Below, piece after piece: positions 1 through 39,446 of a stretch of DNA of 39,446 nt (its first letter is position 1; every line of letters starts with the position of its first letter). A program made the translations under genes and the position numbers. Source of the DNA: Malonomonas rubra DSM 5091 (GTDB lineage: Bacteria; Desulfobacterota; Desulfuromonadia; Desulfuromonadales; Geopsychrobacteraceae); NCBI RefSeq assembly GCF_900142125.1, contig NZ_FQZT01000019.1:1-39446 (forward strand). Reading direction: 5' to 3'. The notes beneath the pieces were generated by a model. It did not search any database. It worked only from the letters and a program-made list of their open reading frames with translations, and was not told the DNA's origin.

Positions 1-231
1 CTCACTGCGGATGGAGTAGAGGATTTGCAGTAGCAGTGCTCGCAGAAGCTGCTCCGGCGGAATCGAAGGCCTGCCGGTATGTGAGTACATCTCCTTGAAT
101 AAAGGAGCCAGATTGACCAGCGCGTTATCAACCATGATCCGAACCGGACGCAAGGGGTGATCCTTGGGAACCCGTTGTTCCGGTGAGACATAACTGAACA
201 TGGCCTGTTGGTTCTGGTCATCACCGCGCAT
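1..231 (-). CDS. IS5/IS1182-type transposase, N-terminal part (runs off window)
   Basis: Reading the minus strand from the ATG at 231 gives 77 codons with no stop before the window edge. The product begins MRGDDQNQQAMFSYVSPEQR and continues with a VPKDHPLRPVR stretch, then a GRPSIPPEQLLRALLLQ segment. These are typical of the N-terminal DUF772-type domain of IS5/IS1182-like DDE transposases. A GGAG ribosome-binding site lies about 7 bases before the ATG. The catalytic DDE domain is outside the window, so it cannot be said whether the transposase is intact. Confidence 0.85.
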   Translation of the reverse strand, partial: MRGDDQNQQAMFSYVSPEQRVPKDHPLRPVRIMVDNALVNLAPLFKEMYSHTGRPSIPPEQLLRALLLQILYSIRSE

Positions 232-343
232 AACGTTTCTCCTGAAATATCGGATGGTTATGCGCGTAATTATAACAAATTCGTGTAGCCGTCCCTAGTG
301 AAATCAAGGGGTTGAGCTAATTGTTTTTCAACAACCTGCTAAA
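1..343 (-). mobile_element. IS5/IS1182-type insertion sequence, 5' end
   Basis: The transposase start is followed, going away from the gene, by about 110 bases of non-coding DNA that ends near 343. Read on the minus strand, the outer end starts TTAGCAGGTTGTTGAAAAAC, which resembles terminal repeats of IS5/IS1182-like elements. The exact boundary and target duplication cannot be fixed because the other end is outside the window. The boundary lies about 30 bases before the chemoreceptor start codon. Confidence 0.6.
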
Positions 344-374
344 GCAGGCTTTCATACCAAAAAGGATAACAGCA

Positions 375-2054
375 ATGAAGAATCTGAAACTGGCTTACAA
401 AATTTTCGCCCTGAGCGCGATCATCATCGTCGCCTTCGTTGTTACCATCGGCTTTGTCTATTCGCAGGCCAAAAGCAACCTGATGGCAGGGAAAAATACG
501 CAGGTAAAGAATGTCGTTGAAGCAGCATGGAGCACGGCTGGTGATTTTGCCAGGCAGGCGGATGAGGGCTTGATCAGCGAGTCGGAAGCGCAGATGCGGG
601 CGAAAGAAGCGATCCGCCAGATGCGTTACGACGGCAAAAACTATTTCTGGATTTCCGACACCGATTCCAACGTGGTGATGCATCCCTTCAAGCCGGAGTG
701 GGAAGGGACAAACCAGGCCGGTTTTGCCGATCCGAACGGGGTGCACATTTATGTTGAACTGGCCAACATCGCCAAAGCCAAGGGCGAAGGTTTCGTCGCC
801 TACGCCTGGCCAAAGCCTGGTGACCCAAAACCGGTGCCGAAGATGTCCTTCACCAAGCTGGTTCCGGGCTGGAACTGGGCGGTCGGTTCCGGACTCTACC
901 TGGACGACGTGCAGAAAGAACTGGACAAGATTTTCTACCAAGTACTCGCCGCAGTTGCGATTGTGGTTCTGATCTCGCTGGCGCTGGTCTTCTTCATTGC
1001 TCGTAGTATTACTCGTCCAGTCGGCGAAGCTGTGACGATGATTCAACGGTTGGAGCGCGGGGACTTGACTGTTTCTCTCGATGATAACCGGAAAGATGAA
1101 ATTGGGGAGATGGCGAAAGCGTTGAACTCGATGTGCGCCAATATTGGTGAGGTCGTCCAGAACGTCAAAGCGGCAGCAGACAACGTAGCCTCCGGCAGCC
1201 AGCAGCTCTCCGCCAGCTCGGAAGAGCTGTCCCAGGGGGCGACAGAACAGGCCGCAGCAGCAGAAGAGGCTTCTGCCAGTACCGAGCAGATGAGTGCCAA
1301 CATCAAGCAGAACGCCGATAACGCCATGCAAACCGAAAAGATCGCGGTGAAGAGCGCCGAGGTTGCCAAGGAAGGTGGCGAGGCGGTTGCGCAGACAGTC
1401 AGCGCAATGAAAGACATTGCCGACAAGATTTCGATTATCGAAGAGATCGCCCGGCAGACCAACCTGCTGGCATTGAACGCGGCCATTGAAGCGGCCCGTG
1501 CTGGTGAGCACGGTAAAGGCTTCGCCGTGGTTGCTTCTGAAGTGCGCAAACTGGCTGAGCGCAGCCAGAACGCGGCAGCAGAGATCAGCGAATTGTCCAG
1601 CAGTAGTGTTGAGGTGGCGGAGAAAGCCGGATCGATGCTCGACGAAATGCTGCCCGACATTCAGCGCACCGCCGAACTGGTACAGGAAATTTCGGCATCG
1701 AGCAAAGAGCAGGATTCCGGCGCTGATCAGATCAACAAAGCGATCCAGCAGCTTGATCAGGTCATACAGCAAAATGCATCCGCTTCGGAAGAGATGGCAT
1801 CGACCTCAGAAGAGCTCAACAGCCAGGCCGAGCAGCTGCAGGAGAGTATCGCCTTCTTCCAGCTCGCCGATCACGCCAGACAGTCGGTCCGTCACGTCAT
1901 TAATCCTGCCGTCCAACGTCCGGCGAAAAGCAAGCAAAAGGCCCTGCTCCAGTCGCCAGCTGCTGCCGTCAAACCAGCTGTAAATTCAGGTGGAGTTGAA
2001 TTCGACCTGGGCGCAGACGCTGATGCCGGCGATCAGGAATTCGAACGTTTCTGA
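375..2054 (+). CDS. Methyl-accepting chemotaxis protein with periplasmic single-Cache domain
   Basis: This is a 559-residue transmembrane chemoreceptor. TM1 is at about 10-29. A periplasmic sCache_2-type domain spans about 30-190, with the family's KNYFWISD and [11 protein letters not shown] stretches. TM2 is at about 190-211, followed by a HAMP domain and a long helical signalling domain. The conserved tip, containing [20 protein letters not shown], lies at about 358-398 and contacts CheW/CheA. No C-terminal NWETF-like methyltransferase tether is seen. I chose the ATG at 375 (AAAGGA 9 bases upstream). The in-frame TTG at 321 lies inside the insertion-sequence end and would add residues before a normal N-terminus. 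cheD follows 57 bases downstream. The ligand is unknown; sCache_2 domains often bind small organic acids. Confidence 0.93.
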
Positions 2055-2111
2055 TCTTTGCTGAAACCGGTGGCCGGGCGGTAAATCGCCCGGCTTTCCC
2101 TGAGGGGGAGC

Positions 2112-2594
2112 ATGATAGTAGATATAGCAGGAACAGAAGCGAGCCTTTTTCTTAAACCGGGAGAGCTCGCTGTAACAAATACACCAACGCGGGTATCGAC
2201 AGTACTGGGTTCCTGTATCGCACTGACTTTATACAACCCGCGTTTGAAGTGTGGTGCCATTTGCCATGCTGTTTTGCCGCAGAGTGGCTGTGAGGGGGGA
2301 AACTTTCGCTACGTCGACAGCGCTTTCGGCTACATGCTGGAACGATTTCAGCACATGGGCATCGCTCTGCACGAGATCGATGTCAAGCTGTTCGGTGGAT
2401 CCGAAGTCCTGCGCAAGCAGTCTCCCAGTCCCGTCATTTCAATTGGTCGCAGCAACATTGAGGCCGCAAAGTCCCTGGTTGCGCAGAAGGGCCTGGCGTT
2501 GAAGGTCGAACACGTCGGTGGCCCGGTGGGCCGGAAAATTCACTTTTTCACCCACACCGGGGTTATTTATCTGAGACACTTGCAGGCCGCCTGA
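2112..2594 (+). CDS. cheD: Chemoreceptor glutamine deamidase CheD
   Basis: The protein has 160 residues, the usual CheD length. CheD deamidates glutamines in the methylation helices of chemoreceptors and in some species works with CheC. The catalytic cysteine lies in LGSCIAL (Cys35) and the catalytic histidine in CHAVLP (His52); the 17-residue spacing matches the family. A Ser (29) and Thr (30) occupy the region of the third active-site residue, which is usually Thr. The FGGSE and GRSNIEAAK motifs are present. A strong GAGGGGGAG ribosome-binding site precedes the ATG. The natural substrate is probably the receptor encoded just upstream, although no other chemotaxis genes occur in the window. 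Confidence 0.93.
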   Translation: MIVDIAGTEASLFLKPGELAVTNTPTRVSTVLGSCIALTLYNPRLKCGAICHAVLPQSGCEGGNFRYVDSAFGYMLERFQHMGIALHEIDVKLFGGSEVLRKQSPSPVISIGRSNIEAAKSLVAQKGLALKVEHVGGPVGRKIHFFTHTGVIYLRHLQAA

Positions 2595-2605
2595 TCGGAG
2601 TCTTG

Positions 2606-4111
2606 ATGAAGGCAAGAAATTTTTACCTGCTGCTTTATCTCTGTCTCTGCCTGGTCACGACGGCCGGTGTCTTTTTTACCTGTCAACTCCAGAAGTTTGC
2701 TGTAGCCAGCTACAGTCGTGATCTGCAACAAAAGGCTGATATTGCTGCTGCCGGACTTGACTCCTGGGCGATCAAACGGATGCATCTCGGTGAAGATCGC
2801 AGCGGGGTTGACTGTGAGCATATCTGGCAACGGCTCTCTATGGTCCACCAGGCGATTCCTGATCTGGAATATGTTTACCTGATGCATAAAGTCGGTGGTG
2901 AGGTTCGTTTTCTTGCCGATACCGATGAGGCCTCCTGCACCGACTATTCCGGTCCGGATGGCATTTATTCTGAGGCTTCGGAACAGCTGAAGCAGTCTTT
3001 TGCTGATGGCAGGGGCTTTGTCGAGCTGGGTGTGGCTGACCGCTGGGGAACCTGGGCTTCAGCCCTGTCGCCTGTTTTCGATCCACTCGGCGGACAAGTC
3101 GTCGCTGTTTTTGGCATCGATCTTCCGTACAAACATCTCTCCGATCATGTTTCCCTCTTTACCTGGAGTGGTATTGCCATCAGTTTTGCGGTCGGCTCGG
3201 CACTGCTGCTTTTCCTGCTGCTGCATCGACGTAATAAGGCCACAGAAGAACAACTGTTGCTTCTGAATGATGAGCTGGAGCAGGGAATCGTCGGGCTTCA
3301 ACGGGCGGAAAAAGAACAACTGGAATCTTTGAATTTCCTCGAGGTGCTGCTCAATGCGATCCCGGCTTCAGTTATTTACAAGAATGCCGCAGGCCGGTTT
3401 CTCGGCAGCAATCGACGATTTGTCGAAGCCTTGGGGCTCGGGTCTGATGAGATCGTCGGCAAAACATCATCGGAACTCTACAGCAGTAAAATTCTGCCGG
3501 AGCAATTGGCGGAAATCGAACGGCAGAATAACAAGCTGGCAGGATTGGGCCCATTAGGCGAGCTGACGTATGAATTGACGGTCGATTATGGGCTCGGACA
3601 AAAAAGCTCCATTTCCGTGCATAGTGCCAATTTCCCCAACAGTGACGGCGAAATCGGCGGGTCCGTAGCCGTTTTTTTCGATGTCACAGCGAACCATGAG
3701 TTGCAGCAAGCCCTCACCGCCAGCGAAAATCGATTCCGCTCCATTTTCAACAGCGCCGCCGCCGGTGTGCTGGTTGTCGACACGGAAGGGCGCCTGATGC
3801 AGAGCAACCCGGCGTTCTGTCACCTTGTCGGCTATTCGTATGGCGATCTGCTGCAAATGGACTGCGCTCAACTGGTCCATCCGGAAGATCTAACCGGGGC
3901 GTCACTTTTCTGCGAAGACGCGGTCGCTGACCGGGCAGCCCCCTTCAGTGTCCGCAAGCGCCTGCGCCGCAGGGATGGTGGCAGCTGTCATGTCCAGCTC
4001 AACGGCAGCTGGGTCTGTGATGGCCAAGGCGAGCCGGAATACGCTGTTGTGCTGGTGGTCGACCTGGATGCCTTACAAAGCGCTGAAGCAGTTGGGAAGG
4101 CAGGAAAATAG
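2606..4111 (+). CDS. Membrane-bound PAS-domain protein without an output domain
   Basis: The product has about 501 residues. There is a TM segment near residues 6-24, an extracytoplasmic region of about 160 residues, and a second TM segment (GIAISFAVGSALLLFLLL) near 190. A short coiled coil and two PAS domains (about 240-360 and 370-490) follow. The C-terminus ends after the second PAS, with no kinase, GGDEF, HD or other effector. I chose the ATG at 2606 rather than the preceding TTG because CGGAG lies 5 bases upstream. It sits 11 bases after cheD and 43 bases before a hybrid kinase, so it may act as a separate sensor subunit for that kinase. That role is an inference. Confidence 0.8.
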   Translation: MKARNFYLLLYLCLCLVTTAGVFFTCQLQKFAVASYSRDLQQKADIAAAGLDSWAIKRMHLGEDRSGVDCEHIWQRLSMVHQAIPDLEYVYLMHKVGGEVRFLADTDEASCTDYSGPDGIYSEASEQLKQSFADGRGFVELGVADRWGTWASALSPVFDPLGGQVVAVFGIDLPYKHLSDHVSLFTWSGIAISFAVGSALLLFLLLHRRNKATEEQLLLLNDELEQGIVGLQRAEKEQLESLNFLEVLLNAIPASVIYKNAAGRFLGSNRRFVEALGLGSDEIVGKTSSELYSSKILPEQLAEIERQNNKLAGLGPLGELTYELTVDYGLGQKSSISVHSANFPNSDGEIGGSVAVFFDVTANHELQQALTASENRFRSIFNSAAAGVLVVDTEGRLMQSNPAFCHLVGYSYGDLLQMDCAQLVHPEDLTGASLFCEDAVADRAAPFSVRKRLRRRDGGSCHVQLNGSWVCDGQGEPEYAVVLVVDLDALQSAEAVGKAGK

Positions 4112-4154
4112 AGTATGCTTATAGCTGGGATCCCCGCTTACTGAAAGTCCGCAG

Positions 4155-7613
<3,459 letters not shown>

Positions 7614-7626
7614 GAAGGATTGATTG

Positions 7627-8025
7627 ATGAGGGTACTGGTTGCAGAAGATGACTTTGTCAGCAGCAGGTTGCTGCAGAAAATGCTGGCAGAATTTGCCGA
7701 TTGCGATATGGCTGTCGACGGTAATGAAGCGGTTGTTGCTTTCGAAAAATCGTTGCGGGAAAAACGCTATTATGACCTTGTCTGCCTCGATATCATGATG
7801 CCGAAAATGAACGGTCAAGAGGTGCTGAAAACCATTCGTCGACTGGAACGAGAGCAGAACCTGTCGGCAGAGCACGAAGCGCGAATTCTCATGACCACAG
7901 CCCTCGATTCGCCACAGAACGTCGTTGATGCCTACTATCAGGGTGGCTGTGATGGTTACCTGGTGAAACCGATCAAAAAACAACCGATGCTGGAAAAATT
8001 GCAGCAATTCGGGTTAATCGATTAA
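7627..8025 (+). CDS. Single-domain response regulator (CheY-like receiver)
   Basis: The product is 132 residues and consists of one receiver domain. Acidic residues lie in VAEDDF, the phosphoacceptor is Asp55 in LVCLDIMMPKMNG, a Thr switch is present in MTTALD, and the conserved Lys lies in LVKPIKK. There is no DNA-binding or enzymatic output, so it must act by protein contact or as a phosphorelay intermediate. I chose the ATG at 7627 because AGAAGGA lies 7 bases upstream; an in-frame TTG directly precedes it. Co-transcription with the upstream hybrid kinase is likely. Its stop codon overlaps the stop of the convergent downstream gene within the palindrome TTAA. Confidence 0.92.
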   Translation: MRVLVAEDDFVSSRLLQKMLAEFADCDMAVDGNEAVVAFEKSLREKRYYDLVCLDIMMPKMNGQEVLKTIRRLEREQNLSAEHEARILMTTALDSPQNVVDAYYQGGCDGYLVKPIKKQPMLEKLQQFGLID

Positions 8026-9314
8026 AGCTTCCCCTCTTTTTCCATTTTCACAATCAAGGCTTCCAGGTAGCGTGACTTCATCTGCTGACTTGCCATCACC
8101 CGCTTGATCGGCGGCAGTCGCAGCACGGCACCGAGCAGCGCTGCCATCGCCCGGTGACTGTGGAGCACCTGGTTGTCGAAGATCAGATGCTGCAGCTTGC
8201 CCCGCTCAACAGCCATTACAACCGCCCGGTGAGTGCCGTTGAGTGGTGTGATCACCCGCTGCGGACGTGATATCATCTCGATGCAGTTGCGGGGCGCCAC
8301 CCGTGCACAAAGACCGCAGCCGAGGCAGCGGTCCTCCACCAGGTTGGCTCGTTTGCGTTGCGGGTGTTTCGGATCGTTTGCCGAGGCGAGAACAATCGCT
8401 TCGACCGGACAGGTAGTGACGCATTTCCCACAGCCGTTACAGTTTTCCAGTTTGATCTGCGGGATGAAGTTGGTGGTATGCACCGGGTTGAGATTGGTGA
8501 AACGGCGCGCAGCGATCATCGCCTCGCAGCAGCAGCCGCAACAATTACAGATGAAATTTACGCTTTCGCGGACGTTTTCACCGAACTGCACCAGGTTCTG
8601 CTCGTAGGCTTTCTGCAGCAGGTCGAGGCATTCTACTGCGTCGATAGCTCGGGCGTGGCCGTGCTTGGTGAGTGATTCGGCCGATGCGTTGAAGGTCATG
8701 CAGATGTCCATCTCCGCTTTGCAGGCCTTGCCCAGATGTTCCATCTTGTGGCGGCAGTAGCACATCCCCACGCCGATGTGGCTGGCGGTTTTGATCACCT
8801 CGGTGGCTCGTTCGTAATCAAGCACGTGAGCGGCGTTTTCGTTGCTCAGCACCGGTTCGTGGATAAAGGTGCGGCCGAGCTGGGTTTCACCCTGGGTGAA
8901 CAGGTCGCGGATGAAATCCTCTTCAACGTTCAGGTACTGGTAGAAAAGTTCGCTGATCAGCTTCTGGTCGATGTCGCCACGGGTGCGCATCAACGAAAAC
9001 TCGAAGAAGCCGGCCATTGGTGGAGGCAGAATATAGACCGACTCGCCGTTTTGCTCGATGTCGACCAGCACCGCCCGGCTGGCCAGTTCATCCAGCACCT
9101 TGCGGGCCTCGGTCAGGTTCATCTTCCAGATCTGCGCCGCTTTTGCTGCGTTGAACGGCTTGATCGGCAGCTGCGCGACCAATTCCGCTTCTTTTTCGCT
9201 GAAGAGAATATTCAGAATTCTAAACAGCAGTTCCGTAGGCGGTGCGCCCTGGGGGAAGCGGTTAAGACGTTCGACCAGCTTGGCGTAGCTCGATTTAATA
9301 GTGTGATGTGCCAT
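8022..9314 (-). CDS. 4Fe-4S ferredoxin-domain protein with additional Cys clusters
   Basis: This is a 430-residue soluble protein. The first ~90 residues look helical and may be winged-helix-like. The middle holds MCYCRH, a following GKAC and DICMTF, then FICNCCGCCCE. The C-terminal half has a bacterial ferredoxin-type pair: CNGCGKCVTTCP is canonical, while the second, CLGCGLCARVAPRNC, has Ala where the fourth cysteine usually stands and an extra Cys three residues later. The start at 9314 has GGAGGGA directly upstream; a longer in-frame extension upstream has no such support. Similar proteins are common in anaerobic deltaproteobacteria and are usually annotated only as 4Fe-4S proteins. A role in electron transfer or Fe-S-based sensing is inferred. 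The gene is divergent from selO. Confidence 0.85.
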   Translation of the reverse strand: MAHHTIKSSYAKLVERLNRFPQGAPPTELLFRILNILFSEKEAELVAQLPIKPFNAAKAAQIWKMNLTEARKVLDELASRAVLVDIEQNGESVYILPPPMAGFFEFSLMRTRGDIDQKLISELFYQYLNVEEDFIRDLFTQGETQLGRTFIHEPVLSNENAAHVLDYERATEVIKTASHIGVGMCYCRHKMEHLGKACKAEMDICMTFNASAESLTKHGHARAIDAVECLDLLQKAYEQNLVQFGENVRESVNFICNCCGCCCEAMIAARRFTNLNPVHTTNFIPQIKLENCNGCGKCVTTCPVEAIVLASANDPKHPQRKRANLVEDRCLGCGLCARVAPRNCIEMISRPQRVITPLNGTHRAVVMAVERGKLQHLIFDNQVLHSHRAMAALLGAVLRLPPIKRVMASQQMKSRYLEALIVKMEKEGKL

Positions 9315-9431
9315 CTTTCCCTCCCTGACCTGCTCAATTTTAATTATTGCCACAGCCTGGAACAAGTCAAGTTGGATAATTCCGTCTGCCCGTATTGCGC
9401 TGAAAAGCCCAGCAGTGCGACAATCGAAGTT

Positions 9432-11048
9432 ATGAAGATGGATCAACAGGAACATTTGTACGATGAATTAAGCGCGCTGCAGTTTGATAATGCATATGTT
9501 CGCGAATTGCCGGGTGACCCCGATTCAAGCAAGCGAGTCAGGCAGGTGCCGGGTGCCTGCTATTCGCTGTTTGAGCCGACACCGGTGACCCAGCCGCAGA
9601 CTGTTGCTTTCTCCCGCGAAGTGGCTGAGCAACTTGATCTGTCGCCGAACGCCTGCGAGTCGGAACAGTTCGCCCGCGTTTTCGCCGGCAACGAGCTGTT
9701 GCCCGGAATGCAGCCCTTTGCCATGTGCTACGGAGGCCACCAGTTCGGCAATTGGGCCGGGCAGCTGGGCGACGGTCGGGCAATAAACCTGGGTGAGGTG
9801 ATGAATCGGGGCGGTCAGCGTTCGGTCTTGCAGCTCAAGGGCGCCGGGCGCACACCCTATTCTCGACAGGGTGACGGATTGGCGGTGCTGCGCTCATCGG
9901 TACGAGAATTTCTCTGCTCCGAGGCGATGCACCACCTCGGCGTGCCGACCACTCGTGCCCTCAGCCTGGTGCTGACCGGCGAGCAGGTGATGCGTGACAT
10001 GTTTTACGACGGTCACCCGAAGCTGGAGCTGGGGGCAATCGTCTGCCGGGTGTCGCCGTCGTTCATCCGTTTCGGCAGCTTTCAGGTGCACAGCTGGCGG
10101 GGCGAAATCGATATCCTGAAGCAGCTGGTCGATTACTGTATCCGTACCGATTTTCCCCACCTCGGCGAACCCTCGACCGAGGTGTATTTGCAGTGGTTCA
10201 ACGAAATCTGTCGTACCACCGCCGAACTGATGGTGCACTGGATGCGCGTCGGTTTCGTCCACGGCGTGATGAACACCGACAATATGTCGATCCTCGGACT
10301 GACCATCGATTATGGTCCCTACGGCTGGCTGGAGGATTACGATCCCCGCTGGACACCGAACACCACCGATGCGCAGGGACGTCGTTATTGTTTCGGTCAA
10401 CAGCCACAGATCGCCCTGTGGAACCTGGCTCAGCTGGCCAATGCGATTTATCCGTTGATCGAAGAGGTCGAACCGCTGCAACAGGGTTTGCAAATTTACG
10501 GCGATATTTATCAGCAGGATTGGCGACAGATGATGGCCGACAAGCTTGGTCTCGGCAAGTTCAATCCGGCAACAGATGAGGATCTGGTCAAAGAGCTGGA
10601 GCAGGTGCTGATGCTGACCGAGACCGATATGACGATCTTCTATCGGCGTCTGGCAACGCTGACTGCCGGTATCGATGCCGATGATGAAGAACTGCTGCAG
10701 CCACTGCTTGCTGCCTATTATCAGCCGGATGAACTGGACGCAGACAAAACTGCCCGCATCGCCCACTGGTTACGGACTTACCTGACGCGGGCACGGCGAA
10801 GCGGCAGGCCTGATGACGTGCGAGCTGAGAAAATGAACCGGGTCAATCCGAAGTATGTGTTGCGCAACTACCTGGCGCAGCAGGCGATTGACAGGGCGGA
10901 AGGGGGCGACTTCAGCATGATCGGCGAACTGCTTGACGTTCTGCGCCAGCCATACGATGAACAGCCAGAAAAAGAAAGGTTTGCTGAAAAACGTCCGGAG
11001 TGGGCGCGCAACCGGGCCGGTTGTTCGATGCTGTCCTGCAGCTCCTGA
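9432..11048 (+). CDS. selO: Protein adenylyltransferase SelO (YdiU/UPF0061 family)
   Basis: The protein has 538 residues, near the normal bacterial SelO length. The family transfers AMP from ATP to Ser/Thr/Tyr of target proteins using an inverted kinase fold and is linked to redox homeostasis. Characteristic segments are YGGHQFGNWAGQLGDGRA, LQLKGAGRTPYSR, VHGVMNTDNMSILG (active-site Asp and Asn) and IDYGPYGWLEDYDP. The C-terminus ends GCSMLSCSS. In eukaryotic homologues the cysteine before the last two residues is selenocysteine; here its codon is TGC. The start could be 9432 or the in-frame ATG at 9438, as neither has a strong ribosome-binding site. The open frame extends upstream opposite the Fe-S gene but is not plausible there. 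msrA follows 12 bases downstream, suggesting an operon. Confidence 0.95.
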   Translation: MKMDQQEHLYDELSALQFDNAYVRELPGDPDSSKRVRQVPGACYSLFEPTPVTQPQTVAFSREVAEQLDLSPNACESEQFARVFAGNELLPGMQPFAMCYGGHQFGNWAGQLGDGRAINLGEVMNRGGQRSVLQLKGAGRTPYSRQGDGLAVLRSSVREFLCSEAMHHLGVPTTRALSLVLTGEQVMRDMFYDGHPKLELGAIVCRVSPSFIRFGSFQVHSWRGEIDILKQLVDYCIRTDFPHLGEPSTEVYLQWFNEICRTTAELMVHWMRVGFVHGVMNTDNMSILGLTIDYGPYGWLEDYDPRWTPNTTDAQGRRYCFGQQPQIALWNLAQLANAIYPLIEEVEPLQQGLQIYGDIYQQDWRQMMADKLGLGKFNPATDEDLVKELEQVLMLTETDMTIFYRRLATLTAGIDADDEELLQPLLAAYYQPDELDADKTARIAHWLRTYLTRARRSGRPDDVRAEKMNRVNPKYVLRNYLAQQAIDRAEGGDFSMIGELLDVLRQPYDEQPEKERFAEKRPEWARNRAGCSMLSCSS

Positions 11049-11060
11049 AAGGAGACGCCG

Positions 11061-11807
11061 ATGAAAAAAAACGGTTTGAGCGCCTTTATTGCGCTGTTAT
11101 TTCTTTTCCCGACACTGGCTTCCGCAGACATCCCTGCTGCCGACCATTCAATCCCGGAACTGGAGACCGCGCTCTTCGCGCTCGGCTGATTCTGGGGTTT
11201 TGACTCCCGGTTCGGGAGCTTGCCCGGCGTTTATCGCACCAATGTCGGCTATGCCGGTGGGGAAAAGGCACGGCCAAGTTACTGGTCACTCGGTGATCAT
11301 ACCGAAACCGTGCGAGTCGAGTTCGACCCGAAGCAGATCAGCTATGCTGAGTTGCTGGACATCTTTTGGGAAGCACATGATCCTGCCTACAACACCAGTA
11401 ATCGGCAGTACCGCAACGCCATCTTTTACCTCAATGATGAACAGAAACAACAGGCGGAGCAGTCTCGTGATGCCATTGCCGCTGAATTGAACCGAGCTGT
11501 TCGCACGCACATTGAAGCGGCCGGAAAATACACCCCGGCGGAAGATTACCATCAGAAATACTACCTGCGGCAAAGTAAGCGCCTGTTGGCTGAATTACAG
11601 AAAATCTATCCCGATCCGCAGCAGTTGGTCGCTTCGACGGCAGCTGCCAGAATCAACGGTTATCTCGGTTGCAACGGCAGCGTTGAACAATTGCAGGCTG
11701 AGATGGGAGCTCTCGGTTTGTCCTGGCCTTCACAGCAGCAGCTGGCCGATCACCTGTCTTCATCCTGTTCGCAGTTCCGAGGCTTTACCTGTCCGGCACC
11801 GAAATAA
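11061..11807 (+). CDS. msrA: Exported peptide-methionine (S)-S-oxide reductase MsrA, predicted selenoprotein (TGA = Sec at residue 43)
   Basis: From the ATG at 11061 (AAAGGAG 7 bases upstream) the frame reads a signal peptide (Lys-rich start, hydrophobic core 6-19, probable cleavage after ASA at 20-22). It continues to FALG, an in-frame TGA at 11187-11189, and FWGFDSRFG. In MsrA this site is GCFWG, and that Cys is the catalytic nucleophile, so the TGA falls exactly at codon 43 where Cys is expected. The rest of the family is intact after the TGA: YRTNVGYAGG, GDHTETVRVEFDP, FWEAHDP, EDYHQKYYL. Cysteines at 204, 236 and 244 could resolve the selenenyl intermediate. A SECIS-like hairpin follows the TGA. 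Length is 248 residues including Sec. The alternative, a nonsense mutation, would have to hit exactly this codon and leave everything else intact. Reading TGA as stop would leave a fragment starting near 11220 that lacks both the signal peptide and the active site. Confidence 0.88.
11187..11225 (+). promoter_or_regulatory. Putative bacterial SECIS element of msrA
   Basis: Directly after the in-frame TGA lies a perfect hairpin: CTCCC (11204-11208) pairs with GGGAG (11214-11218) around GGTTC. The loop begins 19 bases after the TGA, within the range described for bacterial SECIS elements, and starts with G as is typical. G-rich bases at 11194-11197 and C-rich bases at 11223-11225 could extend the base of the stem. 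The structure was judged by eye and was not folded computationally. Confidence 0.7.
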
Positions 11808-11812
11808 ATAGA

Positions 11813-13006
11813 TCAACCAAAAAAATAAAAAAGCACAGCCCCGCCCAGGCCGGTCAGCCCGACCACCAGCCAGGGCGGCAGCTTCCAGCGCGCCAGTAGA
11901 GTGAAGGCAGCCAGAGCGAGCAGCAGGTCGGCAAAAGAGAGAATGCCGCTGCTGCAGACAGGGTCGATAAATGCGGCCAGCAGCAGTCCGACCACGGCGG
12001 CATTGATACCGAGCAGTGCTGAGCGGACGTGCGGGTTTTTGCGTAGATCGTTCCAGAACGGCAGAATGCCAAACAGCAGCAGAAAAGACGGGGTGAAGAT
12101 TGCCAACAAGCAAAGCAGACCGCCGACCCAGCCGCTCAGCGCCAGTTGCTGGGCGCTGCCGAGGTAAGCGGAAAAGGTGAACAGTGGCCCCGGAACCGCC
12201 TGGGCGGCACCGTAACCAGCGAGGAACAGGTCTTTACCTATCCAGCCGGGATTGACCACTTCGGCCTGCAGCAGAGGCAGCACAACATGACCGCCGCCGA
12301 AAACCAGTGCGCCGGAGCGGAAAAAGCTGTCGAATAACTGGATCGGCCCGAAGCCACTCCGGGCCAGCAGAGGCAGGCCGAGCAGCAGAATAAACATCAG
12401 GCTGAGACTGATGGCTGCAGTCGTCCGACTGGGAAAGAACAGATGACTGTCTTCAGTTGATGGTTGATCTTGGCGCAGGCAGAACAGCCCGAAGAGGGCC
12501 GCGGAGAAAATCGCAGTGAGCTGCCCACTGACACCAGGAAAAGCAAAAACGAACACTGCTGCTAGAATCGACACTATTTTTCGTGTCAAATCAGGGCAAA
12601 GTTTTTGCGCCATTCCCCACACCGCCTGGGCAACTACGGCGACAGCGACAACCTTCAATCCATGCAGCCAGCCGCTCTGCACGACCTTTTCATCCAGCAA
12701 GGAGACACCGTAAGCAAAAAGAATCAGCAGGATCGCCGAAGGCAGGGTGAACCCGCACCAGGCTGCGAGCCCGCCGCGCAGGCCGGATTGGGAAATCCCG
12801 ATACCGATGCCGACCTGACTGCTGGCTGGTCCGGGGAGAAACTGGCAAAGTGCGACCAGGTCGGCGTAGCTTGATTCCTGCAACAGCTTTCGCCTGCTGA
12901 CGAACTCGTCGCGGAAGTAACCCAGGTGCGCAACCGGGCCGCCGAACGAAGTCAGCCCCAGCTTGAGAAATATTCGGAAAACCTGCCATGCAGTCAGCTT
13001 TTTCAT
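11813..13006 (-). CDS. chrA: Chromate transporter family protein (ChrA/CHR superfamily)
   Basis: This is a 397-residue multi-pass membrane protein with the two homologous halves of long-chain CHR proteins. The N-terminal half carries LGLTSFGGPVAHLGYFRDEFV and LCQFLPGPASSQVGIGIG. The C-terminal half repeats the pattern with FRSGALVFGGGHVVLPLLQ and GYGAAQAVPGPLFTFSAYLG. Known members export chromate or take up sulfate-like anions; the substrate here is not proven. The gene is convergent with msrA, with only 5 bases between the stop codons. A short CGAGG ribosome-binding site precedes the ATG at 13006. Confidence 0.9.
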   Translation of the reverse strand: MKKLTAWQVFRIFLKLGLTSFGGPVAHLGYFRDEFVSRRKLLQESSYADLVALCQFLPGPASSQVGIGIGISQSGLRGGLAAWCGFTLPSAILLILFAYGVSLLDEKVVQSGWLHGLKVVAVAVVAQAVWGMAQKLCPDLTRKIVSILAAVFVFAFPGVSGQLTAIFSAALFGLFCLRQDQPSTEDSHLFFPSRTTAAISLSLMFILLLGLPLLARSGFGPIQLFDSFFRSGALVFGGGHVVLPLLQAEVVNPGWIGKDLFLAGYGAAQAVPGPLFTFSAYLGSAQQLALSGWVGGLLCLLAIFTPSFLLLFGILPFWNDLRKNPHVRSALLGINAAVVGLLLAAFIDPVCSSGILSFADLLLALAAFTLLARWKLPPWLVVGLTGLGGAVLFYFFG

Positions 13007-13134
13007 GCCTCGATTGTATCTGTTGTTATCCCGATTTCAATTGATTGGTTTTCTTCGGTTGCCAGTGCTTGAAGATCGACTAGGCTTAGACTGATTACAC
13101 CGCTTTTTCAGTTTTCAGATAGCAGGAGGAAGAA

Positions 13135-14334
13135 ATGGCAAAAGCAAAAGGAACGATCGGAATTTTAACTGGTGGCGGCGATGTTCCGGGGCTCAACCCG
13201 GCGATCAGGGCGGTGACGGTACGGGCGCTGCGTGAAGGTTACCGGGTCATCGGTTTGCGGCGTGGCTGGGCGGGGATCGTCGACCTGGTGCCGGACAAGA
13301 AAGTGGACAACAGTGAACATTTCCAGGAATTGACCGAGGAAATCGTCAACCGTGCCGGGCGCACCGGTGGCACTTTTCTGCATACCTCGCGCACCCGGCC
13401 GAGTCATCTGCCAAAGAGCAACGTGCCGCCGCACCTGCGTGACAGATACACTGATGAAATCAACGACGTCACCGAGGACGTGCTGAACAACCTCGATTTT
13501 CTCGGTATCGACACCCTGATTCCGATCGGTGGTGACGACACCCTCAGTTACGGGCTGCGGCTGCATCAGGAAGGGATGCGGGTGATCGCCATCCCGAAGA
13601 CGATGGACAACGACGTGCCGGGTACCGACTACTGCATCGGCTTTTCCACCTGCGTTACCCGTACCATCGAGTTGACCCACCGTTTGCGTACGACCGCCGG
13701 TTCGCACGAGCGGTTTCTGGTCCTGGAAGTCTTCGGTCGCTACGCCGGTTATTCGGCGCTGCTGCCGACCATGGCCGGCGCTGCCGACCGCTGCGTGATA
13801 CCCGAACACCCCTTCGACATGGAGCATCTGGCCGAACTGCTCAGTTTCGATCGCAAGAAGCACCCGAGCAATTATTCGGTGGTGCTGGTCTCTGAAGGCG
13901 CGACCATGACCCATCACGACGAGATGTTGTTCGAAGGTGAAGAGGCAGACCAATTCGGCCACAAAAAGCTTGGTGGCATCGGTGATGAGGTGGCGAAGCA
14001 TTTGAAAGATCTGTCGCCGAAATACAATGAGGGACGGCGGGTCAACGTGGTCAACCAGCGGCTCGGCTACCTGGTGCGCTGCGGCGATCCGGACGCGATG
14101 GATTCGATTGTGCCGATGGCTTTCGGAAACCTGGCTCTCGACCTGATTCTGCAAGGGAGCTCAGGCCGACTGGTCAGCCTGCGCAACGGCTGTTACGACA
14201 ATGTGCCGATCGATGTGGTGACCGGGCGCAAAAAGGTGGTCGATGTCTGCAAGTACTACAGCACGGAACGCCTGCGGCCGATTTACGAATCTTTCCTGCG
14301 CCAGCCGCTGTTTATAATGACCAGTGATGTCTGA
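13135..14334 (+). CDS. pfp: 6-phosphofructokinase with pyrophosphate-type active-site residues
   Basis: This is a 399-residue PFK-A-fold enzyme converting fructose 6-phosphate to fructose 1,6-bisphosphate in the cytoplasm. The N-terminal nucleotide loop is TGGGDVPGLNPAIRAV. The phosphate-binding motif reads GGDD (132-135), where ATP-dependent enzymes have GGDG. The catalytic loop reads PKTMDND (154-160), where ATP enzymes have PGTxDND; Asp158 is the catalytic base. Asp135 and Lys155 are the two residues known to favour pyrophosphate over ATP, so a reversible PPi-dependent reaction is likely. RFLVLEVFGRYAGY and the downstream SEGA segment complete the family. A strong AGGAGGA ribosome-binding site precedes the ATG. 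The gene stands alone between two minus-strand genes. Confidence 0.9.
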   Translation: MAKAKGTIGILTGGGDVPGLNPAIRAVTVRALREGYRVIGLRRGWAGIVDLVPDKKVDNSEHFQELTEEIVNRAGRTGGTFLHTSRTRPSHLPKSNVPPHLRDRYTDEINDVTEDVLNNLDFLGIDTLIPIGGDDTLSYGLRLHQEGMRVIAIPKTMDNDVPGTDYCIGFSTCVTRTIELTHRLRTTAGSHERFLVLEVFGRYAGYSALLPTMAGAADRCVIPEHPFDMEHLAELLSFDRKKHPSNYSVVLVSEGATMTHHDEMLFEGEEADQFGHKKLGGIGDEVAKHLKDLSPKYNEGRRVNVVNQRLGYLVRCGDPDAMDSIVPMAFGNLALDLILQGSSGRLVSLRNGCYDNVPIDVVTGRKKVVDVCKYYSTERLRPIYESFLRQPLFIMTSDV

Positions 14335-14361
14335 GAGGTTTTGACCTGTGGATTAGAAGAC

Positions 14362-14982
14362 TCAACCGCTTGAAACCAGGTAGGTTCCGGCGCCGATCAT
14401 CACCGATCCGGCGGTACGGTTGAGGGTTTTCTGCCCCCGCTCCGAACGAACATAGCGGCGGGCCGAGGACGCGCCCGCAGCAATCAGCATCAGCCCAGCC
14501 ATCAGGGCGAGGAGGGTCAGCACTGATGCCAGCACAATGTCGCCGCTGGTCAGGATTGTCAGGTCCATAAAGGTCGGCAGGAAGGCGATGTAAAACAGGA
14601 TAACCTTGGGGTTTGACGCTGAGATGAGAAAACCCTGCAGGAAACTGTAGCGTTTCTTCTCTCGCAGTACGTCACCGCTCGGCAGCTCCTGATGCTGGCG
14701 GGCGGCTCGCCACATTTTTATTCCAAGATAAATGAGGTAAATAGCGCCAATAATACGTACAGCCATGAAAGCCGCACCCCAGTGCTCAGCCAAGGCGGCC
14801 AGCCCGAAACAGGCAAGAATCAAGTAAATGATGTCACTGATTGTCATGCCGAGGGCAAGAAAAAAACAGCTGCTGGCGCCCGAAACCAGTGCCCGGGCGA
14901 GAATGGCAAAAACACCGGGGCCGGGCGTGATGCCGAAAATAAAAATAGCGAGAAAAAAACTGATCGCGCTTTCGATACTCAT
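14362..14982 (-). CDS. LysE/RhtB-family amino-acid exporter
   Basis: This is a 206-residue protein with about six hydrophobic segments. The family signature near the N-terminus is FGITPGPGVFAILARALVSG, followed by GMTISDIIYLILACFGL, a YLIYLGIKMWR segment and FLISASNPKVILFYIAFLP. LysE/RhtB proteins export amino acids or related small metabolites; the substrate here is unknown. I chose the ATG at 14982 (MSIESAISFF) because it gives a normal start for the family. The open frame extends further upstream without a good ribosome-binding site. The gene is convergent with the phosphofructokinase gene, with 27 bases between stops. Confidence 0.88.
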   Translation of the reverse strand: MSIESAISFFLAIFIFGITPGPGVFAILARALVSGASSCFFLALGMTISDIIYLILACFGLAALAEHWGAAFMAVRIIGAIYLIYLGIKMWRAARQHQELPSGDVLREKKRYSFLQGFLISASNPKVILFYIAFLPTFMDLTILTSGDIVLASVLTLLALMAGLMLIAAGASSARRYVRSERGQKTLNRTAGSVMIGAGTYLVSSG

Positions 14983-15214
14983 AAACTGTTTAACCTGTCG
15001 ATCTTTTTGGTTTGTGAATGGCCAGAGTGTAATGCAGTGCCGGGTGCGGGGCAACACTTAGTTGGCTGGTTGCTGGCATGCTTTTTTCAAGGAAAGGGAG
15101 AGTTTGTTTCTCTGCATTTATCCAGCTGTGGTTAACTTGTTGAAATAAAAGCAAGTTGGGAATGCAGATAAAATTTATGGTCCGCCAAATAACCAAGTTG
15201 AGGGAGGAAGATTG

Positions 15215-15757
15215 ATGAAATACCTGTTGTTGATCCTGTTTGCCTGCTGTTTGACGTTTTCCAGTTTTGTGCCGACGGCACAGGCGTTCAAAGATACCAA
15301 TATGGAAGAACTGCAGAAAAAAGCTGATGCAGGTGATGTGGAAGCTTTGACGCAACTCGGAGTCGCTTACATGAAGGGAACCGGGGTCGACGTTGATAAA
15401 AAGAAGGGGGCAGAGCTTTACCAGCAGGCAGCCGAGAAAGGCTACGATCAGGCCCAGTGGAACCTGGCTTTTGCTTACCTGAATGGCCGGGGTGTGGAAG
15501 AGGATGCGAAAGAGGCTGCGAAGTACATGCAGATGGCGGCCGAACAGGGCTATCCGCCGGCTCAGTACGACCTCGGCATGATGTACCTCCAGGGTGTCGG
15601 AGTATCACGCAGTCGGACGACCGCGATCGACTGGATCGTCAAGGCTTCGGATCAGGGGTATAAAGAGGCTGATGCCTTCCTGAAATCTCGCGGCATCGTG
15701 AAAAAAAGCGAGATGGAGAAAAAAGAAGGCGAGAAGAAGGAAGAGAAGAAAGACTGA
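15215..15757 (+). CDS. Exported Sel1-repeat protein
   Basis: The product has 180 residues. A signal peptide covers about 1-25 and ends at PTAQA. Three to four Sel1-like repeats follow, recognisable by ALTQLGVAYMKGTGV, AQWNLAFAYLNGRGV and AQYDLGMMYLQGVGV at about 36-residue spacing. The last ~20 residues are almost only Lys and Glu. Sel1 repeats form a helical scaffold for protein binding; no partner can be named. I chose the ATG at 15215 because GGGAGG lies 7 bases upstream; an in-frame TTG precedes it. A strong terminator follows the gene. Confidence 0.87.
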   Translation: MKYLLLILFACCLTFSSFVPTAQAFKDTNMEELQKKADAGDVEALTQLGVAYMKGTGVDVDKKKGAELYQQAAEKGYDQAQWNLAFAYLNGRGVEEDAKEAAKYMQMAAEQGYPPAQYDLGMMYLQGVGVSRSRTTAIDWIVKASDQGYKEADAFLKSRGIVKKSEMEKKEGEKKEEKKD

Positions 15758-15780
15758 TTGCCGTTATTTATAAGGCAAAC

Positions 15781-15820
15781 AAAAGGGCCGAATCCCATTG
15801 GAGGGGGGCGGCCCTTTTTT
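15781..15820 (+). terminator. Rho-independent terminator, Sel1-repeat gene
   Basis: AAAGGGCCG pairs with CGGCCCTTT around an 18-base loop, and a T-run follows. The A-rich 5' side means it could also work on the minus strand for the convergent Gre-like gene. Confidence 0.85.
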
Positions 15821-16298
15821 ATTCGATCTCGATGATTTCGTATTCTCGCCGAGCCCCGCTTTCAAGCAGGAATGAATCATCAACACCGCGACCAATTAAC
15901 TCCTGTCCGAGGGGCGAATCGGGGCTGATCAGCATCACATCACGGTTGTGATAATTTACGACCAGTCCACCAGCTGCCGGAGCGAGAAAAACAGCACGTT
16001 GATTACCGTCTTCATCTTCCAGCAGCACGAGCGCGCTCATGCGGATCTCGCTGCTATCGCCGAAAGTTCGCATCTGCAGGTTGCGCCAGAGATCGATCGC
16101 CTGGCGGATCTCCTGCGCCCGGTTGGCCTGCCCCTGGGCAAGATAAGATGACTCCAGCGCAAAAGTTTCGTATTTGTTGTCAGGGATATTGTCTTCGTGG
16201 GTCGCTGTGGCGTGGGCGTGTTTTGCCGCATCGAGCAACAGCTGTCGATCGGTTTCGAGCTTCTGCAGGACCTGCCGGCGAAATTCTTCTTTATCCAT
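15819..16298 (-). CDS. GreA/GreB-family transcription factor-like protein
   Basis: The product has 159 residues. The N-terminal ~75 residues are helical and could form the family's coiled coil, with the conserved EDNIPDNKYETFALESSYLA stretch. The C-terminal half resembles the FKBP-like Gre domain, with VFLAPAAGG and LISPDSPLGQELIGRGVDD. True GreA/GreB proteins enter the RNA polymerase secondary channel and use two acidic residues at the coil tip to stimulate transcript cleavage. That tip is not clearly recognisable here, so the function may differ. Two adjacent ATGs (16301 and 16298) follow AAGAGG; I chose 16298 because of its 6-base spacing. Confidence 0.82.
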   Translation of the reverse strand: MDKEEFRRQVLQKLETDRQLLLDAAKHAHATATHEDNIPDNKYETFALESSYLAQGQANRAQEIRQAIDLWRNLQMRTFGDSSEIRMSALVLLEDEDGNQRAVFLAPAAGGLVVNYHNRDVMLISPDSPLGQELIGRGVDDSFLLESGARREYEIIEIE

Positions 16299-16442
16299 CA
16301 TCAACCTCTTTTGCTCTGAAGATTTTGCAGGATAACAAAAAAGCGTAGATTGATCGATTTTGTTTGTCGTTGTTGCATGCAGGCAGCGCTTTCCGGTAGA
16401 GTTTCATCAGGTCATTTCAAACTGTAATTTTATGAGGTGTTT

Positions 16443-17096
16443 ATGATCATCGGATTTGCCGGAAAAGCGGCATCGGGGAAAACCACAGCCGCCAGACATC
16501 TGGCTCCTTTGCTCGAAGGAGAAGCACAGATTATCCCGATGGCGATGGTGCTGCGCGACGAGGTGGACGCTTTCCTGCGGGCGATCGGTGCCGAGGAGCA
16601 TGTGCCGCTGGTTTACGGATGCCAGGAAGATAAGCTGCGGGTTTTTTATATCGATGAAGCCAAGGCGCTGCAACAGTGTCCGCAGTGGGCTGGTTTTGTC
16701 GCCGAGCATGGCGATATTCAGGATCGAGCTGGGCAGAGTGCCGTTACTGTGCGCCGGATTCTGCAGTGGTGGGGCACCGAATATCGCCGCGCTCAGGATC
16801 CCGACTACTGGACCAAGGCCTGGGCGCGCAAAGTTTCCGGCTACGATCTGGAGAAAGTGCATATCCTGGTCGATGATGTCCGCTTTATGAATGAATTGCG
16901 GACTCTACGCGAGTTAGGAGCGAAGATGGTTAAAATAGACCGCCCCGGATTCGCTGCTGGAGGAAATCATGCCAGCGAGACATCGCTTGATGATTATCAC
17001 GACTGGTGTCTGATTCTGCGCAACACAGGAACATTGGACGAGTTTAAGCAAAAAGTTGAAGATCTGCTAGACTTGTTTGCGAACGAGCAAGTCTAA
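16443..17096 (+). CDS. P-loop nucleotide kinase (deoxynucleoside-monophosphate-kinase-like)
   Basis: The product has 217 residues. A Walker A motif, GFAGKAASGKTTAARHL, starts at residue 4. Further on, RRILQWWGTEYRRAQDPDYW resembles the substrate region of phage-type dNMP kinases, and HILVDDVRFMNE is a Walker B-like strand. The C-terminus carries MVKIDRPG and a NHASET segment of the kind found in the same family. A phosphotransfer role in nucleotide metabolism is likely but the substrate is unknown. I chose the ATG at 16443, with GAGG about 6 bases upstream, over a GTG six bases earlier. It ends 32 bases before the acyltransferase gene, so the two are probably co-transcribed. Confidence 0.75.
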   Translation: MIIGFAGKAASGKTTAARHLAPLLEGEAQIIPMAMVLRDEVDAFLRAIGAEEHVPLVYGCQEDKLRVFYIDEAKALQQCPQWAGFVAEHGDIQDRAGQSAVTVRRILQWWGTEYRRAQDPDYWTKAWARKVSGYDLEKVHILVDDVRFMNELRTLRELGAKMVKIDRPGFAAGGNHASETSLDDYHDWCLILRNTGTLDEFKQKVEDLLDLFANEQV

Positions 17097-17128
17097 CGAC
17101 TTACTGCTTTATCCGGAGGACACCAGCA

Positions 17129-17956
17129 ATGCCTGCCATCAGTTCCCAGCTAAGAAAAGCGGTTGAATATGCTACTTTGCACAAGCATTTTCAGCAATTT
17201 TTCAAAGTTGTTCCGGCAGTCACCGATGAGCTGATCGCAGAGGCCCAGAGGATTCGCCATAATGTTTACTGCGAGGAGCTTGGCTGGGAACCTGAGAAAA
17301 AGGACGGCAGGGAACGGGATGAATACGATCCGCATGCCATCCACTGTTTGCTGCGCAGCCAGTCGCGGGATATGTTCATCGGATGCATTCGCCTGGTTCT
17401 GCCGACCGAAAAAGGTGTTGATTTGCATCTGCCGATGCAAAACAGCTGTGGTGACAAGCTCTATCCTGGCCATCCCGACCCGGTCTCCATGGCGAACCGC
17501 GAAGTCGCAGAAGTCTGGCGTCTGGCGATCATCAAAGAGTTCCGTCGTCGTCGGCAGGATCAGGGAAGAAACATTCCCTTCCCAGAAGAAAAGCAGGCCT
17601 TGTCAGATCGGCGGAAGTTCCCTTACATCCCTGTTGCGCTTTATCTGGGCATGATGGAACTGGCCTCGCAGAATAATATCAATACCCTCTATTTCATGAC
17701 GGAACCTTTGCTGGCGCGACATTTCAGCCGCCTGGGAGGTGATCTGCAGCTGGTTGGCGAAGGCGTTGAGCATCGCGGCTTGCGCAAGCCCTACCTGATG
17801 GATGTGAACCAGGTGCGACGGAAAGCCAGCTTCGCGCTCAAACCGCTGATCAAAGTCATCCGCAACGATATCGAGCATTATAAAAAGCTGAAAGAGAAGA
17901 ACCAGCCGATTCCTTTTATGGAGGATGGCAAACTAAAAGATTTTCGTGATTTTTAA
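17129..17956 (+). CDS. PEP-CTERM/exosortase system-associated acyltransferase (GNAT-like)
   Basis: The product has 275 residues. The segment RIRHNVYCEELGWEP near residue 42 and IGCIRLVLP near 89 match the family of GNAT-related, autoinducer-synthase-like acyltransferases that accompanies PEP-CTERM/exosortase loci. The AEVWRLAIIKEFRRRR and LARHFSRLGGDLQLVGEGVEHRG stretches also fit. The biochemical reaction of this family is not established. No exosortase gene is visible here, but a PEP-CTERM substrate gene lies about 20 kb away at 37573-38277, so the genome probably carries a complete sorting system elsewhere. GGAGG lies 9 bases before the ATG. Confidence 0.83.
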   Translation: MPAISSQLRKAVEYATLHKHFQQFFKVVPAVTDELIAEAQRIRHNVYCEELGWEPEKKDGRERDEYDPHAIHCLLRSQSRDMFIGCIRLVLPTEKGVDLHLPMQNSCGDKLYPGHPDPVSMANREVAEVWRLAIIKEFRRRRQDQGRNIPFPEEKQALSDRRKFPYIPVALYLGMMELASQNNINTLYFMTEPLLARHFSRLGGDLQLVGEGVEHRGLRKPYLMDVNQVRRKASFALKPLIKVIRNDIEHYKKLKEKNQPIPFMEDGKLKDFRDF

Positions 17957-17964
17957 ATCTGTCT

Positions 17965-20124
17965 CTATTTGCCGGCTTTGCATAGAAAGGGTTCCAGCTC
18001 AGTCGCTGGTAGCGGCCTACTGAAAAGGAAGCCTTGGCCGTAGCCGCAGCCCATCTTTTGTAGCAGTTCCTGCTGCTCCTGCCTCTCAACCCCTTCAGCC
18101 AGAACATCCATCTGCATCGTCTCGGCCAGTGCGACAATTGATTTGGCGATCGACAGGTCGTTAGCGCTGTGGGTAATGTCGGCGATGAAAGAGCTGTCGA
18201 TTTTCAGCTTGGAGAGCGGGAATCGCTTCAGATAGCTGAGGGATGAATAGCCGGTGCCGAAGTCGTCGATCGCCAGTGAGATTCCCTGCCTGTGCAGCTG
18301 GTTCATGATCTTGATCGTTCCGGATACGTTTTTCATCACGGTGCTTTCGGTGATCTCCAGTTCCAGCCAGCGGGGGGGCAGCCCGGTTTCGTTCAGGATG
18401 CGGTTGACGCTGTCGAGGAAACCGCTTTGGCGGAACTGGCGGGCCGAGACATTGACGGCAATTTTCAGATCGATCAGCCCTCCGCTCTGCCAGCTGACCG
18501 CCTGCTGGCAGGCTGTCTTCAGTACCCATTCGCCCAGAGGCACAATCAACCCGGTCTCTTCCGCCAGCGGGATGAAGTCGTTCGGCGAAATCAACCCTTT
18601 TTCCGGGTGCTGCCAGCGTACCAGCGCTTCGACGCCGACCACCCGGCCGGACGCCAGCTCGTACTGAGGCTGGTAGTGCAGCACCAGTTGGTTCTGCTCA
18701 AGGGCTTTGCGCAGGTCGGCTTCCAGTAACAACCTCTCGTGGCTGTGAGCGTTCATGTCGGGGGTGTAGAACTGGTAGCTGTTGCGCCCCTGCTCTTTGG
18801 CCCGGTACATGGCAACTTCGGCGCATTTCAGCAGCTCTTCGGCGTTCGACGCATCGCCCGGGTAGGTGCTGATGCCGATACTGACCGTCAGGGGCAGATC
18901 CTGGCCACCAATCCTGATCGGCTCAGTCAGTGCTCCCTGAATCTTTTGCGCCAGCGTTGCCGCACCGACAGCATCTTTCAACTCCTCCAGGATGACCAGG
19001 AATTCGTCGCCTCCAAGGCGGGCGATGGTATCCGATTCGCGGACCTGCTTGCGCAGGCGCTCTGCCACTTCACAGAGGATCTCGTCCCCGCTGGCGTGGC
19101 CGAGGGAATCGTTGAAATTTTTGAAACGGTCAAGGTCAAGAAACAGTAACGCGATCTGGGTCGCAGAACGCCGGGACTTGTCCATCGCATGCCGCAGGCG
19201 GTCGTTCGCCCGTAACCGGTTCGGCAGGTTGGTCAAGGGATCGTGGTGAGTCAGGAACTCGAGCTGATCGTCCCGCTCGGCGATATCTTTTTCCATCGAC
19301 AGGCGATCAGTGATATCGCGTGATGATTCGACAATCCCGAGCAGGCTGCCGTCTTCCGCCAGGTAGGGTGACGCAACCAGTTCGTAGACGCGCAGCTCTC
19401 CCGACCTGGTGACATGCTGGTGGGTGACGGTGACCGTCTGCATGCTCCGCCTGACCTCCTGCAGAGGGCAGGGGTGGTCGTTGTCACTGCAGGGCGTTTC
19501 ACTATGGTGGGAGGCCTGATGACAGGTCAGGCACGACAGCTCGGCGTAGCGGCTGGCAAGGTTGTCCCGGCTCGCTTTGTTCATCAGCAGGACCTGGTAA
19601 TCGAGACCGATCACCATCAGCGGGTCGCTGACGCCGTCGATGACGGTCTGCAGGAAAGAGCGCTCTTTTTCCAGCGCGGTTTCGACGGCTTTGCGCTCGG
19701 TGATGTTGCGGAAGATTCCTCGGGTTGCCGCGGGTTGCCCGTTTTCCAAATGAACGCTGACCATCCCTTCCAGCAGGATTTTCTTTCCGTCTTTGCTCTG
19801 GAAGGTTGCCTCGAAACGACCACCGCTGCCCCGAGTCATGATTTCTCTGAAGGCCAGCTGGCAGTGTTCCAGCGATTCCGGGGCGATGACATCGAATATC
19901 GTCATCGTTGCCACTTCGTTTTCGCTGTAACCGAGGGTGTCGAGCCAGGCATTATTGACGAACAGCAGCGAACCGTCGATACCGACGCTCTGAATCAGGT
20001 CGCTGGCGTTGTCGAACAGGTCGCGCAGGCGCGCTTCGCTTTCGCGCAGCAGGGTTTCAACCGCCTGTCGCTCCGTCATCTCCTGGTTCAGCTCATCCCG
20101 TGATGCGGTCACCTCCGCAAGATC
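17965..20124 (-). CDS. PAS-PAS-GGDEF-EAL protein, C-terminal part of a frame-shifted gene
   Basis: About 719 residues follow the frame break: two PAS domains, then GGDEF and EAL domains for making and breaking cyclic-di-GMP. The cyclase signature LGGDEF is intact and the phosphodiesterase motifs EALVRW, DDFGTGYSSLSYLKRF and AEGVERQ are present, so both activities are possible. The second PAS carries a Cys/His-rich insert containing CLTCHQASHH and HPCPLQEV. The upstream sensor half (20109-21122) is in another frame, and about 40 residues of HAMP domain that should join the halves are missing. If translated at all, this part needs an internal start; the first in-frame ATG lies at 20079, within NQEMTERQ. 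I start the feature at the junction. It is probably the 3' part of a broken gene or a newly freed cytoplasmic enzyme. Confidence 0.8.
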   Translation of the reverse strand, partial: DLAEVTASRDELNQEMTERQAVETLLRESEARLRDLFDNASDLIQSVGIDGSLLFVNNAWLDTLGYSENEVATMTIFDVIAPESLEHCQLAFREIMTRGSGGRFEATFQSKDGKKILLEGMVSVHLENGQPAATRGIFRNITERKAVETALEKERSFLQTVIDGVSDPLMVIGLDYQVLLMNKASRDNLASRYAELSCLTCHQASHHSETPCSDNDHPCPLQEVRRSMQTVTVTHQHVTRSGELRVYELVASPYLAEDGSLLGIVESSRDITDRLSMEKDIAERDDQLEFLTHHDPLTNLPNRLRANDRLRHAMDKSRRSATQIALLFLDLDRFKNFNDSLGHASGDEILCEVAERLRKQVRESDTIARLGGDEFLVILEELKDAVGAATLAQKIQGALTEPIRIGGQDLPLTVSIGISTYPGDASNAEELLKCAEVAMYRAKEQGRNSYQFYTPDMNAHSHERLLLEADLRKALEQNQLVLHYQPQYELASGRVVGVEALVRWQHPEKGLISPNDFIPLAEETGLIVPLGEWVLKTACQQAVSWQSGGLIDLKIAVNVSARQFRQSGFLDSVNRILNETGLPPRWLELEITESTVMKNVSGTIKIMNQLHRQGISLAIDDFGTGYSSLSYLKRFPLSKLKIDSSFIADITHSANDLSIAKSIVALAETMQMDVLAEGVERQEQQELLQKMGCGYGQGFLFSRPLPATELEPFLCKAGK

Positions 20125-21122
20125 GGACGGGTGATGGAACGTGCCATAAGCAAGGCGATCAGTACGCCGGTCAGGCTGACCAGCAACAGGATGCTTGCGG
20201 TGGTTTTTTTCAGAAGGTGGATTGTCGACAGAGCTTCTGAAGTGTCGATTTTCGCGACCAGCCCGAGATCGAGGTCGGGCAGGTGACGCCAAACCGCGAT
20301 CAGCTCTGTGCCGAGGTAGTTGTGAGATAGTCCTGCGCCGTTTTCACCGCTGACCGCTTTCTGCATCGGAGGGATTGGCGGGCTGTCGCTGAAGGGGACG
20401 ACCTTTTTGGCTTTTTCCCCCGCTTCTCCCTGCATCGGGGTGATCAGGTGGACGAACTTGTCTTCGCCATGCTTGATGCCGAGCACCGTTTTTCCTGTTT
20501 TCCCCAGACCGGTGTTGTCGAGAAAGATCGCGCTGGCTTTTTGTAGGTCCATTTCAAAGAGCATCAGGCCGACCGCTTGCTCCTGCTGGCGGATGGCTCC
20601 AGCAACCAGAACCCCTTCCCGGTTCTGCTCTTCCGGGGAGAAATAGAAGCGGATCAGTGGGTCCCCCTGGCGGATTCGCTCAAAGAGGGACTGCTCTATG
20701 TGACTGAATACGTTGCTAACATGATTCGGTGCATGCTGGCTGTCACTCTGGTAAACAACCCGCCCCTCCAGGTCGGTCAAAACAATCAAATTATGGTTGA
20801 GATGTTGCGATTGGAAAATTTTATCCAGCTTGCTGGTTGCGGCCTGGTAGCCCGCATGGTCAGGCTGCTTTATGTGGTTGATCAGGATTGTCAGTTGCTC
20901 CGCCAGCAACTCTGCCCGGGCGACAGTGCTGAACTCATGGAGGCTGCGACTGACGAAATCCTCAATCGATTTCAGCTTGATTTCAGAGATCGCTTCGAGT
21001 GAGGCGATGCGGTTGGCGATCAACGATTGCTCAGCAGAATGGAATACCAGCAAACCGACCATTAGGGACGGGCAGACGATAAACATCAGCAGTGCAAAAA
21101 GAAATTTTTTTCTGATCGACAT
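20109..21122 (-). CDS. Cache sensor module, N-terminal part of the same frame-shifted GGDEF-EAL gene
   Basis: This part encodes 337 residues. TM1 is near 8-27, and a Cache-like periplasmic domain covers about 30-300 (LTDLEGRVVYQSD, GVLVAGAIR, GLGKTGKTVLGI). TM2 (about 308-326) leads to ARSITRPI, the usual first residues of a HAMP domain. The frame then ends after three more residues (LRR). The expected continuation, [14 protein letters not shown], lies directly downstream in another frame. As it stands the product is a membrane sensor without any output. A deletion with a frame change near 20121-20126 is the simplest explanation. Confidence 0.8.
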   Translation of the reverse strand: MSIRKKFLFALLMFIVCPSLMVGLLVFHSAEQSLIANRIASLEAISEIKLKSIEDFVSRSLHEFSTVARAELLAEQLTILINHIKQPDHAGYQAATSKLDKIFQSQHLNHNLIVLTDLEGRVVYQSDSQHAPNHVSNVFSHIEQSLFERIRQGDPLIRFYFSPEEQNREGVLVAGAIRQQEQAVGLMLFEMDLQKASAIFLDNTGLGKTGKTVLGIKHGEDKFVHLITPMQGEAGEKAKKVVPFSDSPPIPPMQKAVSGENGAGLSHNYLGTELIAVWRHLPDLDLGLVAKIDTSEALSTIHLLKKTTASILLLVSLTGVLIALLMARSITRPILRR

Positions 21123-21373
21123 GCAGAGCCTTCGAGGAGGGTGTATGTGAGAGTGTTAACTTTCTGATTTTGCCTGCTTTATGAGAAGAAGTCAACTTTA
21201 TGTGGATACTTTTGACTCAATAGTGCTTTTCTAAATATAAAATAGCTAAAAAGAGCAAAATTAAGCATAATTAAATATAGATAGCCAATAGTGGCTATAC
21301 TTATATTTTGTTAACTTTTCTTACGCCTTTTAACGTATTAAATTATCTTTTTATGTAAAATTATATAAAACTA
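21123..21373 (+). other. AT-rich intergenic region
   Basis: These 250 bases are far richer in A and T than their surroundings, especially 21180-21373, and contain no convincing gene. They hold a short perfect hairpin (ATAGCCA at 21281-21287, TGGCTAT at 21292-21298, 4-base loop). They lie between the 5' end of the Cache gene and the 3' end of aroK, so they should contain the promoter of the former. Confidence 0.6.
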
Positions 21374-21874
21374 TCATAGCAGGCTGATAATTGCTTTCGC
21401 GACCTGTTCCGGAGTGCGGTTGTCGGTGTCTATCTCGTGGTGGGCTGCTGCGCGGTACAGAGGTGTGCGTCGCTGCAAAACTTCCGCGACTTCTTCAGTG
21501 AAGGTTTTCCCCTCGACCAGAGCTGGCCGCTGGGTGCCATCCTTGATGCGGGCGACAATGCTTTCGACGGATGCGCGCAGCCAGAAAACGTTGCCATTCT
21601 GCTGCAGAATTTCTGTGTTTTCAGTGCGCTCGATGATCCCGCCGCCACAGTCGATAATCAGCTGGTCATGCCCAGCCAGTTTGCGTGCTTCTTCCGTTTC
21701 CATCTCGCGGAACCTGTCCCAGCCGAATTTCTCGACAATCTGCGGAATCGGCATGCCGGCAGTTTTGACGATCTCTTCATCCATGCTGACGACCTTTCGG
21801 CCGAATTTTTTTCCCAGCAGCTGGCCGACATGGCTTTTACCAGTACCGCGATAACCGATCAGAACGATATTCAT
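21374..21874 (-). CDS. aroK: Shikimate kinase
   Basis: This 166-residue protein has the normal shikimate kinase length. It phosphorylates shikimate with ATP in the pathway to chorismate and the aromatic amino acids. The Walker A motif GYRGTGKSH is at 7-15, the substrate/Mg region is SMDEEI, and the shikimate-binding IIDCGGGII segment and the lid with an RPAL arginine are present. The ATG overlaps the aroE stop codon in an ATGA arrangement, so the two are translationally coupled. No clear terminator was noted in the AT-rich DNA downstream. Confidence 0.95.
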   Translation of the reverse strand: MNIVLIGYRGTGKSHVGQLLGKKFGRKVVSMDEEIVKTAGMPIPQIVEKFGWDRFREMETEEARKLAGHDQLIIDCGGGIIERTENTEILQQNGNVFWLRASVESIVARIKDGTQRPALVEGKTFTEEVAEVLQRRTPLYRAAAHHEIDTDNRTPEQVAKAIISLL

Positions 21875-22740
21875 ACGCCCAGCTCCTTGAGGACGACATT
21901 GCGCATCACCTCGGTCGGGGCGTCGATGCCGGTAAATTGTTCGAATTGCAGGATCGCCTGGTTGATGAACATCTCGACGCCGGAGATAGTGATGCAACCG
22001 GCCGCTTTGGCTTCTTGCAGCAGGCGGGTTTCCAGCGGGTTGTAGACCACGTCAAAAACAACTTGTCCGGCGCGGAACAGCTCAGCCGGAACCAGGGTGC
22101 CATTCTCTTTCGGGTGCATGCCGACCGGAGTACACTGGATGATGATATCGCTCTTTGCCATTGCCGCACCGATGGAGCTTTCCGTCATCACGGCAGAGCT
22201 GATCTGCTTGTCGGTTTTCTGTTGCAGATCACTGGTTAACCCCTGCAGAAACTCTTTATCGATATCGAGCATTACCAGCTCCGCCAGCTCGCTGCGGTTG
22301 GCCAGGGTGAAGGCGATAGCGCGCGAAGCCCCACCACAGCCAAGCATCAGCACTGTTTTGTCTGTCAGGTCGACTCCGGCATCGGTCAGAGCTTTGAGTG
22401 CGCCCGGGCCGTCGGTGCCGAGCCCTCTGAGCTTGCCGTTGTCACAGATGACGGTGTTGATCGAGCCGATGGCGCGATCGGTTTCGCTGATTTCATCGAC
22501 ATGTTGCATGACTTCGATTTTATGCGGGATGGTCACACTCATACCGCGGAAGTTGCCCAGCGCCCGCATCCCGGTCAGGGCACCGGCGACATCTTCAACC
22601 TGGCAGGCAACATAGACGAAGTCCTGCCCGGTTGCGGCAAAGGCGGCGTTGTGGATTGCCGGTGACATGCTGTGGCCGACCGGGTTGCCGATCAGGGCAC
22701 AGAATTGAGTTTTCGGGCTGATGGAACTTTTGTCCTTCAT
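21871..22740 (-). CDS. aroE: Shikimate dehydrogenase (NADP+)
   Basis: This 289-residue enzyme reduces 3-dehydroshikimate to shikimate. The shikimate-binding N-domain holds IGNPVGHSMSPAIHNAAF and VTIPHK, where Lys is catalytic. NTVICDNGKLRGLGTD continues the substrate site. The nucleotide-binding loop is GCGGASRAIAF. The C-terminal helix GVEMFINQAILQFE is also conserved. GGAGG precedes the ATG by about 7 bases. It forms an overlapping operon with aroK, which performs the next step of the pathway. Confidence 0.96.
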   Translation of the reverse strand: MKDKSSISPKTQFCALIGNPVGHSMSPAIHNAAFAATGQDFVYVACQVEDVAGALTGMRALGNFRGMSVTIPHKIEVMQHVDEISETDRAIGSINTVICDNGKLRGLGTDGPGALKALTDAGVDLTDKTVLMLGCGGASRAIAFTLANRSELAELVMLDIDKEFLQGLTSDLQQKTDKQISSAVMTESSIGAAMAKSDIIIQCTPVGMHPKENGTLVPAELFRAGQVVFDVVYNPLETRLLQEAKAAGCITISGVEMFINQAILQFEQFTGIDAPTEVMRNVVLKELGV

Positions 22741-22981
22741 GGCTAAACCTCCGGAATTACGCGATGAAATTTGAGAGTCGCTATCCTAACCCAGAGCTGC
22801 GGTCAGCGAAACCGGAAAATTTTCCTGTTTGAGCCTTGAGTAAAAAGGGGGGATTCAGGAGTGATCGAGCTGTTTCTGACAGCCTGCAAAAAAACGTTCA
22901 ACAGGCTTCTTTCTCGCTTGCAAAGAGGATAAAACAGGTTCAAATTAGCGTGATCAGCAGACCCTTTCGTGGAGGGGGATT

Positions 22982-23488
22982 ATGAGCAGAGAAAAAGTTT
23001 CAGGACTGGTTGAAATCCGTGAGATGACGATCGACGATCTCGCAGGTGTGTTCCATCTCGGGGAGCAGCTTTTTACCTCGGATTTTTCTCCCAGCATGTA
23101 TCGCACCTGGGATGAGTACGAAGTCACGACCCTGTTCAACTCCGACAGCCAACTCTGCCTTGTGGCCGAGCTGGATGATGACCTGGTCGGCTTTGCCCTC
23201 GGCACCACGGTGGAAAAGCAGAACTCGGCCTGGAAATACGGTTACCTGGTCTGGATCGGCGTTAAACCCGGATTGCAGAAAGGCGGTGCAGGTCACAAAC
23301 TGTTTGCCGAGATCCGTCACCGGATGGAGGGGCAGGGAGTGCGGATGATCGTTATCGACACCGATGCCGAAAACGAGGCGGGGATCAACTTTTTCAAAAA
23401 ACAGGGGTTCGGCAATATACAAAAGCATGTTTACATGACCCTCAACCTGGCCAAACAGCGCCGTCGCCGGAAAGCGAAAAATGGCTGA
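22982..23488 (+). CDS. GNAT-family N-acetyltransferase (RimI-like)
   Basis: The product has 168 residues with a standard GNAT fold: an N-terminal acceptor region (VEIREMTIDDLAGVFHLGEQ), a central strand (LVGFALGTTV), and an acetyl-CoA-binding segment near GVKPGLQKGGAGHKLFAEI. The typical end is AGINFFKKQGF. The loop reads QKGGAG, close to the usual Q/RxxGxG/A. The acceptor is unknown; N-terminal amines of proteins or small amines are possible. GGAGGGGGA precedes the ATG. It overlaps the M20 peptidase gene by 8 bases, so the two are co-transcribed. Confidence 0.87.
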   Translation: MSREKVSGLVEIREMTIDDLAGVFHLGEQLFTSDFSPSMYRTWDEYEVTTLFNSDSQLCLVAELDDDLVGFALGTTVEKQNSAWKYGYLVWIGVKPGLQKGGAGHKLFAEIRHRMEGQGVRMIVIDTDAENEAGINFFKKQGFGNIQKHVYMTLNLAKQRRRRKAKNG

Positions 23489-24614
23489 GCGACTGGAACA
23501 GGTGTGGGCGGCGATCGATCCGCAACGGCTCAAGCAGACTCTGCTGGAAATGATCGATATTTATTCCCCCTCTGGCAAAGAAGAGGATATCCAGCTTTAC
23601 CTCGAAGGAGTGCTTGCGCAGGCCGGTATCCACGTGGTGCGGCAGGAGGTGGAAGAGGAGCGTTACAACCTGCTGGCGACCATGGGTCCGGAGCAACCAC
23701 CGCTCTGTTTTGTCGGTCATGTTGATACCGTGGCTGCCTGGGATATCGACGACTACGCTGCGAAAGATGAATGGGGCGTTGTCCGTGGCCTCGGCAGCGC
23801 CGACATGAAGGGGGGCTGCGCGGCAATGGTCGAGGCTTGGCTGGCTCTGGCGACACTGCCGGAAGACCGGCGCCCGAATATCGGTCTGCTGCTCTGTGTC
23901 GGTGAAGAGGAAAACGGCGACGGGAGCACACGTTTTCTCGAAGAACAGCAGCCGGAGTGGGTGGTGATCGGCGAGCCGACCTCGATGCAGCCGGCTTTCA
24001 GTCATTACGGCTACCTGGAGATGGAGCTGCAGACACGTGGACGGCGCACGCACTCATCGCTGCCGGAACTGGGGCACAACGCCATCGAGTCGATGTTGCG
24101 GGTGTTGCTGGAGCTTGATCGCTCGGCGATTTTCAAGCGCCAGCCGGGCAAGCTGGTCTATTCGATCCGCGAGATGAGTTCGTCGCGTGCCGGCTTTGTT
24201 GTGCCTGACAGCTGCGAAGCGATGATCGACTTGCACCTGGCCCCGGATGTCCGTCCGGCCGAGGTGCGTAGCGAACTTGAGGTGATCCTCGAAAAAGCCA
24301 GGCAGCGGATTGATGAGCTCGACCTCGAAGTTTCTTTTGCTTACGAGGCGGATGGCTATCAACTGGAGCAGAGTGGCTGGTTGCTGGAGATCTTCGAGGA
24401 GGTCTACCCGCGCCTCAATTTGCCTCTGACGCTGCTGCCGTTCCGTTCGCATTCGGATGGCAACCTTTTCTACCAGGCCGGCTGTAAGCCTCTGGTGCTG
24501 GGACCCGGCTCGCTGGAGACGGCCCACACCGCCGAGGAGCAGACCAGTCTCGCCGAGGTTGAAGCTGCGGCGCGTATTTACTGTGCCATCGCCCTCGGTT
24601 TGCCCACCTCCTGA
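23481..24614 (+). CDS. M20-family metallopeptidase (ArgE/DapE/ACY1-like)
   Basis: This 377-residue zinc hydrolase has the complete M20 set: FVGHVDTV (metal-binding His and adjacent Asp), GSADMKGG (bridging Asp), CVGEEENGDGS (catalytic Glu pair) and IGEPTSM (metal ligand). The dimerisation-domain His is in RRTHSSLPELGHNA, and a C-terminal metal His is in ETAHTAEEQ. Such enzymes remove N-acyl or N-terminal groups from amino acids or peptides. The exact substrate (acetylornithine, succinyl-diaminopimelate or a peptide) cannot be told. The preceding overlapping acetyltransferase could act on related molecules, which is an inference from position. Confidence 0.9.
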   Translation: MAERLEQVWAAIDPQRLKQTLLEMIDIYSPSGKEEDIQLYLEGVLAQAGIHVVRQEVEEERYNLLATMGPEQPPLCFVGHVDTVAAWDIDDYAAKDEWGVVRGLGSADMKGGCAAMVEAWLALATLPEDRRPNIGLLLCVGEEENGDGSTRFLEEQQPEWVVIGEPTSMQPAFSHYGYLEMELQTRGRRTHSSLPELGHNAIESMLRVLLELDRSAIFKRQPGKLVYSIREMSSSRAGFVVPDSCEAMIDLHLAPDVRPAEVRSELEVILEKARQRIDELDLEVSFAYEADGYQLEQSGWLLEIFEEVYPRLNLPLTLLPFRSHSDGNLFYQAGCKPLVLGPGSLETAHTAEEQTSLAEVEAAARIYCAIALGLPTS

Positions 24615-24645
24615 TTTTCCTTTATGATCAGCGCGGGCCTGTTTT

Positions 24646-24670
24646 AAGGACCGCGCTTCGGTCCTTTTAT
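24646..24670 (+). terminator. Rho-independent terminator after the M20 peptidase gene
   Basis: AAGGACCG pairs with CGGTCCTT around a 5-base loop, followed by a short T-run. It separates the GNAT-M20 unit from mgtE. Confidence 0.8.
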
Positions 24671-24740
24671 CCTGCCCTCTGCCGAATGAATTTCGTTGCT
24701 ACACTGATTTCCGTGGGCAGCTTTTGAAAGGATTGTGACA

Positions 24741-26147
24741 ATGGAACAGCCGAAGCTGGAAGATCCGAAGCTGGACTTCACTGAGCAGGAGAAAACCGAG
24801 CTGACAAAACCCTGGCAGGAACTCTCCAGCCTGATGGAGGAGGGCAGCAGCGAACAGCTGCAGGAGTTTCTCGCCGGCATCTCACCGTCCGATACCGCCC
24901 TGGCTATTTCGCGCCTGAAGGCGGAAGAGCAGAACCGCCTGGTGACGCTACTCGGCCCGGAGGACGCGGCCGAGATGCTCGAAGATATCTCGGAAGTTCA
25001 GGCCGCTGACATTATCGAGGAGCTGCCACCAGAGCAGGCCGCGGCCATCCTTGAGGAGCTGGACAGCGATCACGTCGTTGACCTGCTCGGTGAGATGGAT
25101 GAGGAGGATGCCGACGCCATCATCGAGCAGATGGCGCCGGAAGATGCCGAGGAGGCGCGCCAGTTTCTAAAGTATGCGCCCGACACCGCCGGTGGCCTGA
25201 TGATCTCCGAGTATCTCGATTTTCGCAGTAGCCAGTCGGTCAAGGATGTGCTCGACGATTTTCAGAATAACCGTGAAGAGTACGCGTATTACGATGTTCA
25301 GTACCTCTACATAACGGACGAGCAGGGACGGCTCGAAGGGGTGCTGCGAATGCGTGATCTGCTGTTTCCGAAGCGCAGCACAGCGCTCGGCGACTTGATG
25401 ATCGCCAACCCGTTCAAAATCAACGTCGACGCCAGCCTCGAGGAATTGGAGAATTTTTTCGAGGACCACGACCTGTTCGGCGTGCCGGTGGTCGATGGCG
25501 AGGGCAGGATGCTCGGCGTGGTCATGCCGGAGGCGGTCGAGAGCGCCGGGCAGGAGCGCAGCGTCAAGCAGTTCCTCGGTTTTTCCGGGATCATCGGTGG
25601 CGAGGAGTTTCGCTCTATGCCGCTGCTCTCGCGTTGTGGTCGGCGGCTCTCCTGGCTGTCGCTCAATATTGTCCTCAATATCGCTGCTGCCAGTGTCATT
25701 GCCCTTTATACCGATACCTTGGCAGCAGCGATCGCCTTGGCGGTGTTTTTGCCGATGGTCAGCGACATGAGCGGTTGCTCCGGCAATCAGGCGGTGGCAG
25801 TCAGCATGCGCGAACTCTCCCTCGGTCTGGTGCGGCCGGCGGAACTGTTCTGGGTGCTTGGCAAAGAGGCCGCGCTCGGGCTAATCAACGGCCTGGCGCT
25901 GGGGCTGATCCTTGGCGGTGTCGCTTTCCTTTGGAAGGGGAACATGTTTCTCGGCCTGGTGGTCGGCGGTGCGCTGGCGCTTAACACCTTGGTGGCGGTG
26001 TCGATGGGTGGCCTGATTCCGTTGGTTCTAAAACGGCTGAAGCTCGACCCGGCGCTGGTCTCCAGTCCGCTGCTGACGACGGTGACCGATATGTGCGGCT
26101 TCTTTTTCGTTCTAAGCTTCGCTTCACTGGTGCTGGACAAGATATGA
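24741..26147 (+). CDS. mgtE: Magnesium transporter MgtE
   Basis: The product has 468 residues. An acidic N domain of MgtE repeats (AAEMLEDISEVQAADIIEEL and similar) covers about 30-160. Two CBS domains follow at about 165-285 (ADEQGRLEG-type turns, GVPVVDGEGRMLGVV). Five membrane helices follow from about 310, with the pore signature FLPMVSDMSGCSGNQAVAVS. MgtE is a Mg2+ channel gated by Mg2+ bound between the N and CBS domains. The ATG at 24741 follows AAAGGA at 8 bases and is preferred over a GTG six bases earlier. The stop overlaps the ATG of the flavoprotein gene. Confidence 0.95.
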   Translation: MEQPKLEDPKLDFTEQEKTELTKPWQELSSLMEEGSSEQLQEFLAGISPSDTALAISRLKAEEQNRLVTLLGPEDAAEMLEDISEVQAADIIEELPPEQAAAILEELDSDHVVDLLGEMDEEDADAIIEQMAPEDAEEARQFLKYAPDTAGGLMISEYLDFRSSQSVKDVLDDFQNNREEYAYYDVQYLYITDEQGRLEGVLRMRDLLFPKRSTALGDLMIANPFKINVDASLEELENFFEDHDLFGVPVVDGEGRMLGVVMPEAVESAGQERSVKQFLGFSGIIGGEEFRSMPLLSRCGRRLSWLSLNIVLNIAAASVIALYTDTLAAAIALAVFLPMVSDMSGCSGNQAVAVSMRELSLGLVRPAELFWVLGKEAALGLINGLALGLILGGVAFLWKGNMFLGLVVGGALALNTLVAVSMGGLIPLVLKRLKLDPALVSSPLLTTVTDMCGFFFVLSFASLVLDKI

Positions 26148-27394
26148 AATACGACCTGATTGTCATCGGCGGCGGCCCGGCGGGGATGTTCGCTGCGGGT
26201 TTTGCCGCTTTGAACGGTGCGCAGGTGCTGTTGCTGGAGAAGAACCGGCGCTGCGGTGCCAAGGTGCTGATTACCGGTAAGGGGCGCTGCAACATCACCA
26301 ACAGCGAAAATGAGCCGCTGCGCTTTGTCGAACATTTCGGCCGGCAGGGCAAGGCGCTGCTGACGGCTCTTTATGCCTTCAGCGTGGAAGACACGATCGA
26401 CTTTTTCGAACAGCGCGGCCTGAAACTGCAGATCGAGCGGGGCGGACGGGTTTTCCCGGCCGGGGGAGGGGCAGTCGAGGTGCAGAAGCTGCTGCAGCGA
26501 TTTGTCGTCGATTCCGGTGTCGAGCTGCTTTGCGACTGCGAGGTCAAAGGGTTTGTCACGACCGGGCAGCAGATCGATGCGGTGCAGACCGATCGCGGCG
26601 ATTTTGTTGCCGCTCAATATCTGATCGCGACCGGTGGGCTCTCTTATCCGGAGACTGGCTGCACCGGCGATGGCTACGATTGGGCCCAGCAGTTCGGCCA
26701 TAAACTGGTTGAACCGCAGGCAGCGTTGATGCCTTTGACCCTGGCGGAAGACTGGACCGGCGACTGCTGCGATCTCAACCTGAAAAATGTGAAATTGACG
26801 GCCAAACGTGAAGGCAGGTCGATTGCAGAGCGTTTTGGCGAAGCTTTTTTTACCCGCAACGGTATCGGTGGACCGATCGTCCTCGATATGAGTCCCGAAG
26901 TGCGTGACGCGTTGAAAAAAGGTGCCGTGACCCTGCATCTCGACCTGAAACCAGCGGTTGAAAACGAGCTGTTCGATAAGCGGCTGCAGCGCGAGTTTGC
27001 CGAACTGAGCAATAAGGACTTTCGCAACTCTCTGGGGAAGCTTTTGCCGAAGAGCATGATTCCACTCTTCATCGAACTTTCAGAGATTGATCCGTACAAG
27101 AAGTGTCATTCGATCACCAGGGGTGAACGGAAAAAGCTGCTTGATCTGTTCAAAGACTTAACGTTGCATGTGACCGGTCATGAGGGGATGAAAAAGGCGA
27201 TCGTCACTTCTGGTGGGGTTTCGCTGAAAGATATCGACATGCGGACGATGCGTTCGAAGAAGGTGGACAATCTTTACTTTGCCGGCGAGGTGATTGATCT
27301 GGACGGGCCGACCGGTGGCTTCAATCTGCAGGTCTGCTGGTCGACCGGCTATCTGGCCGGAGTCAGCGCTGCGGCGGCTGCAATGGAAGCTTGA
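26144..27394 (+). CDS. HI0933/YhiN-family FAD-dependent oxidoreductase
   Basis: The product has 416 residues. The FAD-binding dinucleotide motif IVIGGGPAGMFAAG is at the N-terminus. LLLEKNRRCGAKVLITGKGRCNITN is diagnostic for the HI0933/BaiN family. YLIATGGLSYPETGCTGDGY and the C-terminal GEVIDLDGPTGGFNLQVCWSTG also fit. Family members are flavoproteins of mostly unknown substrate; some act on bile-acid intermediates, which is not expected here. The ATG overlaps the mgtE stop (ATGA), so it is translationally coupled. Its last 32 bases overlap the end of the convergent histidine kinase gene. Confidence 0.92.
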   Translation: MKYDLIVIGGGPAGMFAAGFAALNGAQVLLLEKNRRCGAKVLITGKGRCNITNSENEPLRFVEHFGRQGKALLTALYAFSVEDTIDFFEQRGLKLQIERGGRVFPAGGGAVEVQKLLQRFVVDSGVELLCDCEVKGFVTTGQQIDAVQTDRGDFVAAQYLIATGGLSYPETGCTGDGYDWAQQFGHKLVEPQAALMPLTLAEDWTGDCCDLNLKNVKLTAKREGRSIAERFGEAFFTRNGIGGPIVLDMSPEVRDALKKGAVTLHLDLKPAVENELFDKRLQREFAELSNKDFRNSLGKLLPKSMIPLFIELSEIDPYKKCHSITRGERKKLLDLFKDLTLHVTGHEGMKKAIVTSGGVSLKDIDMRTMRSKKVDNLYFAGEVIDLDGPTGGFNLQVCWSTGYLAGVSAAAAAMEA

Positions 27395-29783
27395 TGGTGA
27401 ACGTGGTGCCTTCGCCCGGCACCGAATCGACGCTGATATCGCCGCCGTGGTTGTCGTGGATGATGAAGTAAGAGACGAAAAGCCCCAGCCCGGTTCCACT
27501 CCCAACCGCTTTGGTGGTAAAAAATGGGTCAAAAATTCGTTTTTTGACCCCCTCCGGCATCCCGGGGCCGCTATCCTGGATGCGGATGATTGCCATTTCT
27601 CCATCCTGCTCTAAATCGATTCCGAAACGCCTTCTCTCCTGCGGAATGTTTGCCAGCGCCATCGCTTGGGTCCCGTTCTTCAGCAGGTTGAAGAACACCT
27701 GCTGGATTTTGCTCGCCTCACAATTGACCTTAGGCATACCTTCACTGTAATGGCGACTGATCTGGATCTGCCGGTAATCGTATTTACGCTGAAAGTCGTA
27801 ATCGTTGGCCAGCAGGTCAAGTGTGTTGTCGAGCAGTTCGGCCAGATCGGTTGGGTGGAAGTCGCTTTGGCCGTCGCGGCTGAAGTTGAGCATGTTTCTG
27901 ACGATCGTGGCTGCACGCTCGCAGGATGTCATCGCATGGTTGATCTTTTCCTCTATGCCGCATGCCGCCAGGTATTTTTCAAAAGCTACGCAATCGAGGG
28001 CAACGTCATCTGCAAGTTGCCGGGATCTCTTGTTCTCTGCAGAAAGTCGATTTTTAATCAGGTGCAGGTTCTGCATGATTGCCGATAGAGGATTGTTGAC
28101 CTCATGTGCCATGCCAGCGGCCAGACCACCGACGGAAAGCATTTTCTCTGATTGCACCAGGGTTTTTTCCAGCATTTTCCGCTCGGTGACATCATCGACC
28201 CGCAAGACGATACTGTGTGGTTCGGGCGAGCCGATCGGATAGGCTGATATCTGCTTGCTGCGGGTAATATCTCCATGCAGATATTCAATCTCCCCGTGGA
28301 AAACACGTTGCTTCTGGCAGGTGGTTTTGATGATCTCGTTCAGGTGCGGCTGCAGAAAGGGGAGCAGCAGAGGCAGCTTTTTGTTCAGTGCATCACTCTG
28401 CGCGATCCCGGTCGAAGCTGCAGCGAACTTGTTCCACTGGGTCACCAGGCCATCCGGACTGATGGTGACCAGAATTGAGGGCATGAAATCGATAACGTTG
28501 CGTAGCTGGTCACGGAACCTGTTCGCTTCCTGCTCGAACCTTTGCCGGTCGGCCAGCATCTGGTTAGCCGATTCTGCCAGCTGGCTGAACTCGGAAAATT
28601 TCTGTGACTGAACGTCGATCGGTTCGCTGTGGCGGGCTGCCCGGGCAAAGAAATCCTGAAAGTTTTCAAACCCCGCACTCATCTGCTTGCCGAGCTGGCG
28701 AGAAAGGAAGAAGCCGAGGAGCAGGAAGAAAGCCAGTGATGCGCCGATTGCTATCATTTTCTTGTTGATAGCAGCTCTTTGCTCGGCCAGCATCAGCGCG
28801 AGTTCATGGTCCAGGTCAGCAACGAAATCGCCGCTGCCGATGTACCATTCCCACTCTGGCAGACCGGTCACGTAGCTGATCTTCGGTTCCGGTCTTTCTC
28901 CGCCCAGCGGTGGCATAACGTAGCGCAGGTAACCGTCACCCTGCTTCGCAATTTTGATCATCTCCTGCACTAGCTTCAAGCCGTTACTGTCTTCGACCTC
29001 GTACATGTTGCGCCCCTTCGCCGGGTAGGCCAGAGAAACGCCATTGAAGTCCGAGAGGAAGATGTAGCTGCCATCTTTAAATTTGATACTTTCGATGCGT
29101 GCAATCATCTCCTGTTGCAGATCGCTGATCAGATCGTCGACATATTCCCCGGTGCCGACAAGCCAGTTAAGGGGAGGGAAGTATTTGATATAGGCGACTT
29201 TGCGGTGGTGACCGGTGCTTCCCGGTTTGGTCCAGGTGTATTCGTAAAAACCTTCACCTGTTGTTTGAGCGATCTTGATCATATCGCGAACGACATATTT
29301 GCCGTTGCTATCCTGAAGTTTTGAGAAATCGCTTCCCTCAAGTTTCGGGTTTGGGGGAAAAAGTTGTTCAATGCCGTCGAGGCGGGTGGCAAAGTAATAA
29401 CCGCGGCCATCGTTGTAAGTAATGGCGCGCAGAGAGCTGCGGATCATCGCCGCGATTTGATCTTCCGTGTGGTCCGATATCGAATCGCGGTAAATTTCTT
29501 CCATGACGGCATGAGCTTCCAAGGTCCGTTGCTTGACCTGCTCACGCATGCGGTTGTCGAGTTGCTGCCGCTCATGGTTGATCATGTCGACAACGTGCTC
29601 AACCCGTTCCCTGAGTTGGTTCATTTGCTGCTGAATGGCTTTGTCTTGCAGGATTTCGGTTTGCTGGACAAGCTCTTGACGGCTGCTGTGCAGCCAGAAC
29701 AGACCGATTGCGAGAATCGAGCAGATGACCCCGACCATGTAGCGATTAAGAAAACTTCGGACTAGACTGTTTTTGCGTAACAT
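27363..29783 (-). CDS. Sensor histidine kinase with two tandem Cache domains
   Basis: This is an 806-residue membrane kinase. TM1 is near 15-32, then a helical stretch. Two sCache_2-like domains lie in tandem: the first with GRGYYFATRLDGIEQLFPP and WLVGTGEYVDD, the second with GSYIFLSDFNGVSLAYP and WEWYIGSGDFVADL. TM2 is near 340-360, followed by a PAS domain. The HisKA phosphoacceptor is in GMAHEVNNPLSAI. The HATPase has RIQDSGPGMP, FDPFFTTK and GTGLGLFVS. No receiver or response regulator is attached or adjacent, so it is an orphan kinase here. The Cache pair resembles the one in the chemoreceptor at 375, which may indicate related ligands. Confidence 0.92.
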   Translation of the reverse strand: MLRKNSLVRSFLNRYMVGVICSILAIGLFWLHSSRQELVQQTEILQDKAIQQQMNQLRERVEHVVDMINHERQQLDNRMREQVKQRTLEAHAVMEEIYRDSISDHTEDQIAAMIRSSLRAITYNDGRGYYFATRLDGIEQLFPPNPKLEGSDFSKLQDSNGKYVVRDMIKIAQTTGEGFYEYTWTKPGSTGHHRKVAYIKYFPPLNWLVGTGEYVDDLISDLQQEMIARIESIKFKDGSYIFLSDFNGVSLAYPAKGRNMYEVEDSNGLKLVQEMIKIAKQGDGYLRYVMPPLGGERPEPKISYVTGLPEWEWYIGSGDFVADLDHELALMLAEQRAAINKKMIAIGASLAFFLLLGFFLSRQLGKQMSAGFENFQDFFARAARHSEPIDVQSQKFSEFSQLAESANQMLADRQRFEQEANRFRDQLRNVIDFMPSILVTISPDGLVTQWNKFAAASTGIAQSDALNKKLPLLLPFLQPHLNEIIKTTCQKQRVFHGEIEYLHGDITRSKQISAYPIGSPEPHSIVLRVDDVTERKMLEKTLVQSEKMLSVGGLAAGMAHEVNNPLSAIMQNLHLIKNRLSAENKRSRQLADDVALDCVAFEKYLAACGIEEKINHAMTSCERAATIVRNMLNFSRDGQSDFHPTDLAELLDNTLDLLANDYDFQRKYDYRQIQISRHYSEGMPKVNCEASKIQQVFFNLLKNGTQAMALANIPQERRRFGIDLEQDGEMAIIRIQDSGPGMPEGVKKRIFDPFFTTKAVGSGTGLGLFVSYFIIHDNHGGDISVDSVPGEGTTFTIKLPLQPPQR

Positions 29784-29871
29784 AAAAAAGCCACAGGTTG
29801 GAAAGACTTCACCCTTAACCTGTAAATAGTAGCCCAGTCGAGAAATTTGTCAATTCTAATCTTTCTGCGCT

Positions 29872-30633
29872 TTAGACTTTTCCGACAGGCGCCAGGTAGA
29901 TGGTGAACTCTTCATCGCCATCAACTTTCAGCAACTCATCCATTTTCTCCTGGTGATAAGCGGCAATAGCGCAACATCCGCAGCCGACCGCTTCACAGGA
30001 AAGATAAAGGTTTTGGCACAGATGCCCGACATCCATCAGGATAACGCGGTGGGCAGCAGTATGATAACGCCACTCACTGCGTGCCGGGACGACGCTCCAG
30101 ATAAAAGTGACTGGTGCAGTTGCGGTAAAGGTTTGATTCAATGTGGCTTGCGTGAGCGCCGCACGCAGTTCTTCCACTTCGATGGCATGTTCCAGCACTA
30201 GCGCGTGGTCGACCGGAAGGTAGCGGTAGATACCCGGTTGCAACCCTTCGACATTGGTGATTGCCAGGTAGGTTTCGAAGGGATGACGACAGCCTGCCGA
30301 AGGGACCGTACGCAAAGCGGTTCCGGGAGAGATAACTCCGCGGCATCCTTGTGTTGACCAGAGCAAAAAGGAGAACTCGGCAAGGGTGAGGCCCGCTTCG
30401 GTGTATCGGCGATGGCTGCGCCTGTTGGTGATCGCGTCGAGCAGGCGGGTCGAAGAGAAGGGCTGCCATTGCTCAGAACTGGGCAACGCGATCATCGTTT
30501 GATCTTGCTGTATCGGTTTCTGCACCGGTGGCGGAGCGATCCCCTGATTCTGGTCGGTCAGATGAAAGTTGAGTTGCAGGCGCAGGTTGTCGCGTAAAAA
30601 CTCCCGATAGTTGCTCAGTTCTGCTTTGTCCAT
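29872..30633 (-). CDS. SagB/ThcOx-family nitroreductase-fold oxidoreductase
   Basis: The product has 253 residues. Typical family stretches are ITNRRSHRRYTEAGLTLAEF, LLWSTQG, RTVPSAGCRHPFETYLAI, GLQPGIYRYLPVDHAL and AAHRVILMDVGHLCQNLYLS, which form the FMN-binding nitroreductase fold. In SagB itself the enzyme oxidises azolines in peptide toxins, but no precursor peptide or cyclodehydratase gene is seen nearby. A stand-alone flavin reductase or dehydrogenase is more likely. The C-terminal half contains a Cys-rich GCGCCAIAA. Transcription is towards the kinase gene at 27363-29783, 88 bases upstream of that gene's start. Confidence 0.88.
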   Translation of the reverse strand: MDKAELSNYREFLRDNLRLQLNFHLTDQNQGIAPPPVQKPIQQDQTMIALPSSEQWQPFSSTRLLDAITNRRSHRRYTEAGLTLAEFSFLLWSTQGCRGVISPGTALRTVPSAGCRHPFETYLAITNVEGLQPGIYRYLPVDHALVLEHAIEVEELRAALTQATLNQTFTATAPVTFIWSVVPARSEWRYHTAAHRVILMDVGHLCQNLYLSCEAVGCGCCAIAAYHQEKMDELLKVDGDEEFTIYLAPVGKV

Positions 30634-30805
30634 GATCTTCTCCCGAGGAAATTTTTGAAATTATAACCGTTGTTGTCTTGATTTTGCAAACGCTCCATAG
30701 TTTTGTACTCATTCTTTTTTCGCCGTTTTGTATCTGTACCCACTGGCGACTTTTTCGCTAAAAGAGAGATAGAATTTAAAAAAGCTTTGGCAACAGGAGC
30801 GGACA

Positions 30806-31498
30806 GTGAAGACAATTGGACTCATCGGGGGCATGAGCTGGGAATCCACGGTTCTCTATTATCAACTTCTCAACGAGGGGGTGCGTCAGCGGTTGGGTGG
30901 CTTGCATTCGGCAAAGATTCTTCTGCACAGCGTCGATTTTGCTGAAATTGAGAATATGCAGGTCAACGGCGAATGGCAGCGGGCTGGCGAATCCCTGGCC
31001 ACTGCCGCTCGGGGGTTACAACAGGTTGGCGCTGATATGGTGTTGATCTGTACCAACCTGATGCACAAAGTCGCACCGATCGTCGAAGCTGCTATCGATG
31101 TGCCGTTATTACATATTGCCGATGCGGCCGGTACCGCCATTGAACAGCAGGGAATTAAAAAGGTTGGCCTGCTTGGCACCCGTTACACCATGGAGGAAGA
31201 TTTTTACCGCGGACGGATTTTCGACAAGTTCGGTATCGAAGTGATAATTCCGGAAGAGGATGAGCGCGACTTGGTCCACCAGGTGATTTTCAATGAACTT
31301 TGCATCGGTAAGTTTGCCGATGCGTCACGTGAGCGTTATCTGCAGATTATCGCTAAACTGGGTGATCGCGGGGCAGAAGGGGTGATTCTCGGTTGCACTG
31401 AAATTCCCCTGCTGGTAAAGCCGGAACATACCGACTTGCCGTTGTTCAATACGGCCGCTTTGCATGTGGAGATGGCGCTGGAAAAAATGCTGGTTTGA
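30806..31498 (+). CDS. Aspartate/glutamate racemase family protein
   Basis: This is a 230-residue, cofactor-independent racemase-fold protein. The N-terminal IGLIGGMSWESTVLYYQLLN is typical of the aspartate racemase (YgeA-like) branch. The two catalytic thiols lie in LICTNLMHK and LGCTEIPLL. It probably interconverts L- and D-aspartate or a related amino acid, possibly for peptidoglycan or D-amino-acid use. The start is a GTG with AGGAG 7 bases upstream. A long perfect-stem terminator follows. Confidence 0.9.
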   Translation: MKTIGLIGGMSWESTVLYYQLLNEGVRQRLGGLHSAKILLHSVDFAEIENMQVNGEWQRAGESLATAARGLQQVGADMVLICTNLMHKVAPIVEAAIDVPLLHIADAAGTAIEQQGIKKVGLLGTRYTMEEDFYRGRIFDKFGIEVIIPEEDERDLVHQVIFNELCIGKFADASRERYLQIIAKLGDRGAEGVILGCTEIPLLVKPEHTDLPLFNTAALHVEMALEKMLV

Positions 31499-31510
31499 AA
31501 AGAGCCTGGC

Positions 31511-31562
31511 TGAAATTTAAAAAAGGGGACCGACACATTTCGGCCCCCTTTTTTAAATTTCA
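31511..31562. terminator. Bidirectional terminator with unusually long stem
   Basis: Two 23-base arms (31511-31533 and 31540-31562) are inverted repeats with a single mismatch and a 6-base loop. The GC core is flanked by A- and T-runs on both sides, so it should stop transcription in both directions. It lies between the convergent racemase and IscU/NifU-type genes. Confidence 0.9.
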
Positions 31563-31572
31563 GTGGGTGTTC

Positions 31573-32022
31573 TCAGGATTCCAGCAAGCTGCGGTCGAGC
31601 AACGAACTTTCCTCCCGCTCCGGTAGCGGCTCTTTATCCGGATCTTCGCGGTTGGCGCGGTACTCGATGACTCCTGCGTGCAGGGCGCTGGCGATCAGGT
31701 TAGAGCAATGTTCCTTCTCTGGCGGCAGACCGCCGAGGGCTTTACTGATATCCTCTGCCCGAAATTCGAGCAGCTCGTCCAGGGTTTTGCCTTTGGCCAT
31801 CACCGACCCCATCGACGAGGTGGCGATGGCGGCACCGCAACCGTAAATCTTGTATTTGACGTCGACGAGGACATCGTTGTCGATCTTCATGAAGATTAGC
31901 ACTGAATCGCCGCAACCGGGGTCGCCGACCTGAATCAGCATTTCAGCGTCTTCGATCCGGCCCATATTGCGTGGGTTCTGGAAATGATCCATGACAATTT
32001 CGTTGTACATCTGGTCACTCAT
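31573..32022 (-). CDS. IscU/NifU-type Fe-S cluster assembly scaffold
   Basis: This 149-residue protein has the three cluster-binding cysteines of the U-type scaffold family: Cys37 in GDPGCGDSV (with the neighbouring Asp), Cys62 in YGCGAAIATSS and Cys106 in LPPEKEHCSNLIA. It would assemble a transient Fe-S cluster from sulfur delivered by a cysteine desulfurase and pass it to target proteins. The NifU C-terminal thioredoxin-like domain is absent; instead there is a short charged tail of about 30 residues. No desulfurase gene is adjacent. The ATG at 32022 has AAGGAGC upstream and is preferred over a longer frame that lacks one. Confidence 0.92.
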   Translation of the reverse strand: MSDQMYNEIVMDHFQNPRNMGRIEDAEMLIQVGDPGCGDSVLIFMKIDNDVLVDVKYKIYGCGAAIATSSMGSVMAKGKTLDELLEFRAEDISKALGGLPPEKEHCSNLIASALHAGVIEYRANREDPDKEPLPEREESSLLDRSLLES

Positions 32023-32119
32023 TTTACCGCTCCTTATCTTTAACCTGTGCATAGGCACAATATGATTTGAACTTTCATGAGTCAATAAATTTTCGCCCTT
32101 CTTGCGACTGGAATTGGTT

Positions 32120-32137
32120 TCGGCACTGGTTGTGCAA
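32120..32137 (+). promoter_or_regulatory. Sigma-54 type -24/-12 promoter of the ANTAR regulator gene
   Basis: The sequence CGGCACTGGTTGTGCA keeps the invariant GG (32122-32123) and GC (32134-32135) with exactly 10 bases between, and matches GGCAC and TGCA of the consensus. A start point near 32147 would leave a leader of about 26 bases that contains the AAGGAGGA ribosome-binding site. Confidence 0.65.
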
Positions 32138-32172
32138 AATTAGCTGTGACGAACGCTCCAAGGAGGAAACGA

Positions 32173-32736
32173 ATGAAATGTGCTCTGGTTGTTGACGAAG
32201 ACGCAAACTTACGTCGGCAGGTTGTGAAAACCCTCGTAGATTGTGGCTTTGATCGGGTTGTTGAGGCTGAAAATACCACGATTGGTGCAGCCCTGGCGAT
32301 TTCGGAAAAGCCGTTGTTGTCGGTTCTTGATCTTTCCCTGACTGCGGAGGATGGAATTTCTGCTGCTGAAAAAATCGGCAGACAAACCACCGGTCCGGTT
32401 GTTTTGTTGGCACCGGCTGGGGAAAGCGAATGCCTGGAGACGGCCTGGGAGGTCGGGATCAGCCAGTTCCTGCTCAAGCCGTTCTGCGAGGAACAGCTGA
32501 AGATCAGCATCGATACGGCAATTCACCAGTTTGTCGAGATGTCGAGCCTGCAGCAGGAAGTGGATAAGTTGCGCGAAACGATCGAATCTCGCAAGAAGAT
32601 CGACCGCGCTAAAGGGGTGTTGATCAATCAGGGGATGAGTGAGCAGGACGCCTATCGCAAGATGCAGAAGTTGGCAATGGATAAGCGCAAAACCTTAAAG
32701 GAGGTCGCGGACGCCATTTTGCTGATGGAAGGTTGA
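32173..32736 (+). CDS. Response regulator with ANTAR RNA-binding output domain
   Basis: The product has 187 residues. The receiver starts ALVVDEDANLRRQ, has its phosphoacceptor Asp in VLDLSLTAEDG and the conserved Lys in FLLKPF. A coiled coil follows, then an ANTAR domain (about 135-187) with DRAKGVLINQGMSEQDAYRK and TLKEVADAILLM. ANTAR regulators bind paired hairpins in nascent leader RNAs and prevent termination, as in AmiR, NasR and EutV. I chose the ATG at 32173, with AGGAGGA 6 bases upstream. The histidine kinase gene directly downstream is convergent with a 6-base gap. A sigma-54-like promoter precedes the gene, which suggests nitrogen- or stress-linked control. Confidence 0.93.
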   Translation: MKCALVVDEDANLRRQVVKTLVDCGFDRVVEAENTTIGAALAISEKPLLSVLDLSLTAEDGISAAEKIGRQTTGPVVLLAPAGESECLETAWEVGISQFLLKPFCEEQLKISIDTAIHQFVEMSSLQQEVDKLRETIESRKKIDRAKGVLINQGMSEQDAYRKMQKLAMDKRKTLKEVADAILLMEG

Positions 32737-32742
32737 ATCGGC

Positions 32743-35283
32743 TTAGTCTGCCGCATCCAGCACTTCACGTACGGTGGTGGCCAACTCCGGCAACGGCAGG
32801 GGTTTGGCCATCACTTTTTTGATGTTCTCCGGTAGTGGTCCCTGCTCCTGCAGATCCGCGCTGTAGCCGGTGCAGAGCAGGACAGGAATTGAAGGGTTCA
32901 GCTGGCGCAATTCGGCTGCCAACTCCTTTCCTGTGATCTCTGGCATGGTCTGGTCAGAAATCAGCAGGGCATACCGATCAGGGTGCTGACGAAGTTCTTC
33001 CAGCGCCCGGCTGCTGTCTTGCATCCCGGTGACCTGGTAGCCCAATTCCTTTAATGTTTCCACAGTGATTTCGGTAATCGCCTCTTCATCATCGACAACC
33101 AGAATTTTTTCCGTTCCAGTTGGCAGATAGATTTCTTCATTGTCATGGTCGGTGGTTTCTACCTGGATGTCGGCCTTCGGCAGGTAAATGTCGAAACGTG
33201 TTCCTTGGCCCGGTGCACTGTTCACGCGGATAAAACCGCGCAGCTCCCGGACGATGCCATGGACGACGGCCAACCCCAGGCCAGTGCCCTGCTCACCTGT
33301 TTTGGTGGTGAAATAAGGATCGAAGATCCGTTCCATGGTTTCACTGTCCATACCACTGCCGGTATCACTGACACTCAGGCAAATAAAATCACCGGGGACG
33401 ACATCGCTCTCAGTAATCTCTTCCCTCCTGACCTGTTGCTGCTTCAGTTCGATTGTCAGCGTTCCTTTGGCGTTGCCGATGGCCTGGGCGGCGTTGGTGC
33501 AGAGGTTCATGATGACCTGATGGATTCGTACCTGGCTGGCTTCGATCCAGCCGCTGTTCGGGTCGACATTACTTTCGATGTTGATCGTTGTCGGGATCGA
33601 TGAACGCAGCATTTTCGAGACTTCCGCCAGCAGCAGGTGTGGTTGGAACAGTTCTTCGCTGGAGGCATCCTTGCGGCTGAAGGTGAGGATCTGTTTGACC
33701 AGGTCGGCTGCCCGGTTGCTCGCTTTCAGGATGCTGTCGAGATCACGTGCCAGACGGCTCCCTTCTTCCTCGCGCATGCGTGCCATGGTGGCGTAGCCGA
33801 TGATGGCGGAAAGGATGTTGTTGAAATCGTGGGCGATGCCGCCGGCCAGAGTACCGATCGCTTCCATCTTCTGCGCCTGGATCAGGTCATCTTCCAGCTC
33901 TTTCTTTTCGGTCACGTCCTGAATGATTTGCACGAAAGAATCTTGTTCTTCGCCACTTTTCTGGATCGGTGCGGCGGTGACCTGGAAAACCCGTTTCAGT
34001 TTTTCGCTGTAAATGGTTTTTTGATAGCTTTCACCACGATCGTAGCACTCGTTCTTGGTGCAGCCCGGGCACCTCTGATTTCTGTGATGGAAGAGCTCGT
34101 AACAGTGTTTACCGATCAGCTCTTGCTCGGATGCCTGGAAAAAGTCATAGACGGCTTTGTTGGCTGCAGTTATCGCCATGTTTTTATCCTGGATGGTGAC
34201 CATGTCAGGGATGGCGTTGAACATGGCAACCCATTCATCACGGGACTTCTGCAGTTCCGCGGAGCGTTCTTTGACGCGTTGTTCCAGCGAACGGTTGAGT
34301 GTGAAAATTTCCTTGAGCAGGTGGTTGAAGTTCGTGTAAAGCAGGACAAAAATAACCAGCAGGAGCAGGCTTGTGGTGGCGAGGACTGTCCAGAAACGGG
34401 CTTTGACGGCTATGTATTCTTCCGAAAGATCGAGTTTAGCAATCAGGTAGCCCGTTGGTTGTTGGTTTAAATCGGGCAGGGCAAGCAGCCGAACCATGGC
34501 GAAATGTTTGTCTTGCGTGTCATGCCATGAGCGCTCAATTTCCCAATCGATATTCGGGTTGCCGACCGGGAATGCATCGGGATCTGCCGCGATGATTGCG
34601 TAGCCAGTGACTTTTTTGATCGGGTACGGAATATTGTATTGCTTTATGTAACGTGCCTTTTCCTCTTCGATCAGGATTGCAGTTGGTGCCTTAAGGCGCT
34701 CCTGAAGCAAATCGACCATTTTGGAAATACCGATGCCCCACTGTACAACGCCGCAGTATTCTCCCTGCCAGTAGACCGGTTGGCTGACATGGTAACCGAG
34801 TCCTACGCCTGAAATCGCATAGGCTGAAACCTGTTTCTTTGTGGTGTTTGCAGCGACGATGTCGGGGCGCATTTCGCCGATATCGTCGCCTGTCAACTCT
34901 GGCCTGTGCACGCGGAGAAACGCGGTGTTGTCCGGTAAGACCCAGGCGAATGACGTAAAATCCGGGGATTCGTTTCTCAAAACATTGAGAAACGGCTTAC
35001 TCACCTGAAGAAGTTTCGCTTTGTCACGTTCGTGAAAGGCCTGCACCATCTGTCGGCGGGCTGGGGAGGTTTCCGTATTGACCAGGCTGCGGATTCTTTT
35101 CTGGTAGCTGGGGTAGATGCCTGTTTCCATGGTCGCTGCAATGTCGCGAGCGCTGGTAATCCGGGCTTCCACCACCCGGTTCAGATCTTTCTGCCCTTGC
35201 TGATAGATAAAGTAGACCAGTGCCGCCCAGATCACCAGAGTGATCGACATGATGCTAAAGATTGCTTTCCACTTAATATTCAT
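32743..35283 (-). CDS. Hybrid sensor histidine kinase (Cache-PAS-HisKA-HATPase-REC)
   Basis: The product has about 846 residues. TM1 is at about 8-24 ([17 protein letters not shown]). A long periplasmic Cache-like sensor has [23 protein letters not shown]2 ([17 protein letters not shown]) is near 300, followed by a coiled coil and a PAS domain with a Cys cluster ([16 protein letters not shown] and NECYDRG). HisKA has His in [14 protein letters not shown], and the HATPase has [10 protein letters not shown] and GTGLGLAVV. The C-terminal receiver has VVDDEE, Asp in [13 protein letters not shown] and Lys in MAKPLPL. The start at 35283 (MNIKWKAIF) gives a normal short cytoplasmic leader before TM1; its ribosome-binding site is weak. 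The kinase is convergent with the ANTAR regulator, a possible but unproven partner. Confidence 0.9.
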
Positions 35284-35384
35284 TGAAGCGAACCCTGTTT
35301 TTTTAGAGAGCGGCAATTTGAAAATATTAACACTTTGTCGTGAGGTTGTCAGAATTTTTTTCTTTATCAAACCTGCTATTCTTA

Positions 35385-35408
35385 TTGGTCATAGCTTTGG
35401 TCATAGCT
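35385..35408 (+). repeat. Exact 12-base tandem repeat upstream of the ornithine cyclodeaminase gene
   Basis: TTGGTCATAGCT occurs twice in immediate succession, ending 25 bases before the start codon. Position and spacing would suit a regulator-binding site or a promoter-spacer duplication; the unit itself is not a palindrome. Confidence 0.6.
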
Positions 35409-35433
35409 GAAAACAATAAACAAGGAGCCGACC

Positions 35434-36528
35434 ATGGAACCGATCATCCCCGGATATATTCCCCCCGACTTTTCTCTGCCGGAACTGGCGTCAGCCCCAG
35501 TGGTGAAAACGGCCCCCGCGCCGAAAGATGGAGTTGTCCCCGCAAACTATCATGGCACGTCCAATTATCCGGAGTATTTGCACCTGGGAGGCGGTGATTG
35601 GCTGCTGGCTTCAGAGAGCCGAATGGATTCGGTGCTGGTGCTGAAAGATCGGCAGGTCGATGTGGTCGAGGCGCGCCGGGTGAAGCAGGGCGATGAGGTT
35701 GTCATCGGCCGGACCGAGGACGGTGAAGAGGGCATTTACGTTCACACCACCGGTTTCGAACCGCCGTCGATGGCAGAAGGGGATAAGTTTGCCTTCCGCA
35801 CCCGTGGCACCCGCGAGACACCCTTTTCCCGCAGCTACGACGATCTTTACCATGTGCTGCGGCACGATCGTGACCACGGCTACATCACCTGGGTTCTGGG
35901 ACCAGCGGTCGCTTTCGACAAGGATAGTCGCGATGCCATGCAGGGCCTGATTGAGAGCGGCTACTGCCATTCACTACTGGCCGGTAACGCGCTGGCGACC
36001 CACGATCTGGAAGCGGCCTATTTTCGCACCGGTTTGGGACAGGATATTTACACCCAGCATTTGAAACCGATGGGGCATTACAACCACCTCGACATCATCA
36101 ATGAGGTGCGTAAGGCGGGATCGATCAAGCAGGCGATCAGCGACCTGCAACTGAAAGACGGCATAATCTACGCTTGTGAAAAAGAGAAGGTGCCGTACGT
36201 GTTGGCCGGGTCGATTCGCGACGACGGGCCGTTGCCGGAAGTCATTTCCGATGTCTACGCCGCACAGGATGCGATGCGCACCCACGCTCGCAAAACGACC
36301 ACGGTGATCGCGCTGGCAACCCAGCTGCACTCGATCGCATTCGGCAACATGGTGCCGAGCTACCGGGTGATGGATGATGGCAGCGTGCGGCCGGTTTTTT
36401 TCTACATTGTCGACATGACTGAGTTTTCGGCCGACAAACTGGCGAATCGGGGCTCGGCGCAGGCGGTCGCAATACTGACTAACGCACAGGATTTCATGAT
36501 GAATCTCTGGAATAACTTGAAGAAATAG
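35434..36528 (+). CDS. Archaeal-type ornithine cyclodeaminase (TIGR00300/ArgZ C-terminal-like)
   Basis: The product has 364 residues. The C-terminal two thirds carries GHYNHLDIINEVRKAGSI, LAGSIRDDGPLPEVISD and LATQLHSIAFGNMVPSY, typical of the LOR/SDH-related family that includes archaeal ornithine cyclodeaminase and the C-terminal half of ArgZ/AgrE. These enzymes use NAD+ to turn ornithine into proline with loss of ammonia. The N-terminal ~100 residues are short compared with full-length relatives, and no arginine-dihydrolase domain is evident. AAGGAG precedes the ATG by 7 bases. The arginase gene follows and would supply ornithine, which strengthens the call. Confidence 0.75.
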   Translation: MEPIIPGYIPPDFSLPELASAPVVKTAPAPKDGVVPANYHGTSNYPEYLHLGGGDWLLASESRMDSVLVLKDRQVDVVEARRVKQGDEVVIGRTEDGEEGIYVHTTGFEPPSMAEGDKFAFRTRGTRETPFSRSYDDLYHVLRHDRDHGYITWVLGPAVAFDKDSRDAMQGLIESGYCHSLLAGNALATHDLEAAYFRTGLGQDIYTQHLKPMGHYNHLDIINEVRKAGSIKQAISDLQLKDGIIYACEKEKVPYVLAGSIRDDGPLPEVISDVYAAQDAMRTHARKTTTVIALATQLHSIAFGNMVPSYRVMDDGSVRPVFFYIVDMTEFSADKLANRGSAQAVAILTNAQDFMMNLWNNLKK

Positions 36529-36529
36529 T

Positions 36530-36602
36530 TCCCTCCCCCTTGAAGGGGGGGGTAGGGTGGGGGTGATGTTTCGGAAACCTTACCCCGCCCTCAAGGGGAG
36601 GG
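36530..36602. repeat. GC-rich palindromic intergenic element
   Basis: The two ends are inverted repeats of about 26 bases with a few mismatches (TCCCTCCCCCTTGA on the left, TCAAGGGGAGGGGA on the right) around a small TTTCGGAAA hairpin. The runs of G and C and the AGGGTGGGGGTGA core look like repeat elements scattered between genes in many bacterial genomes. Its right arm reaches the arginase start codon and contains its only purine-rich ribosome-binding stretch. Confidence 0.7.
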
Positions 36603-36603
36603 G

Positions 36604-37515
36604 ATGTCAAAGGTAAAAGTCATGAAACAGAAAAAAATTCGCATCATCGGTATTCAGATCGACCTGGGGCAGAAACAGCGCGGCGTCAACATGGGGCCGA
36701 GTGCTATCCGCTATGCCGGGTTGTCAAAAAAACTGAAGCGACTCGGCTTCGAACTGCACGATTCCGGCAACCTGTTTGTGCCGGTGCGCGATTCTCTGGA
36801 TGACGAGGTGCAGGAGCATTTTCTCCATTCAATCCAGCAGGTTTGCCAGGCGACCTACGAAGCTGGCAAACAGGCGGTTGAGGAAGGCTATATCCCGCTG
36901 TTCCTCGGCGGTGATCACTCGCTGGCCATCGGCACCATCGGCGGCGTCACGCACAGCAAACCGAGTGGGGTGATCTGGGTTGATGCCCATGGTGACGCCA
37001 ACACGCCGGAAAGTTCCCCGTCAGGCAGTATTCACGGTATGCCGGTGGCAGCGTTGCTTGGTGAAGGCTACCCGGAACTGGTCAACGTCGGACGCGCCGG
37101 GGCGAAAATTTCCGGTAAGGACATGGTGATGATCGGCATCCGCGATCTTGACGGTAAAGAGCGCGAGTGGTTGCGCAAGAGCGGTATCCGCGTCTACACC
37201 ATGCGTGAGCTGGATGAGCGGGGCATGAGTATAATTATCCGCGAGGCGCTGCAGATTCTGGAACACTGCGACCGGTTGCATGTCAGCCTCGACATGGACA
37301 GTCTCGACCCGAATGTTGCCCCCGGTGTCGGTACGCCGTCACCGGGTGGGTTAAGCTACCGCGAAGCCCAGCTGCTGATGGAGATTATCGCCGACAGCGG
37401 CAAGCTGGCTTCGGCAGATCTGGTCGAGATCAACCCGATCCTCGATCACGGCAACAGCACCGCCGAGATCGCCGTCGAGCTAATCGCATCTCTGTTCGGC
37501 AAAAGTATTCTGTGA
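36604..37515 (+). CDS. rocF: Arginase
   Basis: This 303-residue enzyme of the ureohydrolase family hydrolyses arginine to ornithine and urea using two Mn2+ ions. All metal-ligand motifs are present: GGDHSLAIG, WVDAHGDAN and SLDMDSLDP. TPESSPSGSIHGMPVAALLG is typical of arginases rather than agmatinases, and APGVGTPSPGGLSYREA is also conserved. Two starts are possible: ATG 36604, with AGGGGAGGGG immediately upstream, and ATG 36622 (MKQKKIRIIG), which matches the usual N-terminus better and has AAAGGT upstream. The gene lies 75 bases after the ornithine cyclodeaminase gene, with a palindromic element between. Confidence 0.92.
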   Translation: MSKVKVMKQKKIRIIGIQIDLGQKQRGVNMGPSAIRYAGLSKKLKRLGFELHDSGNLFVPVRDSLDDEVQEHFLHSIQQVCQATYEAGKQAVEEGYIPLFLGGDHSLAIGTIGGVTHSKPSGVIWVDAHGDANTPESSPSGSIHGMPVAALLGEGYPELVNVGRAGAKISGKDMVMIGIRDLDGKEREWLRKSGIRVYTMRELDERGMSIIIREALQILEHCDRLHVSLDMDSLDPNVAPGVGTPSPGGLSYREAQLLMEIIADSGKLASADLVEINPILDHGNSTAEIAVELIASLFGKSIL

Positions 37516-37521
37516 TTTAAG

Positions 37522-37552
37522 AAAAAACGGAGCTATGAATGGCTCCGTTTTT
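37522..37552 (+). terminator. Rho-independent terminator after arginase
   Basis: AAAAACGGAGC pairs with GGCTCCGTTTTT around a short loop, ending in a T-run. The A-run on the 5' side would also let it serve the convergent PEP-CTERM gene. Confidence 0.85.
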
Positions 37553-37572
37553 AAAGTTGTTATTGCTTGTAA

Positions 37573-38277
37573 CTAATCAAATTTTTTTCTTTTATGTCTA
37601 TATAAAGCAAGGCCTGCTAGGCCACTTCCTAAAAGTAGAGCGGTTGTGGGCTCGGGGACAGGCGCAGGTTTAGACGCATTCATAGAAATGCTGGAGCCCT
37701 CCGAAACGGGACCTGACCAACCATATGTACCAGATGAGGAGTCATAGTTCCCGCGCATATTGAACCACCACGACCAAGGTCCGGTATAATTACTGCCAAT
37801 GAAAGTTAATTTGTATTGAGTGTCTGCGAACATATCTAGGCTTGCGAGAGAAGTGACATTGTAACCATCCCCATCTAAAAAAACATTATCTATGAAAATA
37901 GAGTGTCCGTCATCACCGCTGGCGGCAAAGTAAATGGTCTGGTTGATCGAAGATGTAATATAGGTTTCAAATACATGAACAGTACGGTAGTCAGATAAAC
38001 CACCGCTGCTGAAACTATCGTGAGTCGGAGACCAAGGGCCGTAGTCTCCTGTTACATACCCCTGAAAAATAGCATCAGAGTAAGGGTCACTTGCTCGGAC
38101 ATAGTCTGCGGCGCTTGAAATATACGAAGCATTGCTTTGATACGAGTATGCCCATAGATCTTCAGTAGAAGATGGGGCTGTTAGTATCGTTTCCGACCCA
38201 ACTGTGACTGCTGAGGCAATCGATGACATTACAAGTAGTAGAAATCCTACTAACCAAACAATTAGTTGTTTTTTCAT
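37573..38277 (-). CDS. PEP-CTERM sorting-domain protein with PA14-like features
   Basis: The product has 234 residues. A signal peptide covers 1-23 and ends at IASA. The mature part is rich in Ser, Tyr and Asp and has few charged residues. IYFAASGDDGHSIFIDNVFL resembles the Ca-binding turn of PA14-type lectin domains. The C-terminus (206-234) is a full PEP-CTERM signal: PVPEPTTALLLGSGLAG, a short hydrophobic helix, then RHKRKK. Such proteins are cut at PEP by an exosortase and linked to exopolysaccharide or the cell surface. The codon pattern is AT-richer than in flanking genes. AGAGGGA lies before the ATG, and a sigma-54-like promoter lies upstream. Confidence 0.92.
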   Translation of the reverse strand: MKKQLIVWLVGFLLLVMSSIASAVTVGSETILTAPSSTEDLWAYSYQSNASYISSAADYVRASDPYSDAIFQGYVTGDYGPWSPTHDSFSSGGLSDYRTVHVFETYITSSINQTIYFAASGDDGHSIFIDNVFLDGDGYNVTSLASLDMFADTQYKLTFIGSNYTGPWSWWFNMRGNYDSSSGTYGWSGPVSEGSSISMNASKPAPVPEPTTALLLGSGLAGLALYRHKRKKFD

Positions 38278-38321
38278 TAGAGGTCCCTCTCTCGTTAAGG
38301 TTGAAAATTGATCAAAAACAA

Positions 38322-38337
38322 TGCAAATAGAATGCCT
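38322..38337 (-). promoter_or_regulatory. Sigma-54 type -24/-12 promoter of the PEP-CTERM gene
   Basis: Read on the minus strand, AGGCATTCTATTTGCA has GG and GC separated by exactly 10 bases and a TTGCA -12 box. Transcription would start near 38311, leaving a leader of about 34 bases. PEP-CTERM genes in several bacteria are controlled by the PrsK/PrsR two-component pair through sigma-54, which fits. Confidence 0.7.
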
Positions 38338-38453
38338 GTAGATTGTGTGTGTATATTTCGCTAGTTACTGCTTGGAAAAGATTCTTTTTTTGTTTTGTAA
38401 GGTTTTCTGAACAGTTTAGAAAGTAATATGGGAAATAAAATATTTTCCTTTAA

Positions 38454-38477
38454 ATGCCCCTAAACTTAAAAGGGCAT
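38454..38477. promoter_or_regulatory. Inverted repeat upstream of the sigma-54-like site (possible activator site)
   Basis: ATGCCC (38454-38459) and GGGCAT (38472-38477) form an inverted repeat about 145-165 bases upstream of the predicted PEP-CTERM transcription start, a usual distance for a sigma-54 activator site. The region 38278-38565 holds no gene. Confidence 0.35.
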
Positions 38478-38565
38478 AGATCGGTTCTAAAACACTTGCA
38501 TCAAACCCGCGGAATAGATATATTCGCAAAACTGAATGTTTAACGTCTGTTCCTTGGAGTTGTTC

Positions 38566-38991
38566 ATGTTGAAAAAATTATTGCTTATCGCTGTTGTTCT
38601 GGTTCTGTTCGGGTGCTCTGATGAGGCTCCGGTTGCGCAAAGTGCACAGCCGCAAGAAGCCTCCCCTGCAACAACTGAAACTGCTGCTGCGCCTCAGCAG
38701 CAATTTTCTGCCGATCACTTGCTGATTTTCTTCCTCGATCCGAATGGTGGTCCCTGCCGTATGCAGGCGTCGATTCTGCAGGAAATGGGGGATGAGCTCA
38801 AAGGCAAGGTTGATGTCCGTTACGTACAGACGACCATCAAGGACGATCTGCAGTACTTCTACGCCTACGGCATCCGCGGGTTGCCGTCGTTGGTTCTTGC
38901 TGACACCCAGGGCAAGGAAATCAAGCGGCTGGCTCCCGGTGTCAACCCGGCTGAAAATATCCGTCAACTGCTGCAAGCGATTCCGAACTAA
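38566..38991 (+). CDS. Thioredoxin-fold lipoprotein lacking the first active-site cysteine
   Basis: The product has 141 residues. The N-terminus has a hydrophobic signal and a lipobox LFGC with lipidated Cys17. A linker rich in Ala, Gln, Pro and Thr follows. The thioredoxin-like domain starts near residue 50. Where thioredoxin has WCGPC, this has NGGPCRMQ: the first Cys is Gly (codon GGT, not a stop) and only the second Cys remains. GIRGLPSLVLADTQGKEIKRLAPG has the cis-Pro of the fold. TTGGAG lies 6 bases before the ATG. The next gene, 5 bases downstream, is ccdA/dsbD-like, which normally feeds electrons to such proteins. A one-cysteine protein may bind, rather than reduce, its partner. Confidence 0.85.
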   Translation: MLKKLLLIAVVLVLFGCSDEAPVAQSAQPQEASPATTETAAAPQQQFSADHLLIFFLDPNGGPCRMQASILQEMGDELKGKVDVRYVQTTIKDDLQYFYAYGIRGLPSLVLADTQGKEIKRLAPGVNPAENIRQLLQAIPN

Positions 38992-38996
38992 AGCCG

Positions 38997-39143
38997 ATGA
39001 CCCTCGATTTAACCCTGACATCGATGATGATGGCGATGCTGGCCGGTTTGGCCAGTATCGCTTCGCCCTGTGTGCTGCCGGTGGTACCGATTATCGTTAC
39101 CGGAACCAAGGAGGATCACTGGTCACGTCCGCTGCTGATCGTG
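38997..39143 (+). pseudogene. ccdA/dsbD-type membrane thiol-redox protein, 5' part cut by an insertion sequence
   Basis: The first 49 residues read like the start of a CcdA/DsbD transmembrane protein: MLAGLASIASPCVLPVVPII contains the first-helix cysteine-proline site used to carry electrons across the membrane. After RPLLIV the family similarity ends abruptly and the frame continues into sequence belonging to an insertion element. The remainder of the gene should lie beyond the element, outside this window. With the gene broken, the lipoprotein upstream would lose its likely electron donor unless another copy exists. Confidence 0.8.
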
Positions 39144-39446
39144 GGGCGACGCCGGTTTTCTTGGACACTGATTTGGGATAATGTTCCCGTGTCCAAGGAG
39201 ATTAAAAATGACAGTAAAGAACCAGAACGAAACCGCTACAGGACCGCTGGCCGAAGGGCAGCGGTGGAGTGCCGCCCGCAAACGAGAAGTTGTCCTGCGC
39301 ATGCTACGGGGAGAATCTGTTGATGCTCTGTCCCGTGAGCTGAATATCGAAATCTACCGCCTTGAAGAATGGCGGGAGAAAGCTCTGACCGGAATCGATG
39401 AGTCGCTCAAAAAGCGCCAGGGTGATCCGGTTCAGGCTGAACTTAA
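39144..39446 (+). mobile_element. IS3-type insertion sequence, left end (runs off window)
   Basis: The element begins somewhere between 39144 and about 39165, directly after the last recognisable ccdA codon. A perfect 9-base inverted repeat (CTTGGACAC at 39160-39168 and GTGTCCAAG at 39189-39197) lies just before the transposase gene. The right end and target duplication are outside the window. Confidence 0.75.
39208..39446 (+). CDS. IS3-family transposase OrfA (partial)
   Basis: Seventy-nine codons are visible, with AAGGAG 7 bases before the ATG. The product begins MTVKNQNETATGPLAEGQRW and has a helix-turn-helix: SAARKREVVLRMLRGESVD followed by ALSRELNIEIYRLEEWREKA. This is the N-terminal DNA-binding region of IS3-type OrfA proteins. 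The leucine-zipper region and OrfB lie beyond the window end. Confidence 0.85.
   Translation, partial: MTVKNQNETATGPLAEGQRWSAARKREVVLRMLRGESVDALSRELNIEIYRLEEWREKALTGIDESLKKRQGDPVQAEL

Follow-up and report, generated by a model that had tools for sequence, protein, structure and literature searches.

A probable selenocysteine-containing methionine sulfoxide reductase A with a helical domain and three conserved cysteines in Malonomonas rubra

The question raised by this locus is whether an in-frame TGA at the catalytic codon of a methionine sulfoxide reductase A (MsrA) gene in Malonomonas rubra is a stop or a codon for selenocysteine (Sec). The window (the whole stretch of DNA analysed, 39,446 nucleotides, contig C35 in our numbering) belongs to a genome of 3.96 Mb in 42 contigs that is rated 100% complete. 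On its forward strand, the frame at 11061-11807 begins with ATG at 11061, contains a single in-frame TGA at 11187-11189 (codon 43) and ends with TAA at 11805-11807. When this frame is translated with the TGA read as U, a 248-aa MsrA with no other in-frame stop is obtained, and the TGA falls on the catalytic codon of G-U-FWG. The original prediction had placed a TGA at the catalytic codon of a GCFWG-type site with MsrA sequence continuous on both sides, and this is confirmed as a real observation: the Pfam profile PF01625 (PMSR) runs across the TGA in one frame (residues 36-174, E 4.3e-44, 150.9 bits against a cut-off of 23.7). A second profile, PF20939, matches residues 189-221 (E 1.5e-5; score 25.1 bits, cut-off 23.7); this is MsrA_helical, whose full Pfam name is "Selenoprotein methionine sulfoxide reductase A, helical domain". 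By frame criteria alone (at least 25 open codons before the TGA, at least 60 after it, and limited overlap with long ORFs in other frames), a scan of the window for in-frame TGA codons listed seven frames, the msrA TGA included. The genome has two further MsrA genes, both without an internal stop. The features at the core of the locus are as follows:

11050..11054, forward strand: AGGAG, the likely ribosome-binding site of msrA, read from the sequence
11061..11807, forward strand: msrA, 248 aa with predicted Sec at residue 43 (translation, Pfam, and 24 relatives in the order with TGA at that codon)
11187..11189, forward strand: TGA, predicted to be read as Sec (frame, translation, and relatives in the order and beyond)
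11625..11723, forward strand: PF20939 region (Pfam, and a fold match of about 206 columns to CoMsrA, the Clostridium oremlandii enzyme)

Under standard decoding translation ends at codon 43, and the TGA could in principle be a true stop, with the gene decaying or mis-sequenced and only a fragment being made. The relatives of the gene make this reading extremely improbable. An MsrA-like match at E 1e-20 was found in 116 of the 136 genomes of the order. In the best 25 rows (one per genome, the window included), identity ranges from 47 to 100% and each row has exactly one stop, a TGA, which lies within GUFW at 25 of 25 loci. Weaker rows among the matches listed in the order end near query residue 170-186, so the helical domain is absent from them, and a minority of them contain stops; stop-bearing rows among those listed outside the 25 include G058:C173, G102:C16, G086:C67, G048:C48 and G092:C69, the last a partial match in which the single stop is a TGA. 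Against a true stop, then, stand the lack of any second stop in frame, active-site residues that are invariant on both sides of the TGA, and the recurrence of TGA at this codon in 24 further loci of the order and in 66 non-repeated loci from a wider scan. The two intact MsrA paralogues would also leave the conservation of this copy unexplained. For the group, this conservation refutes decay and sequencing error; for the M. rubra gene we reject both, given the single stop and the TGA kept across relatives.

The wider scan took one genome per species; it gave at least 563 confirmed loci, and the analysis went on with the best 80. Within these 80, the site codon is TGA in 70, TGT in 7, TGC in 2 and unreadable in 1 (L119, whose frame is broken upstream of the site); because only the best 80 of at least 563 loci were kept, this 70:9 ratio of Sec to Cys is biased to near relatives. 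Four of the 80 (L049-L052) repeat loci of the order and were counted once, leaving 66 wider Sec loci. Two loci, L106 and L124, have one extra in-frame stop near the C-terminus, probably from the match overrunning the end of the gene. The alignment of codon 43 that the original prediction had proposed therefore returned TGA in 25 of 25 loci of the order and in 70 of the best 80 wider loci; close relatives with TGC or TGT, coupled with disabling mutations in the M. rubra copy, were not what we found. The 66 wider Sec loci fall in Chloroflexota (13), Bacillota (10), Thermodesulfobacteriota (9), Myxococcota (7), Planctomycetota (6), Nitrospirota (5), Acidobacteriota (3), Synergistota (3), Actinomycetota (3) and Spirochaetota (1), with 6 assigned to no phylum; the Myxococcota label is doubtful, as it was assigned by taxonomy to records titled Deltaproteobacteria, and most of the wider loci carry the titles of metagenome bins. 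Sec forms of MsrA thus occur in ten named bacterial phyla among these 66 non-repeated loci, so that they are not confined to a few bacteria, as the original prediction had suggested in speaking of a few algae and bacteria.

The 9 loci with Cys at the site comprise 6 archaeal and 3 bacterial ones. A quick tree of 102 rows places Cys rows among Sec rows and requires a minimum of 5 changes in the Sec/Cys label; many forks of this tree are open, its starred branches force only 1 Sec/Cys change, and the direction of change was not inferred from it. Four archaea of the Haloarcula group (L115, L118, L120 and L124) have a Cys form of the helical-domain MsrA and lie among bacterial Sec forms on the quick tree, a placement that suggests transfer and replacement of Sec by Cys.

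For a bacterial TGA to be read as Sec, a hairpin (bSECIS) just 3' of the codon would be recognised, and the original prediction described a hairpin with a G-first loop starting 15 bases after the TGA. This description holds: CTCCCG at 11204-11209 and CGGGAG at 11213-11218 enclose the loop GTT at 11210-11212, with 14 bases between TGA and stem, so that the stem begins at the 15th base, and 20 bases between TGA and loop.

11204..11218, forward strand: apical stem-loop of a putative bSECIS, 6-bp stem and loop GUU (fold, codon constraint, and the limits of PMC13188914)

The limits given in PMC13188914 are a loop of 3-9 nt, a stem of 4-16 bp, a G in the first two loop positions, a spacing of 16-37 nt and an MFE of at most -7.5. 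The msrA hairpin lies within them (stem 6, loop 3 with GUU, spacing 20, MFE -17.4 over 48 nt), and the MFE limit is passed by 25 of 25 genes of the order. Taken from the window sequence alone, the hairpin region does not fold better than its dinucleotide shuffles (z of -0.22, with 74 of 200 shuffles equalling or beating it), and an Rfam search of 10900-11900 gave no meaningful match, only two matches to eukaryote families far below the gathering score. On the fold check that had been proposed, the published limits are respected, while the msrA hairpin by itself does not rise above shuffled sequence. Since a single hairpin resembles its shuffles and Rfam is blank, a SECIS is not proven from one sequence, and the unexceptional hairpin counts as a point for a true stop. 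Support for a SECIS rests instead on the conserved TGA and on codon constraint across relatives.

That constraint is seen in which synonymous codons are used (codons are numbered from the TGA). Gly+9 is GGG in 91 of 91 Sec genes as against 3 of 9 Cys genes, and at other positions of the Sec genes GGG accounts for 22-23% of Gly codons. Of the 91 Sec genes, 90 have the loop G, the third base of codon +7, and Arg+7 is CGG in 66 of 67. Serine is always TCY at +6 (63 of 63) and always AGY at +10 (56 of 56), a choice between its two codon families that allows the arms to pair. Among single pairs, +6.2/+9.3 is formed in 91/91 Sec and 3/9 Cys genes, and +6.1/+10.1 is T-A in 61, G-C in 20, T-G in 2 and unpaired in 8. 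Many wider Sec genes have lost the outer pairs (+5.2/+10.3 is kept in 23/66 and +5.1/+11.1 in 31/66), and +6.3/+9.2 and +7.1/+9.1 also pair in 8/9 Cys genes; with outer pairs poorly kept and two core pairs shared with Cys genes, the stem discriminates only in part. Against synonymous shuffles, the mean z is -1.91 for Sec genes of the order, -1.16 for wider Sec genes and -0.36 for Cys genes, compared with -0.41, -0.26 and 0.09 in control stretches of the same three sets; 12 of 25, 11 of 66 and 1 of 9 genes, respectively, fall in the lowest 5% of shuffles. These codon, pair and shuffle figures, the Fisher values for the pairs among them, all ignore the relatedness of the genes. A tree-aware count of stem covariation was tried for two pairs and lacked power, with 1 independent pair on starred branches for one of them and 5 for the other.

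The same codons bear on two further readings of the locus, namely that the genetic code is changed so that TGA stands for an ordinary amino acid, or that ribosomes start anew beyond the TGA, perhaps at TTG 11220, from which a frame does run to 11807. A restarted product would be without the catalytic residue, yet the residues before the TGA are conserved too. As for a changed code, the selO gene just upstream ends with TGA at 11046-11048, and several relatives end msrA itself with TGA. Neither reading accounts for the hairpin, in which Gly+9 and the Ser codons are fixed in Sec genes while Gly+9 is not fixed in Cys genes. The use of TGA as a stop here and in relatives, together with the hairpin codons, led us to reject both, and we give them next to no credence.

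A Sec reading depends on the host having the machinery for it, and the search for selA, selB, selC and selD that the original prediction had called for found all four in this genome. By profile search, selA scores 587.9 bits (cut-off 267.9), selB 352.7 bits (cut-off 242.25) and selD 358.1 bits (cut-off 125), and a tRNA-Sec with anticodon TCA (UCA) scores 69.9 bits (gathering score 47); a genome devoid of this machinery, one of the two outcomes that the original prediction had named as refuting it, is thus not what we see. The genes selD, selB and selA adjoin each other on contig C29. This genome's selD has an in-frame TGA of its own (SSGUAAKIG; L017 3152-4345, reverse strand), so SelD itself is probably a selenoprotein. 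At E 1e-60, selB was found in 23 of the 25 genomes of the order that carry Sec msrA and in neither G058 nor G074, which are draft genomes, 88 and 96% complete; its apparent absence from two carriers is a further point for a true stop. Since 115 of the 136 genomes of the order have selB anyway, its agreement with msrA is weak evidence. With the machinery present, the TGA kept in relatives and the hairpin codons constrained in Sec genes, the proposal of a probable selenoprotein MsrA is well supported.

We then compared the product with known MsrA proteins. An AlphaFold2 model built from 32 aligned rows has a mean pLDDT of 90.3 and a pTM of 0.85; its least certain end is the C-terminal tail, where pLDDT drops over the final blocks from 84 to 54. 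Among solved structures, the closest both in sequence (E 4.4e-72) and in fold (E 1.6e-22) are those of CoMsrA (PDB 4LWJ, 4U66), which, like the msrA product, has Sec at the catalytic position of GUFWG. The two share a two-domain build with the helical domain, at about 44% identity and a TM-score of 0.88 by target length, and the alignment to 4LWJ runs to chain residue 205, so that the helical domain is covered. The CoMsrA active-site residues Y47, E55, Q89, Y90, H137 and Y140 (PMC4333827) map at a constant offset of 27 to Y74, E82, Q116, Y117, H164 and Y167; the first five are invariant in 25 of 25 genes of the order, and Y167 is nearly so. CoMsrA is described as a protein of 209 residues (PMC4333827) with Sec at residue 16 (PMC4479559), which leaves no room for a signal sequence, and as having one Sec and no Cys, requiring its helical domain and being recycled by glutaredoxin (PMC4333827, PMC4479559). 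In contrast, the M. rubra product has three conserved cysteines and a signal-like N-terminus, CoMsrA having neither; with three Cys after the site, it is a variant and not a CoMsrA of the 1-Cys type.

Other families differ in other ways. The 66 wider bacterial Sec genes resemble msrA in their TGA, constrained hairpin codons and matches that reach the helical domain, and differ from the msrA genes of the order in that GYLGC and CX7C occur in none of them; MsrA has also been reported as a selenoprotein in Syntrophobacter fumaroxidans (PMC1794560). By sequence match, the 9 Cys helical-domain loci encode the same two-domain protein, with TGT or TGC at the site and less constrained hairpin codons (GGG in 3/9). 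Classical Cys MsrA proteins (E. coli 1FF3 and the two other MsrA genes here) share the PF01625 catalytic domain and have Cys at the site; their PDB alignments end near profile position 153 of 230, leaving the helical domain unmatched.

Exactly three cysteines follow the site in 23 of 25 genes of the order, at +161, +193 and +201. In M. rubra these are:

11670..11672, forward strand: C204 codon, conserved in 23/25 genes of the order and aligned with CoMsrA Gly177 (alignments)
11766..11768, forward strand: C236 codon, first Cys of the C-terminal CX7C (motif scan)
11790..11792, forward strand: C244 codon, second Cys of the C-terminal CX7C (motif scan)

On the tree, the 23-row group (support 92, unstarred) excludes the two genes of the order without these cysteines, L042 and L043. 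GYLGC-type and CX7C motifs were found in 0/66 wider Sec genes and 0/9 Cys genes. Of the wider Sec genes, 41 have no Cys after the site and 14 have a single Cys close to the C-terminal end, where the next residue is P, N, V, A, G or L. Counted along the sequence alignment, C204 corresponds to CoMsrA Gly177, where the helical domains approach most closely, near the dimer interface (PMC4479559). From this position and its conservation, we infer a resolving role for C204. It is a serious possibility, short of probable, that the protein is the same selenoprotein with extra cysteines that take no part in catalysis, C236 and C244 forming a structural disulfide in an exported protein, or the cysteines binding a metal, and an external glutaredoxin-like partner serving for recycling as in CoMsrA. 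CoMsrA indeed works without Cys and is reduced by glutaredoxin, 41 of the 66 wider Sec genes manage with none after the site, and the tail that carries C236 and C244 is the part of the model that is least certain. On the other hand, a place near the dimer interface is a poor one for a purely structural C204, and the three cysteines co-occur in 23 of 25 genes of the order.

The start of the msrA product resembles, by eye, a cleaved signal peptide:

11061..11126, forward strand: signal-like N-terminal segment, residues 1-22, hydrophobic core then LASA-D (hydropathy scan, boundary by eye)

In a hydropathy scan (Kyte-Doolittle mean of at least 1.9 over a 15-mer, with the start codons of relatives as found, uncurated), a hydrophobic 15-mer upstream of the site was present in 24 of 25 genes of the order; the figure is 52 of 66 for the wider Sec genes and 2 of 9 for the Cys genes. 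The msrA product is thus probably exported or membrane-anchored.

Immediately upstream of msrA lies a gene of the SelO/YdiU family:

9543..11048, forward strand: SelO/YdiU-family gene, exact start not set (PF02696 E 7e-131; NF000658 above cut-off on 9543-11045)

Its TGA stop ends 12 bases before msrA, so a shared transcript is likely. This gene is of the Cys type, with the C-terminus CSMLSCSS. Within the flanks, a SelO relative stands beside msrA in 2 of 25 loci of the order (L019 and L020, the latter being the nearest relative), and clustering of the neighbourhoods gave no partner common to the order group in the best 25 clusters. Of the 75 wider loci, 11 have an MsrB-like ORF near msrA, 8 of them Sec loci and 3 Cys loci, as against 0 of 25 loci of the order, where the flanks are shorter; the three of these 11 ORFs that were checked all match SelR/MsrB (L098 2452-2862, L107 2405-2809 and L075 704-1126). 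This proximity fits a role in methionine sulfoxide repair. Elsewhere in the window, an acetyltransferase-like gene at 17129-17956 on the forward strand matches the Acetyltransf_5, autoinducer synthase and FeeM (N-acyl amino acid synthase) profiles, and a 337-aa ORF at 20109-21122 on the reverse strand, blank in Pfam at E 0.001, adjoins a large GGDEF-EAL-PAS gene.

Taken as a whole, the locus is very likely to encode a working Sec MsrA with a CoMsrA-type helical domain, probably exported or membrane-anchored, whose selenium is most likely resolved by cysteine. In such an enzyme, SelB with Sec-tRNA would recognise the hairpin just 3' of the UGA and Sec would be inserted at codon 43. The selenol of Sec43 would reduce methionine-S-sulfoxide in proteins; in the Desulfuromonadales group, the oxidised selenium would most likely be resolved by one of C204, C236 and C244, and the disulfide would then be handed on to a thiol reductase. 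Both the insertion of Sec at the UGA and the MsrA activity are read here from sequence. A cysteine relay in an exported selenoenzyme is suggested by conservation and by one alignment position. More tentatively still, and less likely than not in our view, the relay might run from Sec43 to C204 on the catalytic side of the helical domain, on to the C236/C244 tail and then to an envelope thiol reductase, as a recycling chain of the Desulfuromonadales' own; the Sec-only CoMsrA and the 1-Sec/3-Cys form would then be two recycling solutions on one scaffold, and in the archaeal forms Cys would have taken the place of an ancestral Sec at a later stage.

Selenoprotein MsrA already has a solved structure and a Pfam domain that bears its name, so the kind of protein is known and is less novel than the original prediction implied. 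Nine marine sequences of MsrA selenoproteins have been described (PMC2398784), MsrA stands in tables of bacterial selenoprotein families (PMC9312934, PMC13188914), and a Sargasso Sea MsrA was assigned to eukaryotes (PMC1088965); PMC12013277 and PMC8318568 yielded no text on MsrA. No exported or Cys-bearing helical-domain Sec MsrA was found in the open-access literature as judged by titles and the beginnings of abstracts. What appears to be new here is the Desulfuromonadales variant with three conserved cysteines and a probable export signal; the spread of the protein is wider than first assumed. With Sec MsrA in ten phyla and Cys forms among the Sec forms, the direction of Sec/Cys exchange becomes a testable question. 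In many anaerobes this enzyme would be overlooked by annotation that takes every TGA for a stop, and the three cysteines with the export-like start may offer a handle on how selenoenzymes are recycled outside the cytoplasm.
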